64,000 nucleotides of DNA from Termitomyces sp. T153 (lineage: Eukaryota > Basidiomycota > Agaricomycetes > Agaricales > Lyophyllaceae): contig JACKQL020000145.1 of NCBI GenBank assembly GCA_018296165.2, positions 34,620 to 98,619 on the forward strand. The letters are read 5' to 3'. The first letter of the stretch is position 1. Each line of letters opens with the position of its first letter. The position numbers were made by a program, and so were the translations under genes. Positions 1 to 64,000 of this stretch are shown here, piece after piece. A model generated the notes under the pieces. The model was given only the letters and a program-made list of their open reading frames with translations, was not told where the DNA came from and made no database searches.

Positions 1-906
1 GTACAAAAGCAACATGCGTGATCCATTCGGGAATGGGGTCATGTGTACGAAGACCAAGTATCACACGGGGAGTTTTGGCTGCATGTAGAGTACGAAGGAC
101 CTCTAGCAATGTAGGCCGGTTCTGAACGTCGAGACCAGCTAAAGGTACCTTCAATATTCAACGTTCTTCGAGATGTAGAGTCCAATGACGCACTGAGGGG
201 TTCATCCAGTAATAGCAATTCAGGTTTCCTCAACAACGCCTTGACAATACGCGCACGACGCGTCTGTCCGTTGCTCAAAACAATGATTGGGAGGTCTAGG
301 AAGTCACGAAGCCCAATCTTGTCTACAAGCACGTCGAACGCCCGTCTTTCCTTATCTGGCATCCTTTTCGGTGCATCTCCGTCTGCGCGAGGCAGCTCGA
401 GCTCTGGAAAGGGCGGTGGAATTGTCTCAGGGAACATGGACTGGCGCAAGGTGATACGGTCTTCTTCGCGAACAGCACCATAACGAGCACTATAGTCATA
501 GAATGCGTCTCCAGCGGCGCGGCGGCGGTTGCTAAAGGAAACAGACACGATGTTCGTAAATGGATCACGGCCCACCTCCGTAAGAGCAGGGAAAAGACCA
601 CCGGGAGGTGGTGGAGTTGGTGCTAACCGCAGGTGGCCAAGGAGAGTCTATTGAATATGCTCAGAGGTTTTGACAGATAGGACGAGAAAATCCCACCTCG
701 AGTAGTGTGGATTTCTCTCCAGAGCCAGAGCCTACGACTGCCCACGCTTCATCCTCGTGAATAGTCCAAGAGAGATCGCGAAAGACAGGTGATGCAGTGT
801 TAGAGTCACCAAAACGATAGACGTTGGCCTTTGGTATGTACACAAATGGTATCCGTGTCGTTGAGTAGTGCTTAACCGAGCAGAATATGCGTCTGGGCAG
901 TGTCAT
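1..906 (-). CDS. ABC-type ATPase (YDR061W-like, two-domain family), 3' end outside window
   Basis: Start ATG at 906; introns at 648-696 (49 nt) and 139-193 (55 nt), both GT-AG and both restoring frame; the last visible exon (1-138) runs off the left edge. The first exon ends at a Walker A-like stretch VVGSGSGEKSTLLE; exon 2 has the Q-loop region, an LSNGQTRRARIVKALL signature and the Walker B LLLLDEP; after the second intron the D-loop reads TGLDVQNRPTLL and is followed by the switch region. This order defines an ABC nucleotide-binding domain without a membrane domain, as in the yeast YDR061W group, whose substrate is unknown. The N-terminus (MTLPRRIFCSVKHYSTTR) is basic and could be a mitochondrial presequence (inference). 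The Walker A has E where GxxxxGK[ST] has its last G. Family assignment is firm, cellular role is not. Confidence 0.85.
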
Positions 907-1182
907 GACACGTCTTCGAAGACGCGTACAAATCTATCGAGGATTCTGAAGAATGGCAGAGGCAGTGAGATAACTTTCGTTCGGCCGGATGGGCCGTGAT
1001 GTCTGTGCGAGCATTTGGTCTTTCATTTGGTATGAAACAGGTCCCTTGTATACTTACCCTGTCGGCGTTTCGGGTATATACGTGCCCTTGTATGACACGC
1101 GTTTGTAATGATCAGCGACCTCGTCAAGAAGTACAGGTACACGTGACAATGAAACGCACGGACCCACTACGAATCCTATAAA

Positions 1183-1392
1183 TTAGTCGGTGCACTCTTG
1201 TTGTCTCCTTAGAACATACTCATCAGGATCTATTTTATAGAAACTGACCGAGTCTCGCATTTTTACAAATGCCACATCCTTCAAATCCACTCGATGACTT
1301 TCGCGCTCCCTCGTTACACTGAGAACATGGCTCTGTTCACGCAGAGTCTCGAGGACGTTTGGCACTTTTTCTGGGTTTGTTCGTGAGGACAG
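1183..1392 (-). CDS. Unrecognised terminal exon or gene fragment
   Basis: An open frame ends in a stop at 1183 and is bounded upstream by a stop at 1393-1395, with no ATG near the upstream end. A possible splice acceptor (AACCCAG) precedes the conserved-looking part. The product is mixed and charged (VPNVLETLREQSHVLSVTRE, then DVAFVKMRDSVSFYKIDPDE, ending in RRQQECTD), unlike the low-complexity shadow frames nearby, so it is probably the last exon of a spliced gene or the surviving tail of one. The sequence upstream (1400-1690) is AT-rich with no visible exon. I do not recognise the family. Confidence 0.35.
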   Translation of the reverse strand: MSSRTNPEKVPNVLETLREQSHVLSVTRERESHRVDLKDVAFVKMRDSVSFYKIDPDEYVLRRQQECTD

Positions 1393-1708
1393 TCAGGAAA
1401 GGAGCCAGCGAGGAGAGCGTTTGTCTGATGGATTCTTAGTATAATTTTGTAGAATATGTACTAAGCTTCTTACTTTAATATATTTTGGACATACCATTCG
1501 TTGCCGTTAAGAACAATTTTTATCAATGATGCTTTCATGTAATGCAATTCACTTCTGTATTCTTTTGTCTGTTTCTCATTTATTGACCTCTAATTTAAGG
1601 TATTAACGTTGATAAAACATTCACTTGGCCTGGCAAGTTGAAAATTTATTCAAGTGATCTTTTGATCGATCACGGATCAAACGGTCCGTCATTTTCTCTC
1701 TAACTTCC

Positions 1709-2503
1709 ATGTCTCGCTTGCAGGGACGCCAACCATACGAGTCGCGGGCGATTCAAATTACTTTCGACGGCCTTGCGCGCGTCGATGGTTCTGCACGCTT
1801 CAGCTTTGGACCCATATCCGCCCTGAGCTCTGTCAGTGGGCCCATCGAGGTCCGTCTTGCGTCCGAAAACGCGTCTCAGGCAACCCTTGAAGTCCTCGTG
1901 CGTCCGCTGTCGAACGTACCAGCGACAGAAGCGAAGGCTCTCGCTGCAACCGTTCGAGGGCTTCTAACTCCCTCACTGATTCTCGCAAACAACCCACGTA
2001 CGCTCGTGCAGATTGTCGCGCAGGCGCTTGTGCCATCAGGGTCTGGTTTAGGTTCAAAAAGCTCCAACGCAAACGCGCTGACTGCAGTGGTGGTGAATGC
2101 GAGTACGCTAGCGCTTCTCAATGCGGGATCCATACCGATGCGTGGAGTGATATGTGCTGTCGCTGTTGGCCGGCGGAAGGATACTGGTGCAATGGTAGTG
2201 GATCCGGATCAGGGCGATGGTATCTTGGATGCGGACGGCTGCTTCGCTTTCATGTTCACTCGGCATGACAAAGATGTGCAGGCAGGATGTGTGTGGACAA
2301 ACTGGAAACAGAGTACAGGAGATGAAAATGTGCTGAGTGAGGCGAGAGAGTTAGCCGGCCGGGCAGCTAGGGATGTATATACTGCGATTCATGCGAGCGT
2401 GGAGAGCATGGGTAACGCGGAGCCAACAATCGTTTTTCCTGTGCGAAAAAAGGACGCGATTGTGGAACATGACGATAACGATGATGATAAAATGGAAATT
2501 TGA
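1709..2503 (+). CDS. RRP46: Exosome complex component RRP46 (RNase PH fold)
   Basis: A 264-residue protein of one RNase PH-type domain. Residues ~8-60 hold the family opening (R-Q-P-x-x-S-R-A-I-Q-I-x-F-D-G-L-A-R-V-D-G-S-A-R-F) followed by SALSSVSGPIEVRLASE and TLEVLVRP, which are typical of RRP46. The rest covers the second half of the fold, with LLNAGSIPMRGVICAVAVG and a D-x-D-x-x-E-like acidic segment (DPDQGDGILDADG). RRP46 is a structural, catalytically inactive subunit of the six-member ring of the nuclear/cytoplasmic RNA exosome. The C-terminus has an acidic tail (EHDDNDDDK). ATG at 1709 gives a direct start, but GCTTGCAG at 1722-1729 could be a splice acceptor joining a short upstream first exon; the protein core is unaffected. 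Codon use is CpG-rich, unlike the transposons. Confidence 0.9.
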   Translation: MSRLQGRQPYESRAIQITFDGLARVDGSARFSFGPISALSSVSGPIEVRLASENASQATLEVLVRPLSNVPATEAKALAATVRGLLTPSLILANNPRTLVQIVAQALVPSGSGLGSKSSNANALTAVVVNASTLALLNAGSIPMRGVICAVAVGRRKDTGAMVVDPDQGDGILDADGCFAFMFTRHDKDVQAGCVWTNWKQSTGDENVLSEARELAGRAARDVYTAIHASVESMGNAEPTIVFPVRKKDAIVEHDDNDDDKMEI

Positions 2504-3024
2504 CACTTGGTTGGTTTCCTTGTTTAACTTTTCTCTTCAGGCGAGACTGACACTAACCTGGATCGACAGTAATATTCCTGTGCCATGCAGGGCATGATAG
2601 AGTAGCCTGTCGAGTTGTAACGGTCCCCTAGTGCTCCCTGCCAATTCCTGGTGTAACTCTGAACGAATACAATCTGGGAGTATGCATCCGAATCAACCTT
2701 TCATGATGACTCTATATTGAGCACATTGCTGTGTGCAGGACATGTATTCGAGAGGAGGGACCGCAAATAGATCAATATATACCAGGTACACTCATAGTAT
2801 GAAAACGACGACGGTGTAAGTATCCGCTGACTAGTATCTTAAGGGTGCATGGAGATCGAATTTCAGCTGGGATGATGTCGAAGTGGAGATAGAAAACAGA
2901 ATTACAGTCCTAATTCAACATCTATTCTCAATAATAAATATACTATTAGATGCCTCCTCACAAAGCCCAATGCCGCCCATTGCGCTAACTCACCTACCCA
3001 CGCTTGCACGGATCGCACTTTCCA
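2504..3024. other. Intergenic, no gene seen
   Basis: Sequence downstream of RRP46. AT-rich towards 2900 with no frame resembling a protein and no clear repeat. It presumably contains the RRP46 3' UTR and the last unique sequence before the first transposon insertion. Confidence 0.6.
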
Positions 3025-3032
3025 CTGCCCAC

Positions 3033-3587
3033 TAGTGATGTACCAGACTCGGCTCAAAGCCTGAAGCTGGCCAGAAGCTGAACTCGAAAAAGCCGAGCCG
3101 CCACAAGCCATGGTTCAGGCTTTGGACGGCCTGTGGCTCAGGCTTGGGATTTTGAGACCCTGAAGCCTGGGCCTGAGTCGCGGCTTTCTGTGACTGAGTT
3201 GTACTGGTATACCAGCTTTACAAACAGTGAAATTTTTGTTAGAAAGCTTTATTTATACTTATAGTAATATAGTAGCACATCCAACAATTTTTTCCATGTG
3301 GTCAACACTGATATTCACCCATGATTGTTGTGAAAACTCATTATTCATACTTCAGTCCATGTTCAAAGTACATTTTAGTAGTGAAAGACTTATTCTATTC
3401 TCCCTCACATTGTCCCTGGCTGCTCAGTCTGGTAGTAAAGCTGCGGCCCAAGCCTGAGCTGGGTCAGACTTTGGCCAGGCTTGGGCTCACAGCTCAGGCT
3501 TGATATTATACAAGCCTGAGCCTGGAAAAGCCCTATGCTCATGCTCAGGCTTTTGAGCTGGGCCTGGCTGGGCCTAACACATTACTA
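3033..3587. mobile_element. hAT-like MITE (555 bp) with 8-bp TSD
   Basis: The two ends are imperfect inverted repeats: TAGTGATGT...GGCTCAAAGCCTGA at the left and, read on the other strand, TAGTAATGT...AGCTCAAAAGCCTGA at the right. Both ends are filled with CAGGCTT/AAGCCTG motifs in opposite orientation; the centre is AT-rich and non-coding. Left flank CTGCCCAC (3025-3032) is matched by CTGCCCAT (3937-3944) once the solo LTR inserted at the right end is removed, an 8-bp TSD with one C/T change. An 8-bp TSD and a TAGTGATG-like terminus are features of the hAT superfamily. It encodes nothing and would depend on a transposase elsewhere. Confidence 0.75.
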
Positions 3588-3588
3588 C

Positions 3589-3932
3589 TGTTGTGATCTG
3601 GCGGACAGAGGCACAAAGGCACCGTGAGTATTGGCCACCGGGCGAATGAAAACAATGAAGTCAGGGCCAATGTGCATGGCCATCGGACAAAGGACAATGG
3701 CATAGAGAGCTATATATACTACGTACCAACAACGGGCACCCTCAGTCGTTTGTACAGAAACACTGAGGGTGAGCTTGATACACTATCATATCTGATTCGG
3801 ACACTATACTTACGATAGACTTAGATATTAACATTCTGTGCTACTTATAGGTACGCACAAATAACAGTCGTTTGTACAGAAACACTGAGGATATTAACAT
3901 TCTGTGCTACTTATAGGTTTCATATTCTAACA
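3589..3932 (+). mobile_element. Solo LTR (344 bp), probably copia-type, TSD ACTAC
   Basis: Begins TGTTGTGATCTGG and ends ATATTCTAACA, so it has TGTT/AACA ends, and is flanked by ACTAC at 3584-3588 and 3933-3937. It contains a TATATATA box-like stretch near 3711 and a hairpin CCCTCAGTCGTT...ACTGAGGG at 3741-3769. Two segments are duplicated inside it: the hairpin segment (3743-3768 and 3865-3890) and a 28-bp segment starting ATATTAACATTC (3825-3852 and 3891-3918). No internal domain remains, so it is the product of LTR-LTR recombination. Confidence 0.8.
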
Positions 3933-4091
3933 ACTACTGCCCATGTAACCCAGAACATCAATGCTCTCCCACTGTACATGCTTGTTCCCTCTCTGCATCC
4001 CAACAAGACAAGGACACAGACAGACATACTGTCTCTGGCCAATTATATGATTGCAATGCACAATGACATCTTCATTATGCACTGCACAATC

Positions 4092-4950
4092 TGTCATGTT
4101 CCACTGACCATGGGGGCTCAGCTTAACTGGGCAAATCCTTACTAGGCAGATGTGATGTCCTGCACTCATAACCTAGTGCTCCAAGGAGGTCTGGACTTCA
4201 GATACTTGTGAGGATAAGCTAAGGGGAGCAGTCCAAACAATTCTGGGGAAGTCTGGGGAAGTCTAAGACAAGGTACAAATAAGAGTTGGGCTTGAGGGAT
4301 GTCCAGGCACAAGTCTGGGGCAGATATTGTGAGTGTGGGGTAAGCAAGAGTCATGCAAGTAACAGGAGCAGGACTGGAGCTTGATGGGAGATCAAATAGT
4401 GTTGATGGTTCTGTGGCCAAGTGTAGGATGAGGTCCAGAGTTAGTTATGAATGTACAAGTCATAACAATATGAACAATGATCAGAATGAAGTTAGAGTCA
4501 AAAGGATATCAGGCAACATGAAAGGAAACTGAAGCAGAGGAGACAAGACAGAGTTGAGACAAGACTGAGACAAGAACAAGATAGATTGAGAATGATATGA
4601 GACTGGAGATGGAAGACAGAGACAGAGACAGAGACAAAACTGGGAAATGTAACAAACACAGACATAAGCAGGTAAGTAATATCAAGACTACCATAGCAGA
4701 TATTACTCTACAACTTATATACTAACTACTGGATTTCCTCCAGGGACTGTGGGTCTGGCAGCAGGGCTCATTGGAGCCATGTGGGGTTAATGGTGATCAA
4801 TTGGCAGGCTGTGGTGATATACTGATAAGAACTGATAGGATTGCAGGCCACACCATAGTTGCTGGGAATCTTCTGGGCTGGTCAGGCAGATTGTGGAGAC
4901 AAGTTGGTGGCATATGCTGGGGTTAAGGGTGCTGTTGTGTGTACCCAGGA
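4092..4950 (-). mobile_element. Decayed gypsy-family LTR, inverted
   Basis: Starts TGTCATGTTCCACTGACC with GGGGCTCAGCTT, the reverse complement of the 3' end of the gypsy LTRs at 50435-51580 and 54788-55974, and continues through the same order of blocks (AGTCCTTACTAGGCAGA; TATATACTAACTACTGGA; GGCTCATTGGAGCCATG) seen in the copies at 24482 and 26025. It is almost without CG dinucleotides. The right end is uncertain; a repeat of the left flank CAATC occurs at 5022-5026, which would put the end at 5021. Confidence 0.65.
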
Positions 4951-5029
4951 GCTCTAATGACCACTTGGTCACTCTGGAAGGTCCAGGAGGACATTATGTG
5001 TCCTTATGAATAGCATACCTACAATCAAA

Positions 5030-5640
5030 TCATATCCCACAGCATTCATGCCTTGTGGCCATTGATGTCAACCAAAGTGACAAGACATTCCTTGTCTTGC
5101 ACAGGCAGCACTGGCTAATCCATGGCTTCTTTCAACACTATGATCCAAACATGATGCAACCTCATTGGTAGGTTCTCACTCTCTACCCTCAGCAGCAGGT
5201 ACCTCAGTGAGGGCATATAGTCCTCACTATCACTATCCCAGGTATAATAATCATGTTTGTATGTCTCTAATTCCACATACTCCTCATCCTTGGCCTGAGT
5301 CCCATTTGACTCATCCACATGTTCATCATCAACTTCACCAAGATCATTGTCCTGCTCATCATTGGTATCTCCCACACACATCCAAGGGAGCAGCAGTGTG
5401 TGCTGTTCACACTAACATACAAGGAGCTGGTTTACCCTGCTCCCTGCATTCTTGGGCAGAGTGGCCAACTTTCCCACACTTGTAGCACATAGCAGATTGT
5501 CCAGCATCTTTGCCTGGTTGTGGCCAACATATCCATGTGAATGAGCCATCAAGGATTGATGGCAGGGCATAGGGAAAGTGGCAAGGTTTGGAGGCAAAGT
5601 CAAGGAATAATTGTGTGTTTACATAGAAATATTCAATGAT
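5030..5640 (-). pseudogene. Gypsy Gag-protease remnant
   Basis: On the minus strand a CCHC zinc knuckle (C-Y-K-C-G-K-V-G-H-S-A-Q-E-C) lies at 5446-5487, followed after stops by an acidic linker (DEEYVELETYKHDYYTWDSD) and, near 5060, by LVTLVDINGHKALVL, the start of a retropepsin domain just before where its DSG triad would be. Zinc knuckle, acidic linker, then protease is the order in gypsy Gag-Pol. The frame is broken by stops and the inverted LTR at 4092 follows directly, probably having inserted in the protease. The lineage differs from the chromovirus copies at 16-28 kb. Confidence 0.6.
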
Positions 5641-5773
5641 GGATAATCATAATTGGAAACCAACATAAAACCAACTGTGGGTACTTTTTATTTGAGTATA
5701 CAGAGTATAAGGAGGTATTATCATCACGCAATTGTCCACATGCTTCTACATAGTGACCGAAGAACTCCATTAA

Positions 5774-5881
5774 CCATTCGTATTGGCTCGGAAGGAAATT
5801 GTTTTTCAGCCATTTGTATCAACTAGGAAGGATATTGTCTTTGAACCATTTGTGTCGGCTGGGAAGGAAATTGTTTTTCAA
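5774..5881. repeat. Tandem 36-bp repeat, 3 copies
   Basis: Units start at 5774, 5810 and 5846 with the pattern CCATTYGTRT...GGAAGGA.ATTGTYTTT.A. Being a multiple of 3, the array reads as a 12-residue repeat (PFVS..K.IVF) in one frame, but no longer gene is evident around it, so the reading is probably incidental. Confidence 0.7.
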
Positions 5882-6659
5882 GGATGTAACCCAGGATATC
5901 GGGTAAACAAGAGTACACAATTGGTCATGCTACATGCTTTGCAACCAGACTCAGCACTGCCTAAAATAGGGATAGACGGCCATCTGCAAGAATATATGTA
6001 TGATTGTTCATGGAGAACAACAGCTTCATCCACCATTGGATCATTTGTAACCCTGTGTGGTGTCAACAAGCTTGTCTTTCAAATGACAATGCAGCTGGAA
6101 CTTGATTATGTCAGTCTTTTTTTCAAGAATGATGTATTCAAAAGGTGTAGGATTGTCCCAAGCTCTAAGCCATGGGCTAGTGTCACAAGGAGTGTAACAT
6201 AGGCTGCATGGAAGCCAGACATGGTATGGTTATGGAATATAACAGTGCCATACAAAGCCATTCAATATTTTTTCAATGCCACTATTTGGCCACAATGATG
6301 CTTTGCATAACTACATTAGAAGAATTCTGTGGGGGTAAGTTTCTCAAGTAAGCATCCTAAGTAGAGAAAAAAGGATTCATATCTGCTGTTACAATGTTGA
6401 TGTCTACCTCTGTTAAGTAATAGCTGAGATCAGAATCAGTAAGAATATGCCTTGTGTTGTTGCCTTTGTTCAGCAAAAACAACAACAACTCACAAAAATG
6501 TGTGGATGTTGGTGAGTGTGCATGTGTGCATGTGTGTGAATCAGTGATCTGTGCTGGCAAAGTGGTTAACTTTATTTCAAAGAGCTGGTTACATAAGTTA
6601 ATATAAGTATGTCTAGCCCCTACAGTATATCTTGGGGTACGGTCTACGAGCACTCCTTC

Positions 6660-6840
6660 CAGGGTAGTGCAAAGCAGTAATTAGACCTCAAGAGTCGCAA
6701 CATCAATGGTGAGACAATATATATATATACCTGTAGTGCGAAGCAGTAATTAGACTACAGGTGACAGTAAGTATTTTGTAGGTCAAGGTAGGTAATGAAT
6801 GACATACCCTCAGGAGTCGCAACGTCAATGGTGAGACAAC
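6660..6840. repeat. Short scrambled duplication upstream of the F-box gene
   Basis: Segment A (TAGTGC.AAGCAGTAATTAGAC) occurs at about 6664 and 6733; segment B (CCTCA.GAGTCGCAAC.TCAATGG) at about 6686 and 6805. A and B are adjacent in the first copy but separated by ~50 bp in the second. A short TA run (ATATATATATA) lies between. The flanks 6200-6660 and 6840-7550 show no gene. Confidence 0.6.
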
Positions 6841-7553
6841 TGAGGGAAGACGGATTTGCATATCGGAATATTTATAGGTGAACAATAAGGTTTTGAACAA
6901 AGTATAGTAAATACGGTGAGTGGGGATTTGACAACGGCATAACATATGGTGAGTAGGAAAAAGGAAAAAGATTGAATAAAATAAAGCAAGACACAACGTC
7001 GTACCTCAACATCTAGTACTCCGGCCAGACACCTTTTCAAATTATATTATCAGCTGATACGATACACGGCGTGGTAACAATTACCGTGACGACGTACATA
7101 CCTAAAACAAAGCATCCGATTTCTTAATCAAACTCACTGGAGACTGGAGCTGACATGACATATGTACAAGTAACTCTCATGACGATTGACTACTATTTGA
7201 TCAATTGCTGGTTAGAGCGGAACGACGACACCAAATCTCATCTGTTGTTTGTACAGTGGGAAACCATGGTCCATCTAATATCAATAGGTCGGTAAATTAT
7301 ATGTAGTGTTGGACTAGGGGTGATGCCAATACAACGTATGTAAGTGGCTATTCTTGCTGAGTCTACTCCATGAGGCCTGGCCGTCTGAGGGAGCATTGAG
7401 AGGGGGCTTTTGAGTGATCTTGGGGTTGTCCTCCGGCAAATCCCGAAGTATTTGTTGTTGGGGTTCAACGTTGAAAGCTTTATACTGACCGGACCCTGAC
7501 CAGAGTCTCGTCAACTGTTTGTCCTCTCCTCTCCTTCGTTATTTTGAGAAATT

Positions 7554-8954
7554 TTGTTTCTGGACATCTTTTTCCAACTCATGCGAGCTCACCCAACCCA
7601 CACAATGATATTTCCTGTGGAAGTATTATCCAGCATCGTGCGACAAGCAACGCTCGTGCCAGAAGTCCTCGACACTTCTCCCTCCATCTATTTCGAGAAT
7701 CACGATGCAGTGATTAGAGGTTATTGCGATTCCATGAAAACAAAAGTTTCTCTCTCTTTGGTTTCGAAGACTTTTCACGATGTTATGGAGACTTATCTGT
7801 ATGAAGTAGTGATGATATTCCGATTCCAATATGTTCCAACTCTCCTGCAACGTCTGCACTCCATATCTCCTGCATCAACCACTCCTCGAGGACATCGATG
7901 CCGACGACTCGATCTTTATTTAGGTGTCGGCAGCATTCCGTACGACGAGGAGGCATGGTATGAAGGCGGCCACACTTTATGGGGACTAGTTCCTGCGTGT
8001 CCTAACCTGGAAATACTGGTGGCTCGAGTAATCCGAAGCAAGTTGTACATGCCGTGCCTTACTCACAAGGCTTTATGGAAGACTATTGCTGTGTGTTGCG
8101 CGAAGACCATCCGTCGTCTTGATTTATTTGGTTTAGGAATACGTATGGACCGCGTGGAGATGATGTTACGACATCTCACAAAGCTCGAAGCATGTAGTAT
8201 TGGTCACGTCACGAAGTTTGATCCTTTGAAGGACATCTATGATGACGAGGAACCAAAGCAGCGCGTCATTTCGAAAGGGCGTTGCTACGCTCCTATTGTC
8301 TTTGAGGATGACTGGGACTATTCAACGCCCTCCGGATACTTCAACCCCTTGACTGTGTCAGAATTTAAGGCAGCAAAAGAAGATTCCTGTTGGCCGCCAT
8401 TCACCACTTCTGCACCATACACTCTTCCGCATCTACACACATTACGTCTCGACGACTTTGATTCGGAGAGGATGACTCAATTCAACTTCCCTCGCTTGCG
8501 ACATCTTGACATGTTCTGCTTTTCCAAGATTGAATATCTCAGCAGTAGCCGAGGTTCTATCCCAGATTCTCTTACACACCTGACATATGCTGGGAGAAGC
8601 GCTTCGATCGCCCAAATAATTGGTTTTTTCCCTCAGCTGCGGTTTTTGAATCTCCCCACTGAATATTGCGAGTTTCCCGATTCACACTTTACAAATCCTC
8701 ATGCATGCCTCGAGGTTGTAGAGCTAGCTACCTGGTATTGCTTCTTCGATCCCAAGCCCCAGATCAAAGAGATTCTTGTCGCAGTTCAAAACAGGAATTT
8801 GCCTAGCCTGCGCATGATTCAAGTTACTCGACCCGGGAAATGTGCTGTTTTTGATGATTTATTTCCTGACGAAAAGATTGAGAGTGCGGCTTTGGGTTTA
8901 ACTCTGCAAGTGGTCATAAGAAAGAGACCTATCTTCTCATTCCTGGCTAGATAA
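7554..8954 (+). CDS. F-box-like / leucine-rich repeat-type protein
   Basis: A single-exon protein of up to 466 residues. The N-terminal ~90 residues resemble a degenerate F-box: IFPVEVLSSIVRQ, then SLSLVSKTFHDVMETYLYE, matching the P-x-E-[IV]-L ... V-S-K-x-W/F pattern by which F-box proteins bind Skp1 in SCF ubiquitin ligases. The remainder has irregular leucine-rich segments (CPNLEILV, TIRRLDLFGLG, LPHLHTLRLDDF, FPRLRHLDMF, FPQLRFLNLP) as in the large, fast-evolving Agaricomycete F-box family; the substrate is unknown. The first ATG at 7554 may be preceded in use by 7605 (MIFPVEV), which starts exactly at the F-box. Codon use is normal and CpGs are present, so the gene appears intact and unaffected by the decay around it. 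Confidence 0.75.
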   Translation: MFLDIFFQLMRAHPTHTMIFPVEVLSSIVRQATLVPEVLDTSPSIYFENHDAVIRGYCDSMKTKVSLSLVSKTFHDVMETYLYEVVMIFRFQYVPTLLQRLHSISPASTTPRGHRCRRLDLYLGVGSIPYDEEAWYEGGHTLWGLVPACPNLEILVARVIRSKLYMPCLTHKALWKTIAVCCAKTIRRLDLFGLGIRMDRVEMMLRHLTKLEACSIGHVTKFDPLKDIYDDEEPKQRVISKGRCYAPIVFEDDWDYSTPSGYFNPLTVSEFKAAKEDSCWPPFTTSAPYTLPHLHTLRLDDFDSERMTQFNFPRLRHLDMFCFSKIEYLSSSRGSIPDSLTHLTYAGRSASIAQIIGFFPQLRFLNLPTEYCEFPDSHFTNPHACLEVVELATWYCFFDPKPQIKEILVAVQNRNLPSLRMIQVTRPGKCAVFDDLFPDEKIESAALGLTLQVVIRKRPIFSFLAR

Positions 8955-9470
8955 CATCACGGTCGAGTCAGGGTTGCGTGTTAAACCCTTCATGATGTTT
9001 TTTCCGGACATTACAATTGAACAACATATGATAGGCTCAGTCGGAGGACAAGATAGACAGTTGACTGTATAGAGACGGGGGGAGCGATGATCTGTATAAG
9101 TAACTGGCTATGAGTGTTATTGTGTATCACGACATGCAGTAGGGTTCTACTGGTGTGATTTATCAGCTTCCAGGTTTTGCTGATGTATAAGTATTGTGCT
9201 TGCTTTTTACGAGGCTTTCAGTGAAGTGGGGATGTCATATGGAGTACGAAAGGAAGGGCATATCAATGCAAATTTCATTTTTAAATTGCTGTTGTTCAGC
9301 TTCGAATTAGCATTGCTCATGTGTTGTCGCTGCAGTTTCTACCATGCATATATATTGTTGTCAATAAACTGTATTAAAAATTACTGTTGACTGTCCAGAC
9401 CAGTTGGGTCCAATGCTCACTTCAACACTATGCATCACATCCATGTAATATGCAAAGATGTCCATTACCA
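8955..9470. other. Downstream region of F-box gene, nothing recognised
   Basis: Probable 3' UTR and AT-rich spacer. No coding frame with composition like a real protein, and no repeat shared with other parts of the window was seen. Confidence 0.5.
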
Positions 9471-9479
9471 TATATACAG

Positions 9480-9932
9480 TACAGCCATTCCCTGAAGTTG
9501 TTGAAGACGTCAGGCCTGGCACGGGTGGCATTTTGGAGAGGGAGAGTCCCGGGAATCGTGTCTCGTCAAAGACAACGTCTCGAGAAACGACGATCTTCTT
9601 GGTACTGAGGATATAGATCCTCCAGCCAGCCTGGTTGTTGGGATATCCGATGAAGATTCCTGGGAGCAACTGTCCTTGGAGCCCTCTTCTTTTGTCTCTT
9701 CCGAGTAGCATGTACGCCGCGCAGCCGAAGATGCATAGGTGACCTATGCGAGGCTTCTGCTGTTTAAACGCTTCGAACCACGTGATGTTTTGTGGCAGGG
9801 CGGATGTGGGGCAGCTGTTGTGGATGTGTCGGTAGGCATTCAAAACGTGAGTCCAGAAGCTCTGGGGGAGATTAGCTTCTGCTAGCATCAAAGTGAGTGC
9901 TTCTTCAATCGTTCTATTTAGACGTATCGACG
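9480..9932 (-). pseudogene. Copia integrase C-terminal fragment
   Basis: One open frame on the minus strand reads through the second half of a Ty1/copia integrase: RTIEEALTLMLAEANLPQSF, then a WTHVLNAYRHIHNSCPTSAL-type segment, PRIGHLCIFGCAAYML, GQLLPGIFIGYPN and STKKIVVSRDVVFDE. The upstream catalytic DDE core is missing; the sequence breaks off at about 9933 into LTR-like DNA. CpGs survive here, so it is less decayed than copia copies further right. It is the remnant of one insertion on the right edge of the F-box island. Confidence 0.8.
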
Positions 9933-10260
9933 AGGGCTCACAAGGACTTGAAGGCGCACACAGAGCACGTGACAAATCGAGGCAAGGGAGAGGGATCAGG
10001 GGTCAGCAGAAAAACTATACAGGAGAATGGATATAGACGGAAGTGGAACAACGGGACAACCTCAGTCGTTGACTACACCGACTGAGGCATGTCCCATGGT
10101 CATGAGCAGTTGCAGGAAACTAATATTACTTAGTATTATATCTAACAGGTATATACAAGCAATACAGTCGTTGACTACCGTTGAGGATGGGCCGTTGTGG
10201 CACACGGCAGGTCCGAGGTCTACATACAATGGGTTGCTGATCACTTAGTTAGGAAGAGAA
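9933..10260. repeat. LTR-like sequence with hairpin, copia-associated
   Basis: A perfect stem CCTCAGTCG...CGACTGAGG at 10060-10087 (10-nt loop) and a second partial copy at ~10170 (CAGTCGTTGACTACCGTTGAGG-like). TTAGTATTATATCTAACA near 10130-10150 resembles the 3' end of the solo LTR at 3932 and the sequence before the copia at 12.5 kb. The part at ~9940-9985 also matches 14292-14325. Boundaries are not defined. Confidence 0.45.
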
Positions 10261-10317
10261 CAGTATAACAATGACTTCTCAATAAAAATATTTTTTCCTA
10301 CACTAGGTTGGTAAAAG

Positions 10318-11389
10318 TGTTGAGGATAACCGAGCTCACGTGATAGCGGAATTGACCAATCGGACATTGAACTTTATTACGTTAACTGATAGAACGTGCT
10401 TCTCAGCACTTGTAATATTGCATGCTCTGCTTCTTATGCCTGTCTGATTTCCCAACACAAATGCTAAGCATCTCGCAAATACCTTGAGTGTCTCACCCCT
10501 GCCCCACAAAGGCCAAATTTTGTACCCTGCCATGTGAAGGCCAAATTTCACACCTGCCCCCCAGAGGCCAAAATCTGTTACCTGCCCCCTGGAGGCCAAC
10601 ATTCATTTTGTGTTGCAAGTGCCAAATCTTGTGGAGACTCTTGAGATCCAACTGCCTACTCCTTTTATCTTTGCTGCTCTCTATTTCCATTTTCTTTCTT
10701 GGTCACCATCATGATGGATTCAGCACCTATGGATGGTTCTATTTGCTTTCCACATCTCTCTCACACAAACTATGTCAAGTGGGCAATGCACATGGAGGCT
10801 GTGCTGGTTTTTCAGGGGTATTGGGACTTGTTTGAGGAGAAGGTGTTGCTAAAGGATAAGGAAGGTCTGGAGGTGAAGAGGATGAAGAAGAGGATGGCTG
10901 AGGCTAGGGCAACATTGATTCTTAGTGTGGAAGATGCTCAACTTGCCCATATGACTGACCCAAACCCCTACACCATCTGGGAGAATCTTGCCAAGGTTCA
11001 TCATGCTTGTGGTTTTGGTAGTAACCTTGCACTCTGTTGTGCCTTCATCACTGCTTCTATGAAGGAAAGCCAAACCATGGAGGCCTGGATTGGAAAGTCT
11101 GCTCTCTTGCCAACTGTCTTACTGCCATTGATGTTTCCACTTCTGATGAAGACATCATTGTTGTCCTCACTGCTGGTCTCCCCCCTTCTTATGAGACTGT
11201 TGCAAATGTTTTGCTTGAGGGGAAGTGTTGAGGATAACCAAGCTCATGTGATAGTGGAATTGACTGATCAGACATTAAACTTTATTACATTGACTGATAG
11301 ACAGATCTGTCATAGCTATGCACTTCTCAGTGCTTGTAACATTGCATGCTCTGCTTCTTACACCAGGTTCTCTGTCTGATTTCCCAACA
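10318..11389 (+). mobile_element. Gag-only miniature LTR retrotransposon, complete, TSD AAAAG
   Basis: The left LTR is 10318-10457 (140 bp) and the right LTR 11226-11389 (164 bp). Both begin TGTTGAGGATAACC and end TTCCCAACA. The element is flanked by AAAAG at 10313-10317 and 11390-11394. The polypurine tract GAGGGGAAG abuts the right LTR. The 768-bp interior has room only for a Gag gene, with no protease, integrase or RT. This architecture matches the TR-GAG type of non-autonomous element described in plants and resembles TRIMs in size. The left LTR keeps several CG dinucleotides that are TG or CA in the right LTR. Confidence 0.85.
10711..11231 (+). pseudogene. Copia-type Gag (UBN2-like) of the mini-element, one frameshift
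   Basis: ATG at 10711 opens MMDSAPMDGSICFPHLSHTN followed by YVKWAMHMEAVL, the N-terminal pattern of copia Gag (F/L-x-G-x-N-Y-x-x-W), and a UBN2-like helical region with MTDPNPYTIWENLAKVH and ITASMKESQTMEAWIGK. Near 11095 the frame shifts; the new frame continues the same domain (VCSLANCLTAIDVSTSDEDI, VVLTAGLPPSYETV) and ends at a TGA (11229-11231) made by the first bases of the right LTR. Apart from the one indel the Gag would be complete at ~170 residues. There is no zinc knuckle. Gag forms the virus-like particle; this protein would have to package RNA for partner enzymes supplied in trans (inference). Confidence 0.75.
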
Positions 11390-11394
11390 AAAAG

Positions 11395-11728
11395 GTATGA
11401 GAGGAAAAAAATGTTGCCAGCACCAAGCTGCACATGCCAGTGGCAAAGCTGCACTGAAAGGAAATAGGGTAGTGGAACATCCTTATATAGAACAAAAGAT
11501 GAAATGAAAAAAATGAAAAGACATGTAAAAAATCAGTAGAAGGCTTCTAGTTGGAGGGCATGTCAAATCATTGTCTGACATGCTATTGCAAGATGAACAA
11601 TGGACTAACATGTTTTTAATCATCATTATAAACACATTATGAGTTTTGCTTTCCTTTTGTCTAGTACTAGAGTACCTATAAGTGAATGCTTCATTGAGAT
11701 GTTGCTTGGGGTATGCATTGACATGTGA
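11395..11728. other. AT-rich spacer, nothing recognised
   Basis: Low in CG, with no domain-like frame. Probably older repeat DNA into which neighbouring elements inserted. Confidence 0.4.
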
Positions 11729-12115
11729 TGGACAAGCTGATCATCATGGGAGCATAGTTCACATGCAATATCAACACAATGATGATTACCAATGCAGTTG
11801 ATGCAGCAATAGATTACAAAGCATGACATGTGACTTTGCATTTGCTAGGCATGGACAAGCTGATCATCATGGGGGCATTCACATGCAATATCAACACAAT
11901 GATGATTACCAAAGCAATTGCTACAGCAATTGAATACAAAGCATAGCATATGACTTTGGTCTTACTAGGCATGCATAAGCTGATCATCATGGGGGCATTC
12001 ACATGCAATATCGACAACACAATTATGATTACCAAAGCAGTTGCTGCAGCTATAGCTTACAAAGCATGACATGTGACTTTGGCTTTGCTTGGTGCAGTCA
12101 AGCTGATCATCAACT
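11729..12115. repeat. Tandem ~122-bp repeat, three copies plus a partial
   Basis: Units begin with AAGCTGATCATCATGGGG and run through CACATGCAATATCAACACAATG, GATTACCAA.GCA.TTG and TACAAAGCATGACATGTGACTTT. Starts lie near 11729, 11850, 11972 and 12092. Copies differ by substitutions, mostly transitions, and a few indels, so the array is old. It lies just upstream of a copia element and may be part of its LTR or leader. Confidence 0.7.
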
Positions 12116-12254
12116 TATTAAGTGATTTTAATTGCCCAATTGCCCAATTGCAGTAATTTTTGAACACTAGGAACTTTCAAGCATAATATTGCCTCTGCCT
12201 TACAGAGCTGTTGTTACACCTGAGTATATGCAAAAATTAAATTAAATTAAATTA

Positions 12255-12470
12255 TTGGATACACATCACATGTATAGCAGAAAGATAACTGGAAGGGAGC
12301 AAAAATTGAAGACAAGCTCTGGCTATATTGTTGGTTTCACATCACATGCACAGCAAAAAGGTAGCTGGAAGGGAGCAAAAATTAAAGACAAGCTCCAGCT
12401 ATATTTTGGCTATACATCATGTGGAAGGTCACATGGGAACAAAATTTGAAGACAAAATTTGGCACAGGAT
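12255..12470. repeat. Tandem ~78-bp repeat, two and a half copies
   Basis: Copies start near 12255 and 12334 (CACATCACATG.A.AGCA, CTGGAAGGGAGCAAAAATT, AGACAAGCTC..GCTATAT), with a shortened third near 12410. Like the preceding array it sits directly in front of the copia sequence. At 12513-12531 CTGAGTATTATATCTAACA resembles an LTR end, with GGTTATCAGCCCC after it where a primer-binding site would be. Confidence 0.55.
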
Positions 12471-12636
12471 CAAGGAGTAAAGCCTCATCTACTTTGTAGA
12501 CCTCTGAACACTGACTGAGTATTATATCTAACAGGTTATCAGCCCCATGCCACTTAGTAAATTGTGCACAACTCACAAAAAAATTTTCCAAACACTGAAC
12601 CCTACCAGAATTGACTAAAAGACCTGAAAATATAAA

Positions 12637-14289
12637 ATGTCTCAAAACCCTGCCCAATTCCTGCCTCTATCTGACAAAAAATTCAACAGTTCAAACCGGG
12701 TTCTGTTCAAGACAACAATAACTGAGACTCCCTGTGGGCACAGCCTACCAGGCTATCTCACAGGCAAAATCATGAATCCAGACTCTGCCAACAACAAAAT
12801 GATGACCCCTGCCCCCCCATGCAGACCACCTGATGGGGCTCTCCAAATCCTACTTTGGATCAATGGGCCCAGCATGATGCATATGCAAGAAGTATGGTGA
12901 TGCTCAATGCTGTCAATCCTATTAGTGCTAGCATTGAAATGGATGGGTCAGTGGCAGATGTATGGAGGTTTCTGACAGCACTGCATGATAGCAAAACCAA
13001 CCTGGCCCTGCTCCACACAGAAGAAGAGTTGTCATCAATCAGGTATGCTGATGATGCAAACATTGAAACTCACTTCAAAGCTATGCAGACTGCCTGGGCA
13101 AGGGCAAATGACCAAGATGCTGGAATCAATGATAGATGGTTATGTGCTTATCTGATCAAGTCTATGCCAGTGTCATGGGCTGCAGTGACTGGGTCCCTGT
13201 TGCATGAGGGGACATCTGCCAAGGTCATTGTTCAGCTTACAACCCATGCCATGCTCCTCCATAGTGCATCCACTGTTGCCCCTGCTAAGTCAGCCTAAGC
13301 CCTAGTTACTCAGATCAGACATCAAGGAAAGCCCAGTTGTCACTTGCTCAAACCCAAATTATGGATGACTTAGGTATATCACAAATAAGTGTTTACACAA
13401 GGGAGGAGGGCTCAAGGGGCAATACCTGGACTGGTGGAAGAGGGGCTGTGGTGGTGATCCTACAGCTGTTCAGCCAGTGACACCAGGTAGCACCACAGTC
13501 ACAACACCTAACCCCCAGGCAAACTCCATGGTGGTGTTGGCTAGCAGTACTTGGTGCCTAGCTTTCACAACATTGACACATGCTGCCAATTACACTAGTC
13601 AAGTGACTTATGCAGACTTGGCTGCCAATAGGCATTTTTTCACCAATTGTGAGATGTACCATGAGCTAGAGGCAGCTGCCAGTACTGGTGTCATGGCTAA
13701 GGGCACTTTTGGAATCCTTAAATATGGCAGGGTTTGGAAATGGGTCAAGCATGGGAGTGAGGTCATTGAACTGATTTTTGAGGATGCCTTACATGCATTG
13801 AACCTGGATCACAACCTTGTATCAATTGGCTCTCTTGTTCAAAAGGGGGTCAGGTTGAGCATTGACAATGCTGGCACCATGCTCCATATGGCTGATAGCA
13901 AACCCATCATGCACTGTCCCATGTCTGGTACTATGTTTGTGGTCAATTTTATTCCTCCACCTCCCTCTGCCTTAGTAGCACAAGTCATTGCACCACCCAA
14001 TTACTCTTGAGACTTGGCACCATTGTCTAGGGCACATTGGTAAGAGCACAATTTGCAACATGGTTTGCCATGTGGTTATGGATGGCCTCTATATGACAAA
14101 AATGTCCTCCTTGGAAGATGCAAGGATTGCATCATGGGCAAGCAGGCAAGACACCCCTTTGACATTGAAGTCCTGCCTGAGCTGCAGCCATACAAGTGCA
14201 TTGCATTTGACCTTTGGGGTGCTGCTAGAGTGCAGACAACAAATGGCAAGACCCTTATGATCCAACAAGTCCAGGGGAGTATTGAATAG
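12637..14289 (+). pseudogene. Ty1/copia Gag-protease-integrase N-terminal remnant
   Basis: Gag occupies 12637-13298 with one frame change near 12870 (SDKKFNSSNRVLFKTTI, then YARSMVMLNAV and WRFLTALHDSKTNLALLHTE). The protease region at 13477-14010 has YADLAANRHFFTN in place of the usual D-S-G-A-S/T-x-H motif, then NLVSIGSLVQKGVRL. The GAG-pre-integrase block WHHCLGHIGKST is at 14020-14050; in a third frame CKDCIMGKQARHPF gives the CxxC of the integrase zinc finger, followed by IAFDLWG at the start of the catalytic core. Homology stops at ~14285, where a shared dispersed repeat begins. No RT is present. Nearly all CG sites are gone. Confidence 0.8.
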
Positions 14290-14309
14290 ATCACAAGGAC
14301 TTGATGGCA

Positions 14310-14848
14310 CACACACATGTGACAATGATAAGACCCTATTCTTGCTGAGTACAGATTTCTGTCTTTTTCTATGTGTTGGTGACTTCCAGATTTTCTGGTT
14401 TCTACTTGATGTAACAATTATGTGACTTCATCACATGTGGTCTAGACTCTCAGTCCACCAACTGACATTCCCCTAGCACCCTCTAATGCCCCTCCTAGCA
14501 AGGTCCCCAACAATGTTTCATTTCTTGGTATTATTACTATAAATTTCATTCTTTCTTGATTTGGACTTATTTCCTTCATATGCACCACCCTAGCGACTAG
14601 CATGCTGGCTGTCATTCCAGGTGTTGTATTAGCTACACTTTGGGTGATTGACTTGCCCAGCCATTCCTCCTGACTTGCCTATGTTGCTAGTGACCCTTTT
14701 CACCATTATTGACTCCTTTAGTTTCATGACCTTTTCACCATTATGGACTCCTTTGAGTTTCACCACCTTTACTTACTATCTATACTGTCATGTTTTCTAT
14801 ACTACTATCAAAGAATTGCACCTCATTATTAGCCCCAAACTCCAGATT
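14310..14848. repeat. Dispersed repeat R1, copy 1
   Basis: Shares with 28190-28471 and 31886-32575 the blocks CTTGCTGAGTACAGATTTC, CATGTGACTT..TCACATGTGG, GTCTAGACCCTCAG, CCTCCTAGCAA.GTCC, CAACAAT.TTTC.TTTCTTGG and GCCATTCCTCCTGACTTGCC. It is truncated at its right end where the Tc1-like element begins. No protein is encoded. The three copies have different ends, so they are not an LTR pair. Confidence 0.7.
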
Positions 14849-14850
14849 TA

Positions 14851-16346
14851 CAGTGACTCAAAAAACTGTCCCAATGTTTTATACTTTTTGAAAGATGACA
14901 TTGGCATGAAGGATTGGAAGCATTTTAAATTCTGGTTAAATCATGTAAAATACTATGGCATCATAGGTATATATTGCATCTTAGTTTATGTAATTCAAAT
15001 CAAAACTGATGGAGTAATGGCCATGTTAAAATATTCACTCATTGGGACAGTCTTTTGAGCATCTCTAATTTTACAGGTTTATCCCTATTTTAGTCAGAAA
15101 TAAAGAGTAAGTTGCATGTGAGAATATCAACAGAGTCATGTGACCATATTTGGTTATACTTGGGAGTGGTTCAAGTTGGTTGAACTACACCTTGACCTTC
15201 AACCACCATCATGAAAGCTACTTCTCCTACACAATGCTCTACTATTGCTTCTCTCCTTGCTCAAAGGTATTCTCTGCATCAGATTGAGGCTAAAACTGGT
15301 CTAGGGAAGTCTACTATTGGGAGGATTGGTAGAGAGTTGGAGGTGGACAAGGAAAACCATTCTGGAGGCTGTTCAGCTAAGCTTACTCCATGCAATAAAC
15401 AGGCTATTTGAAGGAGGAGGGGCATTAGTCTGCTACAAAGAGGAAAGTTCCTATGCTCAAAGCTAGACATCAGCAACTACAACTTAAATGGGCTCAAGAG
15501 CATCAGTTCTAGACTGTAGAGGACTGGACAAGAGTGTTGTGGACAGATGAGACAAAGATTAACAGGATTGGGTTAGATGGAAAGCAGTATATGTGGAAAC
15601 TACAAGAAGAAGGCATTTCAAACTGAACCACTACACCTACTATGAAACATGAAGAAGGGAATAATCTCATGGTATGGGGCTGTATGAGTTGGAATGGGGT
15701 AGGAAAGCTGGTAGAGGTGGTGGAGATCATGAATGCAGACCAGTACTGTGAAATTTTGGATGACAGAGCAAAGAAAAGCTTTGAAAAGTTGAATGAAGGA
15801 GGGTGCCCACTACTTTCAACAGAACAATGACCCCACACACAACTCCAAGAGGGCTAAGAAGTGGTTTGAAGACAACAACTTTGATATCCTCTGGTGGCCA
15901 GCCCAATTCCCTGATCTTAATCCTATTGAAACCTCTGGGAGTACCTCAAGAAGCAGCTTAGGCAGTATGAAACACCTCCTCATGGTGTGCATGAATTGTG
16001 GGAGAGGGTTGCAAAGGAGTGGGATGGAATACTAGCAGAGATGCCAAAGACTGATAGAAAGCATGCCTAGAAGGATGCAAGCAGTTATCAAGGCAAATGG
16101 AGGACATACAAAGTACTAAATACCAAAATTAGAGACACTCAAAAAACTGTCCCAATGAGTAAATATTTTAAAATGGCCATTACTCCATCAGTTTGAATTT
16201 GAACTATATAAATCAAAATGCAATTTGTAGCTATGATGCCATAGTATTTTACATGATTTAACCAGAATTTTCAATACTTCCAATCCTTCAAGCTAATGTC
16301 ATCTTTCAAAAAGTATAAAATGTTGGGACAGTTTTTTGAGCTACTG
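14851..16346 (+). mobile_element. Tc1/mariner-like transposon with ~220-bp TIRs
   Basis: Left TIR 14851-15073, right TIR about 16126-16346, aligned almost base for base over ~220 bp. Outer ends are CAGTGACTCAAAAAACTGTC and, reverse-complemented, CAGTAGCTCAAAAAACTGTC. Each TIR is itself bounded by the same motif in inverted form (CATTGGGACAGTCTTTTGAG at ~15040; ACTCAAAAAACTGTCCCAAT at ~16136), so the element contains four copies of this motif. A TA precedes the left end (14849-14850), but AC follows the right end, so no TSD is confirmed. Confidence 0.85.
15211..16065 (+). pseudogene. Tc1-like DD34E transposase, decayed
   Basis: ATG at 15211 opens a helix-turn-helix N-terminus (TIASLLAQRYSLHQIEAKTG, KSTIGRIGRELEV) that binds the TIRs. 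Across several frames follow VLWTDETKIN with the first catalytic Asp, LMVWGCMSWNGVGKL, FQQNNDPTHNSKRAKKWF and PAQFPDLNPIE with the final Glu; spacing fits DD34E. The second catalytic position, normally the first D of Q-D-N-D-P, reads N (AAC for GAC), a G-to-A change. Several TGA/TAG stops and frame changes make it inactive; most lesions are C-to-T type. The protein ended about 16062. Confidence 0.85.
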
Positions 16347-19050
16347 ACTCTCTCTTACCCCATTCTCAATGTCTGCACATAATTACACATACTCACCCAC
16401 TAGCTATCTAACCAATGTCTATAATAGACCAGTACTTAAAACTTATTATGCCCCATTCTATCTGACCCTGCCTGCAGATTGCTATGTTGCACCCACTCCC
16501 CAATATTGGGTTCCAGACTAGAATCAGGCACTCTATGCCCCTTCCATCAGTCAGGGAATGCACCCAGACTGGCAATGCTCCTTGTTGTACCCCACTGAAG
16601 GGACCTACCCCTGCATGCTACCAGAAGGACTGCCTGGGACCCTGATAGCCACATGAGCATCCTCAGCCCCAGCCAATTCAGCCTTCATCACCCCAGAGCC
16701 CTACTATCCCTACCCAATCCATGCTGCAGCTCTGGTCTCACTAGAAAAACTAGACCACTACTCCCCCCCTCAGCCCCAATCCTCCACTGCATTCTTGGTC
16801 CAGACTCCACCTTCTTCTAAACAGCAACAGGTTGGAGCCTGCACCCAGCAGTGTGACAAAGTCTTCTGCTCTCTGCATCTCCTCCACAGAGTTTGCCAAA
16901 TGCACTTGTGCCCTCCTTATCAGCCTCAGACACCACAACATCTGCAGGACTCCAGAAACATGGGCAGATTACCTTCTTGACTTTCACAAATGCTACCAGC
17001 TGAGCACTCTCTCCAAGAGCACTTAGAACACTCTAGGAATAGATGCCAACCTTCAAAACAAACTATACACCCTGATTGAGGAAAACCACACCAGTCTGAA
17101 CCCCTGACAATTCAAGGGCCTGTTGGATCCAGCCTGCTCCTTCCATGTACAACAAGAAGAACTGGTCAGAGCATGGATTGAAGCCCCAGCTCCTATCCCT
17201 TGCAATCAGGAAGAACTCAATGCCACCTCCAATATCCTGAAGTCCTTCAACTCTATAGGAGGATTCTTTGACCAACCCACTGCTCACACCATGGGCCTCT
17301 TGGCATGCCCCCAAGCATACTCTGTTTCCAGTGCTTTCCACACCTGGAACTAACCCCCAGGACCTGAACCATGCACTCAGAGATCCCCTTAACTCAATCC
17401 CATCAACAATAATCTTGCCCCCAACCACACCCTCTCCTATATTGATGAGCCAGAAAACCCTAGCAGGAAACCTGCTCCTTGGAATGGAGCCCTAGGGACC
17501 CTCTAGGACAGGCCCCCCCCATGTTGATCTGCATGCCTCCTGTGGTAACACACCCTAAAATGTGCCCTTGCCCTGCCAATATGCTCCAGCCCCCTTACAT
17601 CAACCCATGGGCCCCAAAGCACCCAGACCCTCTATTCCCCCTGACTAGCCTCAACCCCTCATTCCTCCAATCTCTCTGCTGAACTGACCCCCTGAGGCTA
17701 ACAGCAACTTTGGGACCCCTAGAGGACTCTCCTCCCTGTTGGGCCCTGGGGCCTTCCTCAGGCAACACTGGCCCACCTCTGGATAGCAGACCTCCAGGTG
17801 GATGGAGCCTGGCCATGGACACCTTCCCCTCTCAGCACAGAGGCAGGAATAACTACTACTATTATTACAATGCCAGACTCCTGCCCCAAACCCAGAATGC
17901 CCAAGACAACATTCACAATGCATTCACTTGGAAAGGTAAACTTGACATCCAGAAGCCAGAGCCCCTCACTGGCTGCAAACCCCAGAAATGGAGGACCTTC
18001 CTGATCCAATGTTTCACTATGTTCTAAGCTAAGCCTATGACCTTCCAACTTCAGAGCCATAAGTGGCCTTTGCTGCCTCATACCTACAGGGCATCACCTT
18101 TGACCACTACATAGCACTCCAGTTTGACCCCAACAACCCAGTACTCTTGAATGGCTTGCTTTCACTCAGGAATTTTCTAGTAAGTTCAGAGTATGTGACA
18201 CTGTAGCAGAGGCAGAAGAAGACCTCTTCAACCTCCAGATGTGTGACAATGAATGGTTCATGACATTTATTATCTAGTTTGAACAAGAGGCCTATGAAAC
18301 AGGCTGGAATTACAACACCCTCTCATTTTCCCTCTGCTGCATGCTCTTTCAGAGAATCAAGGAGATTCTCTGCCTTGCACCCAAGCAGTCCATGTATGAT
18401 GGTTACAAGGCACTTGTCACACAGATTGATCAATGTTATTGGGAAGACTGGAGCAAGAACAGCTCTTAGTTGAAAGTACTTGTAGTCCAAAGATGGGAGG
18501 CCTACAATGAGTGGTAGGCCTGGAATGCAGGAAACAAACCAAGGGTCTGGTAAGAGGCCATGTGGAAGGGGCAACACTTGTCAGAATTATGGACAGAGAA
18601 CTAGTGCAGCCTGAGGGCTAGAACTGGGGCCAGCAGATAGGGAAAACAAAGGAGAATAAAGGAAAACCATAAGGAGGGAGAACAGGACAGAGAGGGAATG
18701 AGACATTCCCTGACAGCCAGTACTAATCAACCACCAGGACCCTGCCCCCCACCCAACTCAATGCAGCCAACCTCCACAAGACTCCAGAGCCCCTGGATCC
18801 CAACCCCAACAATTCCCATGACCTGGACAATGTCCCAACCCCTACAGAAGATAAAGAGGCCCTATGCACAAATTGGAGCAGGAACAGACTCTGGATTGAC
18901 ATACGAGGGGAGACACAGGAGAAACAATAAAAAGAGGGCATGTACATTTTATGTGGCAAGCAGGGACATTTCATCAGTAGTTGCTCTGAGTGCCAGGTAA
19001 TGGGACACACCATATGGACTATCAATGGGGAGGACTGCAATTACTAGTTC
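16347..19050 (+). pseudogene. Gypsy copy 1: leader and Gag region with zinc knuckle
   Basis: From 16347 (CTCTTACCCCATTCTC) the sequence is homologous to the interior of the young element just after its 5' LTR (~55985), so this is the start of the interior. Gag blocks on the plus strand, broken by stops: CSFHVQQEELVRAWI (17136), SNILKSFNSIGGFFDQP (17235), a short poly-Tyr run near 17855, the retrotransposon Gag core around 18150-18470 (LAFTQEFS, EEDLFNLQMCDNE, YETGWNYN, MYDGYKALVTQIDQCYWED), and a zinc knuckle near 18940-18990 (LCGKQGHFISSC). The same order recurs at 52.2-54.0 kb. Confidence 0.75.
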
Positions 19051-19089
19051 ACAGAAAACAAATCAGCAGTTTAGGTCCTGAAGATGCAC

Positions 19090-20130
19090 TAAATTGCAGA
19101 TCAGACACCAACATTTTCTCCACCCTGGTCACACTCCTCTGCACAATGGTTTTCTCTCTGGACACTCTCAAAACATCTCCCCTTCTCTGCCAGCTCTGTC
19201 CCAACCCTGGTCAACAGCAGTGCAACCAACAACTTCATTGATAAATCCCTGATGGCACTTGCTCCACAACCCCCCAGCTCCTCCCCACCCCCATCCTTCT
19301 AAAGCTCTTCAACAGTGATCCTACCTCTACTGAAGACATCACCCTTTGTGTGGAGATGTCCATTACTTTTGCCAATGGACTTGACAGGACCTCTGGCTGT
19401 TGGCCATGAAATTGCATGCTCCCACACTCCTTATTCTCATGACAACCAACCCCCACATTGACTGGCTCAGCCTCACCCTCCACCTTGACCAGGATAGCTT
19501 GCCCAATGCCAGACCTGTCCCTTTTGATATCTCACCCCACCCTAAGGGCCTGGAAGACACCACCAATGTCCCCTGGACCCCCCCCCAACAACTCCACTCA
19601 AAGTCTGCACAATCATTCATCATCAATGTTCTACTGGGCAACTCCTCTATGGTCCTCCCAGCCCTTGTTGACAGCAGAGCCTCCAGCATGTTCATCAGCA
19701 ACCAGTTTGAGACATCAACTCCAAGCATGCCTAACAGCCACCATCCCCCTCCACCTCCAGTTCCCTTTAGACTCTGACAACCCCAACTCCAACCCCAGCA
19801 ACTCCAGAGCCACCAGCATTCCCACCATAGGAAAACCAAGAAGAGAAATAAGATACACTCCCACCCCAGTCCTCCTTGAATACATTTCAAAGACTTCTCC
19901 CTAACATTCCCTAAAACTAGTACAAAGGTCTGAAATATCTGACCTGGCACCCTTAGGCAACTCCAGACCCCACTGCTGCAACTCCAACACCTAATTACAC
20001 TGACCTGGAAGCCCTCAACATTGAAATCATCAGCACTGTTCCCTTTGCATGCATCCTATAAGTCAGCACTCCTGCTTACCAGCTCCAGATCACCCTGGCA
20101 CTACTGGCAGAGCACCTATACACTAGTACC
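19090..20130 (+). pseudogene. Gypsy copy 1: retropepsin region
   Basis: Around 19200-19260 the sequence encodes LVNSSATNNFID.SLMALAP, the decayed form of the aspartic protease opening LV[DN]SGATDNFIDESLAALAP seen in the copy at 61.9 kb; the catalytic DSG reads NSS. A second segment near 19660-19720 (PALVDSRASSMFISNQFE) is similar, suggesting a duplicated protease-like block; a parallel pair occurs in the 61.9-62.4 kb copy. Many stops. Confidence 0.6.
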
Positions 20131-20148
20131 ACCCCACCAGAGTCAAAA

Positions 20149-23070
20149 ATGGAGGAACAGATTTTGCATGAAGTAGTTTCTATGAAGTATCATGAATTTG
20201 TTGACATATTCTCCAAAGGAACTGCAAAGGAGCTCCCTCCACACCAATCTTATGACCACAAAATTGATCTCAAAGAAGGCACCTCCCCTCCATTTGGCAA
20301 GATCTACAACATGTTGGAAGTCAAACTCCAGGCTCTCAAAGACTACCTCAATGACATGCTCAGTAAAGGTTTTATATGTCCATTGATCTCCACCACTGGA
20401 GCTCTAGTTCTGTTTTCCAAGCAGGACAGCTCTCTCTGCCTCTGCATTGACTACTGGGAACTTAACAAATTCACCAAAAAGAACTGGTATCCTCTTCCCC
20501 TGATTAGTGACTTTGTTGACTGCCTCTGCAGTGCAAAGATCTACACCAAGATAGACCTCTGCTCTGGCTACAACAATGTCTGGATTGCTCCAAGGCATGA
20601 ATGGAAGACTGCCTTCTGCACCTGCTACAGCCTCTTCAAATAGCTTGTAATGCCCTTCAGAATGACCAACTTCCCTGCCACCTTTCAGTACTTCATGAAT
20701 GACATCTTCCACAACATGAACAATGTTTTTGTTATCATATACTTGGACAACATTCTGATCTACTTGAATTCCCTAGAGGAACATCCAGAGCATGTCTGCT
20801 GTGTCCTAGAACAACTCCAGGAGTACCACCCCCATGCCAAACCCAAGAAGTGCTCCTTCCACACCATGGAGGTCAAATACCTTGGAGTTATTGTTACTCC
20901 AGATGGCATATGTATGGACCCAACCAAGGTCAAGGCCATTCTCAACTGGCCTCCATTGCAAAATGTCAAAGAGGTACAGTCTTTTCTGGGGTTTGCTAAC
21001 TTCTATTGCTGGTTCATTGACATCTACTCTGGGATCATGAAACCCCTCAATTGGATCACCTGGAAGAACACCTCCTGGGACTAGAATAGCAAATGCTAAA
21101 GTGTTTTCACCCTCCTCAAAAAGACCTTCACCTCTGCCATTTTGACCCCTCCCTGCTAATAGTACTCAAATGCAATACCTCTGACTATGCCATTGCTGCA
21201 ATACTCTCCCAGTTGGACTCCAGAGGGAAGGATCTCTGCCCCATTGCCTTTTACACCCATTTGATAATCCTCACAGAGCTCAACTATGACATCTATGACA
21301 AAGAACTCCTTGCTATCATCAAAGCCTTCTGGCAGTGGAGAGCCTACCTTGAAGGAGCCCTGCATCACATCCAAGTCTACTCCAACTGCAATGACCTATG
21401 ATACTTCACCACCACCAAGCAGCTCAGCTGCTGACAAGCTTGTTGGTCCAAAGCACTCTCTGAGTACAACTTCACCATCCACTATTGCCCTAGTTGACTT
21501 GGTACAAAACCCAATGCCCTCACCCAAAAGCCTGATGTGTATCCAAAGAAGTCATTTGAAGCTGAGTAGAATGCATTTAACCATTAAGTGGTAATCCCCC
21601 CCAAACACCTTTATGCCATGCTGATTATGAATGAAGAAAAGATCCTTCACCAAATTTGAGATGCACCTCTGGACCCTTTCTGCACCCAGCATGATCCCTG
21701 CAACAACTCTGCTGATGAGCCAGCAGCTGACCAACTCTTCACACTACCCCTGGACCATTTACTCTTACTCCAGGAAGGATGTATCTATGCTCTGGACCAC
21801 AAGCCCATTCACCTTGGCATAGTCTGGTGGCATCACAATTACAAACTCTAAGGACATCCAGGAATCCATAAGACCCTCCAACTCATTTCCCAGACTTACT
21901 TTTGGCCAAAAACGAAGCAGGATGTCATACAATACATATGGGTCTGCAAACCATACTTCCAGGCCAAGGTACTCCACCATCACATCTATGGCCTGCTGAA
22001 ACCCCTCCCCATTGGCTGCCACCCCTGGTCCTTGATATCAATGGACCACATTAGAAAGCTTCCTGACTCTGAAGGCTTTGATGCCATCTTTATTGTCATC
22101 TGCTGCCTCACCAATTAGCAAGCTATCTTCATCCCCTGCCACACTACCAACAACACTCTGGAGTTTGCCAGGCTATTCTTCCTCAAGCATGTATTCTCCA
22201 AGCATAGACTCCCAGACAACATCATCTCTAATCACAGCCCTTTCTTTGTCTCCCACTTCTAGCAATCATTGTGCAAGGCCCTCAAAATAAAGACTAACCT
22301 ATTAATTGCCTATCTATGGAAACCAATGGACAAACAGAATGAGTAAACCAGACCTAGAACAGTATCTCCACCTCTACATTAATTATTTACAGAACAACTG
22401 GTATGCAGAACTTCCCCTCACCAAGTTTACTTATAATAACACTCCTTACTCAACCACCAGAGTTTTCCCTTTTTATGCCAACAAGGGATACAACTCCCAG
22501 CTCATACTATTGCTTAAAGATATCCCCTATGATCCTCCACCAGTTCTTCTGGGACAAAATCAACACTGCCAATCAAGCCTATTCCAAGCATGCCAATACT
22601 CAATGTGACCCCACTCCCAACTGGTCTCCTAGAACTCTGGTTTGGCTTGATTGATGCATCTTCAAGACTCAGAGGCCCTCCGTCAAGCTTGACCATAAAT
22701 GACTTGGCCCCTTCAAGATCCTCTGAAAGGTCTTGACTCATGCCTACAAACTCAACCTATCTCTGGGCCTAAAGGGCCTCCACCTAGTTTTCCACATCTG
22801 CCTCCTTGAGAAATATACTCTGGACCCCTTTCCTGGACAACACCTCAGCCAACTACCACCTGTCAAAGTCAAAGATGAGTATCCCTACAAAGTTGACTAA
22901 ATCCTTGACTCCCACCTCATCTGCAGTTGACCCCACTACCTGATCTATTGGAAGGGCTACAGACCCAAGGACAACACTTGGGAACCCTGCAAAAATTGCT
23001 CTGGCACCCCTGCCAAACTCTGGGACTCCCATCAATGACACCTTACCAAGCTCTGAGACCTCCAGGATTA
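20149..23070 (+). pseudogene. Gypsy copy 1: RT, RNase H, integrase and chromodomain
   Basis: RT at 20149-21084: FVDIFSKGTAKELPPHQSYD, GKIYNMLEVKLQALKDYLND, CIDYWELNKFTKKNWYPLPL, YTKIDLCSGYNNV, then YLDNILIY, where the YxDD catalytic pair has lost its second Asp (D to N), and VKYLGVIVTPDGI. RNase H at ~21090-21420. Integrase from ~21640 to 22330, ending in a region with YINYLQNNWYAELPLTKFTY. A C-terminal chromodomain at ~22860-22990 (YLIYWKGYRPKDNTWEP) places the element in the chromovirus branch of Ty3/gypsy. Stops and frame changes throughout. The 3' non-coding border CTCCTGCCTCTGGATTTATT (23100) is shared with 27860 and 58580. Confidence 0.85.
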
Positions 23071-23274
23071 GTTGACATAGATGGTATTAGTGGGCATAAC
23101 TCCTGCCTCTGGATTTATTAGGAATTCAACTCCCATGAGTAAATCACTGCATATTCTATTTCTAATCTCCTTACTTAAATCTGAAATTTCATTTGTTTCA
23201 CACCAGTCAAAGCACAATCCAAGAATCAGTATGACACAAACTACAAAAAACAATATATGACAAAATGGAACTGC

Positions 23275-24150
23275 AAAAGGTGCAAGAGAAAAGGGAAACA
23301 AGGTCCAGACCCCCCCATCACTCTTCCTCCCCCTCTGAAACTACCCTTGCCACCCTCCCAATCAAATCCACCTCCATATGGGCTACCACTATGGCCAAAA
23401 CCTCTGGATGCCCAGGTAGGAGCTCCCCCACATCAGTTGCCACCTTCCACCATAAACTGGAGTCTGCTGCATTCCTCCACTGGTGCCCTATCAGCAGCTG
23501 CCCCATCTGTCTGAACCTCTGCTCTAGCTCTGGAGAAAGATTCCAGGCATCTGTGCCAGTCCATTTCTGCACTGATACATGAGTGGCCAACACCCTGTCC
23601 AGGAGAATCTGGTGCTCACAAACCCAGTCTGCCATGTGTTAGGAGAGCTGGAATAGGAGGAAACAAGGGACTCACACATAATCCCCCTCTGCCTCAAGGC
23701 TGCCTCATTGGCCAGCCACTCCTTGTGCTTTCTTGCAGCCTCCACCACTGCCTGGAGCACACCCACTTCTGGTACTAACTGCTGTACCCCCTGCTTTGCC
23801 CATGCCTCCAACTGCCCCAACTGCTCCTGCAGTCCCTGTGTAACAGCCTTCTAATTCCACTATGCCATATATCCATCCCTCCATGCCATATCCTGCTCCC
23901 TCTGCATTGTGTCACAATTTCCCCCCACTCTCTGGAGCTCCTCCTTGCAGGTTTCCAACATCCTTGTTAGTGCCTCTACCCACTAGTGCAAGAGGGCCTT
24001 GGAAATTGAGGAGGATGGCTTGAAACCTGGATCATGCCCACTCCCAGGATGGGCATTGATGAGTGTGCCTGTAGAGCTAGGGCTGACTGCAATAACAACC
24101 ATGGAGTTTGGGAGGAGCCTCTAGACAGGCCCACCACCACTGCTAATAAC
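23275..24150 (-). pseudogene. Antisense coiled-coil gene of the gypsy family, decayed copy 1
   Basis: Minus-strand exons match those of the intact gene at 58781-59912. The coiled-coil part reads QGLQEQLGQLEAWAKQG and AARKHKEWLANEAALRQRGI and ends at a GTGAGT donor (~23670); the intron contains CTCCTAACACA and ends CAG; the next exon opens WVCEHQILLDRVLA and continues LEQRFRQMGQLLIGH and WWKVATDVGELLPGHPEVLA. It lies between the pol end and the 3' LTR, as in the young element. Several stops from C-to-T changes. Confidence 0.75.
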
Positions 24151-24481
24151 TCTGCAAAATGAGTCAGTCCAGCCCAAACACAGAACCAGTGTACCTACAA
24201 CTATGATACATTGAGTCTATTTTTTTTGGTCCTGCCACTAGTCAAGCTTTGCCTGCTGATCCTTGTATTCTGCACATATGCCTGTGCATTTCTTGTTAGA
24301 AGGTGGAGGAGTTTGAGATGCTGACAACAACAATGAGGTTGAGAGATCATTTGCAAGAGAATTGAAGCAGCCTCAGGGTACATCCTGACCCTTTTTAATT
24401 TCTTGGAGGAGCTTTCTGATGGATGACAATCCTTGCTTTGACTTTGTTCCCCATGCTGCTGCTGCTGAACAGGGGAGGTGA

Positions 24482-25140
24482 TGTCACAACTCACTTCCAG
24501 ACTACCAGACCTCTTTCCAAGCCACTTTCCAAGCCACTCTGCTTTCTTGGAGTCCCCCCCACCACCCTCTCAACTCACTCTGACCTTTATTTACCCATGG
24601 TGCCTGCCCTGGATAACTCCAACACTTCCCTGGCAAACTCTGACAGCATTCTAGCAAACTCCAATGTGTTCTCTATGGGCCCCATTACTCTCCTTCTCTT
24701 CCCAAGCCCTCAGGCCCCTCTGACATCTCCCCTAACCCCAGCACATATCACTGACTTGTTTCCTTGACCTACTTGACCACTCTGAAACTCCCTGACAACT
24801 ATGGAGCAGACCACATCTCTATCAGTTCCAATCAGAATATCACTATGGCCCACCATCTGATTAGAACTGATACCCATCAATCCTGCATGGCTCCAATGAG
24901 CCCTGCTGTTGCACCCTCAGTCTCTGGAGGAGGCCTAGTAGTTAGTATATAAGCTGTAGAACAATATCTGTTACAGTAGTCTTGATATTACCTGTAGTTA
25001 CTTGTTTCTTGTTACACATTTGTCTCTGTTACATTTCCCAGCCTTGTCTCCATTTTTATTTCTGTCTCTAGTCTGATGTCTCATCTCTATTCTATTTTGT
25101 TCTTGTTTCTATCTTGTCTTGACTCTGTCTCATCTCATAG
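24482..25140 (+). repeat. Gypsy copy 1 3' LTR, truncated
   Basis: Starts TGTCACAACTCACTTCC directly after the polypurine tract AGGGGAGGTGA (24471-24481), which parallels the tract before the LTR at 60125. It carries the family's block order, including TAGTTAGTATATAAGC near 24940, a promoter-like TATA segment. It breaks off near 25140, well short of the ~1150 bp full length, where gypsy copy 2 starts inside RT. Confidence 0.7.
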
Positions 25141-25189
25141 CCTGGCTTGACAAGTTGCAGGTACTATTAAGCAGTATCCAGTATCATGA

Positions 25190-26019
25190 TGCTGTGAGTC
25201 ACAACATTGAATATCTTGGAGTCATTGTTGCCCCAGATGGAGTATGCATGAATCCAGCCAATGTCAAGGCCATTCTCAACTGGCTCCCACCCTGGAATGT
25301 CAAAGAGGTACAGTCCTTCCTGGGATTTGCTAAATTCTACTGCAAATTCATTGACAACTACTCTGGGATCATGAAACCCCTCAACTAACTTATCCAGAAG
25401 GACACCCTGTGGAGCTGGGACAGCAAGTGCCAGAGCATATTCACTCTTCTCAAAAAAGCTTTCACCTCTGCTCCTATCCTCTGCCACATTGAACCTGCTC
25501 TGCTTATTGTACTCAAATGCAATGCCCCCAACTACACCATTGCTGAAATACTCCCAGATGGATCCCAATGGGAAGAACCTCTGCCCTATCACCTTCTACA
25601 CCTGCTTGATGATCATCATGGAGCTCAACTACAACATCTACAATAAGATGCTCCTCACCATTGTTGAAGCTTTTTGGCAATGGAGGGTCTACTTTGAAGG
25701 AGCCCTGCATTACACACAGATCTACTCTGACCACAAAAACCTACAGTATTTTACCACCACCAAACTACTCAGCCACTGACAAGCCTGCTGGTCTGAGACC
25801 CTCTCCAAATATGACTTCACCATTCATTATTGCTCTAGCTGATTTGGTGTCAAACTCAACACCCTCACCCAGAGACCAGATGTGTACCCCAAGAAGTTGT
25901 TTGAGGCTGAGTGCAATGTGTTCAACCACCAAGTGGTAATCTTTCCTAAACATCTTCATGTTATGCTAATTATGAATGAAGAAGGAAGTCTCTACCAAAT
26001 CTAAAATGCACTCCCACAT
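25190..26019 (+). pseudogene. Gypsy copy 2: RT end, RNase H and start of integrase
   Basis: Starts in the last part of RT (IEYLGVIVAPDGVCMNPANV, VQSFLGFAKFYCKFIDNYSG) and passes through RNase H (LTIVEAFWQWRVYFEGALHY, SDHKNLQYF), then the integrase N-terminal region, ending at 26019 where a solo LTR is inserted. CG sites are almost absent. It is 5'-truncated against the LTR fragment at 24482-25140. Confidence 0.8.
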
Positions 26020-26024
26020 GCCTT

Positions 26025-27002
26025 TGTCAGGTTCTGCTGACCACAGGGGCTCAGCTTAAATGAGTGAGTCCTTGCTAGGCAGACACAATGTCCTGCACTC
26101 ATAACTCGCACTCCAGGAAGCTCTAGACATAAATACTTATGAGAGCAAGCTGCTGGGGGGTCTGAGTAAGTCTAAGGAGGTCTGACAAGGCTCTGGGAAG
26201 TCTAAGACTAAGGGCAAGCATGGAGGTTTGTCAGGTACAAGTCTGGGATTGAATACTTGGAAGGTGGGGCAACTGGAGGTAATGCAAGTAATGGGAGTGG
26301 GACCAAGCTTGGATAGGTGATCAGATGGAGTTGAAGGATACCAGGGCCAAGCATAGGACAAGGTCTGGAGTTAGACAGGAATGTACAGAGTCATAGAAAT
26401 ATAGACAGGAATCAGAATGGAGATATACTTAAAAGGAGATCAGGCACACATGAAAGGAAACTGAGATAGATAAGACAAGATGGAGTCAAGATGAGATAGA
26501 GATGAGAATGAAATAGAATTGGAAATGAGATGAGACAAGATTGGAGACAATGAGACAGAACCTAGAGAGGAAACTAGGAAACAAGATGTAATAGGACACA
26601 ATCATTAATATCAAGACTCTTATAGCAAATATTACTCTACAACTTAAATACTGATTACTGGGCCTTCTCTGGGAATTGCAGGTCTGATGGCAGGGCTTGT
26701 TGGAGCCACATGGGCTGGATGGGTGTTGGGTCTGATCAGGTGGGCCATAGTGACACATTGGTTCAGGCCTGTGATGTGTGTGTGCCAGAGTTTAGAAGAA
26801 GCAGTGGGGATACTCAGAAGCTCAGTTGTGTTTGGAGGAGTAACAGGGCCTGCATGGAAGACTTCAGAGTTGGCCAAAGTAGTGTCAGAGTTTGCTGGAG
26901 CAGGCACCAGGGGTGAGCAAGGGCTGGGGGCAGGTTGAGGGGCTAGGGGGTATTTTGGGGAAGTGGAAGATGCTTGGGGAGGTCCAGGGATGGGTTGTGG
27001 CA
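26025..27002 (-). mobile_element. Solo gypsy LTR, inverted, TSD GCCTT
   Basis: Starts TGTCAGGTTCTGCTGACC and ends GATGGGTTGTGGCA, the reverse complement of a TGTCACAACCC...GGTCAGCAGAACCTGACA LTR (one A-to-G change near the end). Flanked by GCCTT at 26020-26024 and 27003-27007. 978 bp; decayed, with little CG. It interrupts the integrase gene of gypsy copy 2. Confidence 0.8.
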
Positions 27003-27007
27003 GCCTT

Positions 27008-27840
27008 CACCACCCCAAGACCATCAAATAGATGGAGTGAGTAAACTAGACCTTGAAACAGTATCTCCACCTCTATATTAACTACTTACAGAATAATTGG
27101 TGCAAAGAACTTCCCCTCACTAAGTTTACCTACAATAACACCCCCCACTCCACTACTGGGGTCTCTCCTTTCTATGCTAACAAGGGAATCAATCTCCAGC
27201 TTACTCTGTCACTCAAAGATATCTTCTCCCATGTTGCCCATGAAGTTGCCCAAGACCTCTGGTCCCTCTACTAGTTCCTTTAAGACAAAATAAACACTGC
27301 CAACTGAGCCTACTCCAAGCATGCCAACACCCAATGTGAAACCACCCCTAACTAGACCATTAGCACCCTTGTGTAGCTTGACCAGCATAACTTCAAGACA
27401 TGAAGGCCCTCTATAAAGCTTGACCACAAGCAACTTGGCCCTTTCAAGCTTGACCATAAGCAGCTCAGCCCTTTCAGGGTCCTCCAGAAGGTCTTGACTC
27501 ATGCTTACAAGCTCAACCTACCTCTGGGCCTGAAGGGCCTCCACCCAATTTTCCATATCCACCTCCTCAAAAAGTATGCTCTGGACCCCTTCCCTGGACA
27601 ATGCCCCAGTCAACCCTTGCCCATTCAAGTCAAGGACAAGTACCACTATGAGATCAACCACATCCTCAACTTCCACCTCATCCATGGTTGATTACACTAC
27701 CTGGTCCATTGGAAGGGCTACAGACCTGAAGACAACACCTGGGCATCCCAGAAGAACCTCTTCAGTGCCCTGCCAAGCTCTGGGATTGCCACCAATGACA
27801 TCCCACCAAGTTCCAGGACCCCCAGGACTAGTACTTACAG
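27008..27840 (+). pseudogene. Gypsy copy 2: integrase C-terminal part and chromodomain
   Basis: Continues copy 2 after the solo LTR: YLHLYINYLQNNWCKELPLT, FTYNNTPHSTTGVSPFYANK, HAYKLNLPLGLKGLHPIFHI and a chromodomain LHYLVHWKGYRPEDNTWAS (~27690-27750). About 0.6 kb of the integrase catalytic core present in copy 1 is missing, and since the solo LTR has a clean TSD the deletion must predate that insertion. The family's 3' border CTCCTGCCTCTAGATTCACT follows at 27860. Confidence 0.8.
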
Positions 27841-28039
27841 ACAGCAGTAGTGGGCATAACTCCTGCCTCTAGATTCACTAGGGATTCAACTCCCACCAGG
27901 AACCTCCTGTGTATTTTATTCCTCTTCTTTTACATATTCTGAGGAATACTTTTTTTACATCAGCAAAACAAGGAAGTTCAAGAGATTATAATACAATTAC
28001 AGTACAAGATGTTATGACAAAGCATACAAACAATCTAAG

Positions 28040-28185
28040 AAGAACAAGAAGTAAAGTCCAGGGCTGCCTCACTCCCTTCCCCCCTTCAGGATCCCCTTGT
28101 ACATTTCTGCCACTGCCAACTCCACCTCCATCTGTGCCACCACCATTGCCAGAATCTCTGTGAACCCAGGTAGGACTTCCCCCAC
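28040..28185 (-). pseudogene. Antisense coiled-coil gene, C-terminal fragment only
   Basis: The plus-strand text CCACCATTGCCAGAATCTCTG (28139-28159) and its surroundings match the end of the antisense gene at 23340-23430. Reading on the minus strand, only the last ~45 codons of the final exon are present. The fragment ends where dispersed repeat R1 begins (~28190), so the rest was lost. Confidence 0.55.
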
Positions 28186-28189
28186 ATCT

Positions 28190-28471
28190 GCAGTGATAAG
28201 ACTCTAGTCTTGCTGAGTACAGATTTCCATCTCTTCCTATGTTTTGGCAACTTCCAGATTTCCTAGTTTGTATGCAATGCAATGGTCATGTGACTTTGTC
28301 ACATGTGGTCTAGACCCTCAGCACACTGACTGACCTTTGCCCTAGTACCCTCTGGCACCCTCCTAGCAAAGTCCCCAACAATATTTCTTTCTTGGTATCA
28401 TTACTGCAGTTTTTATTATTTTCTGATCTAGTCTAATTTTCTTAATATGTGCAGCCCTAGCAACCAGCATA
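28190..28471. repeat. Dispersed repeat R1, copy 2
   Basis: Matches copy 1 from CTTGCTGAGTACAGATTTCC through CCTCCTAGCAAAGTCCCCAA to ACCAGCATACTGGC, where homology to the other copies stops. Non-coding. Confidence 0.7.
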
Positions 28472-30500
28472 CTGGCACCACATGTAACTCACTCATTGAC
28501 AAAATCAATGACCTCTCTCCAGGAGGACTGTAATGGAATGGGCCCTCTGGCTTATTTTCAACTCAGTAGCACCCCCCCCCCAGCCCCAGTCTTTGTCCTT
28601 ACCACTGTGTGTAGTCACTTTTTCCACTATAGAATTTAATCATACACACTTGGGACTGGGGACTGAGGCTCATCCAACCAACTGTCACATTTTTTTGTAT
28701 ATCCAGCCCTAGTAGCTCTCCACTGTGGCTATAGTGGAGAACTGGCTGTTCACTCATATCTCTGCTTTCCTTTGACTTCTGGACCCCTTTCTGAACTCCT
28801 TTGGAACCTTTTTTCTGCTATTGAAGGTTTCTTCCTTGTTAGAAGGATTGGAGAAGGTTTTGGGATGGATGGAATGTGTTTGAGAATGAGAGGTGGATGT
28901 CATCAGGAGACATTGGGTCATATCTTAGAAAGGAGTGCTTGGTTTGCCTCAGTTTCTTTTGCACCTTCTTTCACTCATCTCTAGGACCTTTCTAATACCT
29001 GCATTGCCCCATATACCCACCCTCTTCATGCTCTATGCTTGATGTTGTGCTCAAACACTGATTCATCAATATCTTGTGATCTGCTGGACCATTTCCTTCA
29101 ATTCTAGCATTTTTAGACTTGCCTTGACCAGTGCCACTCAGCAATGTCTGATTCTGTACCAATCCAAGTGAAAGTTCCCTCTCAGTGCTGTCATTATCAT
29201 TCCAAACATCAACCACAGATATCTTGTGATCTGTGGGACCATTTGCCTCAATTCTTTCACTGCTGGACTTGTGTCAACCACCACTTTCCAACAATACCTG
29301 GCTTTGCACCAATCCAAGCCATGGTTCTTGTTTGAGATTGTCACCATTGTTCATCACCTCCATCATCTCACCTCATGACTCTGTCCTTGCTGAACCTATG
29401 TTCCAAGGTTCTTCTAAGCTGTTTCTAGTTTGCTTTTACCACCCTTTCCCATTGCTACCCATACCATTCCTCACTGTTCACTATCTGGCCCAGTATTTTG
29501 GATTCTTTGCTATGGTGCCTTGGCCTGACACCTCCTTATGTGCATTGCATGGAAGATGAAAATATTCTGCTTTTTCACCTATATCCTGATGGATCCAACC
29601 CCTATCCATCCTCACCTTGTTGACTCTTGATACCATCCACCATAACTTATCTTTGTTGCATATCCACCTTGTGCCTTGGGCAGTGTTAATCTGAAGAGGC
29701 CTTTGCCTAATTCAAAGGGGTTAGGACTTTGTATGTTGCACATGTGCCTCACACTCTTCTGTAGTGATCTCTCAACATTGGACACACATTAGTGTGGTGT
29801 TTGAGAGTGGAGGCCTCTGCATAATTTCAGACTTTTGTCTGTTTGATCAAGGATTCACATGTTCAGTGGCTGGTCACTGCCACTTTCCACTTTGCTTTTT
29901 CCCAATCCATGTCCTGAGAATGTGGATGTTTCTTTTGGTATCCTTTCTATGGTTGGTCACTCTTTATTCATCCAACACACTGCCTACCTTATCTCATGGA
30001 TCTTCCCTCTCAACACTTGCTTTTTTTTCTGGGAGGGGTAGGGACATGGATGGAACCTGGGACAAGATTTTGAAGGGTGCATGGGAGGGGAGGATGGGGT
30101 GACAGACAAGAGTCAGATAAGGTCAGTAAACAACAGACTAGGGACTTATGAGAACTTCCTACCAAGGCACAGAGAGGTTGCTAGCAACTGGCACCTCTGG
30201 AGGTAGCATGGGAACAGGAGATTTTCTTGAAGAAATTAATGATGGCATTAGAAGGAAGAAATCGAAACTCACTGAGTGCTGCTAGGACCAGCAACTGGCC
30301 CTTCCTCATCAACCTCCATCTCTTCTCTGCCCAGGCTCCTAGCAATGGTAGTTGCTAGGTCCCTCCATGCCACCAGAGGTGTTGCCTCTGTCACCCTCCC
30401 CATTGCTGGCACCCTCCTCTTACTCTGCCTCCTTGCTATCTTCCACCACCTCCTTGCCCTTGCATTTCCCCTTTACTGCTGTTAGTCTGCACCCTGTTAT
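28472..30500. other. Unclassified repeat-like DNA with a ~150-bp tandem duplication
   Basis: No coding domain could be recognised. A segment of about 150 bp starting ATATCTTGTGATCTG is duplicated in tandem at ~29069-29219 and ~29220-29365 (shared GACCATTT.CTTCAATTCT, ACC.ATCCAAG). A palindrome GTTGCTAGCAAC lies at 30178-30189. Pyrimidine-rich and CG-poor, so it has probably decayed like the flanking transposons. Confidence 0.45.
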
Positions 30501-30506
30501 CTCATC

Positions 30507-31452
30507 CTAAAAAGTCAGCAGATCCAAGCTTGACCACTTGATTGTGATCAGTATGCCTACTGCCACTAGTGCCCCCTGTGCTATCACAAACTCCTGAATG
30601 CACTGGACTTTAACTGCCCTGGCAAAGTTGGCATTGACTTGCTTGCCAACCTGGCTCTGAAGAGTTTTGTGCTTCTTGGAGCAGGCCCTCTTCAATGCAT
30701 TGCAAGCAAAACATGGCTGGCTACTAGTTGGGTACCAGCATGAGTTGGGGTTGTTGGTTGACCAACATTTTTCACACTGGGAAGAATTAGCAACTGTTGT
30801 GGAAAGAAGGAAAAGCTTAGCATGCCCTGGCACTGGAAGAATGCCTGCCATGCAGCAGGAGAGACTGCTACTTTCCTCTTTGACCCAATCTTCATCAGCC
30901 CAGCTCCCCTGCTCTTGTTCAGGACTGTCCACCTCTTACAATACCTCAACAAGCCAACTAGCTCCTTGTCAGTAAAACTTGTTTGGGTTGGCATTTGGTG
31001 CTAGCATTAGCAATGGTGCTAACATAAAATCATTGACAAACTCACTACAAAGTCTTCCTCTTTATCCCATGCCTTTCCCTTGCCCTTCTTAGAGCCCTTG
31101 TGCTTCTTATGCAATGCCACTGGGCTTATAGCAACATTGTCATTGTCTTCAAATTCCTGCACAAGCCTTAGCAATAGTTGCTAGCAACAAAGCAGTAACT
31201 CACCTCAGATTCCACTGCCTTGGTCCTGCCCTTTTCCTTTCCTGGGCCCCTTGCTCACTTTGGTGACATTTCTGAGCCCCTAGCAACATTGCTAGCCTCC
31301 TCATTAGCTTCTTTGGCCTCCTTAACCTTGCCCTTGTCCTCTTCTAGCACAAAATCCACCTTCTTTCTACTCTCAGATGCCCTTGTAACTTGCAGCTTGC
31401 ATGGGGGGTGCTGAAACCAGAAAAGCTTATTAGGAGTCAAATCACTTACCAA
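30507..31452 (-). pseudogene. Spliced gene relic with a six-cysteine (C-x2-C ... C-x2-C) module
   Basis: Minus strand. An upstream exon (31204-31452) encodes a lysine-rich stretch (DKGKVKEAKEANEEASN, ARGPRKGKGRTKAVESE) with one TGA that looks like CGA-to-TGA. A 47-nt intron (31157-31203) with GTGAGT donor and TGTGCAG acceptor leads to EFEDNDNVAISPVALHKKHK and GKAWDKEEDFV, followed by a second GTGAGT donor at 31045. Further on, at ~30690-30790, are six cysteines in C-x2-C-x8-C-x8-C-x2-C-x6-C spacing (CEKC...SC...CFAC...AC), close to but not the same as a fungal Zn2Cys6 cluster. I recognise this as a recurring type of hypothetical protein in transposon-rich Agaricomycete DNA but cannot name it. 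Confidence 0.5.
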
Positions 31453-31885
31453 CTGAGATAAATACTTAGCAACATTGCCAACTTAGTGATGCCCCAAGCA
31501 ACATACTGTCATTCCTTCCCCTGAGAGGTCCTCCATTTTGTACTCAAGGAATTGCAGCAAGGTGAAGAAGGCTGACACACTGCACACACTGGATCTGTCA
31601 CAATTGTATCACATGTGAGTGCCAGTGGCCAGTTGATCTTTCCAAGAAAGACTTTGGGCAGCACACTCAAGGCCTATGCACTCAGAAGTAATGACAGCAG
31701 TAGAAGACATTTTTGCTCAGAGTGAGGAGAGTTGGTCCAAGTAAGCAAAGTTGGAGAGGAATTTGATGAAGTTTAATGTTGAGCTGGAACTATATAAACC
31801 CTCAAGATTTGGCACACAAACCAGCTAGCAAGTCATGGAACTTCAACAGTTGACTGAGGACAGTAAAAATTGACAGTCTAGGGGA

Positions 31886-32575
31886 GGATGATCAGACCCT
31901 CCTCTTGCTGAGTATATATTTCCATCTCTTCCTATGTTTTGGCAACTTCCAGAAATCCCAGTTTCTACATGGTGCAATGGTCATGTGACTTTGTCACATG
32001 TGGCCTAGACCCTCAGCACACTTGCTGACTTTTCTTCCTAGTCACTGCAGGCACCGGAAGCTGTTTCCCTTGGAAAAAGTACAAAATAAATATGTTATGC
32101 CATTGCTAATGCACATATTTAATGGGGGAAAAGGCATTAGACAATGGAAAATGACTTTTTCCATAACAAAAAGCTGACAAAGAAATGGCATAAGATGTTT
32201 CTTTTTCCCTTTTTCCAAGGGAAACAATTTCTGGCGCCCACAGTGAGTGCCCTCCTAGCAAAGTCCAACAATATTTCCTTTCTTGGTATTATTACTGCAG
32301 TTTTGATTATTTCCTGATCTGATCTTATTTTCTTAGTATGTGCAACCCTAGCAACCAACATACTGGCTGTCATTTCAGGTGTCAAATTAGCTACACTTTG
32401 AGTATTTGACTTTCACAAGCCATTCCTCCTGACTTGCCTATGTCACTAGCAACCCTTCTCACCATTATTGATCCCTTTTAGTTTCATTACATTCACTTAC
32501 CATCAATACTGTCATGTTTTCTATACTACCACAGAAGAATCACACCTCATTATTAGCTCCAGACTTCAGATCTAA
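31886..32575. repeat. Dispersed repeat R1, copy 3, interrupted by a MITE
   Basis: Longest copy together with copy 1: CTTCCTATGTTTTGGCAACT, GACTTTGTCACATGTGGC, then the MITE at 32043-32245, then CCTCCTAGCAAAGTCC through CTCATTATTAGCTCCAGACT. Sequence from 32580 to 33000 continues CG-poor and non-coding without a match elsewhere in the window. Confidence 0.7.
32043..32245. mobile_element. CACTA-like MITE (203 bp), TSD AGT
   Basis: Left end CACTGCAGGCACCGGAAGCT and right end, reverse-complemented, CACTGTGGGCGCCAGAAATT; the TIRs continue to GTTTCCCTTGGAAAAAG for a total of ~37 bp with five or six transitions. Flanked by AGT at 32040-32042 and 32246-32248. CACTG/CACTA termini and a 3-bp TSD fit the CACTA (CMC/EnSpm) superfamily. 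The insertion is confirmed by the uninterrupted copies of the host repeat at 14480 and 28350. Non-coding. Confidence 0.8.
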
Positions 32576-33036
32576 GTCTAGCAACTCTAGAGCATTGTCT
32601 CTCAGAGTTAGTGCCCTCATTGTTTTGCTCAGCCAGTACCACCATAGAGTACTATTTTGTCAAGTCTACTTTTAGCACTAGCACCTACAGCTTATTTTGT
32701 TTTGTTATTGTCCCTGTCACTAACACCCCTTTTGCTGCTCCTAGCACCAGTATTTAGCCTTGTTCTGCTAGTAACTTATTTCCTAGTGATCTCAGTCCAA
32801 CTCTAGCTGGGTCTACTCATAGAGTTTTCCCTTCCTATTTGCTATTGCCATCTCTTGACCTTGTGCTAGCAACCTGGCACCTCTTCTGCATCTAGCAGGC
32901 TTTCTGGGACCTGGCTCAACTTGCAACCCTCATTTACTTAGTCTGTTCATACTCTACTTATGAAACTGCTAGTTGTTGTGTTCCCTACATGGCAGCTAGG
33001 TAGGTGGCAATGGATGTCATCAGCATCCACTTCCCA

Positions 33037-33780
33037 CTAAGACTCCAGGGCCACCATGTTCCACTGCCAGTGCCCCACTAACAGCCACCCCATCTGTCCC
33101 ACCCCCTGCCTTAGCTCTAGAGAGAGATCTGTGGGCATATGGCCCAACCCATCCTGAATCAATGCCAGTGCAGCTGAGGGCCTGTCCAGGAGGATTTGAT
33201 GCTCCCAGATCCAGTTTAGCAAGTTAGGTCAGTAAAATGAAAAGGTGAAGAGGAAGGGGACTCACACATTATGCTGCCCTGCCCTGAGGCTGCCTTATTG
33301 GCCAACCACTCCTTCCACTGCCTCCCAATTTCCACCTCTGCCCACCACACCCTGACCTCTGGTGCCCCCCACCATTCCTCTACTCCTCCCATGGACCTTG
33401 CCTCTAGCTGCCCCAACTGCTCCCATAGCCCTTGAATTTCCAAGACCTGCTTAGCAGCCATCAATATGGTGGTGTCCTAGTTATGCTATACCATGTGCCT
33501 GTCTCTCTGCACTATGTCCCAGTCTCTCTGCACTATGTCCCAATCCTCCTCCACCTTCTGGAGCTCCTCCTCCTGTGCTACTAGTTGCTCCGCCAACTCC
33601 TCCATTCTCTAGTGCAGGAACAAGTTGGTGGTTGACTGACCCATTAATGCTCACAACCTGGGAGAGTACATGTGGGAGCCAGGAGGGCTAGTCAGCAGTG
33701 CCCCTCCCCAAGGCCTCTTGCTAGGCCCAGCCTCTGGGGGCAGGATTCCCTCTGCTTTCCCTTGTCCTGCACAACCTATG
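33037..33780 (-). pseudogene. Antisense coiled-coil gene of the gypsy family, decayed copy 2
   Basis: Minus strand, from upstream: AGPSKRPWGG (matching AGPSKRPHGH in the intact gene), RMEELAEQLVAQEEELQKVE, LWEQLGQLEARS, QWKEWLANKAASGQGSIM, then a GTGAGT donor near 33265 and an intron with a CTAAC branch site; the acceptor reads CTAA, apparently AG-to-AA. The next exon opens ACTGGATCTGGGAGCATC (W-I-W-E-H-Q-I-L-L-D-R) and ends near 33040. It is followed at 34418 by a gypsy LTR, the same arrangement as in copy 1 and in the young element. Confidence 0.7.
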
Positions 33781-34417
33781 TCTCCTCCCTATGCCCTATT
33801 AATTTACCCCCACTCTCTGACACCCTGCCCCTCTGCTCCTTGTCCTTACCCAACTCTGCTCCCAGCCCTGCTCCATGGCTATACAAACTGCATGCCACTC
33901 TAGCACAGAACACTTCTTAGGCCTTGTGCAGCACAGAACACAAACCGACAAGTCCCAGCAGAACCCCATCACTGGCACCTTAAATCTGCACTGCTCCCCA
34001 TGCTGGGCACAGAGAGCATACTAAACAAATGCTCAGACAGAACACAGAGAGAGGATCCTATGACTTACCAGAGCTTCTAGATGACACTACACTAGAGTCA
34101 AGGGCCCCACACCAGCCCAACCACCTCCACAAATCTCTGCAGCATTGCCTCCCAGAGGAGCCTGCTATGGCTAGAGACAACCTGTCAAGCATGATCAGTA
34201 TAGTATCAGACACAGGAACATTGTATGCATGACAGCAGAGCATTGCATCCACCTGCTCCTGGTCCCAACACTGCATAGATTCTGCACAACAACTCTTGTA
34301 TTCAGCCCATACATCAACCTGTTTCTCATCAGAGGGGGGAGGGGTCAGGGATGATGATAACTCCAAAGTAGAAGACATGGGAGGAAATTGTAAAGCACTG
34401 GAGTATGTCCTGGCATA

Positions 34418-35166
34418 TGTCACACATCATGGGCCTGCATCAATGTGTCATTGTGGCCTGCTCATCAGATCAGAACACTCCAGCACACTTCATGCATTAC
34501 AAATCCACATCAATGTATCACTGCAGCCTGCCAAACCAATGCAGCCCCAATGAATCCCATTGTTAGACACACAGTGCCAGAGGAGGTCCCTCAACAGTAT
34601 TTCAGTCATAAAGTAGTATCAGTCTCAGTAGTCTTGATATTACCTACAATAGTGCCCATTTGTCTTGTTATTCCAAATCTCTGTCTCCATACTTGTCTAA
34701 ATCCCATCTCTTTCTTGTCTCAATCTTGTTATATCCTTGTCCTATTCTCATCTTGTCTTGCCTCTTGTCTTGTCCTGTCTCTTGTCTTGCCTCATCTATT
34801 CTATCTCCATTCCTATCTTTCCCCACAACTCTGCATACTTGCTTGGACCCTGTTCCAAGTTGGACCCAGAACTGAGCACTCCATACCTGAAGTCCCATCA
34901 ACCCTTGGTCCTGCTCCCTTTCTTTGTGTGACCCAAACAACCCCACCTTATTGATAGCTGCCCTTGGAACCTAGCACCTTACTTCCTGGCACTTTCCTCT
35001 TTCTTGCACTACCCATAGCACTCCCCAGAGTTCTCCAGACTTACTTAGAACATTTCCCAGACTTTCTCCTGTAAGTCCTCATGTCTGGAACCTGCCGGAG
35101 TACAGACTATATGTATAGGACATTGTGTCCACCTAGTCTGAGCCCCATGGTCAGCAAAACCTGACA
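34418..35166 (+). repeat. Decayed gypsy LTR
   Basis: Ends GCCCCATGGTCAGCAAAACCTGACA (shared end GTCAGC..AACCTGACA) at 35166 and carries the family's CAGTAGTCTTGATATTACCT block and a C/T-rich stretch with TCTTGTCTTG repeats. The left end TGTCACACATCATGG at 34418 is a best guess. Shorter than intact LTRs. No TSD found. 33.78-34.4 kb is non-coding interior sequence. Confidence 0.6.
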
Positions 35167-35189
35167 TATTTGTCTGATAGCCCAATGAA

Positions 35190-37230
35190 GATCATTTTTT
35201 GTGATTTTGGATCTATTTACAACAGGTTTGCACCTTCATGGAGTACCCAACACTGGGTTCCCCATTCCTGGAGCCAAGAGATGTCTGCTTTCTTCTCAGA
35301 CCACACTTCTTCAGGTGTGACATTGCCCAGAGCATGTGTTGGCAAGCAATTTTTGAGTACATTTCATAAGAAACAGCTTCCAGCCATAGAGATTTAGGAA
35401 TATTGTCATGGATCATCATGGTGTGCACATGTTCAACAAGATTCAATTGACCCATTCTGCAATACCATTCTCTTCAGAAGAGTGAGGGCAGTAGCATGTA
35501 TCTGAATACTGTTTTTTGCACACCATGTGTATACTGCATTGTTTACATTTCCTTTCTTGTATTGTATTGTCTTGAGGTCTTTGCCCATCTGGGTTTTCAC
35601 ATGCATTTGGTATTTCTCAAGTGCAACAACAGAAGATTCATCTATCTTGTCTTTCATGAAGTATGTGATGATCCTTCATGCCTTTCTGTCCATCAATCCC
35701 ATGTAGTAGCATATTCCACCAATTCCAGTTGTTTGGGCTGGACTCCAGAGATCAATTGCAGTCAAATCTCTAATCTGATCAGAAGTGATGCTAGACTCCT
35801 TTGGGAATGATGTAACATGATGCTTGGCTTGTATGCAAGCCTCACATTGTTGTCCACCATCCTTTCTGTCAATGTTCATTCCTTCTACCATGTGTTTACT
35901 TTTCAAAAGCTTCACAGCTGGCATGTGCATATGCCCAAAAACTTGATGCCCTTGTCCCAGGTGTGTGCTGCTATAGTTGTGTCAGGGCTTTGATGTGTTA
36001 CTGATGCTTCAAGGCTGCAAAGACCACCAGTTTTCATGGTGCAAATCACCTTCTTATTTGACCCAGGAGCATTAAAATGTAATTGGTTCTCCTTCAATCT
36101 GAGGGTGAATCTGGCATTGGTTATTCGGCTGATGGATACAAGGTTGAACAGAGCAGCTGGTGCATGTACTGCATTCTTTGGTGTTATAGAGATGGAGCCC
36201 TTCCCAACTTTGCACAGCAGTCTAACCATGCCTTGGCCCATGCCAGAAGCAAATCCAAAGCTTTTGATTTGGTGACCAGGTGTCTGGACATACAATGAAA
36301 AATAGGCTCAATCTTGGAAAACATACAACATGCATGTGCTATCAGCCAGGATCAATTTGGGGGTTGGTGAAGAGGCTAGCACAGTGTCAATGGAGCTAGG
36401 GGGTTTGGAAGCAAAGGTGTAGTCATCTGTTGAGGCCTGCTGAGCCTTTTGGTCTTTGATGAGTCCTTTGACTGTTTTCTGCATCCACACCACTTCCCCT
36501 TTCTTCCTTTCTGGTCTATATTTCCTCTGGTTTTCTTGTGCTTTGGAAAATGCATGGCAATATGTCCCTTCTTTTTACATTCAAAGCAAGTCATGTTGGG
36601 ATTATATTTTCTTGCTACCACTGTGTCTCTGCCACATGAACAAATCTGGCAATCCTCCTCAAGCATCCATGCTATCAATTTGCTGCTTTGTTTCAGAAGT
36701 AGCCATATGTATTGCTGGGAAAAAGGGGTTCCGAGTGTCTGAGAGTGAGGTGAGTAGTGTTATACTAGATTCTTTGTCACTAATTTTCAATCCTAGTTCT
36801 TTGACCAGTTCCTTGAGGATCTGAATATGCTCCTAGATATTCCTGCCATCCTTGCATTGCACACAGAACAACTTCCTGTGCATGGTCAGAATCTTATGGT
36901 GCTACACTCCTCATACATTGCTCTAAGCATGTCCCAGGCATCCTTTGATGTCACTAAGCACACAATGTATACCAGTGGGGCATCCCCAAAATGCAGCCAT
37001 ATGGCTGTAAGGGCCTTCCAGTCCTTTTTCATCTAAGTCTTTCTTTTGTCAGTTTTAAACTTGTCTTCCAAGAATGCAATAATACTGTTGACATGATCAC
37101 ATAAGTTGAGATCTGTCAGGATATCAATCATTTTGATCTTCCATACTGCATAGTTTTCTGTGCCTTTGAGCATGTCAATACAATGGAGTGAAGGCATTGA
37201 GGTTTTAGTGCTGTTTCATGGGTGGAATGC
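35190..37230 (-). pseudogene. Ty1/copia Gag-protease-integrase remnant
   Basis: Minus strand, 5' end near 37230. Gag: MLKGTENYAVWKIKMIDILT and ALTAIWLHFGDAPLVYIV with breaks. A zinc knuckle near 36560-36600 reads CFECKKKGHIAMHF, its last Cys replaced. Protease/pre-integrase: ITPKNAVHAPAALFNLVSIS at ~36160. Integrase zinc region CEACIQAKHHVTSFPK and DLWSPAQTT at ~35760-35860, then decayed catalytic core with LVEHVHTMMIHDNIPKSLWL near 35400. Truncated before RT, abutting the gypsy LTR at 35166. Stops in all domains. Confidence 0.8.
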
Positions 37231-38120
37231 CATATCCCACCTCATATACTACATTTTTACCTGTATGTGAGACCATTGCCAGTCTCAAAGGGAGGTATGT
37301 AACAGAGCATCCTATTGACCTCCCAGTTATGTTATTTGCTATATTAATTATTCATACTTAACTAGTTATCAGTTGGCAGTGTCACATGATGCTGCCCTTT
37401 TCATTGTATCATTTGTATCATGTAAGGCAGCACCTTACTTACACTCTCATAGACAGAGTCAACAACTGTTTTTAACTTACAAACAACATACTGTAAGCTG
37501 CACAACTCATAACAACACCATTACAGATCTAGCATGCTGGAAGAGACCCCACTATTGATGGGCATTGGCTCATAGTAGGAATGGTAGTTGGTAGACAAAC
37601 TCATACAGAGCCTGTTTGCAAGATTGGAGAGGACAATCTGCAGATTTGTGTGAGGTGATAATACCTAGTTGGAATGGAGTGACTTGTACAGACCTCCAAA
37701 GCAAGGGGAAAAAGCTGCTAAACAGTAGATCATGGAATTAAGCTATAGAGTCAATAAAGGCCAAACACTATCTGAATATTTATAGTGAAAGCCCAACATG
37801 GGCTGCAGTAGCAGACTCTCATATCAAAAGCAACATAATAAAGATATGGAAATTAGAGGATGGAGCACTGTACCAGAACATCTTCCCAATGCACATAAGA
37901 AAGAAATGACCTACCAGATTCACCAACAAGGATGTTTAGAGTGATGAAAAAACATGCAGTGTCTTTTGAGCCTCTGGAGCTGAGCAAAGACCTGACACTA
38001 GAAATACCTGCCTGGTATCTAGCAGAGTTGAAGTGCAGTGGCTTCACTTCACCAAGGGCCAAATGCCAACAAGTGAACCACAACATGTGAAAGACCTCCT
38101 GCATCCAGCTAGAATGACAT
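37231..38120. other. CG-poor spacer, upstream part of the LINE-like element not recognisable
   Basis: No domain could be identified. Around 37900-38100 the plus strand has protein-like text (VSFEPLELSKDLTLEIPAWY) that leads into the cysteine-rich segment at 38130, so the right half probably belongs to the LINE-like remnant. Confidence 0.4.
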
Positions 38121-38129
38121 CTCCATAGC

Positions 38130-39130
38130 ACAACATGGAGCACAAACCAAGGAAAAACTGTAAGTGCCCAAGCTGCAAACAATTCAGAGATGCTGGATGT
38201 GAAGATTCCCACAGATGTGGAATATTGGCAAGGAAGCCACTGGACAACATCAGTGAAATATGGCACCCAGAAAGTGGACCAGCTGACAATGACCAACCTG
38301 AAGGAGTAAACCTGAAGGATGTAGAGGCTGGTAGTAAACCAATTTTATTCACAAAAGACATGATGACCTAGGAATAAGTGAATGCTTTGGGGTCTTTACC
38401 AACCATGCAAGCAACAGCAACAGAAATGCAACCCAGAGTCTTCGGCCCCCCACAGAGGACAAAGGTATACACAAATGGCATCATGCATAAACAATGGGTG
38501 TGAAGACACAAAAGCTGGTGCAGGGGTCTGATTTGGAAAGGATGATACCTGTAACATTGCAGCTGCAGTGCCAAAGGACCTAAACCAGTCAAACAATGCA
38601 GAAGAAGCAATGGCCATATATATGCTGCCACAAACAACTCCCAATTTACCATACAAGGCCTAACCAAACAACTAGAGAAATGGGAAGATGCTGGGTGGAT
38701 TGGAGTAGGACACAAAGAAATCCTATAAGCAACAGTGTACCAGCTGAGAGCACAAGCTGGCCAAACCATACTGGCAAAAGCCAAAGGACACAGTGGCATT
38801 GAAGACAATGAAGGGGCAGATAATCTCACAAAAAAAGGGACCTAACCTGCCCAAGCAGATGGGATGAACAGCAACAGGCATGTGACCATAGAAATAGTCC
38901 CTGGCTATGTTTCTACATGCAATGCATTGCAAGCCCTCCCATATAGAGGAATAATAGAACAAAAAAACTAATCTTATAAGAGGAGTACAGTCATCAAGTT
39001 GGAGTGCACCAACAAATGGGAGGCTCTGAAAATCCCTGAAGAATAAAGACCTAACAGAGGGCGCAAGAGCCTTCCTCTGGAAAGCCCTCCACAGTGTTTA
39101 TAAGGTAGGCACCTACCAGGAGAACATATG
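38130..39130 (+). pseudogene. LINE-like RNase H and zinc-binding C-terminal remnant
   Basis: Plus strand: a cysteine-rich block CKCPSCKQFRDAGCEDSHRC (38157-38217), then the RNase H region with INNGCEDTKAGAGV and IAAAVPKDLNQSNNAEEAMA, the end of RNase H in another frame (LTKQLEKWEDAGWIGVGHKE, KAKGHSGIEDNEGADNL, ~38660-38830) and a zf-RVT-like segment LKNKDLTEGARAFLWKALHS near 39035. RNase H plus zinc-binding C-terminus is the 3' end of a non-LTR retrotransposon; the RT and endonuclease are absent, as in 5'-truncated copies. Stops are frequent. Confidence 0.7.
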
Positions 39131-39534
39131 TAACTATGAACACAGGAGCAAGTGTAAGACAACAGAAGTCTGCAAGCAGAAGCCTTGTGCAAAATGAGGG
39201 GTCTTGTCTGGATGAAAAAAAAGTTATAGGGCTGATTCTTGGCTGCCACCTTATGATCCCTAGATTTCACAAGGGAGAGATGACCAAGGCAGGAACAAGA
39301 ATGTATAGGATTGTATTATCTGAGAGTCTGCACACCTCACCTGATATAGCAACCGAGATGAGAATGGAGAATAAGTTGGGGCTCAGACATGGAACAAGAT
39401 GCTAGTACAAAGAATAAAACTGGAAACTGTCTGGCATAAAATGAGATGAGGTACAGCAATAAGGCCCTGAATAGGATGAATTCCAGATTTACAGGCATCT
39501 GATCTGAACCTTGGATTGAAAAAGACTCTACCTC

Positions 39535-39740
39535 TACTTGTACCACATTCAAACAATGACCTAAAAGCGTTTCTTCTCAAGTACGTAAGGGGAACGGGGA
39601 ATGGGGTATTGTCCGCCTGGGCAGTCCAACAGTTACACCAAGATCCAAAACTTCTCCCATTTCAATATTGTACACCCATCCATGAATGAACATGCCTACG
39701 TGCTCCGCACCCTGTTTCAGAGATTTATAGTGCTTTGGTG
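39535..39740 (-). pseudogene. Partial tandem duplicate of the carbonic anhydrase 3' end
   Basis: About 205 bp align with 40058-40262, the last exon and 3' flank of the beta-carbonic anhydrase gene, in the same orientation. Shared text includes TACTTGTACCACATTCAAAC, GTACGTAAGGGGAACGGGG and ACACCCATCCATGAATGAAC. The duplicate differs mainly at CG sites, which read TG or CA. The unit is about 525 bp including the 39741-40057 spacer, which contains TTGGTATCAGAGAG (39793), resembling a copia primer-binding site. Confidence 0.75.
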
Positions 39741-40106
39741 CATGCATCCTTCTCCTTTCATGACAGTTTGACCCACATATCCATATATTATTGGTATCAG
39801 AGAGAACAAACAGAATCGACTCTAGTTAGAGGGGTAGGTGACCCCCTTCCTACACCTCTAATTAGAGGTGGGACATGCAGGTGGGTCTTACAATGACAGA
39901 GATGATTTGCGATCATTTTCGTTCAACCAGACTTGCTCCACTATTACAGCCTCCCTGCAATGCCCAGATATTGCAAGTAACATACTCTTTCTACAGTACC
40001 TCGTGATTATGATTTCTAATCAACTTTTTGTTGATGCAGTGATATCATCCGACAGAGACTCTACTTGTACCACATTCAAACAACGATGACCTAAAAGCGT
40101 TTCTTC

Positions 40107-41278
40107 TCAAGTACGTAAGGGGAACGGGGAATGGGGTATCGTCCGCCCGGGGGGTCCAACAGTCACACCAAGATCCGAAACTTCTCCCGTTTCAATATCG
40201 TACACCCATCCATGAATGAACACGCCTACGCGCTCCGGATCTTGTTCTAGAGATTTATAGTGCTACATAACGAAAAAGACTCAGAAGAGGAGTTTTTTTT
40301 GAGGTTCAGAGGAGTGGGAGGGCGTACGTTGGATATTACGCCTGAGCGAGCGACGCGTCGTACGTTCGCTTTGACGTTCTCTTCTACAAGTGCACGGAAC
40401 CCAGCTAAGAAGGATGAGTATATTTTGTCAGACGATGTACAGTCCGCAGCAGACCATCGTGTAGGTGTGGTGGGGACGATTCCGCCCTTCTCGCCACCCG
40501 ATGACTCGCAATCTCTGGTCTAGGGTTCAAAGTGTTAGATTGGCGTTAAGTTAGTTGGTGATACATATGCATACCTGTCAGAAGTCTCGTAGATATGACG
40601 GATTGGCGCAATCCACGCTTGTACGGGATCGTCTTGGTCACGAGCGTCGTGCGGCAGAGTGGCAGCAGCGACGCCGCCGCACCCATAATGACCCATCACG
40701 ATAACGTGTTTGATGCGTAGAGTATCGACAGCGTATGCGAGGACAGCTTTGCTGTTTTGCAGAGTGAGCTATATTGGATGAGCAGAGGGAAAGAAGGACA
40801 TGCGAATTGAGATCGTGTTCGTGGAACTGGTTTGCAACGTTTCCCGCTGTAAAGAGAACTCCAGGTTCGACGGAGAAGATGACTTGTTCTCCGACCCTGT
40901 TTTTTTTAGTTGGTACTGATATGGTATATATCGTTACGCACCTGCTATCCGAACAGTCTAATAATAAGAAGGGGGGTCCTGCAGGCACGTCACCTCCACG
41001 CCATTTGAATATTGGAGGAACGCACGCTGCCCCTGTGCTGCGAGGTCCTTGAGGACATTCGGTGTGGATGAGACTGCTACGGCATCGCGAAAACGCTGGT
41101 TTCCCCGGTACAGTGCCTCGATCTCTGGCGGGAAGAAAGTGGTGGTGCTGGTCTGAGGAGCTGCGGGATCGAGACACGCAGGCGTGGGGATGCGATTGAG
41201 CAGCTGCCACGTGCCGCCTCTTGCAGTCGAGCACAGCCGCGAGTGGACGTGCGCACGACGGAGAGCGCGTAAGAGCAT
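40107..41278 (-). CDS. Beta-carbonic anhydrase, 7 exons, 292 aa
   Basis: Reversible hydration of CO2 to bicarbonate. Exons (minus): 41278-41026, 40978-40942, 40896-40800, 40768-40575, 40519-40455, 40404-40328, 40262-40107; all introns are GT-AG and the total is a whole number of codons. The zinc-site motif C-S-D-S-R is rebuilt across the second intron (PPFLLLDCSDSRVGEQ), and the second zinc motif H-x2-C is in VIVMGHYGCGGV, so the beta-class Cys, Asp, His and Cys ligands are present. The C-terminal half has FRALVEENVKANVRRVARSG and FIHGWVYDIETGEVSDLGVT. The N-terminal 25 residues are basic and Ser/Arg-rich, compatible with mitochondrial import (inference). The third intron would be only 31 nt (40769-40799); it keeps the frame but is unusually short, so that junction is the least certain. 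Start codon is only 55-90 bp from the divergent EEP gene. Confidence 0.9.
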
Positions 41279-41366
41279 GATGTGCCTTATGTAATGTTAC
41301 AAGTCATGATAAGCCTTATGTAATATCACGCGTCATGGCTTTCTCCCTGCTCGAGCGTGGGAACCC

Positions 41367-42019
41367 GTGCACAGGCCTTCTTTCGCGGCCAACAGGCTGA
41401 ACATCGACGCCTTCTCCGCGCGGCCCGTCGCACGTGCCAAACTCATCCTCGCCCATCTCCTCGACGGCCCGAAGCCTCCGGAGTCACGCCGCGCCTCGCT
41501 TCTTGCCAATCCCAGAGTGCGCATTTCCCTCTTGGTCACTGACCCCGAGGATCCAAATTACTTTACGGATGTGCCCATTGCGTGCATTCCAGCGCGCGCT
41601 TTACTTCTAGCCTCGGTCCGCAGACGCGATCATTCAACCCCATGACCATCCTGTCCAGTTTCGCACATTCCGTGGACATCGTCTCCTCAACTGCACCGGC
41701 CAAGACTGTCCGTCTCATCAACGTGCACCTCGAGTCGCATTACCACGACCTGCATATCAAGATCCTGGTCGATGACCTGCGCGAGCCCGGGTGTGGTCGC
41801 GGCATCATGGCTGGCGACTTCAACGCTGTCAACCCCGAGGACGAGGACGAAGATGGATTGGAGCCAAGCAGGGTGGATAAGGTTGCCATGTTGGGCTTGA
41901 ACGCTGAGGAGATGGAAATCCTCCGCCCTGGTCGTATCAAGATACCCAGGCCCGGCAAGGAATCTCTCGAGATCCCTTGGAGCGACCATTACGGGCTGAG
42001 ATGTACTTTTACCATCTGA
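41367..42019 (+). pseudogene. Endonuclease/exonuclease/phosphatase-fold gene, broken
   Basis: Two frames carry parts of one EEP protein. The first (from 41367) has NIDAFSARPVARAKLILAHL, DGPKPPE, then directly ASLLANPRVRISLLVTD, lacking the expected Glu-containing catalytic strand between them. The second (to 42019) has KTVRLINVHLES, REPGCGRGIMAGDFNAV and the C-terminal IPWSDHYGLRCTF, the last two being the GDFN and SDH motifs of the fold; about 30 residues expected between GDFNAVNPED and DGLEPSRVDK are missing. Frame change near 41640. CpGs are intact, so this is decay by deletion, not by deamination. Family members act on nucleic acids or phosphoesters; no substrate can be assigned. Confidence 0.8.
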
Positions 42020-42257
42020 AGCAAGTGACACAACATTGTGAATTCGCCCATTGCGCAAAACGTCACTTTATAAAAATGTGGACGTGAACAAGTCCCGAGA
42101 GTAATTTCAACGATACGATCATAGAATAATCAACATACAATCGTAAATTACTTGCGGACTCTAGTCTCGCCAGATAACACATGCATTCAGGATGAAAAAT
42201 TCAGCCACAGCCTGCACAAGCATTACTATCAAATTTTCGCAAATGAAATCGCTTCCA

Positions 42258-43829
42258 CTATGGAAAGTATGCCCCAATGTTGAGTGACATTCCTTCCAAT
42301 TCATTAGCACCGTCGTCCAAACCCTCTCCCTCGGGCAAAGTCTTATTCCAACGCCACACTTGCAACTCACAAAGTGCCGCAAGACCATACCCCTTGAACT
42401 TCCGAGATCTAGACCGAGCCATAGCAAGAAGACCGCCCGACGAATCCTTGCACCACCTCAGGGCCAGGTGTTCGAGCTGTGGCAGAATCCTTGCGTTACT
42501 CTCACTCAAGTTCCGCGTGAGAACATCCGTAAATTTCTCTGTCACCGGAGGCTCCACAGTAAGATACTCAAGACTCGACATAGTTTGAGAAGAAAGTATG
42601 TCAAGCAATATATCCTCCGCGATCGGATCGCCCGAAATGTCGTAGATGTACTCTTTGAGGCTACATCTGGATCTCAACAGCAGTTCTCTAAACACCGATG
42701 GATCAGGACGGTACAACCAAACTCTCTTTTGCTCAACATGTACAGAGACCAACGAAGGGAGTGTGAGTTTGTTAAATATTTCGTCGGCGGTTCTCATGGT
42801 GACCAGGTGGAGTTTGCGTAGATAAGGAAGAGTGACAGGTGCTTCGGGGGTCGGACGTCTTTCTGGAAATTGAAGGAGATGAGCGTTATAGCATGAGTAC
42901 GGATCGATGAAATGAAGGTCGACGAGGTTCTGAAGCTGAGGTAGAACTTCGAAAAGTGATGCAATCATCATCGTTACTTCGATCGACGTAAGGCGAGACC
43001 ACGGAATCTTCTTTAGGTTCGATTCCAGATAATCAATCTCCCAATAACCACGAGTCAATGACTGAGAGGAATGAAATGCGTCCCAGACTTCTTCTAATGG
43101 CGGGAGCTTGCTGTAGGGAAGGTCTATGGAGTAGCGGCTTGACAAGACAGCAGTTTCGAGCATCGGAAGGCTGCCTGGCTTAAGCCCCGACATCACCTCA
43201 GGAATGCGTCTCGCGAACCTAAAATCGACCGCCTTCCAACGATGCGAATGCGCCATAAGGATAGTCATAACCTCCGACGAGAACGGGTTCGAAACCGGAT
43301 CCTCAGTATTGATCATATGCCCCTCAAACCCATAGATAGACTCGACGAATACGATGCTAAGAGGTGCGTCGCCGGACCGCTCAAGCCAGGCTTCGAGCAG
43401 ATGCATATTTGGCTGTTTGCGAGTGCAGTGAATGGCGATCGAGGACCAGAAAGAAGGCGTCGACAGCGCAATGGCTCTCCATAACATACAAACCTGCGCT
43501 AGAATCGCAGGGTCTAGAGATGCGTCTGGAGCAAGGGTTCTTCTTCGAATTCTGTTGGTGATGGGAGGTCCCCTTGGATTCCAGTGGTTTTGATCGTCAT
43601 CGAGGCAGCCGAAGATCTCGAATAAGATCTCGACGGGGAGACGGAAAATTGGGGCGGAATAGGCGGTGTCTGGAGCAGCTTGCCCGAAGATGTTGGGAAC
43701 GGCTAGAGACTCTTGGATTGATGATACGATAGACTTGATGATTGCGAGATAGCGTGAGACCTGCAGTAGATAAATGAGGCATGAATAGAATAAGCAAAAG
43801 CGAAAACATACATTGCTGCCAGTGTCCAT
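42258..43829 (-). CDS. F-box protein with C-terminal leucine-rich-type repeats
   Basis: ATG at 43829. A 51-nt GT-AG intron (43761-43811, GTATGT donor, CTACTGCAG acceptor) is a multiple of three, so the frame also reads through; the spliced product has 506 residues. An F-box-like domain is at about residues 40-110: APIFRLPVEILFEIFGCLDD, then ILAQVCMLWRAIALSTPSFW and SIAIH, as in many Agaricomycete F-box proteins, followed by WLERSGDAPLSIVF and irregular LRR-like segments (LPMLETAVLSSR, LVDLHFIDPY, LPYLRKLHLVTM, LEYLTVEP, LEHLALRWC). Likely an SCF ubiquitin-ligase substrate adaptor; target unknown. Intact, CpG-rich. Confidence 0.85.
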   Translation of the reverse strand: MDTGSNVCFRFCLFYSCLIYLLQVSRYLAIIKSIVSSIQESLAVPNIFGQAAPDTAYSAPIFRLPVEILFEIFGCLDDDQNHWNPRGPPITNRIRRRTLAPDASLDPAILAQVCMLWRAIALSTPSFWSSIAIHCTRKQPNMHLLEAWLERSGDAPLSIVFVESIYGFEGHMINTEDPVSNPFSSEVMTILMAHSHRWKAVDFRFARRIPEVMSGLKPGSLPMLETAVLSSRYSIDLPYSKLPPLEEVWDAFHSSQSLTRGYWEIDYLESNLKKIPWSRLTSIEVTMMIASLFEVLPQLQNLVDLHFIDPYSCYNAHLLQFPERRPTPEAPVTLPYLRKLHLVTMRTADEIFNKLTLPSLVSVHVEQKRVWLYRPDPSVFRELLLRSRCSLKEYIYDISGDPIAEDILLDILSSQTMSSLEYLTVEPPVTEKFTDVLTRNLSESNARILPQLEHLALRWCKDSSGGLLAMARSRSRKFKGYGLAALCELQVWRWNKTLPEGEGLDDGANELEGMSLNIGAYFP

Positions 43830-45587
43830 GATAAACTTATGGTACGTAGACGAATCTAGCGGAAGCTGGAGAAAGTGTTATTTGTCGAATGCATTTATTC
43901 ATGGCGACCAGCCCCATCTTATTGCAGAAAGAGAGTCCGACAAGCGCCCTTGTAATTTCTACAACGAATGTGTAGACCTTGTTCCTAAATTGGATGACAT
44001 AGTGTCTAGTAAGGACCTCGTTAACGCTGGTAATCGATGAAAAACAACGGTTGCCATAGGTGTCAAATTATGCATAATGTCGTGACGGGGGCAAAATCGG
44101 AATTTAAATGTTCAAGGACGACGGGAGCGCGTCTCCCCTCAAGTTGTTTTGCAAGCAGCCACCCTTGTCTCTTCTTACTCTATATGACCTCCTCTCGCTG
44201 GCTGATGTCCTTGGTGATCCGATTGTCGTCGCTTGTAAAAGAACTATACACAGGGTTTCAATTCCTATGCATTGTCTGAAAATGAGTGGTGTCATGTCTA
44301 TGCATGTTCTCTACTAGGATGGATTTTGTGACATCAATGATCTCGCAAATTACTGAGTAATGGAACACCAACTATAACCATTGCCATTGGATCATGAATT
44401 CTTGTGACGAGGACGAGGAGAAGTATCATGCCGGCGAGGTGTCATTGAGGAACGGCTAGAGCGTATACAGTTGCATGGGCACATGCGTAGTTGGTTCCGT
44501 GTTACCTTTTTGATAATATACATAACTGCACCGATGAAACCTAAATCAATTGTAGTAGGGAAGCTCGAGGCGAAGATGACAGACTGACTTCTCATGTGCT
44601 GGCGTACTGGGGATGGGGGTCTTGTATTGCGCCACCGTTTCCATTATTGTTCAACCTGTCAAAATCTCTATTAGTCAACCCTAATACAAGAACCGCAGCG
44701 GCGTCGGGCGTAGTGGCCATCTAAGAGGACGAAACTTCGAGTATATAATTATTCCGAAGGGATAGTTCTATGGAACAAAGCTTAAGAGAGCTGGGTTCTG
44801 TTCAAGCTCATGGACGTACCCACGGCCCTTCTTGTGGTACTTACAGACCTGTACGCTTCTGCACACTTTTTTTTGGCACGAGGACTACATCAATACCCTT
44901 GTTTCACATGTGTGGCTACCTCGAGAGCTTCTAAGAATGAGAAGCAAGAATCAAGCTGAGTCAGACGATGAAAATGAAGACTGAGGGTCATTTTTAGCTT
45001 GCGAGGCGTGCTCCTCGACTACTTGCCAACCCCTCTTAAGAATTTGCACGAAACACCATGCCTGGATTCGCCAAATATAACCAAGTCATTGACGAATAGA
45101 ATTGACCACGCTTATGTAAGAAAACGAGGTTTTCATGTGGCAACTCAAATTGGTGCTCAGCTTTATTGCCAGCCATGACCCCGCGACGCAACCGACTGCG
45201 CCCTTGGCAATACTCTTGTCGTGCAAATGAAGGCTGATAGGTAAAACCCGATGCAAAAAGGGGTTATGAGACTATGTCTCAAAGAAGCTCCATTATTCGA
45301 AGAAGAATTTTTCGATACTTAGTGATCTTGACATCATGAAGTGCGGCTGGAAGCTTCAACGAGGCTTGAGCATCGTTGGCCTTCTTCCGAATTCACTATC
45401 GCCACTGGAAAAGCTTGTGTCAGGCCCAGCAGTTCTAAACACCATCATAGCGATCGTCTCGTCCCCAACCGTTCAACCTTTGAATCATGGATCCGAAAAA
45501 GGCACACTGAGTCAGCCTCCATTCTTTTTAAACCCTGCAGCAGGAATGTTAGGCTACCGAACCCCCACTCGGTTAACCGAGAACACG
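43830..45587. other. Intergenic between F-box and PL8 genes
   Basis: No convincing gene. A 67-codon minus-strand frame at 44392-44595 has one possible membrane segment (IDLGFIGAVMYII) but nothing else supports it. 45300-45587 is the likely promoter and 5' UTR of the PL8 gene. No repeat shared with the rest of the window was seen. Confidence 0.5.
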
Positions 45588-48500
45588 ATGGAGAACGCGA
45601 TGAAAAGCCTCTCCACATTCCTTCGCTACTCCCACACTCTTTTACTCTTTTTACTCTGCGTCATCGTCCCTTCAAGTTTGACACATGCACACCAATACAG
45701 TGTTAGCCATCTAGGTTCTGGACATACCGTCCCAGCACAATATGGTTCGCGTGCTGTTGTCTTCCCTCCGAGCTATTCGACGAAGATGAAAGCCAGATCA
45801 GAGTCACTGGATACCCTCTACGAGCGGCGCGTTCGAAACATCATCGGCAGTGTTGCTGTCGACCCTAATCGTAATATCTCAGGCTGGTGAGTATCAATCT
45901 TGCTCCTCTTGGGATCTTTGCCAAGACTTCTCCAGGCTCTCGACTCTCGATGATAACGGCAAATGGCCCGATTCCGAGGTGGATTATACAACTGGATGTG
46001 ACGCACGTCGCGCGAATTGGCCTGCTCAAGAACACTGGCGTCGTATCGGTAAGTGATCGATCAGCCGATTTTGTATTTGTAACTCCTAATACCGGAAGTA
46101 GTCCTCATGGCTGCTGCTTGGCATGGAGGCTTGAATCATTCGGAGCAATATACTGGAGATGAGAAACTTAGATCAAAAACATCCGATGCGATGGATTACT
46201 GGTATAGCCGCGACTTCACGGATTTGGCGTGCCTTGATTCAGGTGGGACAGAGGGCTCGAGTTGTACTTGCGAAAACCCTGACAATCTTCTATGGTATGT
46301 TCTTAATTTTAATAATAAGGCTTGCTGACAACTGACCCGCCACTAGGAATACCAATTGGTTCTCCAATGTTTATTCTTTTCCGTTTTCCAGTCAACCACG
46401 TTTCTGACTAGCTAATCCTCAGGTTATTCTCATACCGAAATTTGCCACGTCGGCCTCACTTCTCCTAAAAAATACGCTGACCTCATCGCAAGTAGAGGCT
46501 GTTAAGCAAATGGCAACCCGATCTTACGAGTACAATGTCGATGGTATGACTGGAGCTAATGCTCTTGATGTCGCAAGAATTGGGATGGACTTCGCATTGC
46601 TTACTATTGACATCGATTGGCTGGCTGATGCTTATGATCGTTCCCACAAAGAGCTTATCATCATGGACGAAGTTAGAGCCGATGGAATACGTGCAGATGG
46701 TGCTTTCGGTAGGCAAGTTAGCAATCTTGACTTCATCGCACTCATGCTCGTTTTGTTTCAAGGCCAACATGATGGTATCTTGTATAATGGTAATTATGGT
46801 ACGTGCGAATTACTCACAATACAACGCTATTTGATTTGGGTTTCTAGGCAAAGACTAGTACGTATTTGAAAATGATTGTTTAAGATAGTACTCACCATCT
46901 GTGTCAGTTCGAACGATATTCTCGGGGACGAAATAGAAGCTGCCGGAAGCGACTTTGCCGCCGATGCTGCAGGACAAGCTGCTTTTGAAACACTTTTCGA
47001 GGGGAATAGGTGGATGATTACTCGAAATACCATAACCCAAACCCTTCATTGGGACTTGGTGAGTCATCGACCGTCTATGACGCATTTGGAGCTAATTTTA
47101 CAACCTTAGTCTGTCATTGGACGCTTCGTCACATTTCCTGTAGCTGATATCAAGTGAGTGTCACCTTGAACACTTCACCACGGCCCTTGGTTAATGAACC
47201 GTCAGTGGAGCTACGAACGGCATCAAAATTAACCTCACAGCTGTAGGAGAACTGGGGCAACTGTGGAAATCCCAAAAGTTGTTGGATGTTGCCAAAACTT
47301 TGTCTGCACCTTCCAACGTGAATGCAGGAGGTCTCCTTGGTAATCGTATGTTTTATACCAACGACTACATGGTATGATCCTTCTTCATTTACACCAAAAA
47401 TGATATTTACATGCCTTTTGTTAACAATTAGGTTCACCGAGGGAAGAATTACACCTCGACACTTAAACTTTGGTCAACAAGAACAAGGCATACGGAGTGC
47501 ACGAATTCACAAAACGTGCGTATGACTCTTCTACGTCTGTTTACCCTGCTGAATTCGTGCGGTCCAATAGCCACTAGGATTCCATCTTGCCGATGGTGTG
47601 ACGTACAACTATATCCGCGGTGATGAATACGAGGACATCGCCGCAGCCTGGGACTGGAATCTTATTTCAGGAATCACTACTGACTATGGTGCTACACCCC
47701 TCACTTGCGATAACACTAAGCTTCTCGGGCTTGAAACATTTGTAGGCGGTGCCTCGGACGGTAAAATTGGCGTCGCGGTAATGCGATATACGAATCCCGT
47801 AACAAAAAAATTGAAGTGGCAAAAAGCGTGGTTCTACCTAGAGGGTGACATGCAGCATGTGATGGTTTCTAATTTGACCGGTGCGACCATTCAGTCGCCT
47901 GCCATCTCTGTTTTGGACCAACGTCGTCATGATGGTCCCATCATCGTCGATGGGTCACCGATCAGTGCCTCGGCATACTCATACTCTGCTGCACGCAGTT
48001 TGTGGCACGGCGGAGTTGGTTACAGGTTCGCGAGGGCTGGTGCAGCATTGTACATTGACGTAGGCGTGAAAACTGGTGATTGGTCAAAAATTGGGACTAC
48101 ATCCGAGCCTCCGCTCATGAGCATTGATCTCTTCGCGGCATGGATCAAGCATCAGGGCGCGGACGCGTCGTCATTGTCGTACACAGTATTTCCTGGAACC
48201 ACCGCGGAATCTTTTGCTTCTAGGGCGGCTAAGACCAAAATTCGCTCTGTTCAAAAAAATGCGCACATCTCTGCTGTCGTCGATGACACCCAGGACAATG
48301 GAATTCTCATGGCAGTCTTCTGGGATGCTACAGGCGGCGCATTCACGTATGAACCTAATACCACTTGTGCATCGCTCACTGTTGCTGTCAACGGCAATAC
48401 GGCGTTTATTTATAGGACACACACAGGGCTTATCACGTTGTCGGATCCGTCCCAGCAGTTGACAAGTATTCAGGTCACTTTGACACTGGGGGAAGGTTCA

Positions 48501-48596
48501 GCGCCTCCATGGTGGAGTGGTGCTCGGAAGAAAACATTGGTATTTTCGTTGCCAGAAAGTGGGTTGGCCGGTAGTAGCTTGACCCAGAAAGTGTAA
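45588..48596 (+). CDS. Polysaccharide lyase family 8, secreted, 12 exons, 808 aa
   Basis: Family 8 lyases cleave uronic acid-containing chains (hyaluronan, chondroitin, xanthan) by beta-elimination; fungal substrates are poorly known. Start 45588 (or in-frame ATG 45600). Exons: 45588-45886, 45936-46048, 46102-46294, 46347-46368, 46423-46708, 46763-46798, 46848-46857, 46908-47058, 47110-47153, 47206-47371, 47432-47519, 47578-48596; every junction is GT-AG and in phase. An N-terminal signal peptide (SHTLLLFLLCVIVPSSLTHA) is present. Landmarks: WLSTLDDNGKWPDSEVDYTT; NTNWFSN; ADGAFGQHDGILYNGNYGKD, rebuilt across two introns, with catalytic His and Tyr 9 residues apart as in known family members; GNRWMITRN; then the beta-sandwich part with GDEYEDIAAAWDWNLI and KAWFYLEGDMQHVMVSNLTG. 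Exon 7 is only 10 nt. Intact. Confidence 0.9.
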
Positions 48597-48799
48597 GAAT
48601 ACAAGATCGACGTACTGATGCTTTTGCATTGCCTACTGCAAAAATGTAGCTTTAGCTGGGCGGCGAGTGGAAGCAACATATCTGCACAGGGAAAGATGAT
48701 TAAGTTAAACGCATCTCTACAACTGTGGAGGCTGCCGTCGTGACAATCTCTGCTCTAAGTTGAGCCCTCTGAATTGAATTGACAGCAATGAACTATCCA

Positions 48800-49160
48800 T
48801 TCTTGCCTCTGCTTGTTCTCACACCTACTCACTACTCTAGCCATCCTTCAACTCATTTACATCAACTATATGATCACAGTGATCGAAACAAAACTTTCGT
48901 TCGACTCAGTCTGCTGTATGTCCTCAGGTTACTGGGGTAGAGCAAGATCACCACGCAGGATCCAAGAGGTCAGCTGAGCGGCTTGTTCCTGGTTGAGATG
49001 TGTCCACTCTTCGCGTCTTTATATTATTTTTTCTCCTTGTAAGCCTGTCATTCCTGAGAAAAAAATGTAAAAACAAATCTGCCACAAAGTTCAGAGAAAT
49101 AGTTGATACTCAGTGTGTATGTAGATTGGTTCATCCACACACGAGTATGCATCATATGCT
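48800..49160 (+). repeat. Repeat arm, inverted relative to 51745-52165
   Basis: Shares with the reverse complement of 51745-52165 the blocks CACTACTCTAGCCATCCTTC, GGTTACTGGGGTAGAGCAAG, GATGTGTCCACTCTT and GTATGTAGATTGGTT. This copy still has CG sites (ATCACCACGCAGGATC) where the other has CA/TG. The other arm carries an extra ~60 bp of short AAGTCTGCTGTG repeats. Could be an LTR of an unrecognised element; ends undefined. Confidence 0.6.
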
Positions 49161-49500
49161 CAAGTCCATCTAACACTATGCACGTGTTGTGAATTTGAGT
49201 CGTCGCAGCACATCCACCACTATATGCACGCGAAGCTGACGTTGTGTTATGACAAAGAGGGTTGTCATCCGAGTCCATCAGTCCTTTGTTCTCTGTTGGA
49301 CTTTCCTCGTTGTACTCCAGTCCGACTGCCGCTTGTGTCAACATGCCTTGTCTGAAAATGGGAGGCCTTGTGCTGCAATACTATATGAACCCGGTACGAT
49401 TTTTCTTTGTTGGAATTTCCATTACTCTTACAGGTGGGAGTAGATAGTTCTTATATATTCAATGTTTTTTCAAAGATACTTGATTCTGCTCCTTCTTGGG
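49161..49500. other. Spacer, nothing recognised
   Basis: Transition from the PL8 island to the next repeat block. No coding frame with domain-like composition and no shared repeat was noted. Confidence 0.4.
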
Positions 49501-50240
49501 CTTGAAGGTTCACAAGCTCTTCTGATTCACCAGAGGAAGAGGCTGACTCAGATACCTCTGGAGAGTATATCTCCATACTTTTTTGCATCTTGTGAGTTGC
49601 CTCTTGTGTAATCTGGTGTCCAATTCCACCACCTGTAAAATGCACAAACATATCCCTGTCAACAAAACTAGATATTTTGTGATATTAGTGCTTTGATCAA
49701 CAATGAAAAAACTTGATATTTGCTTACATATTGATGTAATAATGTTCATAATCCACATTCTTTTCTTCTGGCTTCCTTGCCATATATTGACCCAATAGTT
49801 CATCAGTAGTGTTCCCTGAAAATCTTGGAATAAGATGAACTGCACAAAAAACACTGGCAGGATCAACAAATGCAAATGCATTATCACCTTCCATAAAGCC
49901 AATTTGATACATGCACTTCTTGACAGGGCCTGATTTGGCTTAATAATCAGCCCATAACAACAACCAAAAGAAACTCTAGTCACTGAAATGGTTCTCCACT
50001 TTCTAATTTTGCACCATTGCACAGAAAATCATCACAATATGAAAATACCAGTAAAGATGAAACCTGCAATCATCATTATCTGCAAGAACCATCACACCAG
50101 ACTGAGACTGTTCCAACAGTCATAGCCCATAATGTGACTGAGCTGAAGGAGGTAATATGCTAAAGTGCTAGACCCTTCTTGTGAGTCTGAGGAGTGGTGG
50201 TATTACATGCCCAAAAGAAAGCTCTGATACCAATGGGTTT
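49500..50240 (-). pseudogene. Transposon-associated protein remnant with a primer-binding-site-like start
   Basis: Minus strand. At 49660-49920 the text YQIGFMEGDNAFAFVDPASV, FCAVHLIPRFSGNTTDELLG and VDYEHYYINMFVDRDMFVRF continues across a possible intron to TGGGIGHQ. I recognise this as a protein type that recurs in Agaricomycete transposon-rich DNA but cannot name its family. At 50221-50235 the reverse strand reads ATTGGTATCAGAGC, a typical copia primer-binding site (initiator tRNA-Met type), which may be from a separate element. CG-depleted. Confidence 0.45.
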
Positions 50241-50434
50241 ATGAAAGTCAATGAAGTAAGGAGAGTTTTTCACTTGATTTTTAGGCTCATTCCATGGTGG
50301 ATACAGTGAGAGGCAGTGATAGTCATGCTTTACAATATCTGCAAACTGGGGTTACAGGTATATCCAGTAAGAAAAAGACAAGTCTAAGTCATCAAGTGCA
50401 GGTTCATCTTTACTGAAGCTAATTCCAGGGACAT

Positions 50435-51580
50435 TGTCACGACCCGTTCCCCGAAAACCCCGCACATCGTCCATCAACCCCCCGAACCCCCAAAGGGACC
50501 CCCAACGCTCCGCCGAACTTCCACCCATGCCCCGCGCCTACTTCGGCTAACTCTGACGCCTCCCCAGCTAACTCCGACGGCCCCCTGGCCAACTTCGGTG
50601 CCTGCCCCGCAGCCACTGACACTTACCCTGGGCTTCCCGAACCCCGAGAACCACCCCCGCTGTTCCCGATCTTCGCCACCCATCATCAACTCAACACCCT
50701 GCTTCCTCTGACCTATTCTGGAGTATCACGACAACCTCGGGGCAACCCGCGTTCTCCAATGATCCCATCAACGTATCAGCGCGGCACAATCTTCGATCAC
50801 AACTGACACCCACCCACTCCGTCAAGCTCCGCCAAGCCCCGCTGCCACAGCCGACGTACCCCGAAGTCCTCCGATAGTCAGTATATAAGTCATCGAGTAG
50901 CTCTTCGTACTCTAGTCTTGAGATTGCTTAACGTTACCTATGGTCTGATTGTTTCCTTTTCGTGTTTCGTGTCTCATTCTCCTTACTCTCAGTCTCCCGG
51001 TCTTATCTCAGTCTCCCGGTCTTATCTCAGTCTCCCGGTCTTGTCTTGTCTCCATTTTGTTATCGTTCTCGTTATCGTCTCGTATCTCCACTCGAATCTA
51101 CTCTTGTTCCATATCGCCTCGTCCAATGCTGTCTCGGTGACTTCGTCCGACCGTTGTGCCCAAGCCTTCATCATCCCTAACGACCTCACAAACTCCGCGA
51201 TTACGATTACAAACCCCAACACTCCTTTACCAGGTCCGAACCTCACTCTTCGCTTGGTCCCGGACTCCATCAGCTCCAAATGATCTCCCATCAAACCCTG
51301 GCTCCGTCCCCATTGATCACACAGCCACCTACTCCCTTGCTTCCGCAAATCTCCTGTACAGCCTTCTGCCTGAACCCCGCCAAGACCATCTCGTTTCCCC
51401 ACAATCCGACTTCTCCGGACCTTCCCAGATCTGTCTGGATCACATCTCCCCAACTACCCGCGCAAGCCACCAGGGCCCGGAACATCTTCGAGTGTTCGGT
51501 TACCAATGCAGGGGAATCACGCCCGCCTAGTAAGGACTCGCCCAGTGCAGCTCAGCCCCCGGGGTCAGCGGAACCTGACA
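50435..51580 (+). mobile_element. Solo gypsy LTR (1146 bp), TSD GACAT
   Basis: TGTCACGACCCGTTCCCC at the left end, GGTCAGCGGAACCTGACA at the right end, flanked by GACAT at 50430-50434 and 51581-51585. TATATAAG near 50883 may be the promoter TATA box. A 19-bp motif TCTCCCGGTCTTATCTCAG is tandemly repeated three times near 50991-51045. CpGs are largely kept. It shares the family of the LTRs at 54788 and 60125 but has diverged from them. Confidence 0.9.
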
Positions 51581-51744
51581 GACATGGCATGAGCCAAAGT
51601 CAGACTACAAGAAAAAAGAGTGGCTCATAGATGTTTGAACCTTGATAAAAGTGCATTTGACATTGAAGATATGTGTACAAGATGGTGGTTGGTTGAATCA
51701 GTCTGGTCCATGTGTATCTCTGAAAACCCTGCTTTTTCATCAGG

Positions 51745-52165
51745 TGCTGAGTGGATGATGCATACATGTGTAACTGGTGTGTGGATAAACCAATCTACAT
51801 ACTCACTAAGTATCAACAATTTCTCTGGACTTTCTGGCAGATTTGTTTTGTTACTTTCTCAGGTGTGACAGGCTTATAAGCAATGAAGGGATACTCAGAA
51901 GAAGAAAAATATATAAGGATGGGAAGAGTGGACACATCTGAGCCAAGAACAAGCTGCATGCTCCACTCAATCTTAGACCCTACATGGTGATCTTGCTCTA
52001 CCCCAGTAACCTGATGATTCACAGCAGACTTGATGATCCACAGCAGACTTGATAGAAGACTTGATAATTCACAGCAGACTGAGTCAAAAGAAAATTTGGT
52101 TGCAATCACTTTGATCATACAGTTGATGTAAATGGGTTGAAGGATGGCTAGAGTAGTGAGCAGGT
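51745..52165 (-). repeat. Repeat arm, inverted relative to 48800-49160
   Basis: The decayed partner of the repeat at 48800-49160. It abuts the truncated start of gypsy copy 5 at about 52170. The two arms enclose ~2.6 kb that includes the solo LTR at 50435. Confidence 0.6.
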
Positions 52166-52169
52166 ATGA

Positions 52170-54050
52170 GAAATGGAAACAAGAACCAAACTCCCATCCA
52201 TTTGAGGACCCTCAGGACCCCTCCCACTCCTTCCATGTGCAGTGTGAGGAATCTGTTGGAATACAAAGCAAAGCCCCACCTCCCATTCCCCACCAGCAGG
52301 AAGAGCTTAATGTGGCATCCAACATCTTGAGAAGCCTCAACTCTGCAGGGGGGCTGTTTGACCAACCTGCCACCCACACCCTGGCCCTCTCCACTCATCC
52401 TTAGGCAAACTCTGTCCCCAGCACCTTCTGTACATAGGACCAACCTGCCATCCCCAAGCCCCACACCCAACAATTCCCTCTGCATGTTGACAATGACAAC
52501 CAAACCCTCTTCTACATTGATGAGCCTGGTAACTCTGCCAACAAGATTGCCCAATGCAACAGCCCTCTCTGAGACAGACCCCCTCACTTTGACCTCCATG
52601 CTCCTTGTGTCAATGCCCCTCCACCCTTCCAGAACATCCCAGCTCCCCTGAGGCAACCCACAGGCCCCAGGGCACCCCAACCCCTCTCTCTATCAACCCT
52701 CCTTGTCCCCCACCCATTCTAATGCTCAACCCCCTGCCAACACTAATTACTTTGGACCCCCACCCCTAGAGGACCCTCTCCCTCCCAATGGACCCCCTCT
52801 CCCTCCCAATGGACCCCAGGGCCTCCCCCAGGCAATACTGGTCAGCCCCCTGGCAGTGGACCTCCTAATAGCAGACCTCCTGGAGGATGGGGTAGCAGAC
52901 CTCCTGGAGGATGGGGCCCAGCCATGGACAACTTCCCTCCTCAGCATGGAAATGGGAACAATTACTACTACTACTACTACTACTACTACTACAATGCCAG
53001 ACCCCTGCCCCAAACCACTCAGGATAATACTCACAATGCACTGGCTTGGGAAGGAAAGCTTGACATTCAAAAGCCCAAACCATGTACTGGTTGCAACCCC
53101 TAGAAATGGAGAACCTTTAAAACATAGTGTCTAACCATGTTCCAAGCTAAGCCTATTATCTTCCAGCTTGAGAGCTTATGAGTAGCCTTTGCCATGTCCT
53201 ATTTGCAGAGTATCACCTTCAACCACTACATGGCACTACTCTAGTTTGACCCCAACAATCCCATGCTCTCCAATTGGCTTGCCTTCACCCAGGAGTTCTC
53301 CAGTAAGTTTGGTGTCTTTGATACTGTAGCAGAAGTGGAGGAGAATCTCTTCAACCTCTAAATGTGTGACAATAAACACTTCACAACCTTCATCATACAA
53401 TTTGAATGGGAGGCCTACAAAACAGGATGGAATTACAATGCCCTCCAATTTGCACCCTGCTTCAATGAATCAAGGACATCCTCTGCCTCACACCCAAGCA
53501 AACTACATATGATGGCTACAAGGCACTCATTACCCAGGTTGACCAATGTTACTGGGAAGACCAGAGCAAGAACACAGCACTGCAGACTACATGGAACACC
53601 TCCAGCAATACTAACTGGCAGTCCAGAGCAACCAATGGCAATTGACCCTCAATACCCACCAATCCTGCCAACCCTGCACCCCATTCTCCTCCAAGCTGAG
53701 GGCCTCCCAGCACCAATTGATCTCCAGGACTATGCCCCCCTGCCCAACTCAATGCTGCTGACCTCCAGGAGGCCCTGAAACCCCTGGACACCAATAATCT
53801 TAATGATGCTCTGGACTCCACCAACAACCAGGAAGCTCTATGCATGAACAAGATTCAGAATAGGCCCTGGATCGATGTATTGGAGGAAACTCAGGAGAAA
53901 TGATGGAAAGAGGGTGCATGCATCCTATGTGGTGAACAGCGACATTTTATCAGTAGTTGCCCTAAACATCAGGTGATGGGACATGCCATATGGACTATTG
54001 ACAGGGAAGACTGTGACTACTAGTTTATGGAAAACAAGTCAGCAGTTTAG
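52170..54050 (+). pseudogene. Gypsy copy 5: Gag region with poly-Tyr tract and zinc knuckle
   Basis: Blocks parallel to copy 1: HSFHVQCEESVGIQS, ASNILRSLNSAGGLFDQP, a Gly/Pro linker with repeated RPPGGWG, a (TAC)n run coding ten Tyr at ~52962-52993 (five in copy 1), the Gag core (LAFTQEFSSKFGVFDTVAEV, YKTGWNYNALQFAP) and a zinc knuckle near 53930 (LCGEQRHFISSCPKHQ, first Cys at ~53917). The 5' end is truncated at the repeat arm ~52165. Gag continues, after the nested insertions, at 61714. Confidence 0.75.
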
Positions 54051-54787
54051 GTCTCTGTCAGGTTCTGCTGACCACAGGGGCTCAGCTACACTGGGCGAGT
54101 CCTTACTAGGCAGACATGATTCCCTGCACTGACAACTGGGCATTTGGAGGTGTCCCAAACACTGGGGACTTGTGAGGATAGTTGGTGGAGATTGATCTGA
54201 GCAAGTCTGGGGAGGTCCGGAGGAGTAGGGGACAAGCTGCAAGGAAGGGGGATGGGCTTGGTGGGGTTCAGGCACAAGTCTGTATGTGAGTATTGCGGGT
54301 GTGGAGGAGGTGGAGGCTACGCGAGTGATGGAAGTGGAGCCAGAGTTTGATGGGGGATCAATGGAGGTTGATAGAGTTCAGAGCCAAGCATGTAGCAAGG
54401 TCTGGAGTTGGTTAAAGAGTGTCTGGGATTCATAATTGTAATTGTGGGGTTTGCAAGGCATTAAGGTTGGGAAAGATAGGAACACAATGGATGGGATGGA
54501 TCAAATGAGACAAGACAGAGTCAAACAAAATGAGACAGAGTCAAGACAAGATGGAGATGAGAACGAGAATAAATTCAGGCAGAGATACAAAACAATAATA
54601 AAAATGATAATGGAATAGAGACAAGACAAGACTGGAAGACTGAGAGTAAGAAAATGAGACTAAGAACATGAAACATGAGAGAGAAACAATCAGACCATAG
54701 GTAACATTAAGCAATATCAAGACTAGAGTATGAAGAGCTACTCTATGTCTTATATACTGACTACTGGAGAGCTCTGGGGAATGTTGG

Positions 54788-55974
54788 TGTCACGACCCGT
54801 CCCCTGAACCCCCGCACATCGTCCATCAACCCCCGAACCCCCAAAAAACCCCCGATGCTCCGCCAAACTTCTGCCCATGCCCCGCGCCTATTTCGGCTAA
54901 CTCCGACACCTCCCCGGCTAACTCTGACGGCCCCCTGGCCAACTTTGATGCCTTCCCCGCAGCCACTGACACTTACCCTGGATCTCCCAAACCCCAAGAA
55001 CCACCCCCGCTGTTCCCAATCTTCACCACCCATCATCAACTCAACACCCTGGTTCCTCCAACCTATTCCGGAGTACCACAACAACCTCGGGGCAACCTGC
55101 ATTCCCCAATGATCCCATCAATGTATCAGCATGGCCCAATCCTCAATCGCAACCGACACCCACCCACTCCGTCAAGCTCCGCCAAGCCCCGCCATTGCAG
55201 CCGACATACCCCGAAGTTCTCCGGTAGTCAGTATATAAGTTGCTGAGTAGCTCTTCATACTCTAGTCTTGATATTGCTTAACATTACCTATGGTCTGATT
55301 GTTTCCTTTTCGTGTTTTGTGTTTCATGTTTCGTGTCTCGTTCTCCTTACTCTCAGTCTCCCGGTCTTATCTCAGTCTCCCGGTCTTATCTCAGTCTCCC
55401 GGTCTTATCTCAGTCTCCCGGTCTTGTCCCATCTCCATTTCGTTATTGTTCTCGTTATCGTTTCATATCTCCACTCGAATCTACTCTTGTTCCATATCAA
55501 CCCCATCCCATTTTGTCTGACGCTGTCTTGGTGACTCCATCTGGCCATTGTGCCCAAGTCCTCATCAACCTAAACAACCTCACAAACTCCACGATTACAA
55601 TCATGAACCCCGACACTCTTTCACCAGGTCTGAACCTCGCTCTTCGCTCGGTCCCGGACTCCATCAACTCCAATTGATCTTCCATCAAACCCCGGCTCTG
55701 CTCCCATTGATCACACAGCCGCCCACTCCCTCGCTTCCACAAATCTCCCATACAGTCTTCTGCCTGAACCCCACCAAGACCGTCCCATTTCCCTGCAATC
55801 TGACTTCTCCGGACCTCCCCGGATCTGTCTGGGTCACATCCCACTAACTATCCACACAAGTCATGAGTGCCCGGAACGTTTTTGAGTGTTTGGTTACCAG
55901 TGCAAGGGGATCATGCCCGCCTAGTAAGGACTCGCCCAGTGCAGCTGAGCCCCTGAGGTCAGCGGAACCTGACA
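54788..55974 (+). repeat. 5' LTR of the young element (1187 bp)
   Basis: TGTCACGACCCGTCCCCTGA to AGCGGAACCTGACA. TATATAAG at ~55235 may be the promoter. Four tandem copies of TCTCCCGGTCTTATCTCAG lie at ~55352-55427. The C/T-rich tracts give long spurious open frames. Confidence 0.9.
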
Positions 55975-55999
55975 TAATATCAAGACTCTACCTTACCCC

Positions 56000-58600
56000 A
56001 TCTGTGATGCCCGCATTATCTCCACACACACAATCAAATAACTCCGATGTCTATGGTCTACCCGTGCCTGGAAACCCTTATGATTCATACGGCCCTGCCC
56101 AATTTGCCGAGGCACATTGAGTCGCGGATCTGACACCAAACGTCCCCTCCGCTCCGGTTACATCCATACAACGGCTCCCCCCACGGACACCCTCCCCAAC
56201 TCACACCCAACCTCCAACCCCTCACGCAAACCGTCAAATCATCTCCTACCCCACTCTTACCCTCTCTGCCAACTCCGCTCTCTCGCACAAAGTTGACCCT
56301 GACACCACCCAAAGAACAGCATTCCAAAACCCAGCAACCACCCGACCAAAGGAGCGACAATGTCTCTGGCACTGCAACAACCCCCAACAAACAATAACGC
56401 CAACCCACTACGAGACAGTCACCTATCATGCAAAGGATCGCCAGCCACGATGAGACCACTGAGAATGCGCTTCCCCAAAGCCCGCCTGTGGATCCACCAA
56501 ACCACTAGCAACCCCGAAGACCAATGCGACTAATCACCAACAACAGAGCAAGAACCCCAGACCTAGGATATGCTCCAACCCCAGAACCTGCTTCCAGACC
56601 ACGGTCAACTCGGCCGTCACCTCTGCCCAACAAATAAAGGGGCCCCGACACCTCCGGCCCGACCCCGACAACCCTGGTACAAGACCAAGACATCCCCGAG
56701 CTTCTAGACAGTCAGAAAAAGAATGGCTACGCACCCTCTACTCCGCCGCCTAAAGCACAGCTCCAAGGTTAACAAGGAGAACCATGGCACCCCACTCCCG
56801 ATGAGGGACAACTCCAGACCACGCCGCTATTTCACCACCCTCCCCCACACAATCCAGAACCCCCGACAATGAGGACCCTGGACACCAAATCTCCCTGTAG
56901 GCCACCCCCGAACCTAAAACTCCACCCCCAGACTCCGCCACCTCCCACAAAGGAATCTCCAGCATAGGAGCCACCCTGAACTAACTATAGGAAAAAGGAC
57001 CCTATATGAAGTAGTTCCCTAAGTACTCTAAATTCGCTGACATGTTCATATAAGGGAGGGAGAAGCCCCACCATCATCCAGAAAACGACGATTGGCCGTT
57101 TAAGCGACCTGACAACCCAAAGGGCATACGCTCCGATATCCTTAAAGGACCTCCCCCACCTGGTTCGACGACCCAAACAACCCCGCGCCAGCCCAAAACT
57201 GCCCAACCCACCCCTCCGACCCCCTCCGAACCCCTCGACACAGCTCTGGATCCTGGCAACACGACTCCAGGGCCTCTGCTCTGACTACAACATCTCATCA
57301 AGAGGACTTATGGCGCCAACCCAACAACAATGCCCTGGTAGCCCCAACTCTCCAACATAAATCACCACCCGCTCCGAATCCCGCCCCTATGCCGGAATAT
57401 GCCCGTCAAACAGGGACCACACCATCGGAGCACCCAGAAGCAAGCCACATACAAGTATCCTCTTTGGAGTACCCAGAAGCAGGCCACATGTGAAGTAGTC
57501 TCTTGGAGTACCCCAAAGGTTGCTGATGCCTCCCCCAAGAAGTGAGCGGTGCCTCTCCCCACTGCCACCCCGCATTTGCAACAATCTCTGGGCCGCTCCA
57601 GAACACAAATGAAGAGTTGCCTCAACCCTGCCGCGACTCCCGGGGAGCCCCACTCCAGTGCCTCCCCGTGGCTGACCTCCCCACCACCCCCCAACAACCA
57701 TGAACAACCCACAAACCCCCACCGAGTGACCCTTGTGTCAACTCTGGGACCACCCACTTCATCCCCGATGAAGGAACCATCGACCCCAGGTAGGAACAAC
57801 CCTCGGGATGAGCCCCAAAGCATCTCCGCTGAGGCAGACCATTCCCCAACCAACCCCCACGCTGCCCAAAAGAAACATCCACCAACACAACTCCAACAGA
57901 CCTCCAAACTCGGGGGAGTATCAGAAATACATAAGACCCCTCTGTCCGTCTCGGGACTTACCTTTGGTCAGGAAAGCAAAGTCATGTAGATGATCCGGAA
58001 CCTCAAATTATGGCCCCGGACCCCAAAGGAACTGGTCGGGACTGATCACTCCGCATCCTGCCCCCTCAGTCATCAACACTCCAGAGCACACCAAAGCACC
58101 ACTCAAACATGCCCGCCCACAGACGCAATACTCCGGAACACGACCCCGACCCAGACCAACTATGCCACGAGGACGAACCTCACCCCACTGACCCCCACCA
58201 GTGAAGAAGGCCCTGCCACCTTTGCCACCAGCGCCGGCACAAGGGCCAAATCACGGGAAGACCTCCGTTCCCCCCCCGCCAACCGCACTGCCAAGAAAAC
58301 CAAAGCCCCAAATCCACTGGGCACCATGAAAGATTTGAAGGTCCACCCTCCAATACCAATACGGCGCACGTCCCTGCCACAGACAAAAGAAAACCCCTAC
58401 ACCCCTGGTCGGAATTTCCGAGAATTGAACTCAATAACACTGCCTGAAATGCCATGGAACTCCACCAGAGAACTCCCACCACCCCTGCCGAACCTCGGGA
58501 GCCCTCCCTGCGATGCCCCGCCCCGTCCCGACAAACCCTGGGACTAGCCAGCCCAGACGGCGCTAGCGGGTGTAACCCCCGCCTCTGGATTTGCTAGGGA
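56000..58600 (+). pseudogene. Interior of young element, degenerate gag-pol derivative
   Basis: Starts CTCTACCTTACCCCATCTGT, homologous to 16347. No intact frame over 190 codons resembles Gag or Pol. A 44-bp segment (AGTACCCAGAAGCA.GCCACAT) is tandemly duplicated at 57425-57515. The 3' border TAACCCCCGCCTCTGGATTT (58573) is shared with copies 1 and 2, marking the former end of pol. Confidence 0.55.
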
Positions 58601-58780
58601 TTCAACTCCCTCTCACACCCCTGCGTGTTTCGCTTACTTCGCCTTCATACAAACTAAAACCTCACTTCACACACCCAGGGACCAAGAAAAAGACCTATTT
58701 GCATACAAAAAGTTATATACACAACAAGGCAAGGGAGGCAGCAAGTCCGGGGGCAACAAGAAATGAGGCCCGCACCCATC

Positions 58781-59912
58781 TCACTCCCTCCCCGGACCCC
58801 CTGGCAACCCTACCCCCAGGTCGACTTCCATCTGGGCCCGCACCACCGCTAAGACCTCTGCCAACCCCAGCAATGCCTCCCCCGCGTCAGCCGCCACCTC
58901 CCACCATGACCCTGGGGCCACCGCATTGCGTCGCCGATGCCCCGCCAACAACCTCTCCAATCACGCCATCTCTTGCTGCAACTCCAGAGGCTGAACTGCA
59001 GACCCCTGCGTCAACCCGTCCTGAATTGACGCGAACACCGTGGAGGCACCGTCCAAGAGGACCCGATGCTCCTGCACCCAGCCTAAACCCAGAAAATGAG
59101 CTGTTAGTAACAAACAGAGGAATGGGAGACAACTCACAAAGGATTCCCGTGCACCCCGAAGCGGCCTCGTTGGCCAACCAATCCTCCCTCCGCCTCGCCG
59201 CCTCCAGTTCCACCCACAACGCATCCCCCTCCGGAACTCGTCCCTGCCCCTCCGCTTCTCCCGCGGGCTGCCCCTCCATCTGCGTCAGACGCTCCCGCAA
59301 GCCCCGCACCTCTAACGCTTGCTCCATTGCCACGCGCACCGAAGTGTTCCTCTCCCGCTCCATCGCTTCCTTCTCCATCCGCACTATGTCAAGGTCCTCC
59401 CTTGCCCGTTGGAGCTCACCCTCCCACACTGCCAATGACGTCGTCAAAGCCTCCACCTGCTTGCGAAGAAAGACCTCCGTGATCGAAGGAATCGGCGTGG
59501 GGGGGACTTGACGACTGTTCCGAGGGAACACCTGGGGTAGGAGAGACAAGGAAAGACTCCGGAGGCCCCACTGATGACTCGTGCCCATGCGGCCTCTTGC
59601 TGGGTCCTGCCCCCGAGGGCGGGGAGGCTCGACGCTTCCCCTGAATCACCGCTGAGAACGCCCCCTTTCCCTTCGGCAATGCGGGACAAAACTTGGTCCG
59701 TTTCAGAACCCCTGGGAAATCCACCACCACCACCACAGACAACTCTACAAAAGCCCCATCAATCACCCCAAAAAGACAAGTCAACACCACTTACGACTCC
59801 AGTCCCTGACGCTAGCGTGGTGCCAACGCTCAAACTCCTCCCCCCCACTGTTGTACACTACCACCTCATCCAAATCGGTGGGAGAGACTACTGGATTGCT
59901 AGGGGAAGACAT
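58781..59912 (-). CDS. Antisense three-exon coiled-coil gene inside the gypsy element (330 codons, two lesions)
   Basis: Exons 59912-59795, 59711-59138 and 59082-58781; introns of 83 and 55 nt. The 55-nt intron has a GTGAGT donor, TTACTAAC branch site and TTTAG acceptor. Exon 1 encodes MSSPSNPVVSPTDLDEVVVY and EEFERWHHASVRDWSR; exon 2 a basic linker (KRTKFCPALPKGKGAFSAVI, AGPSKRPHGH), then a long coiled coil (FLRKQVEALTTSLAVWEGEL through ALEVRGLRERLTQMEG) and RREDWLANEAASG; exon 3 WVQEHRVLLDGASTVFASIQ, then WWEVAADAGEALLGLAEVLA. Lesions: one extra C in a C7 run near 59510 and a TGA at 58961-58963 that looks like a CGA-to-TGA change. The ATG lies ~210 bp from the 3' LTR, so antisense transcription from that LTR is plausible (inference). 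I do not recognise the family; it is conserved in the copies at 23.3-24.1 and 33.0-33.8 kb. Confidence 0.75.
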
Positions 59913-60124
59913 GACAAAATTTGGGAAATTCTGGGGTACGTCCAAAGCTTTTAATTGATTGAGGAGAACCCTGACAAAGCGGCAGCTGTGCTTTGACTTC
60001 GTCTCCCATGCCGCTATCACTCGCTGCGGATTGATCAATATTGCTTGGCTTCGACTCCCATGCCCTGCCGATCCCCATCCTGCCCCCCACATCTCAAAGG
60101 GTCTTGACACTGAAGGGGGGGTGA

Positions 60125-61293
60125 TGTTACGACCCGTCCCCTGAACCCCCGCACATCGTCCATCAACCCCCCCAACCCCCAAAAAACCCCCGATGCTCCA
60201 CCAAACTTCTGCCCATGCCCCGCGCCTATTTCGGCTAACTCCGACGCCTCCCCGGCTAACTCCGACGGCCCCCTGGCCAACTTTGATGCCTTCCCCGCAG
60301 CCACTGACACTTACCCTGGATCTCCCAAACCCCAAGAACCACCCCCGCTGTTCCCAATCTTCACCACCCATCATCAACTCAACACTCTGGTTCCTCCAAC
60401 CTATTCCGCAGTACCACAACAACCTCGGGGCAACCTGCATTCCCCAATGATCCCATCAATGTATCAGCATGGCCCAATCCTCAATCGCAACCGACACCCA
60501 CCCACTCCGTCAAGCTCCGCCAAGCCCCGCCATTGCAGCCGACATACCCCGAAGTTCTCCGGTAGTCAGTATATAAGTTGCTGAGTAGCTCTTCATACTC
60601 TAGTCTTGATATTGCTTAACATTACCTATGGTCTGATTGTTTCCTTTTCGTGTTTCGTGTTTCATGTTTCGTGTCTCGTTCTCCTTACTCTCAGTCTCCC
60701 GGTCTTATCTCAGTCTCCTGGTCTTATCTCAGTCTCCCGGTCTTGTCCCATCTCCATTTCGTTATTGTTCTCGTTATCGTTTCATATCTCCACTCGAATC
60801 TACTCTTGTTCCATATCAACCCCATCCCATTTTGTCTGACGCTGTCTTGGTGACTCCATCTGGCCATTGTGCCCAAGTCCTCATCAACCTAAACAACCTC
60901 ACAAACTCCACGATTACAATCATGAACCCCGACACTCTTTCACCAGGTCTGAACCTCGCTCTTCGCTTGGTCCCGGACTCCATCAACTCCAATTGATCTT
61001 CCATCAAACCCCGGCCCTGCTCCCATTGATCACACAGCCGCCCACTCCCTCGCTTCCACAAATCTCCCATACAGTCTTCTGCCTGAACCCCACCAAGACC
61101 ATCCCATTTCCCTGCAATCTGACTTCTCCGGACCTCCCCGGATCTGTCTGGGTCACATCCCACTAACTATCCACACAAGTCATGAGTGCCCGGAACGTTT
61201 TTGAGTGTTTGGTTACCAGTGCAAGGGGATCATGCCCACCTAGTAAGGACTCGCCCAGTGCAGCTGAGCCCCCGAGGTCAGCAGAACCTGACA
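60125..61293 (+). repeat. 3' LTR of the young element (1169 bp)
   Basis: TGTTACGACCCGTCCCCTGA to AGCAGAACCTGACA. Three copies of the 19-bp repeat at ~60690-60745, one fewer than in the 5' LTR, otherwise nearly identical to it. Confidence 0.9.
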
Positions 61294-61713
61294 GTTGGCT
61301 GTGGTGGTGGGGCTTGGCGGAGCTCGACAGAGTTGATGGGTGTTGGTTACAATTAGAGAGTGGGCCACAATAATATGTTGATAGGATCAATTAGTGACAC
61401 AGGCTGTTCCGAGGTCGTCATGATACTCCAAAGTAAGTTGGAGGAACCAGGGTGTTGAGTTGATGACATGTAACAGGGTCAGGCATGGCAGGGGAATGGT
61501 CCCAGGGGCTCAGGAGATCTAGGGGAAGCATCATGGACTGCGGGGAAGATGTTGGAGTTGGCCAGGGGGCCATTAGAGTTAGCCAAGGATGTGTCAGAGT
61601 TAGCCGGAGTAGGCACAGAGCACTGTGGAAGTTTGATGAGGTGTCGGAGGAGGTTCTGGGGGGGCAGGGGGTCATTGGGCGATGTGTGGGGGTCCAGGGA
61701 ATGGGTTGTGACA

Positions 61714-63416
61714 GTCTCAAAGATGCACTAGACTGTGGACCAGACCTTGATATCTTCTCTGCCCTGGCCACACTCCTCCATGCAACAGTACTTGCTCCGG
61801 ACAACCTCCCAGCACACCTCCCTTCCCACTCCTCCACCACCCTTCTTTGCACCACCCTATCCTTCTCCAATGACTCCATCCCCACACTGGTCAACAGTGG
61901 CACCACAGATAACTTCATTGATGAATCCCTGGCAGCGCTTGCTCCTCAATGCCTCTTATGTCTCCCCACTCCAATCCTCCTCAAACTCTTCAATGGCAAC
62001 CCCACCTCTGCCAGTGATATCACACACTGCATGGAAATGACTGTGACCTTCACCAATGGACAATGACAAGAACTCCAATTACTCATCACAAAACTACACC
62101 CCTCTGTCCCTGTCATTCTAGGCTTCTTATGGCTCCACCCACTAATTCCCGCATTGACTGGCCCACTCTCACTCTTCACCTTGACTGGGACAACCCAACT
62201 GACTCTGGACTGGTACCCTTTGATGTCTCACCCCCCTCCAAGAACTCCAAGAGTATGAACAACCAACTCTGAACCCCCCCACAGCTCCACTCAAAGTCTG
62301 CACAGTTGTTTGTCATCAATATCCAACTTGATGGCTCACCTACAGTCCTCCCTGCCCTTGTCAACAGTGGCACCTCCAGCACATTTGTCAGCAGCTAGCT
62401 TGACCTCCAACACAACAATCTTGATGAACCCCTTGAGCTCCAACTCTTCAATGAAAGCCCTGCCATGACAGGAATTACTCAATACCATGACAACACCCTC
62501 ACCCTTGACAATGACTTAAGGTTCCAGGCCTGGCTCCTCATTACCCAGCTCCCCCCATCAACTCTGATCATGCTTGGACTTCTGTGGCTGCAGGACATCA
62601 ACCCTGACATTCACTAGAAGAACCTCACCATGTGATTCCCTGGCTCCAAAGCAAGTCTAGTAGCCACTTTCCCCCTCTGCCTCTTGTCCATCTCAGATTC
62701 TGATGTCCCCAATCCTGACACTGACACCCCTGGAGCAACCCAAAGTCCTTCAACTCTTGATGGCAATCAGAAAAGTGAAGACAAAGTGCCCCCACCTCAG
62801 TCACCCTCAAGCAAAGTGTGATGGCTGCCCTCCAACATACCTCAGAATTGATACAAAGGTCTGTGGTACCCTGACCAACAGCACCCAACCTCTCCAAACA
62901 ACTCTGCCACCACTCTGGACCCAGCCACAACTACCCTGTTACCCACCCCTGTCAATCCTGGAAACCTCAACATCAAAATTATTGGCACCATTCCCTTCAC
63001 ATGCATTTTACAAGATGCCACCCCTGCCTTCCAGCTGCAGATCATGCCAGCCCTACCAGAAGAATACCTCTGCACAGAAGCTACCTTGCTGGAGTGCACA
63101 ACCAAGGAACAGATCCTATACAAAGTAGTTCCCCTGGAGTATCATGAAATTGCTGACATATTCTCTGAAGGGAGTGCAAAAGAACTTCATCTGCATCATT
63201 CCTATGACCACAAGATTGATCTCAAAGAAGGCACCTCCCCCCTGTTTGGCAAAATCTACAACATATCCAAGATCAAACTCTGGACCCTAAAAGATTACCT
63301 CAACAACATGCTTGGCAAAGGCTTCATACACCTGTTGATCTCTGCTGCTGGCACTCCAGTCCTATTTGCCAAGAAAAAGGATGGATCACACAGACTTGCA
63401 TTGATTACTGGGGACT
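61714..63416 (+). pseudogene. Gypsy copy 5: protease and RT start
   Basis: Continues copy 5 after the nest: DALDCGPDLDIFSALATLLH, then the retropepsin VNSGTTDNFIDESLAALAPQ (~61890-61950) with the catalytic D of DSG as N, a second protease-like block PALVNSGTSSTFVSS (~62350), a linker, and RT from ~63110 (YKVVPLEYHEIADIFSEGSA, DHKIDLKEGTSPLFGKIYN, GTPVLFAKKKDGSHRLA). Interrupted at 63417 by a solo LTR. Stops present, CG-poor. Confidence 0.8.
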
Positions 63417-63878
63417 TGTAAGGGAATCAAGTGCAACCAAGGATAAACCCAGCAATGACAAGTAACACAGGTGGCAAGCAAGAGTTGAAGGGCAATACAA
63501 GCAGCTAAGAGTCCAGCAAGCAGGTGAGCACAGCAAGCAAGGCTAAGGTAACAATGCTGGGGCTCTTACAGTCAATCTAGTGGATAGGCCAGGAAGACAC
63601 TGCTATTGTTTGGTCTGAGGATAAGTTTATATACTACATCTGTGGCTATGCTATGACTAATGCTATATGTGGTAAGTGGCCTGGGTATGCTAAACAGTAA
63701 TTACTGACTATATGTCAAAAGGGGAAATAAGGTCTGATGACTACAAAGGGCTGACTACTACTGATTGGAGGGTGCAGGGGCTTGGCAGCCAGTTGATTGA
63801 ATATGCTAAAGATGATGCTATACCTATGACTAGGGCCAGATTGAGTTGGAGTTACCTAATAAGGATTGTCCCCTTACA
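63417..63878. mobile_element. Solo LTR (462 bp) of another family, TSD GGACT
   Basis: Begins TGTAAGGGAATC and ends GTCCCCTTACA, 8-bp inverted ends TGTAAGGG/CCCTTACA, flanked by GGACT at 63412-63416 and 63879-63883. It splits RT of gypsy copy 5 exactly between the codons preceding and following L-I-T-G/GLNKVTKKN. Contains TATATAC near 63628. No coding content. Confidence 0.85.
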
Positions 63879-63981
63879 GGACTCAACAAAGTCACCAAAA
63901 AGAACTGGTATCCTCTCACCCTGATTGGAGACCTTGTTGACTGCCTCCTCAGTGCCAAGGTCTACACAAAAATAGACCTCC
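63879..63981 (+). pseudogene. Gypsy copy 5: RT continuation
   Basis: Resumes RT with GLNKVTKKNWYPLTLIGDLV and SAKVYTKIDL, where the family sequence would go on to R-S-G-Y-N-N-V. It stops at 63981. Confidence 0.85.
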
Positions 63982-64000
63982 TGTAAGGGTGACCTCTGGA
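63982..64000. mobile_element. Start of a second TGTAAGGG-type insertion, cut by window end
   Basis: After ATAGACCTCC the RT sequence changes to TGTAAGGGTGACCTCTGGA. The first 8 bp equal the start of the solo LTR at 63417, so another LTR of that type, or a relative, probably begins here. Confidence 0.45.

What the first reader, a model, noticed from the sequence alone, without database searches (positions are those of the whole stretch)
58781..59912. Spliced antisense gene carried by a gypsy chromovirus family, between pol and the 3' LTR
The sequence shows a minus-strand, three-exon frame of 330 codons (one C-run indel, one CGA-to-TGA) in the youngest element. The same order of blocks (basic linker with AGPSKRP, coiled coil, WLANEAAS, intron, W-x-x-EH-x-x-LLD, WW-V-AD-GE-LL) is recognisable in two old copies at 23.3-24.1 and 33.0-33.8 kb. 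All three keep the intron position, the GTGAGT donor and a CTAAC branch site. A conserved intron and frame opposite to gag-pol mean the protein was under selection while the family was active. Antisense accessory genes are known in a few LTR elements, but I know no description matching this one. Possible roles (inference): host-factor binding, regulation of gag-pol by antisense transcription, or a packaging/targeting protein.
Basis: partly seen in the sequence, partly recalled or inferred. Interest (0 to 1): 0.88.

Follow-up and report, generated by a model that had tools for sequence, protein, structure and literature searches.

The report
Backward spliced gene in fungal retrotransposons
Jumping elements in a termite-farmed mushroom carry a real, spliced protein gene on the strand opposite to their usual genes, and one very numerous element family has kept little else, which suggests that this backward protein helps or controls the element.

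Summary
Minus strand 59912-58781 is a three-exon gene, broken in this copy. In the same genome (72.4 Mb; closest proteins are from Termitomyces) 26 of 57 distinct copies examined are intact: 341 codons, GT-AG introns of about 50 and 55 nt. Intact copies show dN/dS 0.21. The constraint follows the spliced minus-strand frame, shifting phase at each intron, and is not a CpG effect.

The host element is not as described. This 6.5-kb element has LTRs, a self-priming site and a PPT, but no detectable gag-pol. It belongs to a numerous non-autonomous family whose only gene we could find is the antisense one. Autonomous chromodomain gypsy elements in the same genome carry a homologous antisense gene between pol and the 3' LTR (57 of 62 neighbouring RT/exon pairs have this layout). 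Theirs can have four exons and 514 codons, with eight conserved cysteines (zinc-cluster-like) before a similar basic linker and coiled coil.

Antisense accessory ORFs at this place are known in plants and in Boty of Botrytis. This is a new variant: basidiomycete, multiply spliced, cysteine-rich and retained in a pol-less family. Most likely function (inferred): a nuclear dimeric regulator of the element's own DNA.

The parts
59795..59912 (-). exon 1 of the antisense gene (start codon at 59912-59910)
   Evidence: ATG kept in 57 of 57 and GT donor in 52 of 57 distinct copies
59745..59794 (-). intron 1, 50 nt, GTAAGT...TAG
   Evidence: length 49-50 in 57 of 57 copies, acceptor TAG 57 of 57; phase of constraint shifts here
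59138..59744 (-). exon 2: basic AGPSKRP linker, coiled coil, WLANEAAS; carries the frameshift in this copy
   Evidence: helix 127-196 of the 341-aa protein P0004, block pLDDT 68-90
59083..59137 (-). intron 2, 55 nt, GTGAGT...CTAAC...TAG
   Evidence: GTGAGT in 54 of 57 copies; length 55 in 56 of 57
58781..59082 (-). exon 3: W-x-x-EH-x-x-LLD ... WW-V-AD-GE-LL; one in-frame stop in this copy
   Evidence: 139 of the 150 best-scoring copies have no stop in the matched exon 3; chosen by score
54788..55974 (+). 5' LTR (TG...CA), with TATATAAG starting 32 nt before the site complementary to the PBS; 5-nt target-site duplication GTTGG at 54783-54787 and 61294-61298
   Evidence: 97.0% identical to the 3' LTR
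60125..61293 (+). 3' LTR
55976..55987 (+). self-priming primer-binding site: 12 nt complementary to LTR 55264-55275
   Evidence: 12 nt also in L062-L064, 11 nt in L061 and L065; 300 random 32-mers reached at most 10
60112..60121 (+). polypurine tract GAAGGGGGGG before the 3' LTR
   Evidence: sequence
60020..60079 (-). conserved block between 3' LTR and antisense ATG (palindrome TTGATCAATATTGATCAA in the autonomous L077, imperfect here); candidate antisense promoter/operator, or a cis element near the PPT
55988..58516 (.). rest of the internal region: no gag, protease, RT, RNase H, integrase or chromodomain detected
   Evidence: nine selected ORFs of sister copies L062/L063: no Pfam family; window and five copies: only short scattered tblastx pieces
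58517..58619 (+). stretch homologous to the pol 3' end (end of chromodomain and behind it) of the autonomous element: probable remnant
   Evidence: window and L063 vs L076 about 3038-3199
33019..33764 (-). old degenerate copy of the antisense gene
23363..24018 (-). old degenerate copy of the antisense gene, 3.3 kb downstream of an RT on the other strand (the autonomous geometry)
20062..21081 (+). RT of the older gypsy element that holds the 23.4-24.0 kb copy
   Evidence: RVT_1 4.8e-4 (below its cut-off) and 6.5e-16 on two consecutive ORFs

Best explanation
It is a protein-coding gene of a chromodomain Ty3/gypsy lineage of Termitomyces, placed tail to tail with gag-pol between pol and the 3' LTR, on the opposite strand, with a frame that requires splicing (shown from sequence). 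In an autonomous-type copy it encodes a 514-aa protein: disordered N-terminus, a cysteine-rich module with eight conserved Cys (probably zinc-binding), a basic NLS-like linker, a long coiled coil and a conserved helical C-terminus. In the window's numerous family no gag-pol is left and the protein is 341 aa without the cysteine module, yet it has been under purifying selection (shown). Inferred mechanism: an antisense promoter between the 3' LTR and the start codon drives a short spliced mRNA. The product enters the nucleus, dimerises through the coiled coil and acts on the element's own DNA or chromatin, setting transcription or silencing of the family. It would work like HBZ/APH of HTLV or the nuclear aORF-3R proteins of plant gypsy elements. 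Because a pol-less family also keeps the protein intact, a role that favours the copy making it (activation or anti-silencing, or cis-preferential packaging or targeting) fits better than pure repression in trans.
For: Gene real: 26 of 57 distinct copies fully intact (2 of 30 DNA-chosen, 24 of 27 protein-chosen). dN/dS 0.209 for intact copies; the two other gene-strand frames give 1.23 and 1.57 in exon 2. Codon-position divergence 0.0129/0.0058/0.0477 at non-CpG sites. The fast position shifts phase at both introns as splicing demands. Annotations of other Termitomyces strains give the same lengths: P0004 341 aa, P0127 514 aa. Autonomous link: L076 has a chromodomain (5.7e-17) followed by antisense exons; of 62 RT/exon pairs under 6 kb, 57 are opposite-strand and downstream and 49 lie at 2.96-3.29 kb, with about 3.7 pairs expected by chance. 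Intact 514-aa gene with three 50-51-nt introns in L077. Each of the eight cysteines is kept in all or all but one of the 32-39 non-gap rows of 44. Coiled-coil helix 272-368, block pLDDT up to 96.
Against: No expression data: antisense transcription, splicing and protein are not observed. DNA binding and nuclear entry are inferred; Pfam Zn_clus scores 14.4 bits, below its cut-off of 21, and neither PDB profile searches nor fold searches gave a relative. The 341-aa version lacks the cysteine module, so DNA binding by it cannot be the whole function. The region upstream of the ATG is conserved mainly on the LTR/PPT side (L063 vs L077: 99 of the 120 LTR-side columns, 63 of the 120 ATG-side ones), so it may serve the PPT/LTR rather than an antisense promoter. 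88 of 150 listed RT hits have no such antisense exon hit within 6 kb (both lists capped at 150), so how general the association is among gypsy elements is open. Intact copies were largely picked by protein score, which lowers dN; the less biased degenerate set still gives 0.37.
Confidence: 0.5

Rival explanations
1. The antisense protein is a structural or packaging/targeting helper (particle adaptor, genome-packaging or integration-targeting factor) rather than a transcription/chromatin regulator; the pol-less family keeps it to be packaged or mobilised efficiently by the autonomous partner.
For: The 341-aa form lacks the cysteine module but keeps coiled coil and C-terminal helices; the pol-less family retains PBS, PPT and LTRs and is numerous, so it must be mobilised in trans.
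Against: Coding on the antisense strand separates it from the gag-pol transcript, unusual for a particle component; basic NLS-like linker; comparable antisense proteins in print are nuclear (Grande gene23 in PMC7264820; HBZ in PMC10186651, passages).
Confidence: 0.25
2. Anti-silencing factor: the protein counteracts host silencing (methylation, RNAi) on its own family. This is a narrower form of the best explanation, so the odds overlap.
For: Would select for the protein even in pol-less copies; 7 of 57 copies lost a splice donor by GT to AT, a CpG-type change consistent with methylated, silenced copies.
Against: No domain hint; the comparison with plant TE anti-silencing proteins is recalled, not tested.
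Confidence: 0.2
3. The antisense transcript itself, not the protein, is what matters (dsRNA regulation); the frame is incidental.
For: Antisense RNA roles are discussed for such elements (PMC7264820, part 2).
Against: Codon-position constraint in the spliced frame, phase shift at introns, conserved cysteines and splice sites.
Confidence: 0.03
4. The coding strand is the plus strand: a long continuous plus ORF (357-359 aa) opposite the gene is the real frame.
For: That ORF is open in L062 and L063, and one plus frame in exon 2 has dN/dS 0.269.
Against: A continuous frame needs the same fast phase throughout; it is phase 2, 1, 2 in exons 1, 2, 3. In exon 2 the plus frame has one stop among intact copies, the minus frame none. 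Other Termitomyces annotations carry the minus protein.
Confidence: 0.02
5. A host gene captured by retrotransposons, amplified as a passenger (an origin, compatible with a later function).
For: Introns in a retroelement fit a gene held in reverse orientation, where the sense RNA does not splice them out (inference).
Against: Present in diverged autonomous and non-autonomous lineages at the same place and under selection. A separate host gene was not searched for.
Confidence: 0.1

Closest known systems
Antisense additional ORFs between pol and 3' LTR (aORF-3R) of plant Ty3/gypsy: Grande gene23, RIRE2, Retand (TRP28), PvRetro13
   Same: Opposite strand, between pol and 3' LTR, conserved across copies; some products nuclear or predicted DNA-binding (PMC7264820 parts 1-2 of 3; PMC11963269 passages only). 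Some recently active Retand elements lack coding domains.
   Different: Fungal chromodomain lineage; three or four exons with about 50-nt introns; cysteine-rich plus coiled-coil protein with no TRP28 or other Pfam domain above cut-off; one family has no detectable gag-pol yet keeps the gene under selection.
Boty of Botrytis cinerea (antisense ORF)
   Same: A fungal LTR element listed as carrying an antisense ORF at this place (PMC7264820).
   Different: Ascomycete element; its protein was not compared here, so homology is untested.
HTLV-1 HBZ and APH-2/3/4
   Same: Antisense, spliced, nuclear regulator (HBZ with a bZIP); APH-2/3/4 lack the bZIP yet act on LTR transcription or on Tax/CREB, a parallel to the 341-aa form without the cysteine module (PMC10186651 passages).
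   Different: Retroviruses of primates, bZIP, no homology; promoter in the 3' LTR, whereas here it is unknown.
Non-autonomous LTR elements (LARD, TR-GAG; recalled, no call)
   Same: LTRs, PBS, PPT, no full gag-pol.
   Different: Those are non-coding or keep gag (recalled); here the retained gene is the antisense one.
Fungal Zn(2)-Cys(6) binuclear cluster proteins (PF00172)
   Same: Six of eight conserved Cys spaced C-x2-C-x6-C-x15-C-x2-C-x6-C, basic linker, coiled coil.
   Different: Score below cut-off; middle spacing 15 is outside the usual 5-12 and the basic residue of the first half is missing (PROSITE rule recalled); two extra conserved Cys.

Membership tests
aORF-3R (antisense accessory ORF of Ty3/gypsy) | ORF antisense to gag-pol | tested here: met
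   57 of 62 RT/exon pairs under 6 kb opposite strand and downstream of RT
aORF-3R (antisense accessory ORF of Ty3/gypsy) | lies between pol and the 3' LTR | tested here: met
   L076: chromodomain then antisense exons; L077: antisense gene then PPT/LTR boundary. In the window copy only the 3' LTR side can be shown, since no pol was found
aORF-3R (antisense accessory ORF of Ty3/gypsy) | present and conserved in most copies of the family | tested here: inconclusive
   62 of 150 listed RT hits have a listed antisense exon within 6 kb; 56 of the 135 scored cysteine-exon copies have no stop (counted by hand); all lists are capped and chosen by score
aORF-3R (antisense accessory ORF of Ty3/gypsy) | own antisense promoter / nuclear product (known for Grande) | not testable with these tools
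   needs RNA and cell biology; only a conserved upstream block
Chromovirus (chromodomain Ty3/gypsy) | RT and chromodomain in the same element, for relatives carrying the gene | tested here: met
   L076: Chromo 5.7e-17 about 2.3 kb behind the RT of the 1394-aa frame on C21; one element checked
Chromovirus (chromodomain Ty3/gypsy) | gag-pol in the window's element 54788-61293 | tested here: not met
   no Pfam family in nine selected internal ORFs of sister copies L062/L063; only a short remnant of the pol 3' end; 0 of 150 in autonomous geometry
Non-autonomous LTR retrotransposon | paired LTRs, PBS, PPT, no gag-pol | tested here: met
Zn(2)-Cys(6) binuclear cluster (PF00172) | profile score above the curated cut-off and C-x2-C-x6-C-x(5-12)-C-x2-C-x(6-8)-C spacing (spacing rule recalled) | tested here: not met
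   14.4 bits against 21; middle spacing 15. So 'zinc-cluster-like' only
HBZ-type bZIP | bZIP domain | tested here: not met
   no bZIP among Pfam hits; only the way of working is compared

The most novel reading that the evidence does not exclude
A high-copy LTR family has discarded gag and pol but keeps, under purifying selection, a single spliced antisense gene. Its only product would then be a helper or regulator that acts on, or prefers, the copies that make it: a retrotransposon that lives by an antisense protein alone, with enzymes borrowed from autonomous relatives that carry a zinc-cluster-like version of the same protein.
Probability: 0.4. Interest if true: 0.85.

Novelty: new variant of a known kind. 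Interest (0 to 1): 0.7.

Why it matters
Antisense ORFs of LTR retrotransposons are described mainly in plants, and the two papers seen here on them call their function unknown. Here is a fungal system with many near-identical copies, intact autonomous-type and pol-less versions side by side, and clear protein-level selection. A pol-less element that keeps the antisense protein tests what the protein is for: it cannot be serving the element's own gag-pol. It would also explain many 'hypothetical proteins' in Termitomyces annotations (192 hits) as retrotransposon genes.

Full report
What is there. The window is G000:C145:34620-98619 of a 72.4-Mb, 307-contig genome. The closest proteins are hypothetical proteins of Termitomyces sp. 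T112, J132, Mn162 and 'cryptogamus', so the host is taken to be a Termitomyces or near relative (inference). An LTR element lies at 54788-61293: LTRs of 1187 and 1169 nt, TG...CA, 97.0% identical, flanked by the 5-nt duplication GTTGG. It appears to sit inside an older LTR in reverse orientation, which sits in an older gypsy element (self-matches). Internal nucleotides 2-13 are complementary to the LTR 32 nt behind the start of a TATATAAG box, as in self-priming Tf1/sushi-type elements (that comparison is recalled). 11-12 of these nt pair likewise in five other copies; 300 random 32-mers reached at most 10. A polypurine tract precedes the 3' LTR.

The gene. On the minus strand, 59912-58781, three blocks form a gene. 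It is broken here by a frameshift and a stop, but 26 of 57 distinct copies from the same genome have ATG, both GT-AG pairs and an open frame of 341 codons (339 in two) (60 loci fetched, L031 dropped as a second fetch of the window copy, two identical pairs merged). The sampling matters: only 2 of 30 copies chosen by DNA similarity to the window's decayed copy (itself included) are intact, and 24 of 27 chosen by protein score. In one search, 139 of the 150 best exon-3 matches have no stop. Intron lengths are 49-50 and 55-56 nt in the 57 copies. Protein P0004 of strain J132 is also 341 aa.

Selection. Among the 26 intact copies dN is 0.0157 and dS 0.0749 (ratio 0.209). The two other gene-strand frames give 1.23 and 1.57 over exon 2, and two plus-strand frames give 1.4. 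One plus-strand frame, which shares wobble positions, gives 0.269, so the frame had to be decided another way. The fast position is phase 2, 1, 2 in unspliced coordinates in exons 1, 2, 3, which is what the spliced minus frame predicts and a continuous plus ORF forbids. Excluding CpG sites sharpens the contrast (0.0129, 0.0058, 0.0477), and five representatives more than 2% apart give 0.0234, 0.0200, 0.0899 at non-CpG sites. The 31 copies that are not intact give 0.371, as expected for selection followed by decay. Caveats: pairs are not independent, and protein-chosen copies lower dN.

No gag-pol in this family. No Pfam family is found in nine selected ORFs of the internal regions of sister copies L062 and L063. 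tblastx against RT loci and older elements gave only scattered short pieces, plus one consistent segment at the pol 3' end of L076. Of the 150 best exon-3 hits, 2 have a listed RT within 6 kb and none in the autonomous geometry (3.7 pairs expected by chance). The five copies read whole are 6.1-6.3 kb with LTR identities of 95.2-99.1%. So the family looks non-autonomous, and the antisense gene is the only conserved gene detected in it. The RT list holds only the 150 best of 2207 candidates, so a rare or diverged pol-bearing member could be missed.

Autonomous relatives. An element on C21 with a 1394-aa RT frame has a chromodomain at the pol 3' end (Pfam 5.7e-17), followed tail to tail by exons homologous to the antisense gene (37% identity over exon 2, 56% in exon 3). 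With its last exon as query, the 150 best hits were compared with the 150 best RT hits: 62 pairs lie within 6 kb, of which 57 are opposite-strand and downstream, and 49 lie at 2.96-3.02 or 3.26-3.29 kb (the same geometry measured from two ends); about 3.7 pairs were expected by chance. The remaining 88 RT hits have no listed exon nearby; both lists are capped. The window's own old copy at 23.4 kb lies 3.3 kb behind its RT. Locus L077 holds a naturally intact gene: four exons (124, 239, 871, 311 nt), introns of 51, 50 and 51 nt, 514 codons. The annotated J132 protein P0127 is also 514 aa.

The protein. Both forms share a basic linker (GPSKR-like), a long coiled coil (helix 272-368 of P0127, block pLDDT up to 96; helix 127-196 of P0004), WLANEAAS and a helical C-terminus with WW. 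The 514-aa form adds a module with eight cysteines, each kept in all or all but one of the 32-39 non-gap rows of 44 aligned. Its six central cysteines resemble Zn(2)-Cys(6), but Pfam scores 14.4 against a cut-off of 21 and the spacing is atypical. The models are otherwise low-confidence (mean pLDDT 57.8 and 50.5), and structure searches were uninformative. Zinc binding, DNA binding and nuclear entry are inferences.

The leader. Between the 3' LTR and the antisense ATG, sequence is conserved across the two families: 45 of 60 columns are identical in the window, L062, L063 and L077 in the block around the palindrome. L063 and L077 agree at 50, 49, 37 and 26 of 60 columns going from LTR to ATG. 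In the autonomous L077 it holds TTGATCAATATTGATCAA, and the exact 25-mer pattern occurs 62 times in the genome (reversed control 0). 54 of 62 lie 532-613 nt before a listed cysteine exon on the same strand (the constant distance partly reflects common descent). It is a candidate promoter or operator for the antisense gene. Since conservation is highest on the LTR side, a role in reverse transcription near the PPT is as possible; neither was tested.

What it does. A nuclear dimeric regulator of the element's own DNA is the best-supported reading: basic linker, coiled coil and cysteine module, with known antisense proteins in this position being nuclear (Grande gene23; PMC7264820) or LTR regulators (HBZ, APH-2/3/4; PMC10186651, passages). 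The APH-2, -3 and -4 proteins lack the bZIP and still act, as the 341-aa form lacks the cysteine module. Since a pol-less family keeps the protein, selection should see a benefit tied to the copies that carry it. That argues for activation, anti-silencing or cis-preferential help rather than plain repression (inference). The gene, strand, splicing-dependent frame, selection and position are shown; expression, localisation, binding and direction of effect are not.

Place among known things. Antisense ORFs between pol and the 3' LTR are an established kind in plants and in Boty of Botrytis (PMC7264820); Retand's TRP28 proteins are predicted to bind DNA (PMC11963269, passages). The survey 'LTR Retrotransposons in Fungi' has no occurrence of 'antisense' in its main text (PMC3248453). 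In eight listings, most of them capped, I saw no description of this protein. It is filed as a new variant: basidiomycete chromodomain lineage, multiply spliced, cysteine-rich plus coiled-coil, and retained under selection by a pol-less high-copy family.

Noticed in passing
window 52652-64000: Nested insertions: an older gypsy element (gag-like part about 52.9-54.05 kb, continued at about 61.7-64 kb) is interrupted by an old reversed LTR (54054-54787 and 61294-61713), which is itself interrupted by the element studied here.
   Followed up: partly
window 50435-51581: A further LTR, about 85% identical to those of the element studied, without a partner element seen in the examined stretch.
   Followed up: no
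L077 690-720; window 60020-60079: Palindrome TTGATCAATATTGATCAA plus CCGCAGCGAG between 3' LTR and antisense start, conserved across families; exact 25-mer pattern 62 times in the genome.
   Followed up: partly
young-family contig starts, e.g. C39:3635, C284:3611, C251:3610, C98:3600: Several contigs begin about 3.6 kb before the antisense gene's end, which in the window element would be inside the 5' LTR: the assembly probably breaks at this high-copy element.
   Followed up: no
L005, L007, L020, L022, L023, L030, L054: 7 of 57 copies lose splice donors by GT to AT, a CpG-type transition; suggests methylation-driven decay of silenced copies.
   Followed up: partly
L062 1262-1579 and 1571-1888: A 318-nt tandem duplication at the 5' LTR/internal boundary (99.7% identical) in one copy with 99.1% identical LTRs.
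   Followed up: no
proteins P0098, P0074, P0164: A further subfamily (509 aa in P0098) with the cysteine module but young-type linker and coiled coil, intermediate between the 514-aa and 341-aa forms.
   Followed up: partly
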